NCBI RefSeq assembly: GCF_003991905.1
Contig: NZ_RSCL01000005.1
Location: 186,001-250,000 of the forward strand
From: Dulcicalothrix desertica PCC 7102
GTDB taxonomy: Bacteria > Cyanobacteriota > Cyanobacteriia > Cyanobacteriales > Nostocaceae
Reading direction: 5' to 3'
DNA length: 64,000 bases
Part shown: positions 1 through 64,000 of the stretch, piece after piece
How positions within the stretch are numbered: the stretch's first letter is position 1
Layout: every line of letters begins with the position of its first letter
Notes under the pieces: generated by a model
The model's database searches: none
What the model was told of the DNA's origin: nothing
What the model saw: the letters and a program-made list of their open reading frames with translations, nothing else
Program-made: the position numbers and the translations under genes

Positions 1-90
1 GGATGATTTATTTGTTACAAACAGAGTTTAGTTATTTAAAACTACTTATCCGTTACATCCGTTCATCATCCGTTGCTAATTATTTTACCC
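1..90. repeat. Left copy of an inverted intergenic repeat
   Basis: The stretch from about 25 to 80 matches, in inverted orientation, the DNA at about 2300-2360 beyond the next two genes. Shared blocks include AGTTTAGTTATTTAAAA, ATCCGTTACATCCG and ATCATCCGTTG. The element is built from ATCCGTT units and is probably a dispersed palindromic repeat. The window starts inside or close to it, so its full length is not visible. Confidence 0.7.
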
Positions 91-142
91 ACCAAATTTA
101 ATGACATGGAACACTACACTTTAAAGATGCAGTTTAATTCGC

Positions 143-1261
143 TTAATATTTGTCTATTTCCACCAAAAGCGAAACTTGTAATTCTTCTATTGATTGCTTT
201 TCCAACATTTGAATTATAGCTAAATTAATCGCGGCTTCAGCGTCGTGATACTTGTTAAAATCGTCGGTAAACGTGCGTAGCCTAAACACGCGAGCATTTG
301 CTTCAATTCCTTGTAGTCGAACTTGACAGTTAGGGGAAACTAAATCAATGGTCTTTGGTATTTCTTGTAAAGCTTGGTAAATAATAGCAGATTGTTCTGC
401 AGAAAGTTTATCGATTTTTAGGGTGAAATTAAGACCATATGAAGGTTTATCTGAGGGATTTTGTGTCCAATTTTCTACAATACCAGTAATCATTTTTGAG
501 TTAGGAATTTTTTGGATAGAATTCCATTTAGCAACACGCAATTTTGTACTTCTCAAACCGATTTCTAGAACGTTGGCAAAACCGTCAATTCCTGCAATAA
601 TTAATCTATCTCCCGGTTGATACAGCTTATCGAGGAAAATAATTACAGTGCAAAACCAGTCATAAATCACATCTTTAATTAGTAAACCAAAAGCTACACC
701 TGCTCCACCTAATAAACCAATTAGCGCTGAGGCAGATGCACCTAGCAATATTTCAGATGCCTTGATAACTACAACTAAAATAGCAGCGACCTGAAATAAC
801 TTTGGTAAATAGGGAAGAAGTAAATTATCAAGTTCAGTTTCGGTACTAGCTGCGAACTTTCTGAGCGCTTTGCCAAGTAACGGTGAAACATGGTATACAA
901 TATAGGCACCGATACTAATAGCTAGAAAATTTATAATTTTTCCACTTAGTTGAGTTATTTGAACTCCAAGTTCTGGCGCCAGAATTAACTGTCCAACCCA
1001 CAGTCCAGCTAACAAAATTAACCAGCCAGTCGGTTGCTTGAGAATTTCAATTAATTCATCATCTAAAGACGTTTTATCTTCACTTGCTAATAATTCAAGC
1101 CTACGAATAATTACAGATAGAAAAAAATGTTTTGAAGCTTGTGTGATTACAATAATTAGGACAAAAAGCAAAATTTTTAAAATTGGTATACTCGTAAGAT
1201 TGATATTATAATCAATAATAGTGTGTTTGATTGCGTCTAAAAATTGCTGTTGGTTTTCCAT
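143..1261 (-). CDS. MscS-family mechanosensitive ion channel
   Basis: Small-conductance mechanosensitive channel family protein, expected in the inner membrane as a pressure-release channel. About 372 residues. Hydrophobic helices lie near the N-terminus and at roughly residues 70-95, 110-130 and 150-210. The last is the glycine/alanine-rich pore helix (contains LIGLLGGAGVAFGLLIKD), followed by a soluble beta domain with the family-typical LYQPGDRL segment. The ATG at 1261 was chosen; an in-frame ATG at 1294 lies in a poor N-terminal extension. Monocistronic, convergent with nothing visible. Ion preference cannot be read from sequence. Confidence 0.85.
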   Translation of the reverse strand: MENQQQFLDAIKHTIIDYNINLTSIPILKILLFVLIIVITQASKHFFLSVIIRRLELLASEDKTSLDDELIEILKQPTGWLILLAGLWVGQLILAPELGVQITQLSGKIINFLAISIGAYIVYHVSPLLGKALRKFAASTETELDNLLLPYLPKLFQVAAILVVVIKASEILLGASASALIGLLGGAGVAFGLLIKDVIYDWFCTVIIFLDKLYQPGDRLIIAGIDGFANVLEIGLRSTKLRVAKWNSIQKIPNSKMITGIVENWTQNPSDKPSYGLNFTLKIDKLSAEQSAIIYQALQEIPKTIDLVSPNCQVRLQGIEANARVFRLRTFTDDFNKYHDAEAAINLAIIQMLEKQSIEELQVSLLVEIDKY

Positions 1262-1647
1262 AGTTAATTTACATCTTGTAAAAAAAAACTGCAAACTAAA
1301 TCATTGACATTGCTTTGAAAAATGATACAGGTTTTGCTGGGTTTTAAATATATATTATTTAACATTTGACAACAAAGAACAATATTATGCTCCAGAGGTT
1401 GTACGCTTTTATGACTGGATAATGAGTAAACGGTGCCTAAGAAGAAAGCTTATGTCTTTTAAGCTAAAACCTTTGATAGTAGCGCGAACGATAACAGTAA
1501 TCTATACTCTTGCTAAGGTTAAATAAGACCAAAATTTGAAGCAGGTAATTTTGGATGATGACCCTAAGCTATTTAATATATTGGTGGGAGCATAACCTAG
1601 ATATTTCGGTAATACCATAGATTCATAAGTTAATGCAGGAGGCAAAA
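1262..1647. other. Intergenic region between divergent genes
   Basis: About 385 bases between the MscS gene (minus) and the decarboxylase-family gene (plus). It must hold both promoters. I see AT-rich sequence but no convincing hairpin, repeat or RNA gene. The only clear signal is AGGAGG at 1637-1642, five bases before the ATG at 1648. Confidence 0.5.
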
Positions 1648-2298
1648 ATGACATATCCGATGGCGCCTTGGAATTTACAGGGTTATGCGGTGGCAACTGT
1701 GCATCTAACAGATATAGACCGCGTTCGTCCATTAATTCCCTCTGAGTTTGAGATTTTTTCTGTTTTTCCTGGTAAAACAGTTGGTGCAGTGTATGTGTCT
1801 AATTATCAACCAGGTTCGGTACTCGAATATAGCGAGTTGATTGTTGTACCTGCTTTAGTTACATATCAAGGCAAGGTTAGTGGTTGGGTATCACATATAT
1901 ATGTAGATAATCTTGACTCAGTTGCAGGTGGTCGAGAAATTTGGGGACTACCCAAGGAACTTGCTGATTTCACTTGGCTTGACAAACGTGTTTTTGTACA
2001 GCAAGCAGGTAGAACGCTTTGTACTCTAGATTTTAATAAGCAAAGTTGGATGAATTGGCGCCTACCTTTGGGATGGTCGAGTTTTAGTACCAAGAATGCA
2101 AATATACTATCTTTTCCGTTTGGATTTGAGTTTAATTTAGGTTTGATTAGTTCTAAGTTAGAAGTTCCTCTAGAAAGTCCGTTTGCTTCGTTAAATTTGG
2201 GGGCGCCGCTTTTAAGTGCTTGGTGCGATAATTTGAACTTGCGAGTTGATGCCCCACAAATTATAGGCGCCCGTGCAGTTGATTACAGTTATAACTAA
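1648..2298 (+). CDS. Acetoacetate decarboxylase-family protein
   Basis: Member of the acetoacetate decarboxylase-like superfamily, 216 residues. The fold's signature runs through AGGREIWGLPKELADF, where the Lys of PKE sits at the position of the Schiff-base lysine in true acetoacetate decarboxylase. The neighbouring second lysine that tunes its pKa is a glutamate here, so decarboxylase activity is doubtful. Many cyanobacterial members have no assigned substrate. The start at 1648 follows a perfect AGGAGG with a five-base spacer; an upstream in-frame ATG at 1633 overlaps that ribosome site and is rejected. Flanked on both sides by the inverted repeats at 1-90 and 2300-2397. Confidence 0.8.
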   Translation: MTYPMAPWNLQGYAVATVHLTDIDRVRPLIPSEFEIFSVFPGKTVGAVYVSNYQPGSVLEYSELIVVPALVTYQGKVSGWVSHIYVDNLDSVAGGREIWGLPKELADFTWLDKRVFVQQAGRTLCTLDFNKQSWMNWRLPLGWSSFSTKNANILSFPFGFEFNLGLISSKLEVPLESPFASLNLGAPLLSAWCDNLNLRVDAPQIIGARAVDYSYN

Positions 2299-2299
2299 A

Positions 2300-2397
2300 A
2301 TCCTGGCAACGGATGATAAGCGGATGTAACGGATAGGCGATTTTAAATAACTAAACTTTGTTTTATATGAGTAACTCATCCGTTGTATCCGTTACAA
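2300..2397. repeat. Right copy of the inverted intergenic repeat, internally palindromic
   Basis: The reverse complement of 2300-2360 matches the window start. The element also folds on itself: GTAACGGAT near 2328 pairs with ATCCGTTAC near 2386. It begins directly after the decarboxylase-family stop codon and could act as its transcription terminator. Confidence 0.7.
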
Positions 2398-2559
2398 GAA
2401 TTTGTCCCATAAATGCCACTTTTTTGTTCTAACTTTATCACCTCCTTGAAGTTAGTCTTGTAAACAAAGGTTAAAAAACTTGTAATTACGTATCAATGAC
2501 TAAAGCTATTGAATACAAATAAGAGTTTTTTCCACCATGATTTATCAAGGAGGTATTTT

Positions 2560-2853
2560 GTGGCAAGCTTAATTCAACATTTATACAGCTTTAGATTCGG
2601 TATACTTACTTTTGCGCGCGGATGGCTAAATAATTTAGAAGTGCATGATTACAAATTAGCTGATTGGTTATGTAAATTAATACCAGCTAGTTGTCCTTTT
2701 GAGCAAGCAATTAAATTTTGGGGTGGTAATGTTGTTCACATCCCACCCTTGTGCAAGCTTAATCCATTGTATGAAGAAATTGTAAGTCTACGGCTGCGTG
2801 CTTTATGTTACTTAGTAGATGAATGCGGTTGTGATGCCACACTTTATCTTTAA
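2560..2853 (+). CDS. Mo-dependent nitrogenase C-terminal-family protein
   Basis: Small protein of about 97 residues matching the family annotated as Mo-dependent nitrogenase C-terminal, common in nitrogen-fixing and other cyanobacteria. The recognisable core is WLCKLIPASCPFEQ, then HIPPLCKLNPLYEE and RALCYLVDECG. Four cysteines are spread through the core. The function is not known; it is not a nitrogenase subunit. The start is the GTG at 2560, preceded by AAGGAGG at 2547-2553; the longer reading from 2509 lacks a ribosome site and adds 17 unrelated residues. Its last four bases overlap the end of the convergent kinase gene. Confidence 0.8.
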   Translation: MASLIQHLYSFRFGILTFARGWLNNLEVHDYKLADWLCKLIPASCPFEQAIKFWGGNVVHIPPLCKLNPLYEEIVSLRLRALCYLVDECGCDATLYL

Positions 2854-4178
2854 GCCAATGGCAAGTGAACTTGAAAGCAACTACCAACTCCTACCTTGCT
2901 ACTGACGGTAATCTTTCCCAAATGCCGTTGGACTATTGCTTGAGCAATGGCTAACCCCAATCCTAAACCTTCTTTGGCTTGAAGACGCGCAGTTTCCGCG
3001 CGCCAAAACCGTTGAAAGACTAGGGGTATATATTCTTGAGGAATACCGATTCCAGTATCTTCTACACGCACAACAGCGAATAGTTTGTGCTTTTCTAAGA
3101 AAAGTTTTACTACACCTCCAGTTCTGCTGTATTTGATAGCATTCTCTAATAGATTTGCAAACAAGCGTTTTAACTGACGAGTGTCACCTTTAATGTGGAT
3201 ATCTGTTGATAAATATGACTCAAAACTTAATTTTTTATTTTGAGCATCTGTTTCAAAGGTATCTGCTAAATCCTGTAATATTTCATCCAGGGGAACTTTC
3301 GGATAATCTAGGACATTAGTATCAGTAAGAGCATCGGTGTGAGAGAGGAAGCGTAAATCTTCAACTAAATGGCGGATTTGCTGTGTAGCGGTGCTAATAG
3401 TTTTGAATTTTCGCACATCATCGGCAGAAAATTGTTCTGAGTGGCTTTCCATGAGTTCAACGGTAGTCATAATTACCGTCAATGGATTGCGTAACTCGTG
3501 CGATGCGTCAGCAGTAAACTGTTTGAGATTTTGAAAACTTTGCTTGATGGGTTGAATGACTAACAATGTTAAGAACATACCACTAACACTGCTAAGAGTT
3601 AAAACAATTACACCTCCTACTTCCAAACCAAGTTGTAATTGACCCATTCTTTGATCAAATTCTTTAGTCGATTCATTGACGCGAATATAGCCTTCAAGTT
3701 GTAATATCTTTTTATTTAAGCTATCTGTGTAGACGGCTATTGATACAGAGCGGATGTTACCATGCTGTTCAACTAAAGGAGAACCTTCATTTAAGCGATT
3801 AGTAGAAGCGCTTTTGGCTAGGGGAAAGTTAGGGAAATTAGTTCCCTCTCTAGCTATCAGCTTGCCATCGGCATCAAACCATTCTAAGCTTTGCTGACTG
3901 TCAAATAGATTCCGCCAAGGCAGGTCTTTATTAAGGTCTTTAGTTCCTTTGGTTTTGATTGTTTGTAAGCTGGGAACAGCCGCTTGAGCCAAAGTTTGCA
4001 AGCGTTCATCCTGGTCTTTAAGCAAGTCCGCCCGAAAAAAATAATAAATAGACGTTGCGGATATACTAAAAATTGCTGACATAGCTGTCAGGTATGCCAG
4101 CCAAATACGCCAGGATAAAGATTTTGATATTTTACTTTGGATATACCTTGAGACCGTAGTCCAAGTCATAGGCAGCAA
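2850..4178 (-). CDS. Sensor histidine kinase
   Basis: Two-component sensor kinase of 442 residues in the inner membrane. A first membrane helix lies at about 22-46, then a periplasmic sensor region of about 135 residues, then a second helix at about 185-207. The H-box is ASHELRNPLTVI. The N-box is LLENAIKYSR, with ATP-lid motifs DTGIGIP and GLGLGLAIAQAI. All residues needed for autophosphorylation and ATP binding are present. It lies 228 bases downstream of an OmpR-type regulator on the same strand, so the two should form one system; the arrangement resembles RppA/RppB-type pairs. The stimulus is unknown. Confidence 0.9.
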   Translation of the reverse strand: MLPMTWTTVSRYIQSKISKSLSWRIWLAYLTAMSAIFSISATSIYYFFRADLLKDQDERLQTLAQAAVPSLQTIKTKGTKDLNKDLPWRNLFDSQQSLEWFDADGKLIAREGTNFPNFPLAKSASTNRLNEGSPLVEQHGNIRSVSIAVYTDSLNKKILQLEGYIRVNESTKEFDQRMGQLQLGLEVGGVIVLTLSSVSGMFLTLLVIQPIKQSFQNLKQFTADASHELRNPLTVIMTTVELMESHSEQFSADDVRKFKTISTATQQIRHLVEDLRFLSHTDALTDTNVLDYPKVPLDEILQDLADTFETDAQNKKLSFESYLSTDIHIKGDTRQLKRLFANLLENAIKYSRTGGVVKLFLEKHKLFAVVRVEDTGIGIPQEYIPLVFQRFWRAETARLQAKEGLGLGLAIAQAIVQRHLGKITVSSKVGVGSCFQVHLPLA

Positions 4179-4347
4179 TCACACCATAACTCATTAGTAG
4201 CTCCAGGCGCTTTAATTTGTGTTTTCGGCATTGGGAATCACTTCCTTAAGAAAGCACAAACTAAAGTGAGTGGAGAGAAACACGCACGGGTTTCTGATTA
4301 TGTGTATACAGCTTCACATGTCTCAATGAAGAAACTATGAAAGTCCG

Positions 4348-4363
4348 ATGAGAAGCTTCTCAT
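4348..4363. promoter_or_regulatory. 16-base perfect palindrome between regulator and kinase genes
   Basis: ATGAGAAGCTTCTCAT is a perfect palindrome in the 228-base spacer between the response regulator stop (4407) and the kinase start (4178). It could be an operator, or a hairpin that lowers read-through from regulator to kinase. No T-tract follows it on the minus strand, which argues against a standard terminator. Confidence 0.4.
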
Positions 4364-4406
4364 GATCAAATCTCGACTGGAAGTAGTTTACCTAAGAGTA
4401 ACTATT

Positions 4407-5099
4407 TTACAATAATGCGGTGTTCCCAAAATCTTTGAGGTGGTAGCCAAAACCATAAGCAGTCGTGACAAAATCATCACAGGCGCCTGCTAATTTGAGT
4501 TTTTGTCTTAAACGCTTAATCAAGGCTTTGACGGCATCTTCTGTAGGTGGTTCATCAAAAGACCATAGACTTTCGATTATTGTGCTGCGACTTAACACCT
4601 TACCACCGGAGCGGGCTAAAAGTTCCAAAAGACAATACTCTTTAGGAGTAAGTTGTAAAAGTTGCTGATCGTAAGTAGCTTGATGTAAATTTGGATTGAC
4701 TTGCAACTTTCCCCATTCCAAGAGCGTAGACAAGGTACTACTACCTCGACGCAGTAGTGCGCGGATGCGTGCAGATAGTTCTTGCAAGTTGTAAGGTTTA
4801 ACTACATAATCGTCTGCTCCTGCATCTAAACCTTCGACTTTATCTACTGGAGTATCACGCGCTGTCAACATCATTACGGGTACTTGATTACCTTGAGAAC
4901 GTAAGCGACGACACAAACTGATACCATCCAGCTTTGGTAGTGTTACATCTAAAATAAGTAAATCATAAGTAAACGCCGTTACAAAATCCAAACCCTCTTG
5001 CCCATTGGCAACGGCATCAACTAGATAATGTTGGTCAGCAAGTGCTTCTGTAAGCGATTGTGCAATTCGACAGTCATCTTCTGCTAACAGAATTTTCAT
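4407..5099 (-). CDS. OmpR-family response regulator
   Basis: Transcription regulator of 230 residues. The receiver domain (1-120) has the acidic pair EDD near residues 7-9, the phospho-acceptor Asp in LLILDVTLPKLDG, the conserved Thr in MLTARD and Lys in VVKPYN. A winged-helix DNA-binding domain of OmpR/PhoB type fills residues 130-225 and ends with TTAYGFGYHL. It is first in the operon with the sensor kinase downstream. It resembles RppA-like regulators, but overall similarity alone does not fix the target genes. Confidence 0.9.
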   Translation of the reverse strand: MKILLAEDDCRIAQSLTEALADQHYLVDAVANGQEGLDFVTAFTYDLLILDVTLPKLDGISLCRRLRSQGNQVPVMMLTARDTPVDKVEGLDAGADDYVVKPYNLQELSARIRALLRRGSSTLSTLLEWGKLQVNPNLHQATYDQQLLQLTPKEYCLLELLARSGGKVLSRSTIIESLWSFDEPPTEDAVKALIKRLRQKLKLAGACDDFVTTAYGFGYHLKDFGNTALL

Positions 5100-5739
5100 G
5101 TTTTATATTTTACCTGGTATCTACAGTACTTAGAATTGTTAGCTACTCAAGAGCCGGGACAGAGACTTCGATACTTTGGTTAACAATCAATTAGCTATAG
5201 CGTTTGGACTCTAGATAAGCTGAACAAGATATACCGACTTAAAATGGTCAGACCGAAGTTTCAAGGGAAGCATCGAGCCTCACAATAATCGGTATTATTG
5301 TATGAATTTCATGTCATATCAACTGTTACCTCTGTTACCTAAAGTTGGGCACTCTTCTCAAAACCCTTTAGAAATCATCACTAAGTAATTCTTCCCAAAA
5401 GGTTAGATTGTGTAGTTCCAAAGTATTGAACTACTAAGTACACTACAAGCAATGATATCTACAATACACAAGTAGAGGACACTTTGGAAACTGTCCACAC
5501 ATCGAAAAATACGGCAATGCAAGCTATGCGCGATAAATTTATGAGTAAATTTTAGATTAAATTCAAATTTCCTCGAATTGTCCTTTTTTTGTCCCGGTTT
5601 TGTCACGTTCGTAGTACTTAAATAAAAACATAGACATAAACAAAGCTTCTAGATGGCATAAAAATTACTAATGATTCGTTTCTGACGTTAATGCCACTGG
5701 AAGTAAGCTCAACCACATTCATAGAAACAGGAAAGGATT
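5100..5739. other. Intergenic region between divergent genes
   Basis: About 640 bases between the response regulator (minus) and the gamma-carbonic anhydrase-like gene (plus). I see no RNA gene. A 67-codon open frame at 5403-5606 (minus) has no ribosome site and an unremarkable composition, so I do not call it. The plus-strand gene has an AGGAAAGG ribosome site at about 5729-5736. Confidence 0.5.
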
Positions 5740-6405
5740 ATGAACAATGTCATTGCGTTCAACAACATCCACATTCACGGCAATGTACGTACATCTTTCA
5801 ACTCTGTAGAAAAAAATCCCGAAATCCACAATACAGCTTATATTCATCCTTTAGCAGCGGTAATTGGTAATGTTCATCTTGGGAAACGAGTGATGGTTGC
5901 ACCAGCAGCTTCTGTTCGTGGTGATGAAGGTCAACCACTTTGGGTGGATGATGATGTAAATATCCAAGATTGTGTTGTGCTTCATGCTTTAGAAACCCAT
6001 GTTGATGGGGTATTAGTGCGGGAAGCAGTGGTGGAAGTTGATGGTGAATTCTATGGAGTATATATCAGCCCGCGCGTATCTTTAGCTCATCAGTGTCAGG
6101 TGCATGGCCCTGCTTATATCGGTTCTGACACTTTTGTGGGAATGCAAGCTTTAGTTTTTCGTGCCTCGGTTGGAAAAAATTGCGTTATCGAGCCAAAAGC
6201 TTTAGTTATGGGTGTCAATATATCCGATGGCAGATATGTACCTGCAGGCGCCTTAATCACGACTCAAGAAGCTGCCGATAATTTACCTTTGATCAGTAAT
6301 AGTTACCCCCTCAGAAGTCTGAACAAAGCAGTAGTACACGTAAACACAGAACTTGCTGAAGGTTACCACGACAAAGAAAATCTTACACTCTTCCTCGCTG
6401 CATAA
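5740..6405 (+). CDS. CcmM-like gamma-carbonic anhydrase family protein
   Basis: Left-handed beta-helix protein of 221 residues, close to the N-terminal gamma-CA domain of carboxysomal CcmM but lacking any RuBisCO-small-subunit-like repeats. The three zinc-ligand histidines of gamma-CA are visible: H82 in VLHALE, then H117 and H122 in SLAHQCQVHGP, with the classic five-residue spacing. The VEVDGEFYGVYI loop and the C-terminal SDGRYVPAGALITTQ segment are CcmM-like. Function could be catalysis of CO2/bicarbonate exchange or bicarbonate binding. It heads a same-strand run with a 60-codon gene, PcxA and a bestrophin. The start is set by AGGAAAGG three bases upstream. Confidence 0.85.
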   Translation: MNNVIAFNNIHIHGNVRTSFNSVEKNPEIHNTAYIHPLAAVIGNVHLGKRVMVAPAASVRGDEGQPLWVDDDVNIQDCVVLHALETHVDGVLVREAVVEVDGEFYGVYISPRVSLAHQCQVHGPAYIGSDTFVGMQALVFRASVGKNCVIEPKALVMGVNISDGRYVPAGALITTQEAADNLPLISNSYPLRSLNKAVVHVNTELAEGYHDKENLTLFLAA

Positions 6406-6410
6406 ATAAG

Positions 6411-6499
6411 AGTGCTGAGTTTTGAGTGCTGAGTGCTTAGTTTCTCTCAATCGCGTAAATACATCTTGACTCAGCACTTAGCACTCAGCACTGGGCACT
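6411..6499. repeat. Inverted heptamer repeat hairpin
   Basis: Copies of AGTGCTGAG in the first half face CTCAGCACT copies in the second half, giving a long imperfect hairpin. The unit is the same heptad (ACTCAGC) found between coxA and coxC and inside the cupin gene. It lies in the spacer between the gamma-CA-like gene and the 60-codon gene, and may terminate or process the transcript there. Confidence 0.75.
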
Positions 6500-6526
6500 G
6501 TAAAAAACTATTAGGAGGAAAACTTC

Positions 6527-6709
6527 ATGACAATTCCTAAACTAAGAGTAATTAATGGGGGCAAACGCCACACTTGTCAACCCCATATTATCAGCCAGAA
6601 CTTAAACGTTTCAGATAATAGACGAATTCCGGCAGGAGCAATAGTTAATACTCAAGCTGCCGCAAACTGCTTACCCTTTACTCGTAGCAAAATTAATTCT
6701 AGAGAATAG
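6527..6709 (+). CDS. 60-residue protein resembling the C-terminal tail of gamma-CA/CcmM
   Basis: A short gene with a strong ribosome site (AGGAGG at about 6512-6517). Residues about 27-53 read LNVSDNRRIPAGAIVNTQAA then NCLPF, which parallels VNISDGRYVPAGALITTQ then NLPL at residues 159-185 of the upstream gamma-CA-like protein. The helix-forming C-terminal tail of the enzyme is therefore present without the beta-helix. The N-terminal 25 residues are basic and unlike the enzyme. It may be a degenerate partial duplication or a small partner that mimics the tail; the good ribosome site favours translation. Confidence 0.65.
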   Translation: MTIPKLRVINGGKRHTCQPHIISQNLNVSDNRRIPAGAIVNTQAAANCLPFTRSKINSRE

Positions 6710-6783
6710 CTGCTCTTGCTTGCTAATGACGAACGACGAATGACTTTTGACCAATAGAAAGTGAAAAATTGGAGTTTCATGTC

Positions 6784-8010
6784 ATGACTTCTAGTTTATC
6801 CAGTAAACAAACATATTTACTCGACAAGCTCAAATATTACTGGCATTCTGCTAGCGAAAGAATATCAAAAACACCAGAGCGTTCGCTTGATTGTGCTTAT
6901 CAGTCAGTCTTAAAAATTAAAGCCATTGAAGATGAGCATTTTGGCGGTAAGACAATTTTAACTGAACCCGTTCAAGATTCTACTTGCTTTGCATCAGTTT
7001 TGCGTACAGATGTTGAAAAGCAAGTAACGATGACCAAGATGAGATTAGCTGAATTTAAAGCAAGTTGTTTCGTTCTGGGCAATCTAAGTACCAAAAATTT
7101 AGGAAAGTTAAAGCTAGTAGAAGAATTTTTGGCAAAGTATACAATCAGCGAACCCCTTGCAAATACGGTAAATGTAGTCGGTAATGCAGATGCAATAAAT
7201 GTAGAAACAGTCAATGATAAAACTGCTGTGTTACCTAGGTCAATCGGTCGTACATTGCATAAAATTTCCGATGAATTTAACCCCAAGGCAGAAGCAGAAT
7301 ATGTCAGAAAATACCGCAATTCTAGAGCTAAGACAAAAACCGCAGTTAGGTTTATTATTACTTTAATCATTGTTCCTGTCTTAACTCAGCATTTTTCTAA
7401 ACAGTTCTTGATTAGTCCAATTGTAGAGAAAACTAGGGGTACAGATGATTCGCAACTGTTTCTTAATTACGAAATGAAGGAAGAAGCACTACACGAATTA
7501 CAAAGCTACGAAGAAGTTTTGAAATTTGAAAACTTAATTCATCAGGCGCCACCTTTATCTCCAGAAGTAGTTGAAGATAAAGTTAAACATAAAGCAAGTG
7601 AACTAGCAAAAGAGTTCCATCATAAAAGTAACAGTGCTGTTAGTAATGTTTTTGCGGATATGGCTGCACTTATAGCTTTCGGCTTAGTGATTATTACAAG
7701 CCGCAAAGAAATCATTGTTTTGAAGTCTTTTATGGATGATATTGTTTACGGACTGAGTGATAGTGCCAAAGCATTCATTATCATTTTGTGTACAGATATC
7801 TTTGTAGGTTTCCACTCTCCTCATGGATGGGAAGTAATTGTAGAAGGTATAGCTTCACATCTAGGTATCGCTGCAAATAAAAGCTTCATCGGTCTTTTTA
7901 TCGCTACATTCCCAGTTGTCCTAGATACAATCTGTAAGTATTGGATATTTAGATACTTAAGCAAAATTTCTCCCTCAGCAGTCGCAACCCTTAGAAATAT
8001 GAATGAATAA
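6784..8010 (+). CDS. pcxA: Proton extrusion protein PcxA (CemA family)
   Basis: Inner-membrane protein of about 408 residues of the CemA/PcxA (CotA) family, which supports light-induced Na+-dependent proton extrusion and indirectly CO2 uptake in cyanobacteria. The soluble N-terminal half is followed by membrane segments near residues 195-220, 290-310, 320-345 and 375-400. The family signature GFHSPHGWE is present just after the third. The start at 6784 (ATG) follows GGAG at 6771-6774; a TTG five codons earlier is less likely. It sits between the gamma-CA-tail gene and a bestrophin on the same strand. Confidence 0.85.
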   Translation: MTSSLSSKQTYLLDKLKYYWHSASERISKTPERSLDCAYQSVLKIKAIEDEHFGGKTILTEPVQDSTCFASVLRTDVEKQVTMTKMRLAEFKASCFVLGNLSTKNLGKLKLVEEFLAKYTISEPLANTVNVVGNADAINVETVNDKTAVLPRSIGRTLHKISDEFNPKAEAEYVRKYRNSRAKTKTAVRFIITLIIVPVLTQHFSKQFLISPIVEKTRGTDDSQLFLNYEMKEEALHELQSYEEVLKFENLIHQAPPLSPEVVEDKVKHKASELAKEFHHKSNSAVSNVFADMAALIAFGLVIITSRKEIIVLKSFMDDIVYGLSDSAKAFIIILCTDIFVGFHSPHGWEVIVEGIASHLGIAANKSFIGLFIATFPVVLDTICKYWIFRYLSKISPSAVATLRNMNE

Positions 8011-8019
8011 TTCTCTCTG

Positions 8020-8090
8020 TTACCTCTGTGCCTCTGTGGTGATAATCTTTACTAATTTACCACAGAGACGCAGAGAACGCAGAGGGAAGA
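8020..8090. repeat. Inverted repeat of the CTCTGTGGT type
   Basis: CTCTGTGCCTCTGTGGT at 8024-8040 pairs with ACCACAGAGACGCAGAG at 8059-8075 across an 18-base loop. This is a well-known style of dispersed palindromic element in cyanobacteria. It occupies the spacer between pcxA and the bestrophin gene and creates a spurious N-terminal extension for the latter. Confidence 0.8.
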
Positions 8091-8128
8091 GTAAGAAAAT
8101 TTTACTACATGATAATGGAGAGTTAAAT

Positions 8129-9235
8129 ATGGTGTTACCAATCAATAAAAATGCTCGTCGCAAACAAGGTTACAAAAAAGCCAATAAAAATAATATTCTG
8201 TGTGGCTCATTCAATAAACAGTCGAATACGGATCGAAGACAGTCTAAAGGTAGTAAAAGCGCAAACACTTCTTTGCGCTCATTCAAAGAGAAGTTCCGAC
8301 TTTATACTGGCGAACAGCTTCATGGAACACAAGTGATTTTTCGTTTGGCAAAAACACTTATTTCCGCTATTTTGCCTTGGGCTTTATTATCGAGTGGATA
8401 TGGGTTTACTGTTTCATTGCTCAATCATTTTGGACATTTATCAGTTTTTAGCGACAGTAAAGTTCTCCCCCATGTTGTCTTGAGTCTGAACATTGTTTTG
8501 AGTTTGCTATTGGTTTTTCGTACAAACACAGCGCATGAGCGGTTTTGGGAAGGACGAAAGCTCTGGGGCGCCCTAGTGAACGCGGTTCGCAATTTAGCCA
8601 GGGGTATGTGGATATATATCGAAGAACCCGAACCGGGACATAGAAGTGAAAAAGAAGCAGCAATGCGCCTAGTGTTAGCTTTTACAGTCGCAATGAAGTT
8701 ACATTTACGTCGTGACCCTGTAAATTTAGAATTGGCGCCTTTAATGTCATCGTTTCAGTACCATCAACTCAAGGATGTAAACCATCCACCATTAGAAATA
8801 TCATTGTGGATAGGAGATTATTTGCAAAGTCGCTATCAGCGTCAACAGGTAAATATATTTCAATTGAATACTCTGCATGAATTGATTGATAAGTTAGTAG
8901 ATATTTTAGGAGGTTGCGAGCGCATCTTGAAAACACCAGTACCACTAATTTACACTATCACATTGAAAACATTACTGGTAATTTATTTACTGTTACTACC
9001 TTGGGAATTAGTCAACGGTTTAACTTGGTGGACAAGTCCAATATTAGGTTTTATTAGCTTTATAGTGCTTGGCATTGACGAAATTGGCTCCGAGATTGAA
9101 GAACCCTTTGGACATGACCCGAATGATTTGCCTCTAGATGTGATTTGTAATACGATGAAAAGGAATGTAGAAGATTTAATCAACTTGGCGCCTTGTCAGA
9201 ATAGTGGCTGTAACAATTTAGATCAAGCAGCTTAG
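8129..9235 (+). CDS. Bestrophin-family membrane protein
   Basis: Protein of 368 residues of the bestrophin (UPF0187) family of anion or cation channels. Recognisable features are the membrane helices near residues 75-100 and 110-130, the signature FRTNTAHERFWEGRKLWG, and a paired C-terminal hydrophobic hairpin around 275-320 followed by GSEIEEPFGHDPNDLPLD. Start chosen at the ATG at 8129 with GGAG at 8117-8120; the 42-codon upstream extension is translated repeat DNA. Algal bestrophins move bicarbonate, and the neighbouring gamma-CA-like and pcxA genes make a similar role plausible here (inference). Confidence 0.85.
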   Translation: MVLPINKNARRKQGYKKANKNNILCGSFNKQSNTDRRQSKGSKSANTSLRSFKEKFRLYTGEQLHGTQVIFRLAKTLISAILPWALLSSGYGFTVSLLNHFGHLSVFSDSKVLPHVVLSLNIVLSLLLVFRTNTAHERFWEGRKLWGALVNAVRNLARGMWIYIEEPEPGHRSEKEAAMRLVLAFTVAMKLHLRRDPVNLELAPLMSSFQYHQLKDVNHPPLEISLWIGDYLQSRYQRQQVNIFQLNTLHELIDKLVDILGGCERILKTPVPLIYTITLKTLLVIYLLLLPWELVNGLTWWTSPILGFISFIVLGIDEIGSEIEEPFGHDPNDLPLDVICNTMKRNVEDLINLAPCQNSGCNNLDQAA

Positions 9236-9266
9236 TAGAGAGAAAAGTCGTCATGATGTCAGGGTT

Positions 9267-9560
9267 TTAAGCGTTTTTGAAAAAGCTGCAAATCAGGGCG
9301 CCTGCATTATCTTCTCCAAACGGTATAATCTTGCCATCATTTTGAATCCGATGTTGACGACAGTCGTATGTTTCAACTGGTGTTTTGGCGCCATCAATGC
9401 TTACTGATGCCTGATATTGCCAGTATTTTTTAGCACTTCGCTTAATACTGAGGATACAAATCTTATGCCCGTTGTCGCTACGACATGTGAAAGCCTTAGC
9501 AGGAAGCGCGATTGTAAAGCTAAGTACAACTATTAGTATGAAAGTAAGTGTTTTTGCCAT
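9267..9560 (-). CDS. Small secreted hypothetical protein
   Basis: A 97-residue protein with a clear signal peptide: Lys at position 3, hydrophobic core to about residue 20 and a likely cleavage after ALPAKA. The mature part holds four cysteines (CRS, CIL, CRQ, CSF), enough for two disulfides in the periplasm or outside the cell. Convergent with the bestrophin gene, with only 31 bases between them. I do not recognise the family. Confidence 0.6.
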   Translation of the reverse strand: MAKTLTFILIVVLSFTIALPAKAFTCRSDNGHKICILSIKRSAKKYWQYQASVSIDGAKTPVETYDCRQHRIQNDGKIIPFGEDNAGALICSFFKNA

Positions 9561-9702
9561 ATTCGATTATAACCCCCACTCAGCTTATATTTTGTGACTT
9601 TGACAAGTTTATATTAGAACTTAATTATAGATGGCGCCGTAGAACAAACGGACGATACACTAATATTATAGATATCAACACTCATGCCACATACAGCAAT
9701 CA

Positions 9703-9828
9703 ATGGCAACACAAAAGGTCACGGTTGAACTTCCCGAACCTGTAATTGCTTTGCGACTTAATAATGAAACTATTACAGAGGCAAGAGCATTGTGGATTAA
9801 GAGTAATTGGCATCCACCTGCAAATTAA
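9703..9828 (+). CDS. 41-codon reading frame resembling the start of a small antitoxin-type protein
   Basis: The frame opens with MATQKVTVELPEPV, the style of N-terminus seen in small cyanobacterial proteins of antitoxin type, then degenerates and stops after ITEARALWIKSNWHPP. It may be the surviving start of a longer gene. No strong ribosome site is visible. Confidence 0.3.
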   Translation: MATQKVTVELPEPVIALRLNNETITEARALWIKSNWHPPAN

Positions 9829-10058
9829 ATATAAATTGCTATTGACAATGAGACTTTTGTTTGTAACATAGCATTTCTTAGTCAAGTTAGGTACAAATCA
9901 AATTAGTAAAGTTCTTGTGGAGCGGTCATCCTTGCCCGCCTTTGTGTACTTCATCAAAGCGGGAAATATTATATTTAGTGTATTTCATCGCTCAACTGAT
10001 GCCAGAAACTTCAAGCTGAAAACACCCGTCCGGTAGAGTGTAAATTATTGCGAAGAAC

Positions 10059-11045
10059 GTGGCCATACAATCTGACTTAATTATTTCTACGAAAGACCTA
10101 ACAAAAACCTATGGTAGAAAGCCTGTTGTTGATAAACTAAATCTAGCTGTACCACGTGGTTCAATTTGTGGCTTCCTTGGTCCGAATGGGGCGGGCAAAA
10201 GTACTACTATTAAATTGTTACTTGGATTAATAAAGCCTTCTAGTGGGAACGGCGCCATTCTTGGTAAAAATATTGTAAATGATAGTGTAGCAATTAGGGA
10301 GCGAGTTGGGTTTCTCGCGCAAGACCCACGCTTTTATGGATATTTGAGCGCACGTGAAACTTTGCGTTTTGTTGCTTCGTTCTTTTTCAAAGGTTCTCCA
10401 ATAGCAATCGAAAATCGAATTGATGAAATGATTCAGCTTGTCGGGTTGGATGGAAAAGCCGACCGTCCGGTTCGAGGTTTCTCAGGTGGTGAACGTCAAC
10501 GTCTTGGTATTGCTCAAGCTGCAATTAATAACCCAGAGTTAATTATACTCGATGAGCCTGCATCTGCCCTTGACCCATTAGGGCGCCGGGATATGTTACA
10601 AATACTTGAGAGTTTTCGCGGACGCAGTACAGTTTTTTATTCGACGCATATTTTGGATGATGTGCAGCGGGTCAGCGATACTGTGGTAATTATGAAACGT
10701 GGCAGATTAATTGCTCAAGGTTCCATCCAAGAACTACTCGCAGGAGACCGCAGTCAATTTTACTTAACGGTGCGTGGTGATGGGTTAACAACGCGCGAAC
10801 TTTTGAAAAGTATACCTTGGATAAAAACGATTGTCCTTGAAGAGGGATTACCAGATGTCGATAATAATCCCACAACCAAGCTTCAAATTAACGTAACTAA
10901 CCCAAACGTTGCAGAAAATGAGCTTTTGCGGATTGTAATGATGGCAGATAATGAAGTTGTGGTAACGGAATATGGGAGAGTATCTTACGAACTTGAAGAT
11001 GTGTTTGTAGATTTAGTCGAGGAAGCAACAAAAAATGGTAGTTAG
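10059..11045 (+). CDS. ABC-2 type transporter ATP-binding protein
   Basis: ATPase subunit of 328 residues. Walker A is GPNGAGKST (about 44-52), the signature is FSGGERQRL, Walker B is LIILDEP followed by the D-loop SALDP, and the switch histidine lies in STHIL. The 230-residue ATPase core is followed by about 90 residues of regulatory C-terminus. The start codon appears to be GTG at 10059, with a weak ribosome site. Its end overlaps the start of the permease gene by 11 bases, so the two are translationally coupled. Substrate not predictable; exporters of this type move drugs, lipids or polysaccharides. Confidence 0.85.
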   Translation: MAIQSDLIISTKDLTKTYGRKPVVDKLNLAVPRGSICGFLGPNGAGKSTTIKLLLGLIKPSSGNGAILGKNIVNDSVAIRERVGFLAQDPRFYGYLSARETLRFVASFFFKGSPIAIENRIDEMIQLVGLDGKADRPVRGFSGGERQRLGIAQAAINNPELIILDEPASALDPLGRRDMLQILESFRGRSTVFYSTHILDDVQRVSDTVVIMKRGRLIAQGSIQELLAGDRSQFYLTVRGDGLTTRELLKSIPWIKTIVLEEGLPDVDNNPTTKLQINVTNPNVAENELLRIVMMADNEVVVTEYGRVSYELEDVFVDLVEEATKNGS

Positions 11046-11829
11046 AAGTAAATCTGAATTACAACCCATTACAAACAGTTGGTTACGCGGTTTTCGTGCT
11101 GTATATAATAAAGAACTCGTGCGTCACTTTGGTAATAAGCGCTTTTTATCTCAATTAGTTTTGTGGTGTGCAATTTCTGCATCTCCTGCTATCGGACTTA
11201 CTTTCGGTGGCAGTACAGAATTACCCATAGTACGAGGAACTTCACTTTTAACATTATTTTTGTGGCTGGGTACAGTGCCAATGTCTATTGGAACAATAAT
11301 ACTGACTCAAGGCGCCATTATTGAAGAGAAAATGACCCAGACTTTACTGTGGATATGCTCTAAACCTTTATCACGTCCAGCTTTGATTATGGGAAAATTT
11401 GCAGGTTATGCAGTATTTCTTGGTTCTATTGTTCTTGGTGTGCCTGCCCTCATTACTTATATTACTGCAATAATATATGGACTTCCTCTACTGACGTTTT
11501 TACCAGGTTTTCTCATCAGCCTGCTAATGATATATTTATTACTTCTATTTCTTTTAGCACTGACCCTAATGCTTGGCGCCTGTTTTAATCATATTGGAAC
11601 TGTAACAGCAATTGCCTTCTTCGTTTATGTCGGGGGAGCAAGTTTAAATTCTAATCAACAATTGCAAAAGATAGAGCCTTATACATTTTCAGCATTACAA
11701 CGTTACGCAGTGGAAATAGTATCCGGTCGTTTTCATCCCGAAGCTTGGATAGCTATGGGTACAACGCTTTTGTTAACTATATTGTTTCTACTAATTGCAT
11801 TTTGGCAAATGGAACGGTATGAGTTGTAA
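11035..11829 (+). CDS. ABC-2 type transporter permease
   Basis: Membrane subunit of 264 residues with about six helices, at roughly 38-55, 70-95, 115-140, 145-175, 180-200 and 240-258. It starts inside the last codons of the ATPase gene. The C-terminus is short and charged (QMERYEL). It should pair with the upstream ATPase as a half-size exporter dimer in the inner membrane. No third component or substrate gene lies next to it. Confidence 0.75.
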   Translation: MVVRSKSELQPITNSWLRGFRAVYNKELVRHFGNKRFLSQLVLWCAISASPAIGLTFGGSTELPIVRGTSLLTLFLWLGTVPMSIGTIILTQGAIIEEKMTQTLLWICSKPLSRPALIMGKFAGYAVFLGSIVLGVPALITYITAIIYGLPLLTFLPGFLISLLMIYLLLLFLLALTLMLGACFNHIGTVTAIAFFVYVGGASLNSNQQLQKIEPYTFSALQRYAVEIVSGRFHPEAWIAMGTTLLLTILFLLIAFWQMERYEL

Positions 11830-11882
11830 TCAGAATGTAGCTGGTGCAGCTATACTAGTATTTACACTATATTTGATAGCAG

Positions 11883-12519
11883 ATGGTATCTACACAAGGG
11901 ATAACCGACCAAATAAAAAGCTTAAGCGACTTGGAAAAACGCTCTCCACCTTCGTCAAGCTTCAGATGACCAATTTTTTCGTGAATGGGTAGAAGACTTA
12001 CCAGAACTAACTCAACAAGAGCAATTAGGAGTCGCACGTATTAAGCAGCGTTACGATTATCATCAAGTTGACGGGTTGTTACTTGAAGGTACCGTTAACT
12101 TAATAGTTGTGTCTCCTTTGTTGGAAGTTGCTGGTTTTCTAGACCCTCCGTTTCGTATCCGTTCACCTTACGGTATTTTTCTGGAACTAGAAGACCCAGA
12201 TGAACCAGTTCGAGGTTTTATCGATGCGTTGGTTGTGCAGGAACAACTGTGGATTTTACTTGTGGAATCTAAGCGTACAAGTGTTCCTGTACCCGCAGCT
12301 TTACCGCAGTTGTTAGCTTATATGCTTACTACACCTCAACGTGATAAACCAGCTTTTGGTATGGCAACCAATGGTGATGAGTTTGTATTTTTGAAACTTG
12401 TTACTGGAGAGGCGCCGCAATATGATGTATCAAGAACTTTCTCCATGTTGCCAAGGCGCCATGAGTTAGGGGAAGTGTTGCGAATTATGAAGCGGCTAGG
12501 ACAAGTAATTTTAACTTAA
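11883..12519 (+). pseudogene. Type I restriction R-like (cyanobacterial small nuclease family) gene with a frameshift
   Basis: The long readable part (12076-12519) carries a PD-(D/E)XK-like core: VRGFIDALVV, then LWILLVESKR, then PQLLAYML and FGMATNGDEFVFLKL. This matches short cyanobacterial proteins labelled restriction endonuclease subunit R. The expected N-terminus (residues around ASDDQFFREWVEDLPELTQ) is encoded in the same frame just upstream but has no start codon; it is preceded by a stop. An ATG at 11883 gives a fitting beginning (MVSTQGITDQIKSLSDLEK) in another frame. One extra base around 11935-11950, in an A-run, explains the break. Decay and sequence error are both possible. Confidence 0.65.
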
Positions 12520-12708
12520 TTAGATGTTATCCAGTTCAAACGGGAGCAAATTATTCAACATCAAAACATCATCTACCTTATTTAGATTTCCTACACATAA
12601 AACTGGTAAGCGTTCTTGGTAAGCTTTTATGGCAATATTGTTATAGTCACCAGTAAGTAAAACATTAATCTTACGTAATTTGTCAAAAACTACGCCAAAT
12701 AGTGTCAC
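12520..12708 (-). CDS. C-terminal half of a split cyanobacterial hypothetical protein
   Basis: Sixty-two residues starting at a GTG whose first bases overlap the stop of the upstream gene (GTGA overlap). The segment VTLFGVVFDKLRKI followed by AIKAYQERLPVLC resembles, from memory, the C-terminal part of a single longer cyanobacterial protein whose N-terminal part resembles the neighbouring 117-residue product. Either the ancestral gene is broken by a one-base change, or the halves are made by coupled translation. Function unknown. Confidence 0.5.
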   Translation of the reverse strand: MTLFGVVFDKLRKINVLLTGDYNNIAIKAYQERLPVLCVGNLNKVDDVLMLNNLLPFELDNI

Positions 12709-13058
12709 TTTTCCACTGTTTTCATTACTCGGCGCCTGAAGAGCGAGAAACTAATCCCTGAATTTGAAGTGTAGGAAACGTTGTCAAGAGCTACACCTAA
12801 AATACCAATTGGTGTACGATTTTCTACTTCTGCTAGAGTTTTAACTGCTTCACCAACTCGAATAGCATAATCTCCTACATCTTGCCTTAAAGGAAGTAAA
12901 ATTTCAAACTCACCATTGTTAGGTTCTTGCTTCAACCAAATAGTCGCATTTTCAAGGAAAGGACGGTCTTCATACCAACCAGAGTCAAGCAAATAATTTC
13001 TTAAATTTTCTAACTTTACAGACTTTAAAATTTCTGGATTGCGTGCTGTAACTTTCAT
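12705..13058 (-). CDS. N-terminal half of a split cyanobacterial hypothetical protein
   Basis: A 117-residue protein preceded by a good AAGGAG site seven bases before the ATG. The text from WYEDRPFLENATIWL through ILLPL to KTLAEVENRTPIGIL matches a family of small accessory cyanobacterial proteins of unknown role. The usual C-terminal extension is found in the overlapping frame downstream (12520-12708). I see no catalytic motif. Confidence 0.6.
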   Translation of the reverse strand: MKVTARNPEILKSVKLENLRNYLLDSGWYEDRPFLENATIWLKQEPNNGEFEILLPLRQDVGDYAIRVGEAVKTLAEVENRTPIGILGVALDNVSYTSNSGISFSLFRRRVMKTVEK

Positions 13059-13184
13059 GGTTCTACTCCTTGCCCGCCATCTTTCATGAACAGGATGTTG
13101 CCTCTGCTTTTTGCAGTTGATGTAAAAACTAGCAAAATGCTTGACAATTGGGCGTTTTTCATTTGCAACAGACTGACAAATTTT

Positions 13185-13379
13185 TCAACCAGTTTTATCT
13201 GAGATTGGCAGAGCCACAATTTTTTTACCCTTGGCTATAAAAGGGGCTATCTGTTTTCTGATCACTTCACTCATAGTGGTACTGTTAGCCATACACCAAG
13301 CGTCAAAAGCAGCCTTATCTTCCGGATCGACAACTATCTGTATAAAATCTCTTGGACGGTTTAGTTTTTTCCGGGGCAC
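13185..13379 (-). CDS. Ribbon-helix-helix DNA-binding protein
   Basis: Sixty-four residues with a ribbon-helix-helix pattern: the beta strand FIQIVVD, helix EDKAAFDAWCMANS, then the turn TTMSEVIRKQIAPFI. Such proteins act as antitoxins or as autorepressors. Starts at GTG with GAGGA six bases upstream. Its promoter region contains two ATCATGAT-centred palindromes, the expected kind of operator. No toxin partner is adjacent on the same strand; the nearest gene is a divergent 64-codon reading frame. Confidence 0.65.
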   Translation of the reverse strand: MPRKKLNRPRDFIQIVVDPEDKAAFDAWCMANSTTMSEVIRKQIAPFIAKGKKIVALPISDKTG

Positions 13380-13409
13380 TGTTTTTCCTCAATTCCACTT
13401 GCTCCAATA

Positions 13410-13479
13410 TATCATGATAATTATTTAGATATAAATTAGCATAATTTCTTTTTTATCATGATAAAAATCATGGTAAAAT
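13410..13479. promoter_or_regulatory. Two ATCATGAT palindromes in a divergent promoter
   Basis: TATCATGATA lies at 13410-13419. The 16-base perfect palindrome TTTTATCATGATAAAA lies at 13451-13466 and is followed by an imperfect half copy, AATCATGGTAAAA, at 13467-13479. They sit between the RHH gene (minus) and a 64-codon gene (plus), and are good candidates for RHH-protein operators controlling both. Confidence 0.55.
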
Positions 13480-13484
13480 TGGCT

Positions 13485-13511
13485 GCGTGAGAGGAACGCA
13501 AACTCTCACGC
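13485..13511 (+). promoter_or_regulatory. Nine-base-pair leader hairpin
   Basis: GCGTGAGAG at 13485-13493 pairs perfectly with CTCTCACGC at 13503-13511 across a nine-base loop. It precedes the AGGAGGAGGTGAT ribosome site of the 13542 gene by about 15 bases, so it lies in the untranslated leader and may protect or regulate that mRNA. Confidence 0.45.
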
Positions 13512-13541
13512 TAAAACAACAACCAGGAGGAGGTGATATAA

Positions 13542-13736
13542 ATGTCCGAGAATGGCAATGGAAAAAGTCGTCGCAACTTATTCGACCCGGTAATTGTATT
13601 TATTCGTCTTTTTCAAAATATTTGGATAAGACAGAACCGAGTATCGGGTTCAACTGATGTGGTTGATGGTGACACAGTTTCCAAGGAACTGGAGGATAGA
13701 CTAGACCCCCCAGAGTTCCCGGACACTGACAGCTAA
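13542..13736 (+). CDS. Small hypothetical protein divergent from the RHH gene
   Basis: Sixty-four residues with a very strong ribosome site (AGGAGGAGGTGAT). A basic N-terminus is followed by a moderately hydrophobic stretch (PVIVFIRLFQNIWI) that could lie along or in the membrane, then an acidic C-terminus (LEDRLDPPEFPDTDS). No family recognised. The size and divergent arrangement with an RHH regulator would fit a membrane-acting toxin, but nothing proves it. Confidence 0.5.
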   Translation: MSENGNGKSRRNLFDPVIVFIRLFQNIWIRQNRVSGSTDVVDGDTVSKELEDRLDPPEFPDTDS

Positions 13737-13760
13737 ATGAGGCTCCCTTTTTATACCCGT

Positions 13761-13790
13761 CCCTAGCAGCAACTAGGGGCTTTCCTCTAT
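13761..13790 (+). terminator. Likely terminator after the 64-codon gene
   Basis: CCCTAG at 13761-13766 pairs with CTAGGG at 13773-13778, followed by a pyrimidine-rich run (CTTTCCTCTATTTT). It lies 25 bases after the stop codon at 13736. Confidence 0.5.
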
Positions 13791-13804
13791 TTTACATTCA
13801 TACT

Positions 13805-14128
13805 ATGAGTAACAATTCATTTATTCGACCCGTTTACTACCTACCAATCGAGCGCAAAAGTGATAGATGGTGTTTTTTGCATGGTGAGGTATTTTGGAAT
13901 CCCTTAAATTTGCCAATACCTCAAAGTATCGAAGTTTTACTTTGGTGTTTTCGCACATCAATAAGCGAGGTTATCGAACACCTGCGCTCAATCAATAATG
14001 CTGCTCCAGGTTACTACTTGGCAAACGTTTTGCACAAAAAATACTACTACTGTGGTACAGAGTGGGATGACATTAGAACTAAATTAATGGACTTAGGAAT
14101 CGGTAAACCTGAACCAAATCTTATGTAA
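13805..14128 (+). CDS. Hypothetical protein, accessory
   Basis: A 107-residue soluble protein rich in Trp and Tyr (RWCFLHGEVFWNPLNLPIPQSIEVLLWCF). No domain recognised and no strong ribosome site. It is in a patch of small genes with no clear metabolic role, so it may be of plasmid or phage descent, but I cannot show this. Confidence 0.45.
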   Translation: MSNNSFIRPVYYLPIERKSDRWCFLHGEVFWNPLNLPIPQSIEVLLWCFRTSISEVIEHLRSINNAAPGYYLANVLHKKYYYCGTEWDDIRTKLMDLGIGKPEPNLM

Positions 14129-14349
14129 CGCAGTTCTTAAATATGGTATAAAATATGTCTCTGCCAATTTACTCTATCACAGGCGCCTTTAGCCCCGGAC
14201 ATTATTTTTCCCTGCCAAAGAACTATTTTCTTTCAAAATACACACGTTAAGCAGATTAAACATTTATATGGTATATTGTTATTTTAAAGGTTTATAATCA
14301 CGTTTTTATTTTGGCGCTCAACAGATGCGCCAAGGAAATTTATTAAGCA

Positions 14350-14376
14350 TATTAAAACCCGGTATAAAACCGGGTA
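14350..14376 (-). terminator. Terminator of the minus-strand small-gene pair
   Basis: ACCCGG at 14357-14362 and CCGGGT at 14370-14375 form a stem with a seven-base loop. Read on the minus strand it is followed by TTTTAAT, which makes a normal intrinsic terminator 16 bases beyond the stop of the 14392-14592 gene. Confidence 0.6.
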
Positions 14377-14391
14377 TTCATCCAAGCAAAG

Positions 14392-14592
14392 TCAATGTCT
14401 TAAGCTATCGCTTTCGCGCCAATCCGCAACAGAAATTATTTCGCCAGCTACGTCGATTGGTAGAAATTCTAGCTCATCAAGTCTTTGCTCAATACAATCA
14501 ATGCGTTCTTCTAAATGAAGTATACGCCTGAGAATTTTTCTTCGATGCCGCTTTGGTTTTGGCTGATTATAAAGATTCTTTCCATCTGGCAT
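14392..14592 (-). CDS. Small basic coiled-coil protein
   Basis: Sixty-six residues. The N-terminal third is strongly basic (PKPKRHRRKILRR) and is followed by a heptad-like helix (ILHLEERIDCIEQRLDELEFL). An AGGAGG site eight bases before the ATG supports translation. It follows the 144-residue gene by 30 bases on the same strand and is closed by a terminator, so the two form an operon. Function unknown; the basic stretch would allow nucleic-acid binding. Confidence 0.55.
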   Translation of the reverse strand: MPDGKNLYNQPKPKRHRRKILRRILHLEERIDCIEQRLDELEFLPIDVAGEIISVADWRESDSLRH

Positions 14593-14622
14593 ATGTAATA
14601 CCTCCTGATATTTCTAGAATCG

Positions 14623-15057
14623 CTATTGGCTTGATTTATGCACGTTCTTTAGAATTGTGTAAAACAAGTCTTCCGCACTTTTGTATGGTTTCGTAGTTTT
14701 GTAGTTAGCAATAGCAATTTTGACTTGCTTAACAGTAGAATTAGCCACTAAAGCAATGATGTCAGGAGTCATTTTTACCCCTAGAGCTTCAACATCGCTA
14801 ATCATGTCAATGCCACTTACAAGAGAAATATTTAAGTCATCTTTACGATTAAGCGAAAAGTCAGGCTTTAGTTGAAACAACCCAATTGATTGCATCCAAC
14901 GCTCCACAGTATCTACACCATGCGTTTGAGTTAACTCTCCTATTGTTTTCAAGCAGCTAATTTTGAGCGCGATTTGCGCCTCAGAAACACAGTCAACCTG
15001 GTGTTCCTGGCTCTCTAGTGGTAAAGAATCAGGAGACAACATGTTATAATAATTCAT
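14623..15057 (-). CDS. Hypothetical protein with helical C-terminal domain
   Basis: A 144-residue protein. The C-terminal part (MTPDIIALVANSTVKQVKIAIANY then EDLFYTILKN) resembles in pattern a short helical module that I recall at the end of various cyanobacterial mobile-element and replication-associated proteins. That resemblance is weak. It is the first gene of a two-gene minus-strand operon. Confidence 0.45.
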   Translation of the reverse strand: MNYYNMLSPDSLPLESQEHQVDCVSEAQIALKISCLKTIGELTQTHGVDTVERWMQSIGLFQLKPDFSLNRKDDLNISLVSGIDMISDVEALGVKMTPDIIALVANSTVKQVKIAIANYKTTKPYKSAEDLFYTILKNVHKSSQ

Positions 15058-15079
15058 GTTTTTAATTTATTAATTAAGT

Positions 15080-15112
15080 AAACACCCCTGCTTTATCGCG
15101 AGGTGTTTTTTT
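15080..15112 (+). terminator. Intrinsic-terminator-like hairpin upstream of the 15057 gene
   Basis: AAACACC at 15080-15086 pairs with GGTGTTT at 15102-15108 and a T-run follows on the plus strand. No plus-strand gene ends nearby, so it may stop transcription antisense to the minus-strand operon or be a leftover of a lost gene. Confidence 0.4.
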
Positions 15113-15232
15113 ATAGTCGTATAAAAACTAATTTATGTTCAATCTACGCATATTCAAAGTATTGTTAATGCTTTAAAAAGCAACCCTCAGCCATTCACTA
15201 GACTTAAAAAGAACTATATTTTAATTTTAGGT

Positions 15233-15454
15233 ATGTATGAAAATATAGATACTATCAACGACATATTTCTTGAGGAAAGCAGCGATGATTATTTAATACA
15301 GGATACTCTAACACTGGTAAAACAAGGCAAAGTCGTAGAACTTATCAAACAGAAAGAGCCATCAATTATAAGACAGTACTATAGTGTTAAACAACATAGC
15401 GATAATGAAGAACCTAGCGATAATAAAAAAGTTTACAAATATTCTTTATTTTGA
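15233..15454 (+). CDS. Small acidic hypothetical protein
   Basis: Seventy-three residues without hydrophobic segments. The sequence is helical and charged, ending DNEEPSDNKKVYKYSLF with a repeated EPSDN/HSDNEEPSDN-like stretch. The ribosome site is weak (TTTAGGT). It could be a chance frame; no family is recognised. Confidence 0.3.
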   Translation: MYENIDTINDIFLEESSDDYLIQDTLTLVKQGKVVELIKQKEPSIIRQYYSVKQHSDNEEPSDNKKVYKYSLF

Positions 15455-15766
15455 TATAGCTAGGTAAAAAATAGATTGTTTTAAGTTAAACAGTTTATTC
15501 AGTGCATTTGTGGACGACACCTAATTAAACAACATACAGGTACCTACACGTAAGAGGAGGTTAATTTTGAAGTTTTTAGCACAACGTTGCAATTAGGGAC
15601 TTCCAAAATTTAATTAACTATCTTGTGGGGTGGGCATCAACGCAAACGCCCTCAATATCGACAGGGCAAGAGAAAGCCCATCTTACAAGATAATTTTGGG
15701 TGTTTTATTATTTGGAAGTGCCTGAATCCAAACTTGCTTAGACGCAGTAATGCTGGGTTAAGAAGA

Positions 15767-15855
15767 TTTGTAGGTTGACTGGAACGCGAGTGGGTAATCC
15801 AACAATTGCTCCATATATTTGGTGTTGGGTTCCGTTCCTCCACCCAACCTACAAA
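15767..15855. repeat. Inverted repeat ending in TTTGTAGGTTG
   Basis: TTTGTAGGTTG at 15767-15777 is the exact reverse complement of CAACCTACAAA at 15845-15855, with further inner matches (CCAACA, TGTTGG; GTGGGT, CACCCA). The structure resembles a non-autonomous palindromic element. It abuts the end of cnfR and may terminate it. The rest of the 15455-15860 spacer shows nothing else. Confidence 0.65.
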
Positions 15856-15860
15856 TTGGG

Positions 15861-17447
15861 TTACGCGATGCCTAGTACTTTGCGTAGAACTGTTTGGTCT
15901 TCTGATTTGACTTTTAGGCGCCCATTTTCGATGTCGCGTATCCAGCTTTGGCTTTTGCCTGCGAGTTTAGCTAGTTCGCGTTGGGAGAGGTTGAGTTTTT
16001 TTCTTGCTTGGGAAATTTGGTCACCTATTAGTCCTGATGTGGTTTTAGTCTTTTTTCGGTTTCTTGTTGTGGTGAGATGCTTTTTTTTAGCTTCGGATAG
16101 TGCTTGCTCAAGTTCGGGTGGTAGGTCGAATGATAAAATGCGCGCGTTCATGAGTAAATTCCATTTGCCTCTTGGACCTGCGTCGGTGAGACGTGAGTTA
16201 CCACCTCCGTCATTAATCCAAAATTCGATAGCTTCGTCGGGGTCTTCGGGAATATCAACTAGCTTTGCCCACATTGGCTGAATATTGGGTGGATAGGTGA
16301 TGGGGTCGAATTTGGGTTTCATTCCGTAGTGATTTAGTACTTCCAAGTCACTTTCAAAGGTTTTCAATAAGCGTTTACGGTCGTCACGCTGTCTACAAGC
16401 TGTGGCAACTTTTTTTTCTCCGTAGGCTACGCGCAGTAATGTAGGGACGGTGATGCGCTGTTCTTTACCCATTTTGGTTTTGAATAATAACCACAGCATT
16501 AAACGCGCGGCGCCTTCGTGTTGCTGCCATATACTCATCACTGTATTCAACAGCGATTTAGGCAAACTACCATATTGATAATAGGCGTTACGCTGCTTAC
16601 AGCCTTGCTTGTTTAGAAAATATTGTGCCCAAATTCCGGCTTTGACTTTAAAAGTTAATCCAATTAGATATTTACATCCCTTGTCGTCTTCTTGGAAGTG
16701 GTGTTGAATATCAACCAAGTGCCACAAAGGACTTTTTTCTATTTCAAATCCTGGTACTCTACCCTGCTGTGCCCAACTAATTGATGTCATTAGTGAACAA
16801 CAACTGCGAACCCAGTTTTTCATTAATGTTAGCTTCGCAGTTTTGTTGAGGTCTTTACGCTTCTCTAATCCCAAATATTTCTCGATTTGTTTGTCATCTA
16901 TAACAAACTCTTGGTTCCACGGTTCGAGGAGGGCAGTTGCATGTGCTGCAAAAATTAGATTTACGAGTGCAGCACGAATATCTAGAGCTTCAACTGCTGC
17001 TGTTGTTGTCGCCAGTTGGTCGCTAAATGGTACTGCTAGATGAAATGCTATGTTACCCTTACCTTGGTTAACTTGGCGCTGATAGCAGATATACCCATCT
17101 TCATCGAGTTCCCACGGTAGAGACGTGCGTTGTGCTAAAACATTAGAAGCTTCCCAAATTGCAATTGCAGAAGCAAAGGGATTATTCTTGCCGTTAGCAA
17201 ATAAATTTGAACTAGTGACTTCGCGTGGTTCAATCTTGCATCTTCCGCGTTTCACCTGTAAGGGAATAGGAGATTTAGTCGGACATATGGTCAAACATTG
17301 AGGTTCGGAGTAAAAACCCTCACAGTTATTACATAGACAAGGGTCAATCCAATATTCGTCATTTACAAGCTTGATAGCACCCACAGGGCATTGAGGACGA
17401 CATTTATCGCATTCAATGCAACTGCTATTTGGAATTGTGTAAGGCAT
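15861..17447 (-). CDS. cnfR: CnfR/PatB-type nif gene activator
   Basis: A 528-residue protein with the rare domain order ferredoxin-like N-terminus plus XRE helix-turn-helix C-terminus, the hallmark of CnfR (PatB). Cysteines C10, C13, C16, C20 and then C37, C39, C42, C51, C55 form two iron-sulfur cluster sites. The helix-turn-helix is at about 475-525 (ISQARKKLNLSQRELAKLAGKSQSWIRDIE). In heterocyst-forming species PatB/CnfR is required for nitrogen fixation genes to be expressed under low oxygen, the clusters being the presumed oxygen sensor. The length fits the family, which is about 530. Divergent from fdxB; an 815-base shared upstream region separates them. Confidence 0.88.
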   Translation of the reverse strand: MPYTIPNSSCIECDKCRPQCPVGAIKLVNDEYWIDPCLCNNCEGFYSEPQCLTICPTKSPIPLQVKRGRCKIEPREVTSSNLFANGKNNPFASAIAIWEASNVLAQRTSLPWELDEDGYICYQRQVNQGKGNIAFHLAVPFSDQLATTTAAVEALDIRAALVNLIFAAHATALLEPWNQEFVIDDKQIEKYLGLEKRKDLNKTAKLTLMKNWVRSCCSLMTSISWAQQGRVPGFEIEKSPLWHLVDIQHHFQEDDKGCKYLIGLTFKVKAGIWAQYFLNKQGCKQRNAYYQYGSLPKSLLNTVMSIWQQHEGAARLMLWLLFKTKMGKEQRITVPTLLRVAYGEKKVATACRQRDDRKRLLKTFESDLEVLNHYGMKPKFDPITYPPNIQPMWAKLVDIPEDPDEAIEFWINDGGGNSRLTDAGPRGKWNLLMNARILSFDLPPELEQALSEAKKKHLTTTRNRKKTKTTSGLIGDQISQARKKLNLSQRELAKLAGKSQSWIRDIENGRLKVKSEDQTVLRKVLGIA

Positions 17448-17524
17448 AAGGTAATGGCCACATTACTTCATTCGTATGCTTGGTTATAAATTAGCCCCTG
17501 GATAGCAGAATGTTAGTTCATATA

Positions 17525-17555
17525 AGTATTTAGAATACTTTGATTTGAATACTAT
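17525..17555. promoter_or_regulatory. Paired AATACT palindromes upstream of cnfR
   Basis: AGTATTTAGAATACT at 17525-17539 is a palindrome with six-base arms. GAATACTATTC follows at about 17547-17557, so AATACT recurs in the same orientation about 15 bases later. The pair lies about 80-110 bases upstream of the cnfR start codon and could be a regulator site. It is not a canonical NtcA site, since the GTA..TAC spacing is seven rather than eight. Confidence 0.35.
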
Positions 17556-17845
17556 TCAGGGTTATTAGTCGATTCGTTTTATTCTGAATGTTTTCTATTC
17601 ATAACAATTCCACAAACAACTTTACAAAGTTGTTCATAACGAGCCAAGATGTCTTGATTTTTCATATTCATAGCCCCAATAAAATTTCCTAATCCTTCCT
17701 ATTTATTTATCTGTACAAGCTAATAGTTCTTGAGTAACACAAGCGACTATATTTAAAACTTCGGCGCCTTTGTTAATATTATTAATAAATAATAAAAAAT
17801 ATAAAAATGTAACCAAAATAACCCTTTGTATAAATAATATTGTAG

Positions 17846-17904
17846 GGTGCGTGACGTTTACAACAAACTCAAACGAAGCAAATAACCCCGTAACGTCACG
17901 CACC
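17846..17904. repeat. Inverted repeat GGTGCGTGACGTT
   Basis: GGTGCGTGACGTT at 17846-17858 and AACGTCACGCACC at 17892-17904 are perfect 13-base arms. This is a dispersed palindromic element of cyanobacterial type in the cnfR-fdxB spacer. A 67-codon minus-strand frame across it is not called. Confidence 0.8.
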
Positions 17905-17963
17905 ATATTATAATTTTTTATTAATTGAGAACAAATATCAATGAAGGATGTTTTAAAAATTAT

Positions 17964-18046
17964 AAAATGTCATTAGTCACCGTAGCGAAGAATCTATAAT
18001 ATTGCAGTTGGAAAGAGATGCTTCACTACGGTGAATCATGACATTT
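17964..18046. repeat. Inverted repeat ending in AAATGTCAT
   Basis: Outer arms AAATGTCAT (17964-17972) and ATGACATTT (18038-18046) enclose inner complementary blocks ACCGTAG with GAAG and CTTC with CTACGGT. The same kind of element, with CTTCAC and TGTCAT blocks, recurs near 36850-36955 and 53423-53481. Confidence 0.7.
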
Positions 18047-18262
18047 AACAAACGGTTAATAAAAATAATTTGCATTACAAATAAAAATATTTAATTAGCA
18101 TATTTACAAAAAAGAATAAAAACTATTTTTTAACATAGACAATAATGTTACTTTTTCAAAAAAAAGCATCTGATAACATCAAAACTAGAGAGTGAATAAA
18201 GTACTAGTGCATAGGGTAAAATCTAGCACAAAATTAAACAAAAAATTGCTGAAGGTTAACAC

Positions 18263-18556
18263 ATGGCTACTCTAACAGGTTTGACATTTGGTGGAAAAAC
18301 TTGGACACCTAAATTTGTTCAAGAAATTGACCAAGATAAATGTATCGGTTGTGGCAGATGCTTCAAAATCTGTGGACACGATGTATTGCTGTTAAAAGCA
18401 ATGAATGAAGAAGGTGAGTTTGTCGAAGATGAAGAAGACGATGAAATTGAAAAGAAAGTCATGACTGTAAAAAATCCTGACAATTGTATTGGTTGTGAAG
18501 CTTGTGCCAAAATTTGCTCGAAAAATTGCTATACTCATGCGTCGTTGGATAATTAA
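18263..18556 (+). CDS. fdxB: Nif-specific ferredoxin III (FdxB)
   Basis: A 97-residue ferredoxin with two complete cluster motifs, [11 protein letters not shown] at about 32-42 and [11 protein letters not shown] at about 75-85, separated by an acidic linker ([17 protein letters not shown]). This layout is that of the nif-associated ferredoxin III. It likely supplies electrons for nitrogenase or cofactor assembly. It is divergent from cnfR and upstream of the coxBAC operon; the start ATG follows GAAGGTTAAC. A hairpin at 18572-18592 follows the stop codon. Confidence 0.88.
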
Positions 18557-18571
18557 TTGAATGCACAGGCT

Positions 18572-18592
18572 GCACAGGCAAGATGCCTGTGC
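18572..18592 (+). terminator. Hairpin after fdxB
   Basis: GCACAGGCA and TGCCTGTGC form a perfect nine-base-pair stem with an AGA loop, followed by TACAATTTGTTTTT. It lies 16 bases beyond the fdxB stop. Confidence 0.6.
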
Positions 18593-18626
18593 TACAATTT
18601 GTTTTTAAATATTTTTATAACACGTT

Positions 18627-18654
18627 GTAGAGACGCGCAAATTTGCGTCTCTAC
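18627..18654. repeat. GTAGAGACG palindromic element, copy 1
   Basis: A near-perfect 28-base palindrome with GTAGAGACGC and GCGTCTCTAC ends. Related copies lie at 23064-23091, 35032-35059, 37088-37115 and, inside a gene, 45123-45148. The remaining bases up to coxB are AT-rich without other structure. Confidence 0.85.
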
Positions 18655-18884
18655 ATTTATGTTTATTATTAACATATATAATAAAAAATAAGATATTAAA
18701 AAAACTTAAAAATTTAACTAAAATCTATCAAAGTGTGTCAAAACTAGAAATAGTAAAAACAGGTTTAAAGGTGTAAGAGGCAATTGCTATCAAGTTATTA
18801 ACCTTCAAGTATTTATTTGTAGCAATACCCACGTATCTATAAAAGCAACACCCTCAACGACAAGAAACACTTATCGTTTTTAGT

Positions 18885-19949
18885 ATGCAACAAGTTCCTG
18901 TTTCTCTTTTGACCCTTGTTGCTGGCATACTCGTTACACTTGTAAGCATCTGGGTAGGTCAGCACTCGGCTAGTTTGTTACCAGTGCAAGCATCTGAACA
19001 AGCTCCACTAGTAGACAGATTTTTCCAAATTTTGGTTGGTATTGGTACGGCATTGTTTTTGATAGTGCAAGGCGCCATTGTTCTTTTCATGTTTCAATAT
19101 CGGCAGCGTCAAGGTGATGACCGTGATGGAACGTTAATCGAAGGAAATTTCCCGTTAGAAATATTCTGGACAGCGATTCCCTCGATAATAGTCATTGGAC
19201 TTGGAATATACAGCGTTGATGTATACACGCAGATGGGTGGTTTGAGTGTAGGGCATCATTCAATGGCTGAACATGCTGCTGCACCAGTTAAGGGAACTGC
19301 CTTGGCTGGAACACTGAGTGAAACTTCTGATATTGAAGCACTAACTGAAGAAATACCGAAAGACGAAGTTATTCCAGAACCAGCGAGAGCAGAAACATCA
19401 TTAGAAGAAGCACCTGTTGAAGCACCATTACTGGCGCCTATCGAAGAACCTATAACTCTCCCTGTTAAAACACCAATAAAAAGACCAGTCAAAAAATTGG
19501 TAAATGTACCTCAACCAGGTATTGGTATTGGCGCCAACCCAAAAGTTTTGGGTAATGCTGCGGATTTAGTTGTGAATGTAACAGGTATGCAATTTGCTTG
19601 GATATTTAATTATCCTGAAACTGATATTACATCTGGTGAGCTACATGTACCTGTGGGCGCCGATGTTCAAGTAAATCTTGCAGCGTCAGATGTTATTCAC
19701 TCTTTGTGGATACCGCAATTCCGACTAAAACAAGACGCTATACCCGGACAAGCAACGGGTTTAAGATTTAAAGCTACCAGACCAGGTACATATCCGATAG
19801 TTTGTGCAGAACTTTGCGGAGGATATCATGGTTCGATGCGTTCTCAAGTCATTGTTCATACACCCGATGAATATCAAGAATGGCTCGAATCAAATCGTAT
19901 TGCTAGCGCACAAAATCAACAAATAGCAGCAGCTTTACAAACCCACTAA
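18885..19949 (+). CDS. coxB: Cytochrome c oxidase subunit II (heterocyst-type Cox2)
   Basis: Subunit II of an aa3-type oxidase, 354 residues. Membrane helices lie near 5-25, 48-70 and 88-108. The CuA site is intact: CAELCGGYHGSM holds two Cys, Glu, His and Met, with the first His in DVIHSLW. Residues about 125-215 form an unusual Pro/Glu/Lys-rich insertion (blocks such as EEAPVEAPLLAPIEEP and VKTPIKRPVKKL) between the second membrane segment region and the CuA domain; it looks disordered. Together with cnfR and fdxB next door, the operon matches the heterocyst-specific Cox2 oxidase that removes oxygen from nitrogenase. Confidence 0.9.
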   Translation: MQQVPVSLLTLVAGILVTLVSIWVGQHSASLLPVQASEQAPLVDRFFQILVGIGTALFLIVQGAIVLFMFQYRQRQGDDRDGTLIEGNFPLEIFWTAIPSIIVIGLGIYSVDVYTQMGGLSVGHHSMAEHAAAPVKGTALAGTLSETSDIEALTEEIPKDEVIPEPARAETSLEEAPVEAPLLAPIEEPITLPVKTPIKRPVKKLVNVPQPGIGIGANPKVLGNAADLVVNVTGMQFAWIFNYPETDITSGELHVPVGADVQVNLAASDVIHSLWIPQFRLKQDAIPGQATGLRFKATRPGTYPIVCAELCGGYHGSMRSQVIVHTPDEYQEWLESNRIASAQNQQIAAALQTH

Positions 19950-19998
19950 CCTTTCTCCCCTTCAAAGGGGGTGGGTAATCCATACTCATACAAATTTT

Positions 19999-21681
19999 AT
20001 GACATTACAACTTCCACAAAATAGTCCTCCTGGGAAAAAACCAGAGAATGTGGTCGTTACCAGCCACACCACCCATCAAAAAGCTTGGAAATGGTACCAC
20101 TACTTTACATTTAACGTTGACCACAAGGTAATTGGCATACAGTATTTAGTTACTGCATTTGGCTTTTATCTGATTGGTGGGTTGATGGCAGTGGCAATGC
20201 GTACTGAGTTAGCCACTCCCGACCCCGATGTACTTGACCCAAACTTGTACAACGCTTTCATGACTAATCACGGCACCATCATGATATTTCTTTGGATTGT
20301 GCCTAGTGCTATTGGTGGTTTTGGTAACTATCTTGTACCACTAATGATAGGCGCCCGTGATATGGCATTTCCAAAATTGAATGCCATTGCGTTTTGGCTT
20401 AACCCACCTGCGGGACTTTTGCTAGTTGCAAGTTTCTTTTTTGGTGGTTCACAGTCAGGGTGGACGGCATATCCTCCATTGTCACTGATAACGGCGCCTA
20501 TCGCTCAGAGTTTGTGGATTCTGGCAATTGTACTAGTAGGTACTTCATCAATTTTGGGTTCGGTAAACTTTGTCGTCACCATATTAAAGATGAAAGTACC
20601 CAGTATGCGCTGGGACCAACTACCTTTATTTTGCTGGGCAATTTTAGCAACCTCTGTTCTAGCGTTAGTGTCTACTCCTGTATTAGCGTCGGGGTTAGTT
20701 TTATTACTGTTTGATATCAACTTTGGAACATCATTTTTTAAACCAGATGCGGGTGGAAACGTCGTTTTATATCAACACTTGTTCTGGTTCTACTCGCACC
20801 CGGCAGTGTATTTAATGATTCTGCCTGTGTTCGGTATCATGTCCGAAGTGATTCCTGTACATTCACGCAAACATATCTTTGGTTATAAAGCAATTGCTTA
20901 CTCTAGCTTGGCGATTTGCGTAGTAGGTTTGTTTGTGTGGGTTCACCACATGTTTACCAGTGGTACCCCAGGTTGGATGCGGATGTTCTTTACTATTTCT
21001 ACTTTATTAGTTGCTGTACCCACAGGTGTAAAAATCTTTGGTTGGGTTGCAACACTTTGGCAAGGTAAAATTCGTTATACCAGTGCAATGCTATTTGCCA
21101 TTGGTTTACTGTCAATGTTTGTGTTAGGGGGTATTGGTGGTGTCATGCTTGGAACCACTCCCTTCGATATTCACGTTCACGACTCATACTATATAGTTGC
21201 TCACTTCCATTACGTACTATTTGGTGGTTCAGTATTTGGTATTTACTCAGGTATTTACCACTGGTTCCCCAAAATGACTGGAAGAATGCTTAACGAAACT
21301 TGGGGACGAGTTCATTTTGCTCTAACTTTCGTTGGTACTCACCTTACTTTCTTCCCTATGCACGAATTGGGACTACAAGGAATGCCTCGTCGTGTTGCTA
21401 TGTATGACCCACAATTTACAGCTATCAACCAACTTTGTACTTACGGCGCCTTTTTATTAGCTTTCTCTGTAATACCTTTTACTATCAACGTGATTACAAG
21501 TTGGAGAAAAGGCGAAGTCGCAGGTGATAACCCTTGGAATGCGCTCACTCTGGAATGGACAACTGCTTCTCCCCCAGCAATTGAAAACTGGGAAGAATTA
21601 CCTGTTGTTATACATGGGCCATATGAATATGGTCTAACCGATAATCATCGCGCGGACGGACTATCAGAGGCGCGGAGTTAG
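19999..21681 (+). CDS. coxA: Cytochrome c oxidase subunit I
   Basis: Catalytic subunit of 560 residues with the twelve-helix haem-copper oxidase core. Haem and CuB ligands are visible: NHGTIMIF near the first haem ligand, FWFYSHPAVYLMILP with the CuB His and cross-linked Tyr, the VHHMFTSG pair, and HDSYYIVAHFHYVL with the two haem histidines. It reduces oxygen to water in the membrane. Fifty bases separate it from coxB. The repeat block downstream may affect transcription into coxC. Confidence 0.93.
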   Translation: MTLQLPQNSPPGKKPENVVVTSHTTHQKAWKWYHYFTFNVDHKVIGIQYLVTAFGFYLIGGLMAVAMRTELATPDPDVLDPNLYNAFMTNHGTIMIFLWIVPSAIGGFGNYLVPLMIGARDMAFPKLNAIAFWLNPPAGLLLVASFFFGGSQSGWTAYPPLSLITAPIAQSLWILAIVLVGTSSILGSVNFVVTILKMKVPSMRWDQLPLFCWAILATSVLALVSTPVLASGLVLLLFDINFGTSFFKPDAGGNVVLYQHLFWFYSHPAVYLMILPVFGIMSEVIPVHSRKHIFGYKAIAYSSLAICVVGLFVWVHHMFTSGTPGWMRMFFTISTLLVAVPTGVKIFGWVATLWQGKIRYTSAMLFAIGLLSMFVLGGIGGVMLGTTPFDIHVHDSYYIVAHFHYVLFGGSVFGIYSGIYHWFPKMTGRMLNETWGRVHFALTFVGTHLTFFPMHELGLQGMPRRVAMYDPQFTAINQLCTYGAFLLAFSVIPFTINVITSWRKGEVAGDNPWNALTLEWTTASPPAIENWEELPVVIHGPYEYGLTDNHRADGLSEARS

Positions 21682-21800
21682 GAGTTAGGAGTTAGGAGTT
21701 AGGAGTTGGGAGTTAATAACTTATAATTCCTAACTCATAACTTTTTAACTTACGACTCTTAACTCAGCACTCAGCACTCAACACTCAGCACTCAGCACTT
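21664..21800. repeat. Heptamer repeats between coxA and coxC
   Basis: Tandem GGAGTTA-type heptads (about five) are followed by an inverted partial copy (CCTAACTC) and then by tandem CACTCAG-type heptads (about five). This is the short tandemly repeated repetitive (STRR) type known from heterocystous cyanobacteria. The first copies begin right at the coxA stop codon. Confidence 0.9.
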
Positions 21801-21809
21801 TTAACTTAT

Positions 21810-22400
21810 ATGACAGCAGTAACACCAACAGATACATCCCACCACGAGGAACATCCTGATTTACGGGTTATAGGTTTATTAACCTTTCTTGCTTCAGAGT
21901 CGCTGATGTTCGGTGGATTCTTTGCAACTTACTTGTTTTTCAAAGGAGTAACTCCTGTTTTTCCGCCTAAAGGTACCGAGGTAGAGTTATATTTACCTGC
22001 TATTAACACTGCTATTCTGGTTTCTAGTAGCTTTGTGATTCACCTTGGGGATGCAGCAATTAAGCGTGGCAGTGTCTGGGGAATGCGGTTTTGGTATTTT
22101 GTTACCGCTATTATGGGCGCCACCTTTTTAGCTGGTCAAATTTACGAGTACCAGCATTTGGGATACGGTCTAACGACAAATATATTTTCCAACTGCTTTT
22201 ACATTTTGACTGGGTTTCACGGTTTACACGTTTTTATCGGACTGTTGTTGATTTTGGGTGTAATTTGGCGGTCGCGGCGCCAGGGCCATTATTCTGCCCA
22301 TAAGCACACTGGTATCGAAATGGCAGAAATATACTGGCACTTTGTGGATATTATTTGGATTATCCTGTTTTTGCTTTTGTATGTAATGACTCAGTTTTAG
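21810..22400 (+). CDS. coxC: Cytochrome c oxidase subunit III
   Basis: A 196-residue membrane subunit, shorter than mitochondrial subunit III as usual for cyanobacteria. Five hydrophobic helices are seen. Family features include LASESLMFGGFFATYLFF near the start, GFHGLHVFIGLLLILG in the middle and YWHFVDIIWIILFLLLYV at the end. Third gene of the coxBAC operon, although 128 bases of heptamer repeats separate it from coxA. Confidence 0.92.
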   Translation: MTAVTPTDTSHHEEHPDLRVIGLLTFLASESLMFGGFFATYLFFKGVTPVFPPKGTEVELYLPAINTAILVSSSFVIHLGDAAIKRGSVWGMRFWYFVTAIMGATFLAGQIYEYQHLGYGLTTNIFSNCFYILTGFHGLHVFIGLLLILGVIWRSRRQGHYSAHKHTGIEMAEIYWHFVDIIWIILFLLLYVMTQF

Positions 22401-22577
22401 GGTATGGGTTTTGTTTTTTGATGTTGGGGGCGGGTGATAACGAAAAATCATTGTTGTTTTCGATTTTGGTTTTTTGTTATCGATTCGGACGGGGCGGGTT
22501 TACAGGATTTTTCGTTACTGTTTAAAGTTGTGGGTTAACCCGCCCCTACAATAACATTTTCCTCGATATTTTTTATT

Positions 22578-23051
22578 ATGTTTTCTTGGTTTAACGTTCC
22601 GGATGATATTAAACAACTATTAATACTTGCTGCTGATAACTGGCAAGATACGTCAAAATCACAGCACTATATAAATCAAGCACTAAGTCAAACAGATAAT
22701 TCTATAGATGTTTTAGTTGCTGCATATCGTTACTTTTACTATAAAAATAATTATGAAATGGCACTAAGTACAGCTAATCAGGTTATAAATAATATTAAAG
22801 ACTCAGAAAATTTACCGGATAACTGGGAACAACTTCAACCTGTGTTATTTAGTCGTAAAGAAGACTCGCAAATTCGACTTTATTTAAATGCTTATGCAGC
22901 TTCAGGATTAGTGCTAGCAAAGCTTGGTGATATTGAACAGGCTAAAACTATTTGCGAGCGTATTAAAGAAATTGATGTAAATAACGAATTTGCTGGCGCC
23001 AGTATTTTGCTTGATATTCTCACTCGTCCACCTGAAAACGAAGATGATTAA
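22578..23051 (+). CDS. TPR-like helical protein downstream of coxBAC
   Basis: A 157-residue soluble protein made of helix pairs: the stretches DVLVAAYRYFYYKNNYEMALSTA and LVLAKLGDIEQAKTICERI have TPR spacing. The size and position after cox genes suggest an accessory factor for the oxidase or an expression partner, but no function is known to me. A GTAGAGACG palindrome just after the stop may terminate transcription. Confidence 0.6.
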   Translation: MFSWFNVPDDIKQLLILAADNWQDTSKSQHYINQALSQTDNSIDVLVAAYRYFYYKNNYEMALSTANQVINNIKDSENLPDNWEQLQPVLFSRKEDSQIRLYLNAYAASGLVLAKLGDIEQAKTICERIKEIDVNNEFAGASILLDILTRPPENEDD

Positions 23052-23063
23052 AATCCCCGCATT

Positions 23064-23091
23064 GTAGAGACGCGATTAATCGCGTCTCTAC
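23064..23091. repeat. GTAGAGACG palindromic element, copy 2
   Basis: A perfect 28-base palindrome with GTAGAGACGCGATT as its left half. The identical 28 bases recur at 37088-37115. Confidence 0.9.
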
Positions 23092-23247
23092 ATTTAGGTC
23101 TTTTTCACAAATCATGTGGGACTGGTATATGTTACAATTCTGAATAATTTCTCAAAATGATAATTTATTATTTAGGGATGCAGTAAATAAAATTTATGTA
23201 TTATTTATGGCTTCATGGGCAATTGAATATTTTTTGATTGAAGTTTT

Positions 23248-25431
23248 TTACTTTGACTTTAGTATCTGAATTTTATTTATTCTTTTAGTATATTCTTGCT
23301 TATTACCCTGCTGTAAATATAATGTGGCAGCTTTTTCTAAGTCATTAATAGCTGCTGAGATATTTCCCTGTTGCTCGTATATACCACTTCTATTGGTATA
23401 AAAAGTAGGTTCCTTAGAATTAATTTCAATTGCTTTATTAAAATCATTGATTGCTGCCTCAAGTTTGTCTAATTGAAAGTAAGCAAAACCTCGTAAATTG
23501 TAGTAATAACCATCTTTAGATTCTTCTGTAATTGTTTTGGTAAAGTCATCGATTGCAGCTTGATAATTTTTTAGCTGATAATTAGTTCTACCTCTGTTAC
23601 TATAAAAATATATAATATTAGAGTTTATTTCGATAGCTTTATTAAAATTTTCAAGAGCTAGATTAAATTTATCTAAATTATAGTATATAACTCCTCTACT
23701 ATTGTAATAGTAAGAATTTTGTGGATTTAAATCAATAGCTTTGTTATAGTTAATAATTGCATCTGCGTATTTTTGCATATCACGATAAGCTAAAGCTTTT
23801 TGATAGTAGGTTTCGGCGTGCTTAGAGTTGATATTTATTGCTTGATTGTAATTATCAATAGCTACTATATGCCTACCATTTTTGGCTTCAATTATTCCTT
23901 GTGCTAAATGGGACTCTGTAAGATATTGATTAATATTGTCAGATAAATGAGGAGTTTCTGTTAACGCCAGATTTAAACTATTAATAGCCTCATAATAATT
24001 ACCTTTTTGATAATGTTCTATTCCCTGTTGATAATATACTGGGCTAGTATTTGAATCTACAGACTTCTTAGGTGTCTCTGTACTTTCTTGAGTTATTTGA
24101 TTAGAGTTATTTTGCGTTAGATATTTATAATCATTAACTTTTACTGTAAAAAAGAAAGAATGTATTATGGGTATCGCAGCCGTAATAAAAGAACCAATAC
24201 CGAGAATTTTTAATACAATTTTCCAATCCTCACCTTTTTGTGCTATGGTTATTGGTGCTTGTAATTTATGATTTTGTTTTAGTTGGGATTGTCCCTTTGA
24301 CGATGTAGGAGTAAACATAGTAGCACCGTTTGCAGGAATATTCAGAGTTTGTGGCCCTTGTTGTGATTGCTGTTTTGCTTGTGGTGGTGTAACTGCATTT
24401 GCAACATGCGGGAAAATATCTATTCCAAGTTGGTGTTCACGTTCACACCAATAGCACTTGCCATAAACTTTACTGTAGGAGTGATTTGCTACTTTACGAC
24501 AAGCAGTTAAATCAGAAAGCGCTATTCGCAAAGCATTACACCAATCTTGTGCTGTTGGTCGTAATCTGGGAGATATATGACCATCGTTAAAACATTTTAA
24601 AAATAATTTTTGAATTTCTGGATGAACAACATTTAAAGGTATTGTATTTTGGGTAGGTTGGAGAGGACTATTTTGACTGTACAACCAAAAGCCTTGCCTA
24701 ATAAGTTCATTTTGTTCTAATTGGTCTCCATGACCAACCCACTTTCCCATAAACGGATGATAGCCAAAAAGCAAATGATGAATGATTACGGCTAATCGAA
24801 AGCGGTCGTGATATCTGGTTTGATTTAATGAAGACAATTCTTTATTCAGCAGTTCAGGAGGGGTAAAACCTTCTAAAGCAACATTACATCGGTAAACTAT
24901 CCCAGTTTTGGCATCAGTCACTTGAAATGAATCAGTATCGATTATAGATACCAATCCCTTATCATTGACAAGAAAATTTTTTGGATTCATATCACCGATA
25001 ATATAGCCCTTAGCGTGAATCGCACTTGCAATAAGCGCTACATTATATGCTGTCGCGTTTAAGTAATACCAATTAAATCTAGGAGCATAGTTTAGTCGGT
25101 GCTGCGGGCTATATACGTAGGGTAGTTCCTTTGCTTGGTTAATAATCGGCATCAAAAAGCCAACGCAGTTTCCTTGAAGATCTATTAATAATTCCTGTAC
25201 CCAGGCAATAGAAATATGATTTTGGCTTCTTGTCGGGTCTTCTGGTGGATTTGCCAGCATCAGTTGCAGTTTTTTGACCCTTTCTGCATCAGGCGAACAA
25301 TAGAACTTAGCTAAATATCCACTACGATTTGTTTGCCAAACCTCTCCTTCTCCACCACTAGTCAGCTTTTTTGTCAACAAAATAGACTGACCTTTGCTAT
25401 CACGATATTGTGTCATATAGGGTAGTCTCAA
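23248..25431 (-). CDS. Serine/threonine kinase-like protein with TPR repeats
   Basis: A 727-residue protein. The kinase domain fills about 15-305: the glycine loop TSGGEGEV (24-31), Lys42, a catalytic loop GDMNPKNFLV with Asp147 and Asn152, and metal-binding Asp165 in IIDTDSF. The usual HRD and DFG motifs are altered but the charged residues remain. A CxxC pair (CYWC) occurs near 325. A membrane helix lies near 408-430, followed by about seven TPR units at about 470-715. It lies 15 bases downstream of a PP2C gene and a vWA gene, the TerY-P triad order. It probably phosphorylates partners of the vWA protein. Confidence 0.85.
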   Translation of the reverse strand: MRLPYMTQYRDSKGQSILLTKKLTSGGEGEVWQTNRSGYLAKFYCSPDAERVKKLQLMLANPPEDPTRSQNHISIAWVQELLIDLQGNCVGFLMPIINQAKELPYVYSPQHRLNYAPRFNWYYLNATAYNVALIASAIHAKGYIIGDMNPKNFLVNDKGLVSIIDTDSFQVTDAKTGIVYRCNVALEGFTPPELLNKELSSLNQTRYHDRFRLAVIIHHLLFGYHPFMGKWVGHGDQLEQNELIRQGFWLYSQNSPLQPTQNTIPLNVVHPEIQKLFLKCFNDGHISPRLRPTAQDWCNALRIALSDLTACRKVANHSYSKVYGKCYWCEREHQLGIDIFPHVANAVTPPQAKQQSQQGPQTLNIPANGATMFTPTSSKGQSQLKQNHKLQAPITIAQKGEDWKIVLKILGIGSFITAAIPIIHSFFFTVKVNDYKYLTQNNSNQITQESTETPKKSVDSNTSPVYYQQGIEHYQKGNYYEAINSLNLALTETPHLSDNINQYLTESHLAQGIIEAKNGRHIVAIDNYNQAININSKHAETYYQKALAYRDMQKYADAIINYNKAIDLNPQNSYYYNSRGVIYYNLDKFNLALENFNKAIEINSNIIYFYSNRGRTNYQLKNYQAAIDDFTKTITEESKDGYYYNLRGFAYFQLDKLEAAINDFNKAIEINSKEPTFYTNRSGIYEQQGNISAAINDLEKAATLYLQQGNKQEYTKRINKIQILKSK

Positions 25432-25446
25432 ATCATCTTTCTAACA

Positions 25447-26691
25447 TCAGCGAAAAGGTAAGTATAAAACAGTCCCTAGCAATAATCCTAAAATAGTATT
25501 GCTTAAAGTCACAATTATTACTGCTCTAATCCTATATATAAGTTGTATTAATGTACTGTGATTTTTAATTTTATATTTATAATTAATAGGTTTATTCCTG
25601 GTTTTATTAAACCATTTAAATAGATTAGTAAAAGTCATGGATAAAACACAAATTACAACAGCAATGCCAAATCCAAAAACTATCCATTTTCTTGGGTTTT
25701 GTTGCATCCATAAAGATGCTAGTAAATAGCCTGCTAACATATTACATAGGAAGCTAACTATTAGAAAATCCCAAGAAACCTTTACTGAGTCCTTAATTAT
25801 TGGAGATGAAATAGCTTGCTTTGCTACTTCTTTAGGCTTTATGTAATATAAATTTATTGATGGTGCATGTGATGAGTAAATTTTAGATTTACTTTCTCCT
25901 TCATACAAGCACAAAAGCAGAGTTTTATCATCATCAGTACGTGTATTTACATCTTCTGAAGTTAGCCACTTTTTAATATCCTCTTCTTCTTGCTCAAGTT
26001 TTTCCGTAATTTTTAGCCCTTCCTCAAAGGGTTTAAAGAAGCCAGAGGAGGGCTTCCAGTCACGGAAGTTAATTGCAAGTCTTTCTAGTCCATCTGTGGA
26101 AGCACAAATAAATTTAGGATTGTATAATACATCCATTTTATAATCTGCATCCTTTGATGTTACAAATATTGTTTCGTTGGCATATTCTCCTTTATCAGGC
26201 GGAAAAAATAATTTATATTCATTGGAATTTTCAGCACGTATTACAATAAAGCCATCCCCAATTTGCATTGCAGCAATCCAATCAGGAGTGGCAATAAAAG
26301 CTAGTAAAGTACAAGCTAAATCGTTAAAATCACATTCTTGCTCAGATGCTTTTGCTTTTAATTCATTTTTTACCTTATCTAAAATTTCCCTAAAAACTTC
26401 CCTAAAAACTTCCCTAGCTAATTCACTTACTATTGGTTGCTGTAAATCACGTTTCTTTTCTTCCTTGAGATTTTTAAAGAATTCCTCCAAGTGAAAAAGA
26501 GCCGTTTTAACTGCTAACTTTGCACCAATGTTAGAGAATTTGGCACTACCAGCCCCATCAGCAACTGCACCTACAATCACATCATCAATAACTTTATGTT
26601 CACTATAGTCTTGACACGGTATATTGCCCTGTTTATGACTAGTTCCTTTAACAGAACTTCCAATAGCTTTCCACCCCATAAAATACCTCAC
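25447..26691 (-). CDS. Membrane-anchored PP2C-type protein phosphatase
   Basis: A 414-residue protein. Residues 1-255 form a PP2C fold: metal ligands in NIPCQDYS and AVADGAGSA and later CASTDGLERL. Then come about 70 linker residues and three C-terminal membrane helices (about 305-330, 335-360, 388-412). The membrane anchor is notable because most PP2C domains in such triads are soluble. Spaced by 15 bases from the kinase and three bases from the vWA gene, so it is one operon. It should reverse phosphorylation by the kinase. Confidence 0.85.
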   Translation of the reverse strand: MRYFMGWKAIGSSVKGTSHKQGNIPCQDYSEHKVIDDVIVGAVADGAGSAKFSNIGAKLAVKTALFHLEEFFKNLKEEKKRDLQQPIVSELAREVFREVFREILDKVKNELKAKASEQECDFNDLACTLLAFIATPDWIAAMQIGDGFIVIRAENSNEYKLFFPPDKGEYANETIFVTSKDADYKMDVLYNPKFICASTDGLERLAINFRDWKPSSGFFKPFEEGLKITEKLEQEEEDIKKWLTSEDVNTRTDDDKTLLLCLYEGESKSKIYSSHAPSINLYYIKPKEVAKQAISSPIIKDSVKVSWDFLIVSFLCNMLAGYLLASLWMQQNPRKWIVFGFGIAVVICVLSMTFTNLFKWFNKTRNKPINYKYKIKNHSTLIQLIYRIRAVIIVTLSNTILGLLLGTVLYLPFR

Positions 26692-26694
26692 CTT

Positions 26695-27358
26695 TTAAAC
26701 AGATACTTGACTCCATCCTACAGAAGGAAGCGCTATCATTGTTCCTCCCGGTTTGCTGTGAGAAACCTGTTTCATTGACTGACTTAGCCAGAGAAACATA
26801 TCTCTAAATTTCAATCCATCTAGCCATATAGGTGGACGTTCTGGTGGAGCTATCTGGCTTAAAGTCGTTATATCCGCTCCTTTGACACCAACTGTAAAGA
26901 AGGAGATTTTCCGATTATTTTCTGCATCTCTAACACGCTGTGCTGCATTCTGCCAATAATCTGTTGGCGCCCCATCCGTAATTAACCATACCCAAGGGCG
27001 ATAGTATTGGATACCGTTTTCTCTATAATTTTCTTTACGTTCCTCAAGCAAATCTAAAGCATAGTTAATAGCTTCTCCCATAGGAGTAGCACCGTAAGCT
27101 TTCAAGCCGGAAGGAACGAACTGGTCGATAGTGACGAAGATTTTGAGCCACACTTACTGACTCACCAAATGTGACAATAGCTACTTCAACTCTAAGACTA
27201 GCAAGTCCGTCTTGTTGAATTGACTGTTTGAAAGCCATAATTCCATCATTTAACTCTTTGATTGGTTGACCGCTCATAGAGCCTGAAGTATCAAGTAGCA
27301 AAATAACAGGGCATCGTGGCTCAGGGTTAAAAACAAATTCTGGTAGTCCTACAGGCAT
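26695..27358 (-). pseudogene. TerY-like vWA domain gene split by a frameshift
   Basis: Two overlapping frames encode one vWA protein. The first (27358 to 27065) has the MIDAS start LLLDTSGSMSG and reads VEVAIVTFGESVSVAQN. The second (27153 to 26695) continues with FVTIDQFVPSG, then the MIDAS Thr in ATPMGEA and Asp in WLITDGAPTD. A single extra base near 27137-27141 accounts for the break; removing it gives about 220 residues, the normal TerY size. TerY-type proteins bind metal through MIDAS and team with a kinase and PP2C. The system may be inactive, or the base may be a sequencing error. Confidence 0.8.
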
Positions 27359-27653
27359 TTGTCGAGTTTAATAGTACTTACAATTACCATTGTGCTAGCC
27401 TCTTTTATTACATTGCATCAGAAAAAATACTAGGATTTTCCTGTTTCTTTTGAAAAGCATTGAAGATTATTTATCAAGCATTAGTAGCTCTAAGCTTTGA
27501 TTTGCATCGAGATTAAGTATATATTTATACACTATTCTGAGATTTATTCTCGTTTTATAGATGTTAGAACGTGAATAGTGATCAAGCAGGATAATTAAAA
27601 CACCCCAGCTTTATGTTTGGCATAATCCACAATACTGTTTAAGTGCGCCAATC

Positions 27654-28331
27654 TTACTCCAGTTCCTGTATGCTAGACCGCATTCTCACTTCACTCGCTC
27701 CGGCACGCACGATAATTGATCGAACTAAAGACCCAAAAATACGCCATCCTACTAGGCTTAAACTTGCGTATCTGGTTGCTATCAGTAAATCTGACAATCG
27801 TACCTGTATAATTCCATCAAAAACTAGAGAGTTCGCGACAACATCAGATGAATCACCCGGTAAAGGTGGTAAGTACATACGCTGCGTAGAATTAAACTTC
27901 AATAGCTCCCCAAGTAATTGTTTAGCGTTAGGGTCATTGGTTTTAATTGGCTGCACACGCAACAGGACTGCGTATTCGCGGCGCCCTGGTACCAAATCAC
28001 AGGTAGAGGTAGCGACTGCAAATTTCATTCCAGTGATACGCTCCCCTAAAAAATAGGCAGCGTCCGTACTAATAATGTCACCTTGTAAAAGGGTAAAGGG
28101 GTCTTCGTCTGCATTTATTAGACCCCGACTTAGCACATCCTGATAAATGATTGGTTCACGAACGAGAGCGCCTTTGAAGTTAAACAAATCCTGACGCTTG
28201 CTTGTTTTACCAAGTTTTTGAGCAAAATTTTGGATAATTTTGAGTGCTTGGTCATCGTGAGAAAGAGTTGAAAGACGTGCTTCAAGTTCTGCTAAGTTTT
28301 CAGGCAAACCTGAGTTAGTTGCTATAGTCAA
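27654..28331 (-). CDS. Unrecognised 225-residue protein, second of a pair
   Basis: A soluble protein of mixed composition. The middle holds DIISTDAAYFLGERITGMKF, then ATSTCDLVPGRREYAVLLRV, which looks like a beta-rich core with one possible active Cys. I do not know the family. The probable start is TTG at 28331 with GGAG about nine bases upstream, in the end of the preceding gene, so translation is coupled. It ends about 300 bases before the vWA gene start; the spacer 27359-27653 shows nothing notable. Confidence 0.55.
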   Translation of the reverse strand: MTIATNSGLPENLAELEARLSTLSHDDQALKIIQNFAQKLGKTSKRQDLFNFKGALVREPIIYQDVLSRGLINADEDPFTLLQGDIISTDAAYFLGERITGMKFAVATSTCDLVPGRREYAVLLRVQPIKTNDPNAKQLLGELLKFNSTQRMYLPPLPGDSSDVVANSLVFDGIIQVRLSDLLIATRYASLSLVGWRIFGSLVRSIIVRAGASEVRMRSSIQELE

Positions 28332-28337
28332 TCAACA

Positions 28338-28781
28338 TTACTCCCATTCCGAAGTGTTAGATGCATCTAGTGGGCGCCTAATAAGGCTTGGGTCTAGAAT
28401 AACCTCATCGTCCAAATCTATATCATCAGTTTCAGGTTGCAAAGGCTCAAAGTGGTCGCGCGTGGGAAGTTCGGGTAAGTTGCCCAACATTGTAACTGTT
28501 TCTACTAATAGGTCAATACTTTCAGCATCAGGGTGTTTTTGCAAGACGCGCGCAGTACGTAATAGCACACGCAGCCCACCACGCAAGCGTTCAACATCAC
28601 GAGCCAAGCCTAAAAGATTTTGAAAGTCGCTCTCTTCCAAAATTCGATATTGCCCCGTTTTCGTTTGTAAAGTGGTTATTTTTCCATCTTTAACCGATTC
28701 AAGGGCTTTCGCTCCTTCTATGCGAAATTTCTCGAATGATGGAAAAACCCGACCATTCTGCAAATTTGTTAAGTCTTTCAC
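28338..28781 (-). CDS. Unrecognised 147-residue protein, first of a pair
   Basis: Starts with GTG. The segment GKITTLQTKTGQYRILEESDFQNLL has the strand-strand-helix look of a Phd/YefM-type antitoxin dimerisation domain, though at moderate distance; then come a basic helix (RLRGGLRVLLRTARVL) and an acidic tail (ETDDIDLDDEVILD). Six bases separate it from the 225-residue gene. A toxin-antitoxin or regulator-effector pair is possible, but this is inference from layout and a weak pattern. Confidence 0.5.
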   Translation of the reverse strand: MKDLTNLQNGRVFPSFEKFRIEGAKALESVKDGKITTLQTKTGQYRILEESDFQNLLGLARDVERLRGGLRVLLRTARVLQKHPDAESIDLLVETVTMLGNLPELPTRDHFEPLQPETDDIDLDDEVILDPSLIRRPLDASNTSEWE

Positions 28782-28881
28782 TTTGATTATTATAAATTTA
28801 GATATTACCTACTCTTCTAATAGTAGCAGAGATTTCTTTGGTTATACGTTGGGAATTCGTTGTATTAGAAAAATTCAGTAA

Positions 28882-29159
28882 TCATGCTACGCTCTTATTG
28901 CGACTAGCCCTAAATTTACGAACATACTTATAGCCAACACGTACAATCCAAACTTGTGCATCAGGATAACGTTCTTCTAGGCGCCGACAAGCAACAATTT
29001 CCGACTTATCTATTTCCCAAGCACCTGTAGTAATATCAATTGCTACTATCTTACCTTTACTATCTGGTTGAAGTACTGGATAGATATCGCGTTCGTAAAT
29101 TTGCGTGCGCCGTGACGCGCAAATTCTTCTTTACTATACTTTGGTTCTTTAGCTGCCAT
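28882..29159 (-). pseudogene. Frameshifted small cyanobacterial gene
   Basis: ATG at 29159 opens a frame beginning MAAKEPKYSKEEFARHGA. After a shift near 29098-29110 another frame continues QIYERDIYPVLQPDSKGKIVA, then IDITTGAWEIDKSE, CRRLEERYPDAQVWIVRVGYKYV and a stop at 28882. Together they match a common small cyanobacterial family of unknown function, often linked to toxin-antitoxin loci, so the gene is broken by two extra bases. Confidence 0.6.
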
Positions 29160-29311
29160 AAATCTCACGCTGCTTGAGGTCGCGTTGTCTTAAAATACGG
29201 AGTACCTGAATCCCAATTTTACCACGGGTAAAAAGTTCGTCTGCATCCTCTAAACCGAGGGAGCGCGAACACATTACCACTGCTTTCTTCAAAAACAGAC
29301 TCTTGTGTCAT
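29149..29311 (-). pseudogene. Broken XRE-type antitoxin gene
   Basis: It starts at ATG 29311, overlapping the toxin stop by four bases. After MTQESVFEESSGNVFA the frame is lost near 29258-29265. The next frame gives LGLEDADELFTRGKIGIQVLR then ILRQRDLKQREI, the first half of an XRE helix-turn-helix, and then stops; the second half of the helix-turn-helix is missing. It was probably the HigA-like partner of the toxin. The stretch is both frameshifted and truncated. Confidence 0.6.
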
Positions 29312-29562
29312 GGTTGTTTTTCCCTTTCCTGTGCGTCCTTATAGCGTTGTTTAATCAAGTCGATATCAGCTTGCGGGGTTTTAATCCCTTGCTTAGATTT
29401 TTTCCGGAAAGCGTGTAAAACATAGACTTTCTTACCTATTTTAACAGTGTAAACCGCTCTGTAGGTATCGGTATCATAGCGTTTGATGATTTCGTAAACA
29501 CCACTTCCAACACCTTTAAAGAGTTTGGCTTCCATCGGTGTTTCTCCTGCTTGTACTCTCAT
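29308..29562 (-). pseudogene. 5'-truncated RelE/HigB-type toxin (phage Gp49-like)
   Basis: Eighty-four codons match the C-terminal two thirds of a HigB/Gp49-like ribonuclease toxin: GVYEIIKRYDTDTYRAVYTV, KKVYVLHAFRKKSKQGIKT and a final helix DIDLIKQRYKDAQ. The family normally carries about 30 more N-terminal residues. In the same frame upstream lies EISYK preceded by a stop, and shifted pieces resembling the missing FP..VR motif, so the 5' end has decayed. The antitoxin next to it is broken too. Confidence 0.55.
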
Positions 29563-29682
29563 TTTATATGAAATTTCCTATACAATATGGAAAATTCGTA
29601 AATTTATAAAAAACAGCCCCCAGCAAGCTAGGGACTGCTATTTTGATTAAACCATAATCGGTATAATAAGCACTGTGGGAAT

Positions 29683-30240
29683 TTATGCGACCATTCCTGT
29701 ATTGGAACGTTCTTCGATTCTTCTAATGTCAATTAAATGTTCTCCAATAAATTCACTATTTTTAAGCCGATTCATTTCCTGATTCCAAGGTTCACTAGTA
29801 TACAATAGTCCTACATTCCAGTCCATAATTGTCCGCTTTGCTTGAAGCTTACTATGCAAAACTTTTGCTAGATTAATATATCTATTTTTACTTTCTTCTC
29901 CATCTACTTTAAAAAATTCTAGGTTTGGAATAGTTATTTTGATATACTCTACAACTCCAGAATTAGAGGGACCCGCATATTCAACAGTCATCATTCCATC
30001 TGGCATGTAATATTCTATGCCTCCTAATTCCGACCAGGTTGACAATTTCTCAAGTGCAGCCTGCGAATCCTCTACATATTCTACATCTGGACTCTCAGTT
30101 GCTGTATCATGCAAAATAAGAAGGCAGTCTTCGTCTATAATTCCGTCAAGCTCGCTTATTACTTGATGTGTAGTTTGAACAACCTCTCTAGCAGGTAAGC
30201 CTTCAGGCATCATTATGATTATTTCCCAATGATCACTCAT
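29683..30240 (-). CDS. Candidate immunity protein for the adjacent nuclease toxin
   Basis: A 185-residue, acidic, soluble protein of unrecognised family. It sits eight bases downstream of a gene encoding a restriction-fold nuclease domain, the usual position of an immunity gene in polymorphic-toxin loci. Acidity (stretches such as DGIIDEDCLLILHDTATESPD) would suit binding to a basic nuclease. No catalytic motif is seen. The immunity role is an inference from context. Confidence 0.5.
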   Translation of the reverse strand: MSDHWEIIIMMPEGLPAREVVQTTHQVISELDGIIDEDCLLILHDTATESPDVEYVEDSQAALEKLSTWSELGGIEYYMPDGMMTVEYAGPSNSGVVEYIKITIPNLEFFKVDGEESKNRYINLAKVLHSKLQAKRTIMDWNVGLLYTSEPWNQEMNRLKNSEFIGEHLIDIRRIEERSNTGMVA

Positions 30241-30247
30241 CTCTGTT

Positions 30248-31039
30248 TTACCTCTGTCCAGTACGTATTTCTATTATTACACCCGATTTTGCTGCTTTAC
30301 CTATAAACCATTTGCGAACATCGTCCGATACTCCTTGCGTTAAATGCACAACAATTTTTCTGGGAGGTAAGGAAGGATTCACTTTGGCATCTTTCTTTAT
30401 TTTTTGAATATATTTTTCGATTTGACCTATGAGAGTAATGTCTGGTCTCGTTGCAGTTCCATAAGATGCTGAACCTTTGACTTCAATAATTTCCGTCTCG
30501 GTCAAAACATCAATTTCACCTTTGTCTTTCTTTGCTGCTTTTTTCCCCTCCTTTTCTATCGTTTGTTGAACTTCCTCAACTTTTTCACCCCTCCTAACAG
30601 CATCTAAAGCAACTCTTGCTTCTTCCCGCAAAGATATCTTATGTTCAAGAGTCTCTCTTGGGTTATCAAGTCGTGCTAGCATTTTTGTACCTCCCTTAAT
30701 TTTACTTAGGATTTTTCGTTCTAGTTTAGATAGGTCTTTATTAGGGTCAGTTCCTACAACCGCAGATGCATCAGCTAAATATGTTAGGTTCCATTTGTTA
30801 CCAAAATTAGTTATATTAATTGCAATTAGTTTTAAAGTTTCTAGATACTGATTTTTCTTTTTATCTATGATAATCGTATTTGAAAGTTGCTCATTGACTT
30901 TTATTATTGCATTAATAAGACCCTCTAACGAATGGACTAGATGCACGTAGGTAGTTTCTGGATATTCTTGCTTTCTAGTTTCTAACTGTTTTTGCACATG
31001 GCTTAACTTAGAAATTAGAAGTCGGGCACTGCTAACCAT
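30248..31039 (-). CDS. PD-(D/E)XK nuclease-domain protein, polymorphic-toxin-like
   Basis: A 263-residue protein. Residues 1-130 are helical (KLSHVQKQLETRKQEYPETT and on); 130-172 are charged. The C-terminal domain (172-263) shows the restriction-endonuclease-fold signature: E175-x-D177 in KGEIDVLT, E186-x-K188 in IIEVKG, then GQIEKYI and a strand KIVVHLT. This type of domain forms the C-terminus of secreted polymorphic toxins. No signal peptide or secretion domain is present, so it may act inside cells, be delivered otherwise, or be a displaced toxin tip. The paired downstream gene may give immunity. Confidence 0.65.
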   Translation of the reverse strand: MVSSARLLISKLSHVQKQLETRKQEYPETTYVHLVHSLEGLINAIIKVNEQLSNTIIIDKKKNQYLETLKLIAINITNFGNKWNLTYLADASAVVGTDPNKDLSKLERKILSKIKGGTKMLARLDNPRETLEHKISLREEARVALDAVRRGEKVEEVQQTIEKEGKKAAKKDKGEIDVLTETEIIEVKGSASYGTATRPDITLIGQIEKYIQKIKKDAKVNPSLPPRKIVVHLTQGVSDDVRKWFIGKAAKSGVIIEIRTGQR

Positions 31040-31077
31040 AAATATTTAAGTTCAATTTACCTGCTTGGCAACATTAA

Positions 31078-31103
31078 CATTATGTCTGTCTCCAGACATA
31101 ATG
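31078..31103. promoter_or_regulatory. 11-base perfect inverted repeat upstream of the nuclease gene
   Basis: CATTATGTCTG at 31078-31088 and CAGACATAATG at 31093-31103 with a four-base loop lie about 40 bases before the nuclease start codon. It is a candidate operator or a leader hairpin of the toxin/immunity operon. Confidence 0.45.
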
Positions 31104-31322
31104 AAAGCAATGTTTATTTAATTTACCATCATTGTTAATCAAATAAGCCTAATATGCTTGTTATTTTTATTATCAGCTTTCAAACTAAACTTATTGCCAA
31201 AATCATGAATTTTTTACTACAATATTTGAGAAAAGAAAGTATAAGGAATAATAACACAAGCGTCAAGTAGTGCAGAAAAATTACCTACGATTATCAAAAC
31301 TACTCACTTTCGCTTAATTATT

Positions 31323-31409
31323 TTAGTCAAATAAACCTTTTTCCTGCATAATTTCTACCATCTCACTAATCCTACCCGCTTCTGGGTCAAAAATCCCATG
31401 CGGTCGAGA
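31323..31409 (-). pseudogene. C-terminal remnant of a lost gene
   Basis: On the minus strand, a coherent frame reads PHGIFDPEAGRISEMV then EIMQEKGLFD before a stop at 31323. The text looks like a real protein end, yet no longer gene continues upstream. It is probably a fragment left after a deletion. Parent gene not identified. Confidence 0.4.
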
Positions 31410-31489
31410 AAAAGTCCTCGCTCAAGAGGACTAAATCATAATTGTTATGTTCCTTCCATTCGTTGGATGCTCCGTGTCGAAACCCTCGG

Positions 31490-33628
31490 TTAGGACGGCG
31501 CCACCGCTTGCGTTTGTAATGTAGCTAAATTATCGTCTGCAAGCGGAATACGACTGGGAAAGTGGAAAACAATCAAAGAAATTTCTTTAGAATTACGAGC
31601 AATTGCCTCGGTTGTAATCCCTAAACTGGGTAGACCTGGGATAGTAGAATCACTGTTATGGGTTAGTATTAATAAATCATCGGGTTGCAAAATTTTTAAG
31701 ATGCTGTTGGTGAATTTTCCTTGTATACGCTGTATCGGAATGTCCAAAATAATTTCAGGAATTTCTATATCTTTTGAGCGTTTTCGAGGAGGGGATACTT
31801 GTAATAATAGTAGCGATGCTTTGAGTTCATTCGCTAAAATACGGGTCAGTGCTAAGGTACGTAGAAATGTGACTGAAGTTAAGTCTGTTTCGACAATTGG
31901 TAAAAGTACTCGTTGAGTTGTCTTAATTGGATGGGTGAAGCGTGTAATCAATACTGGTATTGTACTGCGCCGTATTACGTTATCAATGGCGCCGCCAAAA
32001 AAGTTATCACGATATGTAGCAAAACCTTTCCAACCACAGATAATCAGATTGGCGTTGCGCTCGAAGGCAGTTCGCAAAATTCCTTTTTCAATTGAGTCGT
32101 CCAACCGACCAATAGCTTCAACGTTTGTATCTGTAGAATGGGCAATGGTTTCTGCTGCTGCTAGCAACTGTTCCTGCTGGGTCTTTGCATCTGCTGAAAT
32201 TTTTGGTTGGTTATCCACTAGAATATGTAGCGGCAAAAGCGTTCCGTCGGTAGCTTTAGCTAAAATCATTGCTAGTTCCAGCATATTCGCTTCTGTATTG
32301 GGGTTAGCGACGGGAACTAAGATACGATAACGAGGCACTTTATAGTTTCCAACGGTTACTAATTCCTGTTGGCTATTTGTACTTGAACTTTTTGTACCGT
32401 TGTTTGAGCTTGTACCCCAACGGTTAGTTATCCAAGGAGAGGCAATACAGGTAACTAATATCATCGCTACCGTGCCATTAACTGTGAGTTCATCTACCAG
32501 CTTAATATTGAATGCCACAGTAATTGCAGCCAAGGTTGAGGCAGCTTGAGCTACGGAAAGCCCAAACATAACCATAATATTGGCAAAATCAAATTTAAAT
32601 AGTTTTCCCGAACCCCAAGCTGGTAGAAATTTGGCGATGATGGCTACTAATACCATTACCAGGGACACCAACATCGAGCGTGGTTCTTTAAACAAAATCC
32701 AGGGATTAACTAGCATCCCCACAGAAATTAAGAAAAAGGGTACAAACAACGTATTACCAATAAACTGAATCCTGTTCATCAAAGGACTTAGTTGTGGTAT
32801 GAGTTGGGAAATTGCAATACCTACCAGAAAGGCGCCGATAATTGGTTCAATTTCAATTAACTGTGCTGCGTAAGACACTATAAATAGCGTGGCAACCACA
32901 AAGATAAATTCGGCGCCATCATCATGTCCAAATTTCTGGAAAAACCAACGACCAATTTTAGGAACTCCCCACAACGTCGCAAAGGTGTAAATGCCTAAAG
33001 AAGGTATCAAAAATAGCCAAAAGTTAAGGGTTAGACTGCCCTGATGAGCTTTAACGACTACTGCTAAGACCAACAAAGCTAGTATGTTAGCAATTAGCGT
33101 TCCTCCCAAAGTAACCGTTACCGCTTGGGTTCGCATGATGCCTAGTTTAGTTGCAACTGGCAGTGCTAGCAAAGTATGAGACGCAAAACAAGATGCCACT
33201 AAAATAGCTGCTAAAAAACTATAACCCAATAGCAGCATGGCGCCAGTACCTAACACCATTGGTATGACAAAGGTTGCTAGTCCAAAAATTATCGCTTTAT
33301 TAGCATTAAGTTTTAGGTCATCTATACTTGTCTCCAACCCCGCCATAAACATAAGGAACAGTAGCCCCACTGTTCCTAGTAAAATTATTGTGCTATCTCT
33401 TGCCAATAGACCCAAGCCATTTGGCCCGACAATCACCCCTGCAATAATTAAGCCAACAATACCAGGCAGACGCAACCGCTCAAACACTAGTGGAGCGACT
33501 AGCATAATCGCCATGATTATTAAAAATACAGCCACTGGGTCTTTTATTGGCGCCGATAACCCAAAAACCGCTAGTAACTGTGTTGGCGAATGCCATACGC
33601 TTGCTAGATTTACCCAAAGATTTTCCAT
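31490..33628 (-). CDS. CPA2-type cation:proton antiporter with universal stress domains
   Basis: A 712-residue protein. The first 400 residues hold about twelve membrane helices of the KefB/NapA-like CPA2 antiporter family, with the glycine-rich GVIVGPNGLGLL in an early helix and IGAFLVGIAIS in the middle. From about 430 to 700 two UspA-like domains follow: RILVPVANPNTEAN and LIICGWKG for the first, RVLLPIVETD and DLLILTHNSD for the second. It likely exchanges Na+ or K+ for H+ with nucleotide-sensitive control by the Usp domains. Ion unknown. Confidence 0.88.
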   Translation of the reverse strand: MENLWVNLASVWHSPTQLLAVFGLSAPIKDPVAVFLIIMAIMLVAPLVFERLRLPGIVGLIIAGVIVGPNGLGLLARDSTIILLGTVGLLFLMFMAGLETSIDDLKLNANKAIIFGLATFVIPMVLGTGAMLLLGYSFLAAILVASCFASHTLLALPVATKLGIMRTQAVTVTLGGTLIANILALLVLAVVVKAHQGSLTLNFWLFLIPSLGIYTFATLWGVPKIGRWFFQKFGHDDGAEFIFVVATLFIVSYAAQLIEIEPIIGAFLVGIAISQLIPQLSPLMNRIQFIGNTLFVPFFLISVGMLVNPWILFKEPRSMLVSLVMVLVAIIAKFLPAWGSGKLFKFDFANIMVMFGLSVAQAASTLAAITVAFNIKLVDELTVNGTVAMILVTCIASPWITNRWGTSSNNGTKSSSTNSQQELVTVGNYKVPRYRILVPVANPNTEANMLELAMILAKATDGTLLPLHILVDNQPKISADAKTQQEQLLAAAETIAHSTDTNVEAIGRLDDSIEKGILRTAFERNANLIICGWKGFATYRDNFFGGAIDNVIRRSTIPVLITRFTHPIKTTQRVLLPIVETDLTSVTFLRTLALTRILANELKASLLLLQVSPPRKRSKDIEIPEIILDIPIQRIQGKFTNSILKILQPDDLLILTHNSDSTIPGLPSLGITTEAIARNSKEISLIVFHFPSRIPLADDNLATLQTQAVAPS

Positions 33629-33906
33629 GTTTGGAATACGTAGAATAAAAGTATTGTTCCCTCACATTTGATTACTCTTTGGCTTTATAAGCTAGTGTTC
33701 TTAGTAGTATTTTGTTGGAATCAAAAGGCGTAATAGAATTTTCCCGAAATTTGTATAATTTACAGCTTTTTATTGTTAAGTATGAATTGGCGCCACATTC
33801 TTTTCCATCTTTTCCATTCAACACAGCACAGATAAAGTGTTGTATGCTACTAAGTATGCGGTGGAAGTGTGCTGATAGCGTGGCTATATTACTAAGGAAT
33901 GTTCAT

Positions 33907-35010
33907 ATGTCGAACCAAGACCTATCGTATATCCGATACTCAGATGACGTCGAGGTTAAGCAACCTGATGAGGAAAAAACTATTGAGGATATTATCGCTT
34001 CTTTTGAGAGGATGCGACGTTTTGTATATGATAAGCATCGCCATGCACTACGTGGCGCCCATGCTAAGGGTCACGGCGCCGTTAAGGGAAAGTTAACGAT
34101 TTATGATAATTTACCAACAGAACTGAGGCAGGGTTTGTTCCGCGAACCTCGAACTTATGATGTTATTATTCGGTTCTCGAATGCCCCTGGTGATATTATC
34201 CCCGATGCTGTGTCTTCGTTTCGTGGTATGGCAATTAAGGTTATTGGGGTTGAAGGGCATAAGGTTTTAGAGGAGAAAGCTTCGGCACTTACTCAAGACT
34301 TTTTAATGATTAATCATCCTTCTTTCCCAAGTGGTGATGTGAAAAAATACCTTTTGGAACAGTTAGCGCAGGAAAAAGTTGTAACAGTTCCCGAAGAAGC
34401 ACTGCAAGTGGTAACTACTGCCCTTCGCACCGTAAATGCTGTTACTGAAAAGGTTGGTGTAGAACTATACCCCACTTCTTTGGGGATAACAAAGCCGGAA
34501 ACTCATATTTTGGGTGAGACTTTCTTCACTACGGCGGCACTTCGCTATGGTGACTATATTGCTAAAATTAGTGCTGTTCCTGTATCGGAGAGCCTTATTC
34601 CGCTAATTGGAAAGCATATTAAAGTCGATAATCATTCCGTTCTTAGAGATTTAATTGTTGAGTTTTTCCGTGAGAACGGCGCCGAATACGAATTACGCAC
34701 GCAGCTTTGCACTAATTTAGAGCGGATGCCTGTGGAAGATGCTGGGATTGTTTGGCCAGAAGAAGAAAGCCAGTACCAGGCAATTGCAAAAATTACGATT
34801 CCCCCACAGGATGCATATAGTCCCGCGCGTCGTGTTTACGCTGATGAGGTACTGTCTTTTAGTTCGTGGCATTGTATTCCTGAGCATCGACCTCTGGGTT
34901 CGATCCAACGGGTACGCTTGAAGGCTTATGAAACTTCTAGCCGTTTCCGCCATGAAATGAACCAGCAACCACGAGTTGAGCCACGCAGTATTGATGAGAT
35001 GCCCGATTAA
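33907..35010 (+). CDS. Catalase-like haem-domain protein
   Basis: A 367-residue protein of the catalase-like superfamily (small catalase-related type). It shows RGAHAKGHGAVKGKLTIYD, where His would match the distal catalase histidine, IRFSNAPGDIIPDAVSSFRG and a C-terminal WHCIPEHRPLGSIQRVR. The typical catalase proximal tyrosine motif is not obvious, so true catalase activity is uncertain; oxylipin or peroxide chemistry is possible. Start at 33907 with AAGGA nine bases upstream; the 65-codon upstream extension looks non-coding. Confidence 0.8.
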   Translation: MSNQDLSYIRYSDDVEVKQPDEEKTIEDIIASFERMRRFVYDKHRHALRGAHAKGHGAVKGKLTIYDNLPTELRQGLFREPRTYDVIIRFSNAPGDIIPDAVSSFRGMAIKVIGVEGHKVLEEKASALTQDFLMINHPSFPSGDVKKYLLEQLAQEKVVTVPEEALQVVTTALRTVNAVTEKVGVELYPTSLGITKPETHILGETFFTTAALRYGDYIAKISAVPVSESLIPLIGKHIKVDNHSVLRDLIVEFFRENGAEYELRTQLCTNLERMPVEDAGIVWPEEESQYQAIAKITIPPQDAYSPARRVYADEVLSFSSWHCIPEHRPLGSIQRVRLKAYETSSRFRHEMNQQPRVEPRSIDEMPD

Positions 35011-35031
35011 TATTTGATGGGGACGTTAAAT

Positions 35032-35059
35032 GTAGAGACGTTACATGTAACGTCTCTAC
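35032..35059. repeat. GTAGAGACG palindromic element, copy 3
   Basis: A perfect 28-base palindrome with the left half GTAGAGACGTTACA, 22 bases after the catalase-like stop codon. It differs from copy 2 in the centre but with paired changes, so the hairpin is conserved. Confidence 0.85.
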
Positions 35060-35227
35060 GTGTTTGGTTAATTTGCAAATTGTATCAAATTTCAATTTTT
35101 TATAATCAAATTTTCAAGTTTATAATCGAATAATAGCTAGTTGATTTTAAGATATAAATTTGGTATTAATAGTGATTTTTGCTACTGAAAATTTTGTATG
35201 AAGCTGTAATAAATTAAATCCCCCCAA

Positions 35228-35351
35228 CCCCCCTTAATAAGGGGGGCTAAGAGTGGTGAGGAAGCATAAATTTTGACACAGTATTCCTAATTGGTAAGAA
35301 GTTTTAGGAATCTAATTATTTAGTATTTGTATGGTGGGCAGTGCCCACCAT
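35228..35351. terminator. Two hairpins in the spacer before the cupin gene
   Basis: CCCCCC and GGGGGG flank TTAATAA at 35228-35246. A second palindrome, ATGGTGGGCA G TGCCCACCAT, lies at 35331-35351. They fill the 35060-35387 spacer together with AT-rich DNA. The first could terminate transcription; the second resembles a dispersed repeat. Confidence 0.55.
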
Positions 35352-35387
35352 ACGTTGTATTTCAAAAATTAAACGGGAGTTCTAGAT

Positions 35388-36023
35388 ATGAAAAATCGTG
35401 ATTGGTTTGTAGGTGAAGATGGTCAATATACTGCTTGTAAGTCTCCGCGTGAGTGGGATTTGTTACGAGATAATTATCGTTTGTATCGGTTTTTGACTGA
35501 GGTGGAAGATGTTCTTAGCGGCGCCGAGGATGAGTCTAGTTGTCTTCCGGAAATGCGGATGCTAGTACGGCGCCTAATTACGAACTCTTACTGGGTGCAA
35601 AGTCAAGTACCAGAGGTTTCTGAAAATGGAGAAAAGGTTTTACTTTTATATGATGAGTTAGGTTTTCCTCTTACTGTTCAAACTGTTACTTTTGCACCAG
35701 GTGTTAAGTCTAGTATTCATAATCATGGCACATGGGGTATTGTCGCTGTATTACAAGGAGAGGAAAAAAATACCCTTTGGAAACGTAACTCAAATCCTGA
35801 TTCCACTCAGCACTCAGCACTCAGCACTCAAAACTATCCTATTGAACAGACGGAAGAATTAACTTTGTTTCCTGGAGACATTATTAGTTTTGACAGTAGT
35901 GCTATTCATTGTGTAGAAGCTATGGGTGATACTCCGACCGTCACTTTCAATATATATGGAGAAACTGACCCTAAACAGCGGTATGAGTTTGACCCGGTAA
36001 ACAAAAAAGCTAAAAAATTCTAG
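35388..36023 (+). CDS. Cysteine-dioxygenase-like cupin protein
   Basis: A 211-residue cupin. Metal-binding motifs are FAPGVKSSIHNHGTWGIVAVL (His pair plus later Glu, near residues 110-125) and a second His in SSAIHCVEAMG (about 182). This is the arrangement of the cysteine-dioxygenase type family. Residues 139-148 (STQHSALSTQ) are encoded by four copies of the CACTCAG heptad inserted in frame in the loop between the motifs. Ribosome site GGGAG precedes the ATG by nine bases. The NifO-type gene follows 16 bases later, so the two are co-transcribed. Confidence 0.8.
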   Translation: MKNRDWFVGEDGQYTACKSPREWDLLRDNYRLYRFLTEVEDVLSGAEDESSCLPEMRMLVRRLITNSYWVQSQVPEVSENGEKVLLLYDELGFPLTVQTVTFAPGVKSSIHNHGTWGIVAVLQGEEKNTLWKRNSNPDSTQHSALSTQNYPIEQTEELTLFPGDIISFDSSAIHCVEAMGDTPTVTFNIYGETDPKQRYEFDPVNKKAKKF

Positions 36024-36039
36024 ATAGGTAGATAGGGAA

Positions 36040-36507
36040 ATGGCAAAGGTAGTTTTTTACGAAAAACCCGGTTGTAAGAACAATACTAAGCAAAAAGTAC
36101 TATTGACGGCGGCTGGACATGAGTTAGAAACGTATGATATTCGGACTTATGCGTGGACACCTGATGCGCTCAGATCATTTTTTGGCAACCGTCCAATAGC
36201 TGACTGGTTCAATAAAGCGGCGCCTAGCATTAAGTCGGGTGATATAGTTCCTGATAAAATCGATGCTGATACAGCTATTAAGCTGATGATACAAGACCCT
36301 TTACTGATTCGGCGCCCGTTAATTCAAGTTGGAGAACGTAGAGAAGTCGGTTTTGATGTTGATAATATCAGTGCTTGGATAGGTTTGGAACCTGTTGATG
36401 ATTCACAACGAGCGGTTAGTGCAGAACTGATGCGTCAAGATTTGCAAGGCTGCGCTCATGGTCACGAGCATAATCATCACCATGCAGAGGGTAAGTGTAA
36501 ACATTAA
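36040..36507 (+). CDS. nifO: Nitrogenase-associated ArsC/Spx-family protein (NifO)
   Basis: A 155-residue thioredoxin-fold protein. The N-terminus VVFYEKPGCKNNTKQKVLL has one Cys in the ArsC-like position (GCKNN). The family extension PLLIRRPLIQVGERREVGFD then matches nitrogenase-associated (NifO/ArsC-family) proteins. The C-terminus is unusually His-rich (CAHGHEHNHHHAEGKCKH), suggesting metal binding. NifO is linked with nif gene regulation or Mo handling in other diazotrophs. Co-transcribed with the cupin; terminator follows at 36566. Confidence 0.75.
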   Translation: MAKVVFYEKPGCKNNTKQKVLLTAAGHELETYDIRTYAWTPDALRSFFGNRPIADWFNKAAPSIKSGDIVPDKIDADTAIKLMIQDPLLIRRPLIQVGERREVGFDVDNISAWIGLEPVDDSQRAVSAELMRQDLQGCAHGHEHNHHHAEGKCKH

Positions 36508-36565
36508 ATTCGTACTAATCACTTTAGTGATTCAAAAACATTATTTTATACACATTCTTCAAAAT

Positions 36566-36598
36566 TCAAAACCAGGTTTCTTGCTAAAGCCTGGTTTT
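36566..36598 (+). terminator. Intrinsic terminator after nifO
   Basis: AAACCAGG at 36567-36574 pairs with CCTGGTTT at 36588-36595, followed by TTTCC. It lies about 60 bases after the stop codon. Confidence 0.65.
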
Positions 36599-36849
36599 TC
36601 CATTTACTCCTGCTATATTTTTATACATTTATTTTTATTACAAAAATTAATGTGTATTTATTGTTACTAATTAAATCTGAATGATGAGAAATTTTAAAAT
36701 AAATATTTGGCGAATTTTGAATAAGTGGTTATACTAACTGTTAGCCGTAATCAAAATCGGAAAAATTTAACACATAGCGGGCAACTACCAAACAGCAGGT
36801 GCGTCGGAAAAACATCAAGTGGGGAGCATCCCAGTTTTAAAAAAATATA

Positions 36850-36955
36850 TTTGTCATTCTTCTAGTAGCTTGTCATTCTTCTAGTAGCAAACAATCTAGT
36901 AAAGTTGTGAAGGTTCAAGAGATACTTCACTACGTTCAGTATGACGTAAATTTGA
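36850..36955. repeat. Direct repeat plus degenerate TGTCAT-type element
   Basis: TTGTCATTCTTCTAGTAGC is present twice in tandem (about 36851-36888). It is followed by GATACTTCACTACGTTCAG then TATGACG, which resembles one arm of the elements at 17964 and 53423. The rest of the 36600-37080 spacer is AT-rich with no gene. Confidence 0.6.
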
Positions 36956-37087
36956 TATTGTGCTGTTATTAAGCTGTTAAATTATTAATTGATTATTATG
37001 TTTAGAAGTAAATTTTACTTTGTAGGTGATATAAGTAATTTGTTTTTAAAAGATGTATCGCGCAACCCGACGTAAAAACCGCGCGTT

Positions 37088-37115
37088 GTAGAGACGCGAT
37101 TAATCGCGTCTCTAC
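37088..37115. repeat. GTAGAGACG palindromic element, copy 4
   Basis: The 28 bases are identical to copy 2 at 23064-23091, and perfectly palindromic. They lie about 50 bases before the dynamin-like gene. Confidence 0.9.
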
Positions 37116-37167
37116 GTTTGGCATTTTTTATATTGAACAGCCATAGGGGAAATGGGAAGAAACGATT

Positions 37168-39789
37168 ATGAAAAGCGATACGGCAGTTGAATTGTTACGC
37201 CGCTACAAGGAATATGGTGAGTCGATACTTCAGTGTTTGAATTTGGTAGCAGAAAATCCTCCTCCTACACAAGCTTGGGTACAAACGACGATAAGTGAAT
37301 CAATTCAAACCTTTCAGCACTACGCTCAAAAAACGATTGAAATTTCTTCCTCTCCTGTCAAAATTGGCATTATGGGAGAATTTAGTAGTGGTAAAACTCT
37401 GTTACTGGGGAGTTTGATTGGATATGCAGATGCTTTACCTGTAAGTGAAACTCCCACTACTGGTAACGTGACGGCAATTCATTTAATACAGCAGCAGGGT
37501 TTGCAAACTACTAAAGTTGGTCATTTTACTGTGCAGTATTTATCGCACGAAGGTGTGCGTGAGTGCTTGCGGTTTATGCTCAAAGAAGTTGAAATACGCG
37601 CGCAAGCAGCAAAGTTACCTCCGGCGCCAATTGCGACATTACGTTCTTTACAACCCACTACCTTTATTGATGCTAAAAGTATTCTGACATGGTGTGAGTT
37701 GGCGTGGAATCAAACCCAAAGTTTAGAGTTACGGTGTTTACTGCGTGAATTAGTTATTTTTGTACGAACTTACACTTTATATGGAACAGATATTTGTGGC
37801 AGAGTTTATCAAGTTGACCAATTAATAGCGAAAAAAGGGTTACGACTTGTTGAACCACCGATGAATATTTTGGAACTTGAGTTTGAACGAATACCTACTC
37901 CTTATAAACGTTGGAATAATTTACAGGCGCCTAATTCTGAAGATTTACAACACACGTTTTCCCTGATTAGTCGAATTGATGTAACCGTCGAGTTATCGCG
38001 CGAAATTTGGGATTTATCGGGTTTACAGGGAACTAACGAGTTTATCTTGCTCGATTTTCCAGGATTAGGCGCCGCTGATTCTAGTGTTCGTGATACTTTT
38101 TTGTCATTACGCGAACTAGCTGAAGTACAAACAATATTGCTGTTACTCAATGGTAGATATCCTGGAGGCGCCACTGCGGCAAAAATTCGTAGTATGTTGG
38201 AACGTAATAAGGGTGAAGACCTCAAAGACCGCATTATTGTAGGGGTTGGACGGTTTAATCAGTTGCCGATGAGTCCTAGCGATGAGCGTGCGTTAGATAT
38301 ATTAGTGCAGCAAGTTTCTGAACCTGGAGATAATGACGCGATATTTTCGGTGTTCAACGAACCGCTAAATGAAGAAGTTGTATTAGAACAATTACCGATT
38401 TTGCAATTGATTGTTGCGAGTGCGAGTAATTTAACGACAGAGAAGAAAAATATTGTTTTGTTGTCACAGCTACATGGTTTGAATAAGTTGGCTGAGGTTT
38501 CGCGGTTAGTACAAGTTTGTTCACCTGAGTTTTTGCCAGATTTAGAGATACCTAATAAATTAGAGGAATTACGCGCACGCGACAAGTGGCAGCAGTTGAG
38601 CGAGTTATTACCAGCTTCTAGCACGCTTTCTAAACAACTTAGTCATTATATTGATGATGGTGGAATTAGTCGCTTACGTTCTTTACTTAAAGAACATGTA
38701 TCAGTTCACGGAATGAAGCAGTTACTCGAAGATGTGCAGCGAACTGCTCAAGTGTTGCGGAGTGAACAGGTGAAGTTAGAAAATACATTACAGGAAGTTG
38801 CTGCATACATGCCTGTTGTAGAGAATCCGGCATTTTTGACGTTAAGACAAGCGGTGGAAACTTTGGTAGGTGTTTATAGGCAATTTCAAGAAGATTTAGA
38901 CAGGCAACCTATTTTAACCAACCGTAGCGGTGTTTCAGTTAGCGATATTGTTAAGGATGAACTGACGAACAAGATATTTTTTGACTGGAGCGAGTGGACT
39001 TTGTTATTAGACCGTACCAAAAACGGTATTATCTCGCTTGATAAGGGTGAAAGATTTTTTGAGGAAGATGAGTTTGATGACTCAATACCCACGACATCAG
39101 AAGATTTTTATCCAGCGTTTGTTCAGACTCTTCGGGATATGCAAGCTTTTGCTCACGACCGCATTACAGAAGCTGTTATTGATTTGTTTGGTAAAATTTC
39201 TCGCAATGTCGAACTTGAGCGCAGTAAAATCAACTCGCTTATTCTTCCAGAAATGGAACAGTATATTCTGCATAATTATGGTAATAAACAAGCTCGTCTT
39301 TTCCGCAATTTACTTAGAGCAATTGAGCCTGTAAGTAAGTGGCAAAAGTTAATTATTGAACGCAGTGCTTTATCTGGAAGCATTACACCTATTCAAGCGG
39401 ATGCTTTATTTCCTCTGGCACAAAGAGATAGCAAGCATAATCAATGTCAAATTTTTGACTGGAGTCCGCAAAAATCATATCCAGTTACACCACGACCCTT
39501 TAATCATCAAATTGCTGTTTTAAGGTTACGCGATGAAATTACTACGAGTTCGGGTTTGCATTTAATTCAGTATGTTAGTCAGTTAACTAAACAGGTTAAA
39601 TCTTCATTCACGGTTGCCACTAAAGAAATTGTTGATAGCTTACAAGATTTACTCAAGTCTAAAAATGAGCCGTTACTCAGGTATATAGCCAGTGCTGAAG
39701 AACGAAGTAACCGTGAAGGTAGGGCGCCACAACCACCTTGGTTAGAAGCACTTTCGCAAATTGTCGCCATAAGTTATCCAGAAGAATAA
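37168..39789 (+). CDS. Large dynamin-like GTPase
   Basis: An 873-residue protein. The GTPase domain begins with P-loop GEFSSGKT (70-77), switch Thr in ETPTTGN (95-101) and G3 motif LLDFPGLG (294-301). The usual TKxD specificity motif is replaced by GRFNQ around 361-365. A 190-residue insertion between switch I and G3 and long helical regions afterwards (500-870) fit a dynamin-related or SrfC-like protein, probably membrane-remodelling or scaffolding. The stop is three bases before the next ATG, so it is coupled with the Hsp70-like gene. No membrane helix seen. Confidence 0.8.
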   Translation: MKSDTAVELLRRYKEYGESILQCLNLVAENPPPTQAWVQTTISESIQTFQHYAQKTIEISSSPVKIGIMGEFSSGKTLLLGSLIGYADALPVSETPTTGNVTAIHLIQQQGLQTTKVGHFTVQYLSHEGVRECLRFMLKEVEIRAQAAKLPPAPIATLRSLQPTTFIDAKSILTWCELAWNQTQSLELRCLLRELVIFVRTYTLYGTDICGRVYQVDQLIAKKGLRLVEPPMNILELEFERIPTPYKRWNNLQAPNSEDLQHTFSLISRIDVTVELSREIWDLSGLQGTNEFILLDFPGLGAADSSVRDTFLSLRELAEVQTILLLLNGRYPGGATAAKIRSMLERNKGEDLKDRIIVGVGRFNQLPMSPSDERALDILVQQVSEPGDNDAIFSVFNEPLNEEVVLEQLPILQLIVASASNLTTEKKNIVLLSQLHGLNKLAEVSRLVQVCSPEFLPDLEIPNKLEELRARDKWQQLSELLPASSTLSKQLSHYIDDGGISRLRSLLKEHVSVHGMKQLLEDVQRTAQVLRSEQVKLENTLQEVAAYMPVVENPAFLTLRQAVETLVGVYRQFQEDLDRQPILTNRSGVSVSDIVKDELTNKIFFDWSEWTLLLDRTKNGIISLDKGERFFEEDEFDDSIPTTSEDFYPAFVQTLRDMQAFAHDRITEAVIDLFGKISRNVELERSKINSLILPEMEQYILHNYGNKQARLFRNLLRAIEPVSKWQKLIIERSALSGSITPIQADALFPLAQRDSKHNQCQIFDWSPQKSYPVTPRPFNHQIAVLRLRDEITTSSGLHLIQYVSQLTKQVKSSFTVATKEIVDSLQDLLKSKNEPLLRYIASAEERSNREGRAPQPPWLEALSQIVAISYPEE

Positions 39790-39792
39790 TCG

Positions 39793-42700
39793 ATGAGTAT
39801 CAAAATTGAGCTTTTAAACCGCTATCAATTACGTGTAAAGACGCAGGACTTACTCGTTTTACCTGTTATCGAAATCAAACCTGCTGACGGCGCCAATATT
39901 CCCTTTGTATCTCGAATTAATATCACAGTCGGCGGAGTTCCAGAAGATTTAGCTATTGCAATTCAATCGGCATATAAAAGTGTCGCTTTTAGCACCAATA
40001 AACTACTAAAACTATCTACTCCACAGCGATTAAAACAAGCTAATTGTCACTGGTATCAACCAATACAAGCTGGGGTAAATTGTACAATGCTTGTGACGGT
40101 TGAATATTTTGAATCTGATGCTGAAAATAATCCGATTTTGAATGTAATGAAAAAAACAACGGCAGAGTGTAATATTTGGACTTTTGCCGCTGAATCCTCA
40201 CGTTTTGTGCAAATGACTGCAAAATTAATTCCACCCGAACCAATGCCTATTAAGTCACATCTTACCTACCCTGGTTGGTTTGCAATTGACTTTGGTACTT
40301 CAAACTCAACTGTGACGCTATATGACCCTAAAGTTATTATCACTCCCGATACTTTACCTATTGAGCAAGAGACAAAACTGCGCGAACGTATTGCATCTTG
40401 GTTAAACAAGCGTCCTGTCGAAGAAGCTACTACCTCTAGTCGCGGCGCCTGGGATGTAGAATGGCAGAAGTTTCTTTCTGAATTAGGCAAAGATTATCCC
40501 TGTACTAATGCTGCAAATCGCTACAACTTTGGTGAGTTATTAATTCAAGGTGTAAATAGCATACAGTTACTAGAAGTAATTCGCCAAATCGAAATCTGTT
40601 TAGGTAAACGGATGGATTGGTTTCGTCGTGCAGCTAGTAAACATCTTAATTTGATATATCATGAGGTATTTCGAGTACCTGCGTTAGAGTGGCAAAGTTT
40701 AATACCAGTAGAACTCGATAAAAATCGCCGTTCTACAGAAATACCAAGCGAGTTAGAAGTTATTAGCTTGCATAAAATCGCGACATCAGAAAAAGATGCG
40801 GAAGTTAAAGTTATTTTAGGTGAACAAGCCAAACAGCATCGGTTAGATGCGATAAAAAGAGGTGAAGAAGATATTGAAGGAAGATTTTTACATTCACCTA
40901 AACGCTACTTCGGTCAAGATAGACCATGTAAAATTTCGCTCGATGGTGAAGTTGAAACAATACCTATCAATACTTTGTTGCAGTCAGCATATGCACACCT
41001 AATTGATTTAATTGAAAAATATCGCACCTCAAATGTAGGTAAATGTTCAGAGGGTAAATTTTACCGTGCAGTTGTAACGTATCCAACGATTGCATCACCA
41101 TTTGTAAGACGCGAAATTGAGAGTTTGGTACAAAAGCTTGATATTGCTGATGTCCAAATGGCTTATGATGAAGCAGTATCTGTCGCTATTTTCTTTTTAT
41201 GGAGAGAGTTTAGCGGTGATTTGAATGTAGGAATTGAATCATTTAAAAGTCGTTGTCGTTATGACAACGAGAAGTGGTGGCAAAATGTATTGGTGTTAGA
41301 TATTGGTGGGGGAACGACCGATTTAGCGCTAATTAGATTAACTTTGGAAGAAATAAACCCGTTTGAACCAGGAGAAGACAGAGGTGACGGAGGCCGATAT
41401 TATAAGTTGACACCAAAATTATTGGGGTCATCGGGACATTTACAGTTAGGTGGGGAATTAATAACACTACGATTATTTTTGCTGTTAAAAGCTGCGGTTG
41501 CGGATTGTTTATTAACTGCTGTCGCTGATGACCGTATGGGTAAAGATATTTTAAAGATACAACCAGAAGAGTTAAGCGATAGATTTTTAGAAAGCGGTAA
41601 ATTTCATCCGGGTTCACTGCTTGCGTGTGTAGATAAAGAAATTCGCGAAGACGAAGCTTACAAAGAAGCACTTAACGCTGCTGAGAGAGTTATTCCAACA
41701 AGGTGGAAAAATTCACCATCACGCGCTCAAAGCTTTTACAGTTTGTGGGAACATGCAGAAGATGCGAAATTAACGCTAGGGCAAAAGCGTCACAAAGATG
41801 CACCCGAACCAATGTACATTCTCGACGGACAGAAAATTGCTGAACTGCTCGCGCAAAATGATATTAAGCTACCAAGTGCGCTGATAGATAGTTTGAGTGT
41901 AACTCTTACAGTAGAACAATTTGAGAAAGCAACGGCGCCTGTAGTCAAGGAAGCTGTAGCTATTGCTCAGGGTTTGGTAGAAAATGCGCTCTCTCATAAA
42001 TCTGGAACATCGCATCAATACCACGAGAAACCAAATTACAATCACTACGATGAACAAGTCGATTGGTTAATTCTTTCTGGTAAAACATGCAATTTAGATT
42101 TAGTCACACGTGAACTATATAGAGTATTTAGCCAGTCTGACTATTTTATTTGGAACTCTGAACGAGTTACCTTTGAACCTGAGTATACTAAACTTGCCAC
42201 ATCCGCAGGCGCCTGTTTTGCCGAAAAGCTCCGTCAACTTGGGTTTGCACCGAAAGAATCTAAAGAACTATTGCGAAAAGGCGCCAATCAGTTATATATA
42301 GATGTTAAAAATCTATTTTACTTTTTACCTTGTTCGTTTACACGCGAAGTAATAGGCGCCAGTCCAGAACCAATATTTAACGCAGGACAGGAACTCTACC
42401 AACTTCAACCCAAAGAAGGTATAGCTAAATTCCGTAGTGGTTGGCAGGGAATGCAGTTAACGAATAATATTATTCGTCAAGACTTTGAAAATATCAAACC
42501 CCAGCTTTGGGGTAGTTATAACGGTGATGCACTGCGTAGACAGCTTGATATTAGTGAAGATGATTTTAAAAATCACATCAAAATCCAGTTTGAAATTAAT
42601 CAGAAACTAGAAATTGATTTATTACTATGTCGTGGTTTACCACATTACTTTATCTCAAGCAACATCCCATATATAGACGCAGCTAAAGCCATTAATATTC

Positions 42701-43191
42701 CAATCATGGTGACAGATGATGGTAAAGTCGCGGGTGATATAGCGGTAAACATCATCGAATCAGCAAATGCCTTAAAAACCGACGCTCACACATTATTATT
42801 CTCAGGAGAAAAAGATTACAGTAACCTAATTGAAATTTTCCGCGATGAAGAAAACACAACATCAGAATTTACTGGACTAATAGCAGAACTACCACCCTTC
42901 CCAATTAGCGGTAAACACACATTTTACTTTCAATACCACAATCCAAAATCAAAACAATGGGAATTAATTGGTGAACTACCCCAACCGCAAGTCAGTAGCG
43001 AATTCCCGTGCAGGTATTATGTATCACTAACATCCAAAGGAATACTAAGAGTTCACGCCTTTGAAATCCCTTACTGGACATCAAATAGCTCTGAATGTCT
43101 ACTCCAAGAAGGATGTGTATTTCGCGACGCACTCCAACCTCAACCCAACGACATAGAAGCAAAACGCGACCCCTTCTCAGGAGAACATTAA
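39793..43191 (+). CDS. Large Hsp70/actin-fold ATPase, partner of the dynamin-like GTPase
   Basis: An 1132-residue protein. About 160 residues of N-terminal domain precede the ATPase. Phosphate-1 loop FAIDFGTSNSTV lies at 163-174, phosphate-2 LDIGGGTTDLAL near 500-512 and an adenosine-type motif WLILSGKTCNLDLV near 755-770. The ATPase thus spans about 600 residues, with large insertions, followed by a 330-residue C-terminal region that is beta-rich. It resembles SrfB-like or large DnaK-like proteins more than chaperone Hsp70, which it exceeds twofold in length. The three-base gap to the GTPase gene implies a stoichiometric complex. Confidence 0.8.
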   Translation: MSIKIELLNRYQLRVKTQDLLVLPVIEIKPADGANIPFVSRINITVGGVPEDLAIAIQSAYKSVAFSTNKLLKLSTPQRLKQANCHWYQPIQAGVNCTMLVTVEYFESDAENNPILNVMKKTTAECNIWTFAAESSRFVQMTAKLIPPEPMPIKSHLTYPGWFAIDFGTSNSTVTLYDPKVIITPDTLPIEQETKLRERIASWLNKRPVEEATTSSRGAWDVEWQKFLSELGKDYPCTNAANRYNFGELLIQGVNSIQLLEVIRQIEICLGKRMDWFRRAASKHLNLIYHEVFRVPALEWQSLIPVELDKNRRSTEIPSELEVISLHKIATSEKDAEVKVILGEQAKQHRLDAIKRGEEDIEGRFLHSPKRYFGQDRPCKISLDGEVETIPINTLLQSAYAHLIDLIEKYRTSNVGKCSEGKFYRAVVTYPTIASPFVRREIESLVQKLDIADVQMAYDEAVSVAIFFLWREFSGDLNVGIESFKSRCRYDNEKWWQNVLVLDIGGGTTDLALIRLTLEEINPFEPGEDRGDGGRYYKLTPKLLGSSGHLQLGGELITLRLFLLLKAAVADCLLTAVADDRMGKDILKIQPEELSDRFLESGKFHPGSLLACVDKEIREDEAYKEALNAAERVIPTRWKNSPSRAQSFYSLWEHAEDAKLTLGQKRHKDAPEPMYILDGQKIAELLAQNDIKLPSALIDSLSVTLTVEQFEKATAPVVKEAVAIAQGLVENALSHKSGTSHQYHEKPNYNHYDEQVDWLILSGKTCNLDLVTRELYRVFSQSDYFIWNSERVTFEPEYTKLATSAGACFAEKLRQLGFAPKESKELLRKGANQLYIDVKNLFYFLPCSFTREVIGASPEPIFNAGQELYQLQPKEGIAKFRSGWQGMQLTNNIIRQDFENIKPQLWGSYNGDALRRQLDISEDDFKNHIKIQFEINQKLEIDLLLCRGLPHYFISSNIPYIDAAKAINIPIMVTDDGKVAGDIAVNIIESANALKTDAHTLLFSGEKDYSNLIEIFRDEENTTSEFTGLIAELPPFPISGKHTFYFQYHNPKSKQWELIGELPQPQVSSEFPCRYYVSLTSKGILRVHAFEIPYWTSNSSECLLQEGCVFRDALQPQPNDIEAKRDPFSGEH

Positions 43192-43258
43192 GAAACCGGG
43201 TTTCTTTTCCACTAAGTACGACAATCTTCGATACTCAACGAAAGAAACCCGGTTTCTT
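43190..43258. repeat. Twin AAGAAACCGGGTTTCTT hairpins
   Basis: AAGAAACCGGGTTTCTT at 43190-43206 and AAGAAACCCGGTTTCTT at 43242-43258 are each near-palindromic and also pair with each other. They directly follow the Hsp70-like stop and can terminate it and the convergent methyltransferase. A related hairpin lies at 49838-49870. Confidence 0.75.
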
Positions 43259-43312
43259 GGCTGAAACGAGAAACTCAAAAAGCTCTTTCTTAGATGTACG
43301 TTTACGAATTAT

Positions 43313-44489
43313 TTAAACACTAATATTAATAAACCCCACATCTTGAAATATGCTGGCAAAAATAGATTCAACAGGAAGCATTACATCATAAAACTTTGAA
43401 TTGCCCACAATATAATGAATAAAACCTCCATGCTTAACTACCTTATAAAGCTCTTGACTATGAAGGACAATATCAGAAAAATACTTATGAACATAGCGCG
43501 CGAGCAAATCACTTGTTTGAGCAATTTGATCTATGATTGTGTAAAAATCCTTATAGGGAATTTTCAAATCAGATTCCGGCGCCCCTGAACCCAACATTAC
43601 TAGTAGCACAACCCCAAGTTCCACCAATTGCTTGCCAATCGAGTTCACCCGCTTCTCGACCGCTTTGCAAATAACCCAACCAATACATATAAGGACGCAA
43701 TTCACGTATATAACTCATACGATTAGGATAAGGAGGGGAAGTAATGACACATGTGTAGCGATTTGGCTCTAATTTCAGGCTTAAATTGCGAGCATCACAA
43801 AGAAAAACGCGCGGTTGACTAATAATTTTAGAGGATGCTGATTGTTTAATTGTATGAACTATTTCTTTCCATTGAAGTATAATTGGATTCTCAAGCATTT
43901 CCAACAATGGATATTTTGGAGGAATATTTTTTTGAAAAGACATAGACTGATGCCCAAAACTCACATTAGCACGTTCAATCATCAAACGACAAAATGCTAG
44001 TTTAAGTAAGCCACTTGTGTGAAAAGATATTGAATTTTCAATTAAATTAATATTTTCTATAATACTGCTCAGTGCGAAGAGTGTTTTTTCATCCCACCAC
44101 TTTTCTATTTGATGTAAAGGAGGAACCCATGAAGTTTCTATTTGAGAGATTGATATTTTTTCAACAATCAGGTCAGAAGATTTTTCAAAATTTTTAATAT
44201 CTTCTGTCGAATATGAGTTGACTTTAGCATATGCTAACCATCTTAGAAATGGGTTAATATCAGTTGTATCACTTTCTATTCCTTGTTCTGCACAAACCAG
44301 TGCTGTCGTACCAGTGCCGCAAAAAGGGTCAAGAACAACTAGATTTTTATCTTTGTAGTTCTTTAAGATATCTGAAACAAGATGGACAGAATATGCAGGT
44401 GTTAGTCTCAACCATCCATAGCGAGTTTGCTTGAGATTACCCTTATAAGTAAGATGTTCGCTTAAACCAATATTTTTGGAGGTTTTCAT
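43313..44489 (-). pseudogene. DNA methyltransferase with a C-terminal frameshift
   Basis: The first frame (44489 to 43569) carries methyltransferase motif I (VLDPFCGTGTTALV) and catalytic motif IV (TSPPYPNRMSYIRELRPY), typical of N4-cytosine or N6-adenine amino-methylases. After GGTWGCATSNVG it runs out. The remaining C-terminus, IPYKDFYTIIDQIAQTSDLL through VKHGGFIHYIVGNSKFYDVMLP to FINISV, lies in an overlapping frame (43705 to 43313). One base change near 43590 would restore a protein of about 390 residues. No restriction enzyme is adjacent. The gene is inserted between the Hsp70-like gene and the 44937 gene on the opposite strand. Confidence 0.75.
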
Positions 44490-44792
44490 ATCATTATGCA
44501 GTAAGTAAGCGCACTTAAAATAGTTTCTATCTCTTGTTTGATGCGTACAGAGTTTCTTTGGAAAAATGACCCAATGTCAAACCCAACAGTAATTATATTT
44601 TCAATTTACAAGTAGTTTTTATTTACTATATCTAGAAAACTTTAAAATATTAAATTCATATAAATAATCATTTTTTTCAATAATCTTATACTCAAAACTG
44701 GTTAGAGGTTTACTTTTAAACAAGTGTCAAAATTTTTAAGATGCTACCCTACCCTTCGGGATATCCTCCGGATAACGGGAAAACTTCGTTAA

Positions 44793-44868
44793 CGTTCCTC
44801 AGCATGACAGATGCTTCGTTCCTCACTATGACAGATGCTTCGTTCCTCAGCATGACAGAAGTTCACAT
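44793..44868. repeat. Three tandem 24-base repeats
   Basis: GTTCCTCAGCATGACAGATGCTTC and close variants occur three times in direct order; the block is related to the TGTCAT/CTGAACG element family. The rest of the 44490-44936 spacer is AT-rich without structure. Confidence 0.75.
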
Positions 44869-44936
44869 TTTACCGTTTGCATTATAACTATAATTTTGAA
44901 CTCAACTTACTTTTTAGGCGCCGGAGAGGGTTTATT

Positions 44937-46052
44937 ATGGAAAATCTTAGTAAATTATTGACACTTGAAGAATCACAGCTTGCTTGGGTACTGCGTTTGG
45001 GACTACATGGTTTGCGAAGTCAGTTGCAGCAAGCACTTGAATCTGTGGATTCTGATTTGGGTAGTAATGCTTGTCAAGCACTTGTTGAAGAACTTGATGT
45101 GCTTTTAGAAACTTCAAAATCAGGAGACGTGATGTATCACGTCTCTACAGAAGATGTGTTTGAGCAAAACGTAAATGAACTGAAGTTACAGCATATAGCT
45201 GATAAATTACTAGCTGACCGAGAGTTATCGCTGTATATCGGTGATTATGAGTTTTGTAGTACTTCGGATGCTGATTTGTGGAATGAAATTCAAAGGTTGT
45301 TATTGCGAGTTCCTGAAAAGCTTGCGGATAGTTGGCGCCAGCTTTCGTTTACGCTTGCAGAAGAAGTTGGCGCCGTCTTAGACCATCGTGTGTATAAACA
45401 GCTACCATTTAATCGCTGTGAAATTATGTTTCCAGGTTTGACGGGAAGTATTAAATCAACGGGTTTATGCTTGTCTGACCGGGCGCCGATATCACAGCAA
45501 CTAGTCAAAGAAAATACAAGTGAGGAGTTAGTATTTCTGGCTGGAGTTGTTTCGACTTGTATAAAGTTTATTAATATTGATGCGTCACTGCATCATGCGC
45601 TTAAAAGTGTAGACCGCTTTGGAGTCAGGTCATTAAGCAGCGAAGACGAACGTTCTAAATATGTGACTGTTTTGATTGAAAGGTTTCGTCGCGTTCAAAG
45701 TACTATTGATAATTCTGACCCTATTGTTGTATTACGCGCACGACTAGATTTAGATGAAGCTATTCACTCATTAGTATATTTACCACCATGTGACCGTTAC
45801 TCATGGTGGGGCAAATTGCAACAAGAAACACGTCGTACTCTTGATACTGTTGTTGAACGCGCGCGCAACGCTGGTTATCAAGTACTACTTCGTCCACTAT
45901 GGGGTACTTATGCCGATGTATACACGTGGTCTAAAGACGACTTGCAACTTGATATTGGTGGAGTACCAGGAGAAGTTTCGGCGTGCTTGCGTGTTTATGC
46001 CAAAATTAACGACGAAGTGTTACCGGGACGAGTATTGTTTCGTTCATCTTAA
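44937..46052 (+). CDS. Unrecognised 371-residue protein downstream of the dynamin-Hsp70 pair
   Basis: A soluble protein with helical N-terminal half and mixed C-terminal half (YQVLLRPLWGTYADVYTW then DDLQLDIGGVPGEVSAC). No domain recognised. The start ATG at 44937 follows GGAGAGGG; an upstream in-frame ATG is rejected. Residues 63-71 (GDVMYHVST) are encoded by a GTAGAGACG-type palindrome (45123-45148) inserted in frame. It may be a third component with the dynamin-like and Hsp70-like proteins, but the methyltransferase gene lies between and the link is only positional. Confidence 0.65.
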   Translation: MENLSKLLTLEESQLAWVLRLGLHGLRSQLQQALESVDSDLGSNACQALVEELDVLLETSKSGDVMYHVSTEDVFEQNVNELKLQHIADKLLADRELSLYIGDYEFCSTSDADLWNEIQRLLLRVPEKLADSWRQLSFTLAEEVGAVLDHRVYKQLPFNRCEIMFPGLTGSIKSTGLCLSDRAPISQQLVKENTSEELVFLAGVVSTCIKFINIDASLHHALKSVDRFGVRSLSSEDERSKYVTVLIERFRRVQSTIDNSDPIVVLRARLDLDEAIHSLVYLPPCDRYSWWGKLQQETRRTLDTVVERARNAGYQVLLRPLWGTYADVYTWSKDDLQLDIGGVPGEVSACLRVYAKINDEVLPGRVLFRSS

Positions 46053-46073
46053 AAAGTTTTTGGGTAAAGGTTT

Positions 46074-46703
46074 TTAGACTTTGTTTCGCTGAATATCTCC
46101 TTTAATTTCTTCTAAATCGGTGTAGCAATCAGCGACATTGATTAAGCTATCGCTGGTCATTGATGCCAAGCTAACTACTTCGACTTGCACACCTTTGTAA
46201 GCAATCGAATTTACTGCATAGGCAAGGTCGCCATCACCACTAAGAAGTACAATAGTATCACAGTGTTTTGATAAGGTAATCATATCAACAGCTATTTCAA
46301 CGTCAAGATTGGCTTTTTTAGAACCATCGGGAAATTGAATTAACTCTTTTGTAACTACACGATAACCATTACGACTCATCCACAGTAAGAAACCTTGCTG
46401 TTTATCGTTGGTGCTATCGCAAGCAGTATAAAAATAAGCTCGAACTAATTGACGTTCTTTAGCTAGGCAACGCAACAATTTGGCGTAATCAATTTCGAGG
46501 TTGAGTTGCATTGCTGCATAAAATAAATTTGCACCATCGATAAAAATAGCAACGCGCCCTGCTTCAAGCTGAAAACGTTCTCGCCTATCACGATGTGGCT
46601 GCGATGGTTTCACAACCTCAAGATTTGGTGCTTCATTTGACTGCTCAGATTCTAGTTTTAATCGCAATCGATTATTCATCTGAGGTCGTGGAAGTAGCTG
46701 CAT
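46074..46703 (-). CDS. NYN-domain protein (LabA/DUF88-like)
   Basis: A 209-residue protein. After a 45-residue charged N-terminus, the NYN nuclease-like fold starts at VAIFIDGANLFYAA, with the following acidic residues in KANLDVEIAVDMI and LLSGDGDLAYAVNSI. These are the conserved aspartates of PIN-like RNases. LabA, a relative, affects circadian output in Synechococcus. The gene is convergent with the 44937 gene, leaving 21 bases between. Possible second start at residue 9. Confidence 0.85.
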   Translation of the reverse strand: MQLLPRPQMNNRLRLKLESEQSNEAPNLEVVKPSQPHRDRRERFQLEAGRVAIFIDGANLFYAAMQLNLEIDYAKLLRCLAKERQLVRAYFYTACDSTNDKQQGFLLWMSRNGYRVVTKELIQFPDGSKKANLDVEIAVDMITLSKHCDTIVLLSGDGDLAYAVNSIAYKGVQVEVVSLASMTSDSLINVADCYTDLEEIKGDIQRNKV

Positions 46704-47438
46704 TCGGATACGGCTCCTCAGTACGTGAGAAATATTAAAATGAACTGTGGTAAGTAGATGGGTATCAATAAACGCTCATTTTGCAGTCAGTGGTTCACAC
46801 TTTGAAGCAAGAAGCACTAACATACAAACTTATAGAATTTTTGATATTTAAGAAAGCCCACGTACTTAAAAATGATTCGTGATTATTAAGGAACTATTGC
46901 TCATATATTGGCTAAATCAAATGGTAGATGAATAAAAGTAAAAATCCTGCTTTTAAAGAAAAATCAGTCAAGGGATGAAAATACCTTTAAAAACAGCTTT
47001 CATCAGGCTTCTGCTAGTTTTCCCAATTGGGACTAGGGCGCGAGTACCTATCTTACGTTAACATTCAAGTTCAATTACAACTACATCTAACAAATATGTC
47101 AGAATCAGCAGAATTCTGCTATGAATTGAGCTTTAGAAACCAAAAAGTAGATATACACGTATGCCTGTAGAGGCTCGATTTTATATTTTCTTTATTTTTT
47201 ACAGTTTTTCAACTCAGAAAACCAGATTTTTTAAAAAAGTTTACAATAAGTTATATTTCTTAATATTTTGTGGTTTTAATTATTTAAATTGAGAACCGAC
47301 ATATACGCTATCTCGTTATCCTGCCTCAAAAAAGATATTTAATATTTTTTTAAGATTTTGATTTTGTCATTGTGGAATGGGCATCCTTGCCCGTTCCTAC
47401 AGTAAGGCGGGCAAGGATGCCCGCTCCACAAGAGAAGA
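46704..47438. other. Long intergenic spacer
   Basis: About 735 bases between the NYN gene and cysK, both minus strand. AT-rich; no gene seen. The only structure is the inverted repeat at 47371-47430 next to the cysK stop. It must include the NYN promoter. Confidence 0.5.
47371..47430. repeat. Inverted repeat TGTGGA / GGGCATCCTTGCCCG
   Basis: TGTGGA-AT-GGGCATCCTTGCCCG pairs with CGGGCAAGGATGCCC-GC-TCCACA. The loop is about ten bases. It lies just downstream of cysK (minus) and can terminate it. A part of the same element appears at about 9915-9940. Confidence 0.8.
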
Positions 47439-48398
47439 TTAGCTGACTGCGGCAGGTTCCAATGCTAAATCTTGGAACATAGGGGTGCTAAGGTAACGCT
47501 CACCAAAGGAAGGTTGAATTACCACAATTAGTTTTCCAGCATTTTCGGGACGTTTGGCAATCTGTATTGCTGCACACAAGTTTGCTCCAGAAGAGACCCC
47601 TGATAGTAACCCTTCTTCACGTGCTAGTCTTCGACCGTAAGTCATTGAGTCTTCATCACTAACACGAATTACTTCGTCAATTATGTCTGTACGAAGAACA
47701 TCGGGTACAAAACCGGCGCCTATACCTTGAATTTTGTGTGGTCCTGCATTTCCACCCGAAAGCACAGGACTATTGGCTGGTTCAACTGCAATGGCACGAA
47801 AACTTGGTTTGCGTTGTTTGATTACTTCTGCCACACCAGTTATTGTGCCACCAGTTCCAACACCTGCCACTATAAAATCAGCTTTTCCTTCGGTGTCGTG
47901 CCAAATTTCTTCTGCGGTGGTTTTACGATGTACTTCGGGGTTTGCGGGGTTACGAAATTGTTGCAACATATACGCATCGGGAGTTTTTGTGACTATTTCT
48001 TCTGCGCGCGCTATTGCTCCTCGCATTCCTTCGCTGCCCGGTGTTAACTCTAATGAGGCGCCATATGCACGCAGCATTGAACGACGCTCTAAGCTCATTG
48101 TTTCGGGCATCGTCAAAATTAATTTGTAGCCGCGCGCTGCTGCCACCATTGCTAGAGCAATTCCTGTATTCCCAGATGTTGGTTCTACCAAGATAGTTTT
48201 GCCTGGTTGAATAAACCCCTGTTCTTCAGCAGCTTTTATCATACTGGCGCCAATACGGTCTTTGACGGAAGCTGCGGGGTTCATTCCTTCGAGTTTGAGG
48301 ACTATTGTGGCAACACATCCTTCGGAATAGGGAATTTTGTTGAGTTGAACTAGGGGAGTGCGTCCAATTAATTCTGTTACGTCACGAGCAATCCGCAT
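47439..48398 (-). CDS. cysK: Cysteine synthase A
   Basis: O-acetylserine sulfhydrylase of 319 residues. The PLP lysine is K46 in [11 protein letters not shown], and the substrate loop [12 protein letters not shown] and PLP-phosphate loop [10 protein letters not shown] are intact, as is the C-terminal GERYLSTP. It makes cysteine from O-acetylserine and sulfide in the cytoplasm. A strong TTAGGAG ribosome site precedes the ATG. Monocistronic with a hairpin terminator. Other copies are common in cyanobacteria. Confidence 0.95.
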
Positions 48399-48836
48399 TT
48401 ATATAACTCCTAAAATAATGAATTTACTACAACAGGTACTTAAATCTTCTTTCTTATATTTTTATCAAAATTTGAACAATTGTTCTGTTTATTTTAAGCA
48501 TGACTTGCTTGGCGCCACACTTTGTATATCTTAGGTCTGAATTAACAAGCCAAATCTAATGGGTGAGTACAGAAGAATGCTAGTACCCTAGGTCGCAAAG
48601 TCTAGTCCCTTGTCCCGTAAATACTAGAACCCCCACCCTTATAAATTATTATATTGCCTATTGTATATGGATTTGCACCCTGTCGGCGCCTGCGTAATAA
48701 ATCTAATAAACTCAATCGGACTCGGTTTTTGAGTGGTGTTTTAGGGCAACTGATATAAACAGTATAGGATTTACGCAGAGATTCCCCTCTACCCCCCCAA
48801 GCAATTGGGGGGGACTTCTTATCTAAATAAATTCAA
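48399..48836. other. Intergenic region upstream of cysK
   Basis: About 440 bases between divergent genes (cysK minus and the 48837 gene plus). Holds a G/C-rich hairpin at 48792-48813 and one GGCGCC. No reading frame of interest was seen. Confidence 0.5.
48792..48813 (+). terminator. G/C hairpin close before the 48837 gene
   Basis: CCCCCCCAA and TTGGGGGGG form a nine-base-pair stem with a GCAA tetraloop. It lies 23 bases before the 48837 start codon, so it could hide or stabilise the leader rather than end transcription. A similar G/C hairpin is at 35228-35246. Confidence 0.5.
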
Positions 48837-49232
48837 ATGAAAATGAAAGCCAAATTACTAAATGCTTTTACAGTTTGTTTGGTGACTTTAGCAATACTTT
48901 CTCCTGAGATAGCTGTACTTGGCATTGTTTGGCACCAGCATTTACACTTAGAAAAAACTAATTTATTTGTTAATAATACTAATTTTCATATCAAAGATGT
49001 TCAGATACTAGAAAAAAACTCTTTTTTAAAACCAAAGCAACAAAATGAATTTTTGTTTATATTTAACAAATATAAAATAATTTTTATCCTAGAATCGTTA
49101 TTAATATGTATTCCTGTGAGTATCGGCGTAAGCATTTTTGCTTATGAGAAATATCTTATCTACCGTGCTGAAGTTTACAGGAAACAGGTGGAAATATTAG
49201 AAAAAATGTGGCAAAAAAGTAACTACTGGTAA
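48837..49232 (+). CDS. Hypothetical membrane protein
   Basis: A 131-residue protein with two membrane helices, about 10-32 and 82-102, and a hydrophilic loop between them that would face the periplasm. The C-terminus (YRAEVYRKQVEILEKMWQK) is an amphipathic helix in the cytoplasm. Family not recognised. Followed after four bases by the next gene, so co-transcribed with 49237 and 49524. Confidence 0.55.
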   Translation: MKMKAKLLNAFTVCLVTLAILSPEIAVLGIVWHQHLHLEKTNLFVNNTNFHIKDVQILEKNSFLKPKQQNEFLFIFNKYKIIFILESLLICIPVSIGVSIFAYEKYLIYRAEVYRKQVEILEKMWQKSNYW

Positions 49233-49236
49233 ATTT

Positions 49237-49521
49237 ATGAACCCAACTCCACAACAAGAACAAGAGCAAGAGTCACCAGAAGAGGTAAATAAGTACTTTG
49301 AGTTAATCGATAAGTTACTTAATTGCCCAAACGGTCAAGAGCCAGAAGTATTAGAAGATAACTTAGAGCTACTTGACGCAGGATTGATAAAAACTATGTT
49401 AAAGGTTGCGGCAATTTTTGTTCACGAAGATAATTCTGAAGGCGCCGAATTTTTAGTTCATATTGCCCGTGAGTTATCAAAGCAACTAGGTTTATACCCA
49501 GAAATTCCAGCAAAGGAGTAA
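49237..49521 (+). CDS. Stand-alone helical domain also seen in CHAT/TPR proteins
   Basis: Ninety-four acidic residues. The segment IDKLLNCPNGQEPEVLEDN then LELLDAGLIKTMLKVAA and AEFLVHIARELSKQLG is close to a helical domain that in cyanobacteria often precedes TPR or CHAT-protease domains. Here it stands alone. Such a free adaptor domain might associate with full-length CHAT proteins elsewhere in the genome (inference). Confidence 0.55.
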   Translation: MNPTPQQEQEQESPEEVNKYFELIDKLLNCPNGQEPEVLEDNLELLDAGLIKTMLKVAAIFVHEDNSEGAEFLVHIARELSKQLGLYPEIPAKE

Positions 49522-49523
49522 TA

Positions 49524-49835
49524 ATGCTATTGTCTGCGAAACAAGCTGGCGATATAGCGTATTCGTTTTTGATGGAAGAATGGAATATATCGGAGTTAGA
49601 ATCAGACTGGTTTGTTGTTTTTAGTGCCCGGTTGTTAGGTCAGCATTGGTATGTAGTCGAAATAGGTGTTGAAGGATTGCCTGATAGGTGGTTTATTCAA
49701 GTCTATGATACTGGGGAGTGTGACCCAAATTATACTTTTAGTTCTCCCATTAACGGCTCTGATAAATACACCGACTTAGCACAAATTCCTCCTCTCATTG
49801 CTGAAATATTAGTATCTGAAAGAAATTCTCGTTAA
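49524..49835 (+). CDS. Hypothetical protein, third of a small operon
   Basis: A 103-residue soluble protein with several Trp residues. Ribosome site AAAGGAG lies in the end of the previous gene, so translation is coupled. No family recognised. The AGAAACCGGGTTT hairpin directly after the stop should terminate the operon. Confidence 0.55.
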   Translation: MLLSAKQAGDIAYSFLMEEWNISELESDWFVVFSARLLGQHWYVVEIGVEGLPDRWFIQVYDTGECDPNYTFSSPINGSDKYTDLAQIPPLIAEILVSERNSR

Positions 49836-49837
49836 TA

Positions 49838-49870
49838 AGAAACCGGGTTTTTTGAAGAAACCCGGTTTCT
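49838..49870 (+). terminator. Terminator of the 48837-49835 operon
   Basis: AGAAACCGGGTTT at 49838-49850 pairs with AAACCCGGTTTCT at 49858-49870, then AATATTT. It is the same element type as 43190-43258. Confidence 0.7.
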
Positions 49871-50027
49871 AATATTTAAATAAATCTTTAGATATAAAAC
49901 AATAGCGTTAAAGATGAACTAATTGAATAATTAAGAATCTAACTTTTGTGTCATATTTTGATAACATAATCATGTTATATTATATTGGTTAATGTGATGA
50001 GCGCTACGGAAATCGGTACTAACAACA

Positions 50028-50363
50028 ATGAATACTGAAGACCTTCTCGCAAAAGAATTCACTCGCATTTTAAAACAATACTATCCCACAGTCGGCGAGT
50101 TATTAGACGGCTGCTATATTAAAGTTATCGTCTCTTACTGGGGGCGCCCTCCAAAACGCATTCGGTATGTAGGAATTTATTGTACAGACGATATAATGCC
50201 CTACTTACAAGCGAAAAAAGAGGTTTTTAGAGAAATAGCAGATAACATGGGATTAATGCAAGTTGTGTTTTTAAACGCAACACGATTATTGCGTGACCCC
50301 AAATCTAGCTTAAAAAATGCAGACCCACGTTTATGGTTAGAATTGCACTTGATAGCAGCATAA
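50028..50363 (+). CDS. DUF2294-like small protein
   Basis: A 111-residue protein with a possible match to the DUF2294 family (GYIKVIVS-like strand, then the Arg-rich turn RPPKRIRYVGIYC). Role unknown. Monocistronic, with no ribosome site of note. Confidence 0.45.
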   Translation: MNTEDLLAKEFTRILKQYYPTVGELLDGCYIKVIVSYWGRPPKRIRYVGIYCTDDIMPYLQAKKEVFREIADNMGLMQVVFLNATRLLRDPKSSLKNADPRLWLELHLIAA

Positions 50364-50575
50364 AAAACTTACAATAATCACAACTTATATAGCTGTCATA
50401 AAATAGACAAGCAGGTGGCATTGGTTAAAAACTCGGAAAAAATTAAGCTATCAACCTTGAAGAGGAGTTAAGAGGAACGGATTATAGAATTTAGTTATTT
50501 GTCATGAGTGCTCATCACCTATAATTCATGACTCATAACTCCTCACTTGCAAACGCTAATAAAGGCTTTGAAACT

Positions 50576-50944
50576 ATGAATAATTACTCACAGTCTCCCG
50601 ATGATAAACCACCAGAAAATGTTTCACAGCTTGATAAAATGATGCAGGTTGAGCTTGAGCGTTCGATTGCTAGGTGTGTTTATGAAGAATGCGACCGAAT
50701 TACACAAGCATTATTATCAAACTGCCAATGGTATGTAACAAATCAAGCTTCGGTGTTAAAGTTAATTATTGATTGCCCTGATGTTGTAAGTTACTGGCAT
50801 ATCGTCAGCAACATTCCTCAAATAGGCAGCCGACTTGAGCGCTTTTCTAAAAATGCCAAAATTCGAGTTTATCCTCCAAGTGGTAAAGGAATGCCTTTTG
50901 AAATTAGTATTTCCGAAATTACAGCTTACCGCGATTGGATTTAA
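50576..50944 (+). CDS. Hypothetical protein
   Basis: A soluble protein of 122 residues if it starts at ATG 50576 (AAAGG about ten bases before). An upstream in-frame start at 50528 adds sixteen residues partly from repeat-like DNA. The segment QLDKMMQVELERSIARCVYEE is helical; no family recognised. Confidence 0.45.
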   Translation: MNNYSQSPDDKPPENVSQLDKMMQVELERSIARCVYEECDRITQALLSNCQWYVTNQASVLKLIIDCPDVVSYWHIVSNIPQIGSRLERFSKNAKIRVYPPSGKGMPFEISISEITAYRDWI

Positions 50945-50990
50945 TTAGCTCTCTGTTGTACTATACAGTACTATTTAGAGGCGCCGTTAG

Positions 50991-52160
50991 CTACAGCGTC
51001 TCTAGGGTATTTGATTGTGTGGCTGTTTTTGAATAATGCTGAAACTCATTAATAACTTGACGATAAAGCATAATATATTCGCTAACCATTTTTTCTGTTG
51101 CAAACCTTTCAGAATTGAGTAAGCTTTCTGATTTCAATGTGTCTATTGTTGGAAGATGATACAAAATTGTTGAAGCTGCATCTTCATGATTATTCGGTTT
51201 TATATAAATGGCAGCTTCCCCTCCCACATCATTCATAGGAGGGAGATTTGATGTAAATACGGGGCAACCACAAGCTTGAGCTTCGATCAGGGGCCAGCCA
51301 AAACCTTCTTGTAGAGAAGGAAATAGTAATGCTGTTGCCGTGGAATAAAGCGCGCGTAAATTTTCGTTATCAATGTTTACTAGTTCTATGACGTGTTGAG
51401 ATAAATAATGGTTCTTAATAAAGAAGCGCATTTCATCAGTCATTGATTTACCCACCATAACTAGATAAAAATCTGGATGGTTTTGTTTTAGCATCATATG
51501 ATAAAAAATCGATAGCACTCCCAAACGATTTTTATACCAGTGATTTGCGCCTACATGCAGAATAAAGCGACTATTTGGAGGAATTCCCAAATGAGTTAAA
51601 CGCTGCTTGGCTTCTGTTGGCGCCATTGGAGAATAAGGATAATTGAAACCTAAAGGAATAAAAGATATATTACGCGCGTTTAAAGAACAAATACGCATTA
51701 CATCCATTTTTGTTTGTTCCGAAATGCAAGCGACTTTTGCAGCTTTATTTAATCCATTTATAATCATTTTTTGTAAAATTTTACCTGTCCACCCAGTTTT
51801 GTAGTCAGAAAATTCTCCTAAACCAGAGCGGATAGGTAATAAGTCATGGCAAGTAACAACGTGTGGTATATTTTGTAAATACTTGGTGTAAATAGCATAG
51901 CCTTGTTCGCAAATGTGAACTACATCTGCCCAAAATAATTCTTCACGTAGTTCTGCTGGAAATAAAATATATTTATCTATATAAGCCAACCATTTTTTCA
52001 ATCCCTTTAAGGGTAAGGCTAATTTAGCGAAATAAGGTTTTGGACGAATAACACGCACTTGGTGTCCAAACTTGGTTAAATGAATTTCCAGCATTGAGGT
52101 AAACCGCTCCATGCTTTCTATTTCATCTGGTTGGTAATTACCAATCAGCAAGATTTTCAT
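50991..52160 (-). CDS. Family 4 glycosyltransferase
   Basis: A 389-residue GT-B enzyme. The Rossmann start is MKILLIGNYQPDEIESMERF, and the nucleotide-sugar site motif is FPSLQEGFGWPLIEAQACG, with the E-x7-E pair. The middle region HVGANHWYKNRLGVL is typical. It should transfer a sugar to an exopolysaccharide or envelope lipid-linked glycan. Last gene of the minus-strand cluster; 14 bases follow the PhyH gene. Confidence 0.88.
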   Translation of the reverse strand: MKILLIGNYQPDEIESMERFTSMLEIHLTKFGHQVRVIRPKPYFAKLALPLKGLKKWLAYIDKYILFPAELREELFWADVVHICEQGYAIYTKYLQNIPHVVTCHDLLPIRSGLGEFSDYKTGWTGKILQKMIINGLNKAAKVACISEQTKMDVMRICSLNARNISFIPLGFNYPYSPMAPTEAKQRLTHLGIPPNSRFILHVGANHWYKNRLGVLSIFYHMMLKQNHPDFYLVMVGKSMTDEMRFFIKNHYLSQHVIELVNIDNENLRALYSTATALLFPSLQEGFGWPLIEAQACGCPVFTSNLPPMNDVGGEAAIYIKPNNHEDAASTILYHLPTIDTLKSESLLNSERFATEKMVSEYIMLYRQVINEFQHYSKTATQSNTLETL

Positions 52161-52174
52161 TAATTATTGTAAAC

Positions 52175-53143
52175 CTATTTGTTCTTTGAGCGAATTGATT
52201 TGATATTCCACATGATTCGCTTAATGTTAATTATTACTCCACCAGGTAACAGAGTTATTGCTAAGTTTTTACTCAAAGTTTGAAATGTTTGAAACAATAA
52301 GTGCTTTTGTAAATTCCAGAATTCTGAAATTTTCATGGTAGCAATTGAGGAATTAGGAAATGCTGGGTAATCTCTTTTAAAGCCAAATCCTAGATAATCT
52401 ATTAACTCTGGAGTTAAATTATCTAAATATTCAGTATTTACTAGATTTTTTTCACCATGCCCTACATACTCACTACCAACTTGATCTACTTGAAAAAGTA
52501 AGGTATATCTAGTATAGTCTTTATCTTTAAAAGGTTCTGCCCTATGAACTGTGTGAATATCACATATTACCACACTTCCCTTTTTCATCGGTAGAGTTAA
52601 TATATCTTGGCTGTAGTTATTTTCAATAAAGCTATCGCTTAAATAAATTTCATGCTGATATTGACGAGACCAAGTTTGAGAATTTTTTACTAATTGAAAT
52701 GCATTAGTGGTTACATCTGATAAATAAAATAAAAATAATAGCCCTGGCATATTATGCTTGGCACTGAGTTGCTTTTCATACTGAAGGTTGTTATCAGTAT
52801 GCCAAGGCATGTGTCCTTTTTTAGTAGTTTTATAAACTCGATGATTGGTGAGTTTATAATCTTCATTAAAATATTTTTTACAAATATCTAAGACTTTTCT
52901 AGATGTGATAATATCGTATGCTTTTTTAGAATTAGCAAGACAATGGGTTAAAAATTTTATATCAGAAGCAATAACAACACCGACATCGTTAGTATTGACT
53001 AACAGTTTTTCAAAATCTATTTCTCTAAGTAATTCATCAACATACTCCTCGTTCAGTGCTTGCTCAAAAACAAAATATCCTTTGATTTTGAGATCATTAA
53101 CTATTTGATCTGTATTATAATTTATAAAGTTTGAATCAAACAT
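52175..53143 (-). CDS. Phytanoyl-CoA dioxygenase (PhyH)-family protein
   Basis: A 322-residue Fe(II)/2-oxoglutarate oxygenase. The metal triad is likely His-x-Asp in MPWHTDN (about 125-130) and the distal His in DIHTVHRAEP (about 195-200). The 2-oxoglutarate Arg lies in KDYTRYTLLFQ. Within the polysaccharide cluster it might modify a lipid or sugar-linked group. Substrate unknown. It has its own 416-base upstream gap, so it may be a separate unit with the 50991 gene. Confidence 0.8.
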   Translation of the reverse strand: MFDSNFINYNTDQIVNDLKIKGYFVFEQALNEEYVDELLREIDFEKLLVNTNDVGVVIASDIKFLTHCLANSKKAYDIITSRKVLDICKKYFNEDYKLTNHRVYKTTKKGHMPWHTDNNLQYEKQLSAKHNMPGLLFLFYLSDVTTNAFQLVKNSQTWSRQYQHEIYLSDSFIENNYSQDILTLPMKKGSVVICDIHTVHRAEPFKDKDYTRYTLLFQVDQVGSEYVGHGEKNLVNTEYLDNLTPELIDYLGFGFKRDYPAFPNSSIATMKISEFWNLQKHLLFQTFQTLSKNLAITLLPGGVIINIKRIMWNIKSIRSKNK

Positions 53144-53559
53144 AGATGTTGTTGGTGTGCCGTTTTTGTTTAGAATATTAGGACTAGTTAGATAAAATTA
53201 TTGTACATGTGTTCAAATCCTGACCTAAACAAACTTAATCAAAACTTTCATGATTTCATATTATCGAACGTTTTGCTCATAATTCTATTTACTGATTTTA
53301 TTGATAAAATCAGGTTTATTAGCCATAAAATAATTATTTGTTTATTTTGACTAATTATGATAAGTTTAATTACTTAAATTTTTGTTAAGCAATCTAATAT
53401 ATACAGGAAATATGTAATGATTTTGTCATGCTGAACGTAGGGCAGCATCTCTAAGATTCTTCACTGCGTTCAGAATGACAATTTATACCTGATTTGACTT
53501 TTCAAACATCTTATTGGACTGAATAAACTATATGTGTGTAAATTATAAATCTTTTAAGA
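53144..53559. other. Spacer inside the polysaccharide cluster
   Basis: About 415 bases between the PhyH gene and the acetyltransferase gene, both minus strand. AT-rich. Carries the inverted repeat at 53423-53481, a likely terminator for the upper operon, and probably a promoter for the PhyH/GT pair. Confidence 0.5.
53423..53481. repeat. Inverted repeat TTGTCATGCTGAACG
   Basis: TTGTCATGCTGAACG at 53423-53437 pairs with CGTTCAGAATGACAA at 53467-53481 with one mismatch. Same family as 17964-18046 and fragments near 36900 and 44800. Confidence 0.8.
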
Positions 53560-54102
53560 TTATGATAGCTTTCTTTTCTTGACAGGTTGAGCAGGGTTTC
53601 CTGCATAAATTGTCATTGGTTCTAGAGAGCGTGCAGTAACTCCGGCTAGTGTCAAGACCGCACCTTTACCAATTATAACTCCAGGTCCAATTACGGAGTT
53701 GGCGGCAATCCAACTGCTTTCTTGAATATAAATGGGAGCAGTTAGCAATTTAAAATTGGCATCATTCCAGTCATGGTTACCTGTACAAAGATAGACATTT
53801 TGCGACAGACAAGTATGACTTTCGATAGTCACATCGGCAAGGTTATCTATCCAAGCATTTTCACCAATCCACACATAATTTCCAACACTCAGGCGCCAAG
53901 GAAATTTTACCCGCACTCCAGGTTTAATGCGAACTCCTTTACCTATTTTGGCGCCAAAGGAACGGAGTATAAAAACCTTTATACTAGATAAAGGTAAATA
54001 ATAACTTCCTAATAAGGGCAAGCCAATAAAGTACCACAGTATTTGTTTCCAATAGGGGGCGCCTGGAGTGTAAGTGCTAAGAGTGTATTTATCTAGACGC
54101 AT
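53560..54102 (-). CDS. WcaF-type hexapeptide acetyltransferase
   Basis: A 180-residue left-handed beta-helix protein. The hexapeptide repeats run from GAKIGKGVRIKPGVRVKFP to IGPGVIIGKGAVL, with the catalytic His likely in TGNHDW. It ends in YAGNPAQPVKKRKLS, typical of sugar O-acetyltransferases. It acetylates exopolysaccharide precursors or polymer. The chosen start, ATG 54102 (MRLDKYTL), overlaps the upstream YdcF gene by 14 bases; the longer frame from 54261 overlaps far more and is unlikely. Confidence 0.85.
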   Translation of the reverse strand: MRLDKYTLSTYTPGAPYWKQILWYFIGLPLLGSYYLPLSSIKVFILRSFGAKIGKGVRIKPGVRVKFPWRLSVGNYVWIGENAWIDNLADVTIESHTCLSQNVYLCTGNHDWNDANFKLLTAPIYIQESSWIAANSVIGPGVIIGKGAVLTLAGVTARSLEPMTIYAGNPAQPVKKRKLS

Positions 54103-54685
54103 ATAATAAGGATTTATAACGAGGGTTAAGATTGGCTCCGGTACATCTTGTGACAATCCAGAGGATAGAGCGTCCGCTATCACGTAGAATGCGGAGCATA
54201 GATTCTTTAGGTTCGTTGGTGGGAACAACGATAGGAGTGAAGGTGATTCCTTGGCTACCAAGTATTAAAATGGCGATCGCTTTTGCGCGCGCCATGTGAA
54301 AATCGGAGGTAATCAAATATATGTGTTTAATCTTACGTTTTTGAAATTCAGGTACAAAAGTAGTAAAATTAGTTACCGTATCAATTGCACGATAATCTAA
54401 ATGTAAGCGGTCATCTGTTATACCAGCATTTTGATAGACAGGGCGGGCAAGGTTTGAGGGAACACCGCTAGAAACCCAAATATCTAGAGATGGAAAAGCC
54501 GAAGCAAATTGCGCTGTGAATTCTTCGCGGTCTATACCACCACCAAGGGTGAAGATAGCTTGTGGTTGAGGAGCTTGCCAGGAGGCGATTGCTAATTGTA
54601 TGGGTATCATATTTAGTAAGATAAACAACAATCCTACTAAAGTATAAATTCCATATTTTTTGATTTTGTTATGTAGATTTTTCAC
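54089..54685 (-). CDS. YdcF/DUF218-family membrane protein
   Basis: A 198-residue protein with an N-terminal membrane helix at about 13-35, then a DUF218 domain: IFTLGGGIDREE, the SSG turn, ITDDRLHLDYRAIDTVTNFTTF and HIYLITSDFHMARAKAIA. YdcF-like proteins (ElyC family) handle envelope or lipid carrier metabolism. It is in the polysaccharide cluster, between GT2 and acetyltransferase genes. Confidence 0.8.
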   Translation of the reverse strand: MKNLHNKIKKYGIYTLVGLLFILLNMIPIQLAIASWQAPQPQAIFTLGGGIDREEFTAQFASAFPSLDIWVSSGVPSNLARPVYQNAGITDDRLHLDYRAIDTVTNFTTFVPEFQKRKIKHIYLITSDFHMARAKAIAILILGSQGITFTPIVVPTNEPKESMLRILRDSGRSILWIVTRCTGANLNPRYKSLLYASR

Positions 54686-54702
54686 GTAATTAATTATTGG
54701 AT

Positions 54703-55479
54703 TTAAACATCTAGGGTGTTTAATTTTTCGTACTCAATTATTTGCATTGATAGTAAAATTTCAGCAAATACTCGCTGAAACGCATAATACCAACCATGCC
54801 ACCCGTCGAGGATACCACCTTTGAGGATGAGGCAGTAGATTAAGATAACGAACGGAGCAAAAAGCTTTTGCTTACGGATACGGTCTCCCAAACTTAATTC
54901 ACTCTCTGGGGTCTCTAGTAGTTTTTTGCTTTCAATTATCATGTAACGTTCTTGCGACCATAACCAACGAGTAAAAGGTTTACGATCATCGTGATAAATA
55001 AATCCTAGCAGTGGTTTGGAATCTCCTTTAACGCTAACGCGGTGAGCATGACCATCATCTCGATAAATAGCTTTTTCTCGTTTGTAAAGAACTTTACGCG
55101 GTGGTAGTAACGTAGCACGTAGAGGTTTACCAAAAACACAATATTTAAATGAAACTAAATAACTATTCACCTCAGTATCTTTTGGTAAAGATTTAATTTC
55201 AGCAATTAATTCGTCGCTTAATATGTAATCAGCATCTAAAGAGAGAACCCAAGGGGTGTTTATTTTTGATAAGCCGTAATTGCACTGATTGGCAAATGAT
55301 ATAAATTTGTGTTTAAATATTTCTACTTGAGGATATGCTCCCGTAATTTTTAATGTTTCATCTGTACTGTAGCTGTCAATAATGACTATTCTTTTTGCCC
55401 AAGTTAATTGTTGCAAAGTTCGATGAATATTTGGAGCTTCGTTGTAAGTTAAAATCAAAGGGGTGATTTCTTCTAGCAT
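54703..55479 (-). CDS. Family 2 glycosyltransferase
   Basis: A 258-residue GT-A enzyme: ITPLILTYNEAPNIHRTL, IVIIDSYSTDETLKI and the DXD metal site in LSLDADYILSDE. The GT2 branch resembles WaaE-like transferases that add sugars to lipopolysaccharide cores. ATG 55479 is chosen; the earlier in-frame start adds 15 residues over poor sequence. Follows the 55545 gene by 66 bases. Confidence 0.88.
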   Translation of the reverse strand: MLEEITPLILTYNEAPNIHRTLQQLTWAKRIVIIDSYSTDETLKITGAYPQVEIFKHKFISFANQCNYGLSKINTPWVLSLDADYILSDELIAEIKSLPKDTEVNSYLVSFKYCVFGKPLRATLLPPRKVLYKREKAIYRDDGHAHRVSVKGDSKPLLGFIYHDDRKPFTRWLWSQERYMIIESKKLLETPESELSLGDRIRKQKLFAPFVILIYCLILKGGILDGWHGWYYAFQRVFAEILLSMQIIEYEKLNTLDV

Positions 55480-55544
55480 AATTTTTGTAATATTTCTATT
55501 TCCTGTTAATATAAATGCGAGCAATTACTTACTTGTCTTAGATG

Positions 55545-56669
55545 CTATTTTTCATTAATCAACGCAAATTCTGCTAGATAATTTTTAGCAATCTCTTGGT
55601 AACTGTATCCTTTTGCTTTTTGGATAGCTTCCAAAGAAATTTGATAAGTTTGTCGTGAATTTGTAACTGCTAAATTCAAAATATTTGCTAATTCTTTGGC
55701 AGCATTAGGGCTACGATGGTCAAAAAAGTATCCAGTCGTTCCTTCCTGAATAAAATCTTTAAAACAACATAAATTTGATACAATTGGCACAAGACCTGAT
55801 GCCATTGCTTCTAAGGGGGCAAGTCCAAAAGATTCTCCTTTTTCTGCTAATGAAGGATAGCAAAATAGGTCTGCATTACGATAAGCCTCAGCTAGCTTAT
55901 GAACATCAAATATTGGTTCGACAAATTCAACATTTAATCCTTCTGCCTTGGTTTTGAGAGTATATAAGTATTTCTCTCCACCACCACCTTGATTTTCTTT
56001 ATATGGTCCGATAATTCTCAGCTTGGCTATAGAATTTGTCTGCGATGAAATTGAGAATGCATCCAAAAGAAGATGAATACCTTTTTCTGGATGAATTCTT
56101 CCCACATACAAAATAACCTTCTCTTTCTGTTCTAGTCTTGGGTGGCAGGTTGGAGAAAATATATTGGTATCAATTGGATTAGGAATAACCCGCATTCTAG
56201 AAATGGCAGCAGGATACTGGTTGGTAATGGCTTCTTCAATAGCGCGCGATGCGGCAGCAAAGAAGGTAGTTTTTGCATAAAGCCAATATTGTCCTTTAGG
56301 AAAGCGATTTACATTAATTACAATCTTGCCTGCCTTTGGATGTAAAGCAGCAAATACAGGTAACCAAAAGTCATTGATAACTAGAATGTCAGCAGGAGGT
56401 AATGTCGGAAAGTGAATCAAAGCATAGAAAAAATCTTTCAGTAAATCCAAAGTAATATTGGTGCTTTGAGGAAGTCCTCCTTGACGGATGTATTGAACAC
56501 CATTAATAACTTCTGTCTGTGGTTGTCCTGGATAGGAACGGCACAGAATTCTTACCTCATGACCTGCTGCCGCAAATTCTTCTGCTAAACCTTGCCAAAG
56601 TCGGGGAATAGCACCTCCTTGTACGGAAGGAACCGGAAGCCAAGGACCTGTAGCAATGGAAATAATCAT
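55545..56669 (-). CDS. Family 4 glycosyltransferase
   Basis: A 374-residue GT-B enzyme. The acceptor-side loop PSVQGGAIPRLW with GG is near the start. The donor site holds VGRIHPEKGIHLLLDA and YPSLAEKGESFGLAPLEAMASG. Start set at 56669 (MIISIATGPW); the longer frame overlaps the previous gene by 65 bases. The gap to the preceding gene is then 16 bases. Confidence 0.88.
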   Translation of the reverse strand: MIISIATGPWLPVPSVQGGAIPRLWQGLAEEFAAAGHEVRILCRSYPGQPQTEVINGVQYIRQGGLPQSTNITLDLLKDFFYALIHFPTLPPADILVINDFWLPVFAALHPKAGKIVINVNRFPKGQYWLYAKTTFFAAASRAIEEAITNQYPAAISRMRVIPNPIDTNIFSPTCHPRLEQKEKVILYVGRIHPEKGIHLLLDAFSISSQTNSIAKLRIIGPYKENQGGGGEKYLYTLKTKAEGLNVEFVEPIFDVHKLAEAYRNADLFCYPSLAEKGESFGLAPLEAMASGLVPIVSNLCCFKDFIQEGTTGYFFDHRSPNAAKELANILNLAVTNSRQTYQISLEAIQKAKGYSYQEIAKNYLAEFALINEK

Positions 56670-56685
56670 ATGTCTGTGCGCCTCT

Positions 56686-57927
56686 TTAAGAACTATAAAG
56701 CTGAATACAATCAGGCAATTCACCACCTCCAAGAATCCAGCGATAGACATCTGCTGTATCTTTAGCGATGGAGTTCCAAGAATATTTAGTTTTCGTCAAA
56801 GCTTGTCCTCTTAAACCCATTACTTTTCTTTCTTCGTCTGACATCTTCATTGCCTCAGCCAAAGCAGTTATGAGTGCCTGTTGATTATTATCAATCCACC
56901 AACCACATTCATAGCGCTCCAAATCTTCCCACGGGGCGCCTTTTGTCGTGATAACAGGCACTTTGCAAGCTAAAGACTCTGCTATTGCTATGCCAAAATT
57001 CTCTGAGTGAGTTGGCAAGACGAATAAATCAGCATTACTTAGAGCAGAAATTTTTTCTTGCCCTGATAGCATTCCAGTAAATGTAACTCTTTGGCGCAAA
57101 TTTAATTGTTCTGTTAGTGCTTCTAATTTCGCTTGATAGCCAATTAAGTCAGAACCAGCTATAACTAAATGCCAATCTGGAAATTGTGATTGTAGTTTTT
57201 GCCAAGCGAATAGTAAGTTATCTACGCCTTTTTTAGGATGAATTCTAGATAAGAATAATAACCATTTCTTATCATTAAGTTCAGGAAATAGTCGTGTTAA
57301 TACCTCCCTTTCTACTTGCTGATTATAAGAATCAGTATTAAGACCGTTTGGAATAAGAGCTATAGGTTGCTGAAAACCAAGCTGACGGATAGATTTTACT
57401 TCTTCACTAGATGTGGCGTTAAAAAGAACAGCACTGCTTAAATTTTTTCGTTCATACATTAACCATGCTAGCCACTTTTTGAATCTACTACGCTTTAAAG
57501 ACCAAGATTCAAGCATCCCATGAGGGGAAATAATTAAAGGTATACGATTATAATTTGCTGCTTGTCGAGCATAAAGGTTGGGAAACATCCATAAACCGTG
57601 ATTATGTATTAAGGATAATTCGGTTGTTGGTAGCTTTCGCATTGCATCAGCAAATTTTGGATGAAACCCCCGCACATTTTGTGCAATAAAATCGGCGTTA
57701 TAGCTATGTAAATAAGTATATTTACTTATAATTTGCTTTCCGTGTACTTTATAATCTAAAGTAAATAAATGATTGGATATTTTTTCATTGGCAAGAGCTT
57801 CTGTTAAATCACTTACCAACTTTGCCGGACCACCAGTATTTTCGTTTATGCTAGCTACAACATGATAAATATTGAGATTTTCTATAGTTGTATTGCCTAA
57901 ATTACCATCGTAAGAATAGATTTGCAT
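56686..57927 (-). CDS. Family 4 glycosyltransferase
   Basis: A 413-residue GT-B enzyme. Landmarks are GGPAKLVSDLTEAL (acceptor loop), FLSRIHPKKGVDNLL and LPTHSENFGIAIAESLACKVPVI. It belongs to the same polysaccharide operon; 23 bases separate it from the 57951 gene. The first twenty residues are unusually hydrophilic, so the start may be a little downstream. Confidence 0.88.
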   Translation of the reverse strand: MQIYSYDGNLGNTTIENLNIYHVVASINENTGGPAKLVSDLTEALANEKISNHLFTLDYKVHGKQIISKYTYLHSYNADFIAQNVRGFHPKFADAMRKLPTTELSLIHNHGLWMFPNLYARQAANYNRIPLIISPHGMLESWSLKRSRFKKWLAWLMYERKNLSSAVLFNATSSEEVKSIRQLGFQQPIALIPNGLNTDSYNQQVEREVLTRLFPELNDKKWLLFLSRIHPKKGVDNLLFAWQKLQSQFPDWHLVIAGSDLIGYQAKLEALTEQLNLRQRVTFTGMLSGQEKISALSNADLFVLPTHSENFGIAIAESLACKVPVITTKGAPWEDLERYECGWWIDNNQQALITALAEAMKMSDEERKVMGLRGQALTKTKYSWNSIAKDTADVYRWILGGGELPDCIQLYSS

Positions 57928-57950
57928 TGATATCCTATTATAAATAACAA

Positions 57951-59111
57951 CTATTTAGCCTTCGGTGCATAATTTTGCATCAAATTAGCAACAGTTTCCT
58001 GAAAGCGGTCAAAGCCAAATTTATCAATTACTTTTTGACGTAAAGCTTCTGGTTGGTAGATTAAAGAGTTAGTATAAGTGCCTTGCAAAATTTGAATAAG
58101 ATTTTGAGCGATTTCATCTACATTAGTAGGATTAACTAAAGCTCCTAATTCACCATGACAAAGTGGGTCTACTGCACCGTCTTGATTACCTGCTAATGTC
58201 GGTTTGCCGCAAGCTAATGCTTCTAAATAGACAATTCCAAATCCTTCTCCTTGACTTGGCATAGCAAATACATCACAAAGATTATAATGCTCGTTTAGTT
58301 CCTCATCAGGCACAAAACCTGCTAAAGTTACACAATCTTGCAAATTTAACTCAGAAATTAGTTGTTTAACACGACTCACATCATCTCCTTTTCCTACTAC
58401 AATATAATGAGCATCTGGAAGCTGGTGCCTAATTTGAGGTAAAGCTTGTAAAATTTGGTCATAGCCTTTATAACGTTCATCGGATGCTAAACGAGTAACA
58501 GTCAAAATAATTGGTTGCTCTGCTTTTAATTTGTAACGTTCAAGGAGATGAGCAGGTTTAGTAGTAATTTTAAAGCGATTGGCATCAAAGGTATTGAACA
58601 AAAGTAAAACTTTATCTGGGTCAAGATTTTGCTCTGATAATAAGCGGTCGCGCGTATAACTACTAACAGAAATAATTTTATCGGCAGATCTTAAAGCTGC
58701 TTGCAATTTTGGATTTGTAATATTCCAAGCGTCAACTCCATGAGCAACTGCCCAGTAAGGAGTACCGTTTAAACGTTTTAATTGATGAGCAGCGATAGCA
58801 AAGTTTAAGTGGGTAGAAATTACTAAGTTAGGCTTATCAATAAGACCTTGAGTAATAATTTTACTAGCAAACATCGGCGTGCGTAATTTCAGCGGAAACA
58901 TTCCACTGAAATGAAATTGAGTCTTATCTAAATAGTTAATATCTGATGAAGTCTTTATATCATGCTTAAGATAAACATTATATTTAGCATCAGCAAAGAG
59001 ATTTTGCAAAGCCTGCAACAAAAAAGCTGAATATACTTGGATTCCTCCCTTAAAGCCAAACATATTAGGGAACCACAAATCTAGTTTTGATGCAAAAGAT
59101 TGTTTTAACAT
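57951..59111 (-). CDS. Family 4 glycosyltransferase
   Basis: A 386-residue GT-B enzyme. Landmarks are FPNMFGFKGGIQVYSAFLLQAL, WAVAHGVDAWNI, ILTVTRLASDERYKGYDQIL and MPSQGEGFGIVYLEALACG. It is most like mannosyl- or galactosyl-transferases but the sugar cannot be read from sequence. Operon member; 33 bases from the next gene. Confidence 0.88.
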   Translation of the reverse strand: MLKQSFASKLDLWFPNMFGFKGGIQVYSAFLLQALQNLFADAKYNVYLKHDIKTSSDINYLDKTQFHFSGMFPLKLRTPMFASKIITQGLIDKPNLVISTHLNFAIAAHQLKRLNGTPYWAVAHGVDAWNITNPKLQAALRSADKIISVSSYTRDRLLSEQNLDPDKVLLLFNTFDANRFKITTKPAHLLERYKLKAEQPIILTVTRLASDERYKGYDQILQALPQIRHQLPDAHYIVVGKGDDVSRVKQLISELNLQDCVTLAGFVPDEELNEHYNLCDVFAMPSQGEGFGIVYLEALACGKPTLAGNQDGAVDPLCHGELGALVNPTNVDEIAQNLIQILQGTYTNSLIYQPEALRQKVIDKFGFDRFQETVANLMQNYAPKAK

Positions 59112-59144
59112 TTTGAAATAGAATATGTAAAATTAGATTAATAT

Positions 59145-60314
59145 TTAAGCTAAATAATTTAGTGCTTTTCTTAGTCCGTTTGTTGCTTGCGCGTAGCTGT
59201 AATGAGAAATTATTTCGCGGCTTTTTTCTCCCCATGAATTTAATTGTTCAGAGTTAGCAAGTCCTATTTGAAGACAATCAACCAAAGCAGATACATTACC
59301 AGCAGGAAAAGTTAACCCATTTTTACCGGGATGAACTAAATCTTGAGCGCAACCGACAAGATTGCTCACAATGACTGGACGAGATAAACACATAGCCTCA
59401 TTAATGGCTAAACCCCAAGTTTCATGGGCACTATAGCTGGGTAAAACTAAGATGTCCCCTGCTGCATAAGTGCGTGGCATCATCGTTTGATTTTGAAAAG
59501 GTGCAAAGTAAATATTAGAAAAACCTGCTGCTTGAAGCTTTAATTCCTTTTCTAACGGGCCTGCGCCAACAAACAGCAAACTAGTTTGATTTAATTCCGC
59601 ACGCAAGAAAGCTTGAAGTAAATCTAAAGGGCGTTTTTTATCTTCAAACTTACCCGCAAACAAAATAACCTTATGGTTATCAGGAATATCTAACTCTTTT
59701 TTCCAAGTTGTCGCCTGTTGCTTGGCTGTTGTAAGTGATGCTAAAAAGCGATGGTTATCAACTGCATGAGGTGAGAAAAATAAGCGATCAGATGGAACGT
59801 GATGATAAGTAAAGTAATCGTAATTTGCTTTACCCACATACAAACAGGCGCCAAAACGACGATATACTTCAGAAATAAATTTTTGGCGTATCCAAGCTTT
59901 CCAACCAGTTGGTGGTAGCAGTCGATGCGAGTCTCCCCGAAATAAAAGTGGTGCTTGTCGAGCATCCCAAGTTAATATAAAGCGGTAAATGCTTGCATAG
60001 TTGTAGATCATCAACAACACAGCATCTGGCTCATAAGCTTTAACCTGTGAAACTAAAGTTGGATTTTGTAACCCCCAAAAATTATGAATTCCCGCATCTG
60101 GACTAACATTAGGAATAAATTCATAATCATATCCTGTTAGTAATGGAATATCCCATTGAAATGCTTTTTGAAAACCAGCATCAACGCACTCTGTAATACC
60201 AAAATCCCAAAGGTAAAAAACTCGTATAGAAAAGTCAGCATTACTTGTAATATAACTAAACCAAGGGGCATAGTATTGTATTGGGTGAGAAGTAATAATT
60301 GCTATTTTTTTCAT
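59145..60314 (-). CDS. Family 4 glycosyltransferase
   Basis: A 389-residue GT-B enzyme beginning MKKIAIITSHPIQYYAPWF. Donor site motifs are FAGKFEDKKRPLDLLQAF and LPSYSAHETWGLAINEAMCL. The ATG at 60314 was chosen because it follows the polymerase stop (60316) closely; the longer frame from 60350 overlaps it. Confidence 0.88.
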   Translation of the reverse strand: MKKIAIITSHPIQYYAPWFSYITSNADFSIRVFYLWDFGITECVDAGFQKAFQWDIPLLTGYDYEFIPNVSPDAGIHNFWGLQNPTLVSQVKAYEPDAVLLMIYNYASIYRFILTWDARQAPLLFRGDSHRLLPPTGWKAWIRQKFISEVYRRFGACLYVGKANYDYFTYHHVPSDRLFFSPHAVDNHRFLASLTTAKQQATTWKKELDIPDNHKVILFAGKFEDKKRPLDLLQAFLRAELNQTSLLFVGAGPLEKELKLQAAGFSNIYFAPFQNQTMMPRTYAAGDILVLPSYSAHETWGLAINEAMCLSRPVIVSNLVGCAQDLVHPGKNGLTFPAGNVSALVDCLQIGLANSEQLNSWGEKSREIISHYSYAQATNGLRKALNYLA

Positions 60315-60315
60315 A

Positions 60316-61806
60316 TTACCATTTAACTTGCGTTTTTTGAGGTTTAGCAATAACAGTAACGACTTTATAAGTTCTCATTAAAAATAGAACAATGCCAACA
60401 ATTATCATCGAAGATTGAAATAGAGCAGAAACAAATACACCAGCAGTCCACTCTGTCTGAAAAGTAAAAGTCGTCATAAGAACAGAGAACAAAGATTGAG
60501 CGGACAAAATCGGTGCATTAGTACTCCAACGAGTAGATTGTCCACAAAGTATACCTGTAAAAATTGCTAATCCAGCACAACCAAATGAACCAAAGTTAGC
60601 ATAAGATTCTGATAATAAATCCCAGCCAATAGTAGTTGTCTGAGCTTGTGCATAAGTTTGCAAGCGATAATGAATATTTAGTATGCTAGTTCCTTCATGA
60701 CTTCGGATTTTATTATTGTTTAAAAAACGAGGAATAATTAATTGTGGCAAGATAGAATAACTTTTTCCATATAAGTAAGGTATAGTATCGGGACTTTTAT
60801 CTTGAGCTAAAAGCAGCATTTGTACTACACTCGAACGCTCTGCTAAAGATGATTTATCTTCTTTGCGTAAATCATCTGGCTTGTTTAAGTAATCGAATGA
60901 ATATCCTAACCATTCGCTATACCACGCTGGATATTCCCAAGGTTGGACTAGCGTAGTTTTTGACCAATATTTAGCTCTCATATCCGCCTTACCATAATGC
61001 AATAGCGTTAAACACACTAAGACAATTACAATTGGTAAAGCCGGAATTTTTTTTCTGCCAATAATAAATGCAATTATCCCAGCAATAAAGGTAGAAGTGG
61101 CGCCTACAAGTACTAAAGCAATTGCACTTGTTAACATTTGGCTAATCATCAACATTATAAATAATTGAGATTGCCATTTGGATAACTCATTAGAACCTAA
61201 TCGATAGGCAAGCACAAACGCTGCTAAGGCATTTAATCCTAAAACAGCACTCCGAACAGCAGAAAATAAACCATCAGATATAAATAGCCAACCTCCATTA
61301 TTTGCCAAGTTAAATAAAACACCTATTATTAAAACTAGTAATAATAATAAATCACTTTTTTTACTATCTAAAGCTCGGTAATAAGCAGGTGCTTTAGGAG
61401 TAGATTTGACAAAATGAAACCACACGAAAGTTCCTAGCCCTAAAAAACCAGAAACGGTGATGCCAGCAATTAATTGACTATCTGGAGAGTAGGTTACAAC
61501 TACGGGGTGATTGGTGATAAAAGGAAAAGCGTAAGTTGAAATAAAAGTGAGGGCAAAAAAGGGAAAAATTGGCATTCCTTGCGCGCGACCAGAACACCAT
61601 AAATAGCTAGGCAGTAAAGCTGCAATAGTAATTATGACTGCGATAAAATTACTTAGTAACGATTGAGTTTCAGTCAAAAATATCTCATACACAAGCACTC
61701 CCAAAGTAAAAATCCAAAATGCTCGTAATAAATGCCGTTGTTGTTTGTGTGCAAGTGTAGGTAAATATGCCAATTGCTGGGCATGTGACTCTAAAAATTG
61801 GGTCAT
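60316..61806 (-). CDS. Polysaccharide repeat-unit polymerase-like membrane protein
   Basis: A 496-residue protein with about twelve hydrophobic helices and a large loop near residues 265-385 (SPDTIPYLYGKSYSIL inside) that would face the periplasm. Late helices contain GWDLLSESYANFGSFGCAG. This layout, within glycosyltransferase genes, fits a Wzy-type O-antigen/EPS polymerase. Its start overlaps the upstream gene stop by four bases (ATGA), implying coupled translation. Sequence identity is low in this family, so the call rests mainly on topology and context. Confidence 0.7.
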   Translation of the reverse strand: MTQFLESHAQQLAYLPTLAHKQQRHLLRAFWIFTLGVLVYEIFLTETQSLLSNFIAVIITIAALLPSYLWCSGRAQGMPIFPFFALTFISTYAFPFITNHPVVVTYSPDSQLIAGITVSGFLGLGTFVWFHFVKSTPKAPAYYRALDSKKSDLLLLLVLIIGVLFNLANNGGWLFISDGLFSAVRSAVLGLNALAAFVLAYRLGSNELSKWQSQLFIMLMISQMLTSAIALVLVGATSTFIAGIIAFIIGRKKIPALPIVIVLVCLTLLHYGKADMRAKYWSKTTLVQPWEYPAWYSEWLGYSFDYLNKPDDLRKEDKSSLAERSSVVQMLLLAQDKSPDTIPYLYGKSYSILPQLIIPRFLNNNKIRSHEGTSILNIHYRLQTYAQAQTTTIGWDLLSESYANFGSFGCAGLAIFTGILCGQSTRWSTNAPILSAQSLFSVLMTTFTFQTEWTAGVFVSALFQSSMIIVGIVLFLMRTYKVVTVIAKPQKTQVKW

Positions 61807-63128
61807 AATGATTTGCTCTTGTTGCTAGTAACAAAACACTGATTGAATATGGCACACTGCTGACTTGTCATTGCCTTTGCTGTGTACGGTTCAAAAGCTG
61901 ACCAATTGGTTTGAGGTTGAAAGCCTTTTGGTATAGATATCAACCAATTAAGCTGAGTAATTATTTCAGGTAACAATTTTTGTGGTTGGTCAGATGAAGC
62001 AAAGGTTACAGCTTGACCAGCTTGACAAGAATGTAAAATATTAACTACAGAACTAAGCTGGTGGAAAATTGCCAAGATGGGTTTGCGGGCTAATACGCAC
62101 GGGTAGAGTTTTGAGGCTGTATAGCTAGGGTCATCGGAACCAATCATTAAAATAGCGTCACTATCGCTTAAGACTTGTAACGCTTCAAAGTAAGGTATGC
62201 GATGAGGATGTTCGGTTACTAAATCACCAACTCCTAGTTTTTGCGCGATTGGTTCTACGGTTTTTACCGCGCGGTTGCCTTGAGCATAGCTAGTACCAAC
62301 AAAGTGCATATGAACTGATTGCCAAAGTTCGGGGTTACGTTGACGCTCTGTTTGGATTCCCAAAAATAAAATCCGCAACGAATTAGCCATATCATCACCA
62401 CCTCGACCTACATAAACCCAGTGACGTTTACCATCTTTGGGGTCAAATATTGTCTGCTTGACTTGGAGCGATGGTAGTAGCTCGAAATCTGATTCTGAGG
62501 CGCCAAAAGGTAAAATGCTAAATTGATCAGAACGTAAATTAGGATACCTTTGTTGTAGGGTTTCTGGGTAAGCTGGTGAAACGCTAATAACATGACTAAC
62601 TTTCGAGAGAACCTTGGGTTCAAGAAATTTAGCTTCGAGTTGGGCTAACTCATATTTGAAATGTCCACCCGGTGGAGTCACACCAGTTTTTCGATAATAA
62701 TCGCTCAACCACGGGTCTTGAAAATCTAGCACGTAAGGAATATTAAAGCGACGATACCACAGTAGACCCAGCGCCATTGAAGTAAATATGGTTGTTGAAA
62801 AGTAGACCAAATCAAAATCTTTTTTACGCAATAGGTCATTGCCAGCCCTTAGTAGATAAGGGAAACTCCGTAAACCCAAGCTACCCATACCGATGCGCTT
62901 AGTCTGTTGGACTGGTAATGCTTTTGTGTAAGTAACTGGAACACTACAAGGTATAGTTTTGATTAAAAGGGGGTCTTGAATTCCTTCCACATAATCGGCT
63001 TCTACTGCTAGAACATGAGGTTCCCAACCAAATTTTTCAAAGTAAGCCAGAGACATTCGCACCCGTTGATGATCGGGAGCATTAATTGGTGGAAAATGAG
63101 GACTAACGATTAAAACTCGATTACTCAA
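61803..63128 (-). CDS. Glycosyltransferase, family 4-like
   Basis: A 441-residue GT-B enzyme. Start RVLIVSPHFPPINAPDHQRVR, middle YVLDFQDPWLSDYYR, VYVGRGGDDMANSL, and a donor-side SDAILMIGSDDPSYTASKLYP. The usual E-x7-E is not obvious, so it may belong to a divergent branch. ATGA overlap with the polymerase gene. Confidence 0.8.
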   Translation of the reverse strand: MSNRVLIVSPHFPPINAPDHQRVRMSLAYFEKFGWEPHVLAVEADYVEGIQDPLLIKTIPCSVPVTYTKALPVQQTKRIGMGSLGLRSFPYLLRAGNDLLRKKDFDLVYFSTTIFTSMALGLLWYRRFNIPYVLDFQDPWLSDYYRKTGVTPPGGHFKYELAQLEAKFLEPKVLSKVSHVISVSPAYPETLQQRYPNLRSDQFSILPFGASESDFELLPSLQVKQTIFDPKDGKRHWVYVGRGGDDMANSLRILFLGIQTERQRNPELWQSVHMHFVGTSYAQGNRAVKTVEPIAQKLGVGDLVTEHPHRIPYFEALQVLSDSDAILMIGSDDPSYTASKLYPCVLARKPILAIFHQLSSVVNILHSCQAGQAVTFASSDQPQKLLPEIITQLNWLISIPKGFQPQTNWSAFEPYTAKAMTSQQCAIFNQCFVTSNKSKSL

Positions 63129-63299
63129 AGTTAGATACCAAATCAGTTGAAATCAGAGTGAGATAAAATAGACCGTTACTATTATTAAGATATTCAAAGC
63201 TTTATGTTGGCTGACATTTCGTTTATTCCTATACAAAGTTCAAGAAAACTTCATATAAAACCTGCGTTAAGTTTAATTTAGCGCTGATGAAAATTATTT

Positions 63300-64000
63300 T
63301 TAATTAGATAATAAATTGTTGAGTAATTTATTTTTCCATTTATTTCTCAATCGTTTCCACCAGCGATTTTGTTTGAGGGCTGCTCTGGCACTACTCCAAT
63401 CTACTAAGCTGTCATTAACATCATGATCACCTCGTTGAGCTTCAGGAATATCTTCTGACTCAACTGCTTGAATTAGTTTAGGCAAGCTCTCATAAAAATT
63501 TTGACAACGATAAGGAGGATGCAGCGACCACATTCCTGGCGCCTGTCCCAAAAACTCGACGCGCGCCAAAGAGTGTTCTTCCATAGCCAAACTAATGACT
63601 TCCTCTGGAAGCTGATAAGGATAATTTCCTTCAACTAAAGCTTTAATAATGCTACGAGGAGATGCGTACTTTAGAGGAAGCTGTTTAATTTTTGACTGAA
63701 AGCGTTCTCGATCAAGTAAAAAGTATCGGGTACTGAGCGAAGAAAAACGAAAAGCAGGAGAATAATGAAGTTCTGGTTCCGCAACTTGCGAGCGTAAACT
63801 ACCATCAGAGGTTGGCGGACCAGGAAGTGGGCCACATACTAAAACATCAGGTTTTTCGGATAGCAGTTGAACAGCTTCTGCAATCCAGGTAGAACTACCA
63901 CCCCCAAACATCAAATCTGAATCAAGGTGAAATATATAGTTGTTTTTAGCTGTATATAAACCAAAAAAATAAGAATAAAATGGACCACCTCGAAAATCTT
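63300..64000 (-). CDS. Glycosyltransferase-like protein, 5' end beyond the window
   Basis: The frame is open from 63300 to the end of the window; its N-terminus is missing. The visible part reads GGPFYSYFFGLYTAKNNYIF, then HLDSDLMFGGGSS, with an Asp-Ser-Asp that looks like the DXD metal site of a GT-A (family 2-type) transferase. The C-terminus is basic (KQNRWWKRLRNKWKNKLL), possibly membrane-associated. First visible gene of the minus-strand cluster, 171 bases from the next gene. Confidence 0.75.
   Translation of the reverse strand, partial: DFRGGPFYSYFFGLYTAKNNYIFHLDSDLMFGGGSSTWIAEAVQLLSEKPDVLVCGPLPGPPTSDGSLRSQVAEPELHYSPAFRFSSLSTRYFLLDRERFQSKIKQLPLKYASPRSIIKALVEGNYPYQLPEEVISLAMEEHSLARVEFLGQAPGMWSLHPPYRCQNFYESLPKLIQAVESEDIPEAQRGDHDVNDSLVDWSSARAALKQNRWWKRLRNKWKNKLLNNLLSN

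What the first reader, a model, noticed from the sequence alone, without database searches (positions are those of the whole stretch)
37168..43191. Coupled dynamin-like GTPase and giant Hsp70/actin-fold ATPase
Two very large NTPases lie three bases apart: an 873-residue protein with dynamin-style P-loop and DFPG, and an 1132-residue protein with FAIDFGTSNSTV and LDIGGGTTDLAL motifs. The pairing recalls SrfB/SrfC-type genes of other bacteria, whose role is poorly known. The GTPase lacks a canonical TKxD, and the ATPase has a 160-residue extra N-terminus and a long C-terminus. The nearby 371-residue unknown (44937-46052) is a candidate third partner. This is the best candidate here for an uncharacterised multi-protein machine.
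Basis: partly seen in the sequence, partly recalled or inferred. Interest (0 to 1): 0.7.

Follow-up and report, generated by a model that had tools for sequence, protein, structure and literature searches.

The report
Three-gene NTPase module of filamentous cyanobacteria
A dynamin-like GTPase, a giant chaperone-like ATPase and a helical partner protein are kept or lost together in nearly all genomes examined of one family of multicellular cyanobacteria, which points to an unstudied machine of these bacteria.

Summary
GTPase (37168-39789) and Hsp70/actin-fold ATPase (39793-43191) lie three bases apart, and the 371-aa gene (44937-46052) is a real third partner. In 33 loci the GTPase precedes the ATPase in 33 and the third gene follows in 31; in 80 named loci, 76 of 77 and 75 of 78 scorable. 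ATPase and third gene match the same 43 of 386 Cyanobacteria genomes, all of the window's family. Within that family 186 of 192 match the ATPase. Five genomes lack all three genes; one has all three decayed at two sites. The module also occurs patchily in Okeania, Oscillatoria and Hormoscilla. Nitrogenase and module can occur apart. The ATPase core is Hsp70-like and only weakly SrfB-like, below Pfam's cut-off; no SrfC match was found. Probable Anabaena 7120 orthologues alr1146-alr1148 are listed in print as clade-specific unknowns that rise after nitrogen step-down (PMC4365693, PMC2823733; passages). Best guess: a dynamin/Hsp70 remodelling machine of filament life. The genetic unit is well supported; the function is inference.

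The parts
37168..39789 (+). Dynamin-like GTPase, 873 aa (type A copy); first gene of the module
   Evidence: Pfam Dynamin_N E 1.7e-6, 28.6 bits against cut-off 27, residues 66-117; 32 of 33 aligned GTPases match Dynamin_N at E<=0.1
37372..37398 (+). G1 P-loop MGEFSSGKT (residues 69-77)
38053..38064 (+). G3 DFPG (residues 296-299), about 200 residues after G2: a long insertion between G2 and G3
38248..38259 (+). G4-like GRFN (residues 361-364); GRFD in 29 of 33
   Evidence: that this is the G4 position is inference
39793..43191 (+). Hsp70/actin-fold ATPase, 1132 aa; second gene of the module
   Evidence: hhalign to a three-protein Hsp70 set E 9e-9 over residues 425-563; Foldseek top hit Hsc70, E 1.4e-7, but TM-scores 0.13/0.23
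39793..40182 (+). N-terminal beta-rich region (about residues 1-130), absent in part of the family
   Evidence: predicted strands; short relatives
40288..40314 (+). phosphate-1 motif DFGTSNSTV (residues 166-174)
40891..40914 (+). invariant HSPKRYFG (residues 367-374), possible counterpart of the catalytic-lysine segment of DnaK
   Evidence: invariant; equivalence to DnaK Lys70 is inference from recalled motifs, not covered by the alignment
41299..41331 (+). phosphate-2 motif DIGGGTTDLAL (residues 503-513)
42067..42105 (+). adenosine-type motif LILSGKTCNLDLV (residues 759-771)
42325..43188 (+). C-terminal beta-rich region (about residues 845-1132)
   Evidence: predicted strands; model of mean pLDDT 63
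44937..46052 (+). third partner, 371 aa, mostly helical in the prediction, no known family
   Evidence: follows the pair in 31 of 33 loci and 75 of 78
43413..44635 (.). about 1.2 kb insertion carrying a methyltransferase-like ORF (43569-44489, minus); not part of the module; it separates the third gene from the pair here
   Evidence: absent in Calothrix HK-06 (L069), present in PCC 7716 (L072); Pfam N6_N4_Mtase

Best explanation
A three-component NTPase module. Shown: three genes (dynamin-like GTPase, Hsp70-type ATPase, helical partner) are kept and lost together in one cyanobacterial family and occur in some other filamentous genera. Inferred: they form one complex. The GTPase assembles on a membrane or scaffold, the ATPase drives its assembly or release in an ATP cycle (as Hsc70 uncoats clathrin, recalled), and the helical protein links them or recruits cargo. 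The job is most likely envelope, septal or internal-membrane remodelling in filaments, raised when cells differentiate.
For: Conserved order. ATPase and third gene match the same 43 of 386 genomes. The third gene is intact where it lies more than 1 Mb from the pair, in G051 and G174, and is present in Chlorogloeopsis PCC 6912 although it does not follow the pair there. Five genomes lack all three. In G334 all three are decayed, at about 3.77 Mb and 0.34 Mb of one contig. Strong purifying selection. Dynamin_N in 32 of 33 GTPases; Hsp70-like core of the ATPase. The named hosts are, as I recall them, filament- or trichome-forming genera. alr1146/1147/1148 rise 9.1/2.5/8.7-fold at 12 h of nitrogen starvation in Simm et al. 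Table 6, which cites Flaherty et al. 2011 (PMC4365693, passages); that these are the orthologues is my inference from three consecutive same-strand genes, the 847-aa length and the clade.
Against: The GTPase has no strongly hydrophobic segment (highest 19-residue mean 1.42), so membrane insertion is not visible. G4 is degenerate. The profile finds no solved dynamin-like structure at E<=1. DnaK alone and MreB alone score alike against the ATPase (E 2e-5 and 3e-5), so the Hsp70 side leans on the three-protein set, Pfam and Foldseek. No NtcA or TCCGGA enrichment upstream of the GTPase (9 of 100 against 12.4 in shuffles; 7 against 5.1), though a stricter NtcA pattern gave 4 against 1.8, highest shuffle 6. 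Both models are weak (mean pLDDT 63 and 66). Nothing shows physical contact. One of 77 scorable loci lacks the GTPase (L077), and two GTPases are split (L110, L138). Chlorogloeopsis, often clump-forming (recalled), carries the module.
Confidence: 0.4

Rival explanations
1. A dedicated chaperone or assembly complex: the Hsp70-like ATPase and the GTPase act as timers that build or take apart a large protein complex (for example a septal or heterocyst complex), without acting on lipid themselves.
For: Hsp70-like core; no hydrophobic insertion element seen; degenerate G4.
Against: No J-domain, GrpE or Hsp70 substrate-binding family was listed for any of the three by Pfam at the limits used; the GTPase's best family is Dynamin_N.
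Confidence: 0.25
2. A defence or programmed-death system of multicellular cyanobacteria, comparable to the GTPase-centred systems (some with HSP70) of Kaur et al. 2020.
For: NTPase-centred conflict systems are reported preponderantly in multicellular prokaryotes, and one class joins TRAFAC GTPases with HSP70 (PMC7159879, abstract, outline and passages). Weak LeoA hit, E 1e-3, in PADLOC.
Against: 186 of 192 family genomes match, mostly with a single match; GTPase and ATPase have no match in 72,556 plasmid records at E<=1e-5; ATPase and third gene have none in viral contigs (GTPase not tried); no extra gene recurs beside the three in all loci; strong purifying selection.
Confidence: 0.2
3. A distant SrfABC-type complex working in interaction with other organisms or in secretion.
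For: 33 of 33 ATPases touch Pfam SrfB at E<=0.1; non-significant tblastn hits (E 2-5) to stretches mostly annotated SrfB on Rahnella plasmids; the Xenorhabdus SrfABC operon has three products of 51, 114 and 102 kDa that bind each other (PMC6950479, abstract and passages).
Against: Below the SrfB cut-off, over 7% of the profile; no SrfC-type family listed; present in nearly all members of one cyanobacterial family.
Confidence: 0.1

Closest known systems
Hsp70/DnaK nucleotide-binding domain (PF00012)
   Same: Phosphate, connect and adenosine motifs; hhalign E 9e-9 to a three-protein Hsp70 set, and an alignment of residues 498-791 to DnaK 189-369 at E 2e-5
   Different: 1132 aa with long insertions and N- and C-terminal beta-rich regions; no Hsp70 substrate-binding domain detected; only 18 of 33 members reach Hsp70 at E<=0.1; MreB alone scores nearly as well as DnaK alone
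SrfB (PF07520)
   Same: Best Pfam family of the ATPase, 33 of 33 members
   Different: Below curated cut-off; the window protein matches profile positions 510-582 of 992 only
Bacterial dynamin-like proteins (Nostoc BDLP1, SynDLP, LeoA)
   Same: Dynamin_N G1 region, DFPG
   Different: Long G2-G3 insertion, GRFN/GRFD in place of TKxD, no hydrophobic paddle seen, no hit to solved members by profile at E<=1
DO-GTPase systems with HSP70 (Kaur et al. 2020, PMC7159879, passages)
   Same: TRAFAC-type GTPase with HSP70 in one neighbourhood
   Different: One GTPase, not a pair; DFPG in Walker B; no GAP1-type family listed; no recurrent variable effector gene
Anabaena 7120 alr1146, alr1147, alr1148 (probable orthologues)
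   Same: Three consecutive alr genes; alr1146 a hypothetical protein of 847 aa, Nostocales-specific (PMC2823733); all three in the heterocyst-specific list of unknowns (PMC4365693)
   Different: Listed as unknowns; no function or module is stated in the passages I read

Membership tests
Hsp70/actin-fold ATPases | phosphate-1, phosphate-2 and adenosine motifs in order | tested here: met
Hsp70 chaperones (Pfam PF00012) | score over the curated cut-off, with a substrate-binding domain | tested here: not met
   18 of 33 members at E<=0.1, best 1.1e-3; window protein not listed at E<=0.5
SrfB (PF07520) | score over curated cut-off along the profile | tested here: not met
   Window protein 20.9 bits against 27.1, 73 of 992 positions; none over the cut-off in the whole genome
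SrfC-type virulence factor family | GTPase matches the SrfC Pfam family (accession PF10139 recalled) | tested here: not met
   Not listed for 33 GTPases at E<=0.1 nor for four at E<=10; HMMER filters drop most weak hits
Dynamin superfamily | Dynamin_N domain over cut-off | tested here: met
   28.6 bits against 27 in the window; 32 of 33 members match at E<=0.1; the miss is probably L038, whose ORF lacks G1
Dynamin superfamily | canonical G4 T/NKxD | tested here: not met
   GRFN or GRFD in 33 of 33
Dynamin superfamily | stalk and membrane-binding paddle, GTP-driven self-assembly | not testable with these tools
   GTPase not modelled (both prediction jobs went to the other two proteins); no strongly hydrophobic segment
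DO-GTPase/GAP1 systems | conserved Glu in Walker B, GAP1 partner, variable effectors | tested here: not met
   DFPG in 33 of 33; no GAP1-type family listed by Pfam; no recurrent effector-like gene in the loci
one genetic unit | linked, co-occurring and lost together | tested here: met
   three fragmentary assemblies (G489, G495, G498) have the GTPase but no third gene and a missing or partial ATPase

The most novel reading that the evidence does not exclude
A hitherto unrecognised kind of machine in which an enlarged Hsp70-type ATPase cycles a dynamin-like GTPase through a dedicated helical adaptor, arisen in filamentous cyanobacteria and fixed in the heterocyst lineage as part of the toolkit of multicellular life.
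Probability: 0.25. Interest if true: 0.85.

Novelty: new variant of a known kind. Interest (0 to 1): 0.6.

Why it matters
Genes that mark the heterocyst lineage are candidates for how a bacterium became multicellular. Three entries on published lists of unknown signature genes now read, if the orthology is right, as one GTPase/ATPase module with predicted folds and joint loss, with probable orthologues in a genetically tractable model (Anabaena 7120). The question can be put to a deletion and pull-down experiment at once.

Tried and rejected
A strict link to nitrogen fixation was tested and rejected. NifD is over its cut-off in module-less G334, G400, G401, G411 and G439, while G402 has only a 3e-14 NifD match but a full-length ATPase. 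G402 is a draft of 240 contigs, so a gap could hide nif there. Module-less G395 has a best NifD match of only 7e-120. NifD was not over its cut-off in 41 of 192 genomes, and I did not resolve these.

NtcA (GTAN8TAC) and TCCGGA motifs upstream of 100 GTPases: no clear enrichment. The shuffle used two-base blocks, the gene start was approximate, and some strains occur twice in the set. Plasmid and viral carriage: none at the limits used. A Caballeronia plasmid place found at E 2 proved to be ordinary Hsp70 genes, not SrfB. Fold search of the third protein: nothing at E<=0.001. PHROGs: none for the three proteins. Neighbours downstream in Nostoc-type loci (recognised by eye as a Dam-like methylase, a TrpD-like and a CarA-like protein; not run through Pfam) looked like housekeeping synteny and were set aside. 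tRNA and Rfam scans of the window: empty.

Dropped rows: the weak G070 match (E 0.009, with stops inside) is not counted among the 43. G489, G495 and G498 (450, 400 and 1230 contigs) have a full-length GTPase but a missing or partial ATPase and no third gene; I read them as assembly gaps and do not count them as losses, which is a judgement.
Full report
What is there. The GTPase (37168-39789) and ATPase (39793-43191) are separated by three bases, and the 371-aa gene begins at 44937. The window is part of an 11.4-Mb genome. Its closest named relatives by the ATPase, at 98-99% identity, are Calothrix strains HK-06, PCC 7103, FI2-JRJ7 and PCC 7716. The genome holds a second set of the three genes on contig 2; its GTPase is 47% and its ATPase 54% identical to the window copy.

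The third gene belongs. In 33 loci (the window plus 32 fetched) the GTPase precedes the ATPase in 33, with an extra ORF between them in two (L051, L056), and the third gene follows in 31 (coordinates). In 80 named loci (the best 80 of 167) the GTPase, whole or split, lies upstream on the same strand in 76 of the 77 where it could be scored, and the third gene downstream in 75 of 78, with nothing between in 65. In the window a 1.2-kb insertion with a methyltransferase-like ORF parts the third gene from the pair. It is absent from Calothrix HK-06 (L069) and present in PCC 7716 (L072).

All or none. With the ATPase profile, 43 of 386 Cyanobacteria genomes match in the window's own family, plus one weak match elsewhere that I drop (G070, E 0.009). 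The 20 unmatched rows shown are all from other families; 322 more unmatched rows are not shown. With the third-gene profile the same 43 genomes match. By coordinates the two genes lie near each other in 40 of the 43; the exceptions are G051, G174 and G334. In G051 and G174 the third gene lies more than 1 Mb away yet is intact; Chlorogloeopsis PCC 6912 also has it, though not behind the pair. In the family, 186 of 192 genomes match the ATPase. Of the six that do not, five (G395, G400, G401, G411, G439) have no GTPase match (E<=1e-10) or third-gene match (E<=0.001) either; the sixth (G489) is a fragmentary assembly with a full-length GTPase. G334, counted as a match, keeps only ruins: the GTPase lacks roughly residues 250-490, the ATPase roughly 318-871, and the third gene, at 0.34 Mb against 3.77 Mb for the pair, is broken into pieces. 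Joint decay at two places is the strongest sign that the three work together. As a check on the GTPase profile, three genomes of other families gave no match at 1e-10.

Where it occurs. The best 80 of 167 named loci are all cyanobacterial. Most are from genera that I recall as heterocyst-forming, but Oscillatoria, Hormoscilla and Okeania, which I recall as filamentous without heterocysts, are among them. All four genomes of that kind that I searched have the third gene, and 6 of 61 genomes in the Okeania family carry the ATPase. The pattern scan reaches only relatives that keep one of two short peptides, so distant relatives elsewhere are not excluded. Simm et al. 2015 report similar sequences in Streptomyces aurantiacus (for alr1146 and alr1147) and Frankia sp. 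EUN1f (alr1147) (PMC4365693, passages). A quick tree (68 ATPases, midpoint root, no bootstrap) splits the family into type A (window copy; Calothrix, Scytonema, Fischerella, Rivularia; with Hormoscilla and Okeania) and type B (Nostoc, Anabaena, Dolichospermum, the second copy of the window genome; with Oscillatoria). Hormoscilla, Okeania, Oscillatoria and some others are long-branched, so their places are unsure.

Anatomy. GTPase: G1 and G3 are clear, about 200 residues lie between G2 and G3, and the G4 position reads GRFD, or GRFN in the window copy, its second copy, L036 and L037. In other GTPases an Asp-to-Asn change at G4 alters base preference (recalled), so the guanine specificity of the window copy is open. 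ATPase: phosphate-1, connect-1, phosphate-2, adenosine and connect-2 stretches are nearly invariant in 33 sequences. Profile comparison gives E 9e-9 to DnaK plus two Caballeronia Hsp70s, but 2e-5 to DnaK alone and 3e-5 to MreB alone, so the Hsp70 side is favoured rather than proven. Foldseek's three best solved matches are Hsp70s (Hsc70 E 1.4e-7; then DnaK and a Plasmodium Hsp70), with low TM-scores, from a model of mean pLDDT 63. The N-terminal region is missing in 8 of 33. Third protein: mostly helical, mean pLDDT 66, no solved relative by sequence (E<=5) or fold (E<=0.001).

What it is called elsewhere. Gupta and Mathews 2010 list alr1146 (847 aa, hypothetical) as Nostocales-specific (PMC2823733, passages). 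Simm et al. 2015 list alr1146, alr1147 and alr1148 among heterocyst-specific genes of unknown function, with fold changes of 9.1/5.3, 2.5/1.8 and 8.7/7.7 at 12/21 h of nitrogen starvation (they cite Flaherty et al. 2011, which I did not see), and alr1147 missing from Nostoc azollae (PMC4365693, passages). I infer that these are the module: three consecutive same-strand genes; GTPase ORFs of 846-849 aa from the likely start in three genomes of the genus to which Trichormus sp. M33_DOE_039 and Anabaena sp. 4-3 belong; and a disrupted ATPase start in G385, whose 5,354,700-base contig matches my recollection of the N. azollae chromosome. I had no Anabaena 7120 sequence, so this is not proven. A full-text search of the held library for the three tags returned only these two papers. 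In listings of searches for SrfB with cyanobacter-, dynamin with heterocyst, and dynamin-like with Hsp70, operon and cyanobacteri-, no title or abstract start described such a module. I read passages of a few of those papers only, and subscription journals are not held.

How it may work. Three facts constrain it: co-inheritance of a GTPase and an ATPase that both look catalytically equipped (G1 and G3; the Hsp70-type motif set); presence in filamentous lineages in the loci seen; and no strict link to nitrogenase. The likeliest reading is a membrane or scaffold GTPase whose assembly state is set by an Hsp70-type motor through a helical adaptor, used when filaments remodel cells. Complex formation, membrane action and timing are inferred; only the genetics is shown. 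The lack of a hydrophobic segment keeps a soluble assembly role open, and the absence of a clear NtcA signal means that the nitrogen response, if these are the right genes, may be indirect or use another promoter.

Verdict. A real and strongly conserved three-gene unit that, as far as the papers seen here go, had been listed only as separate unknowns. It is a new variant built from known folds; whether it is a new kind of machine cannot be told without biochemistry.

Noticed in passing
window 43313-44489, minus strand: Methyltransferase-like insertion: two overlapping ORFs (130 and 306 aa) in different frames suggest a broken gene; in L072 two ORFs of 157 and 225 aa lie there. Described only.
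   Followed up: partly
L092, L094, L097, L098 (Richelia, Calothrix parasitica, Plectonema, Rivularia): A 337-364 aa ORF, alike in the four by eye, sits between ATPase and third gene on the same strand; it looks like a membrane-anchored endonuclease/phosphatase-type protein (not run through Pfam).
   Followed up: no
L143 (Okeania) and L107 (Oscillatoria SIO1A7): The third-gene ORF is enlarged (596 and 435 aa); in Okeania its N-terminal part matches the profile more than once.
   Followed up: no
L110/L038 (Anabaena sp. 4-3) and L138 (Calothrix HK-06, second copy): The GTPase is split into two ORFs although ATPase and third gene have ordinary lengths.
   Followed up: no
L077 (Scytonema sp. NIES-4073): ATPase and third gene without a GTPase in the 6 kb upstream; not searched elsewhere in that genome.
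   Followed up: partly
G411, G439 (5.5 and 3.2 Mb, one genus): Two family members of one genus lack the whole module; they may be Richelia-type symbionts (a guess from size), which would fit loss in short-filament endosymbionts.
   Followed up: no
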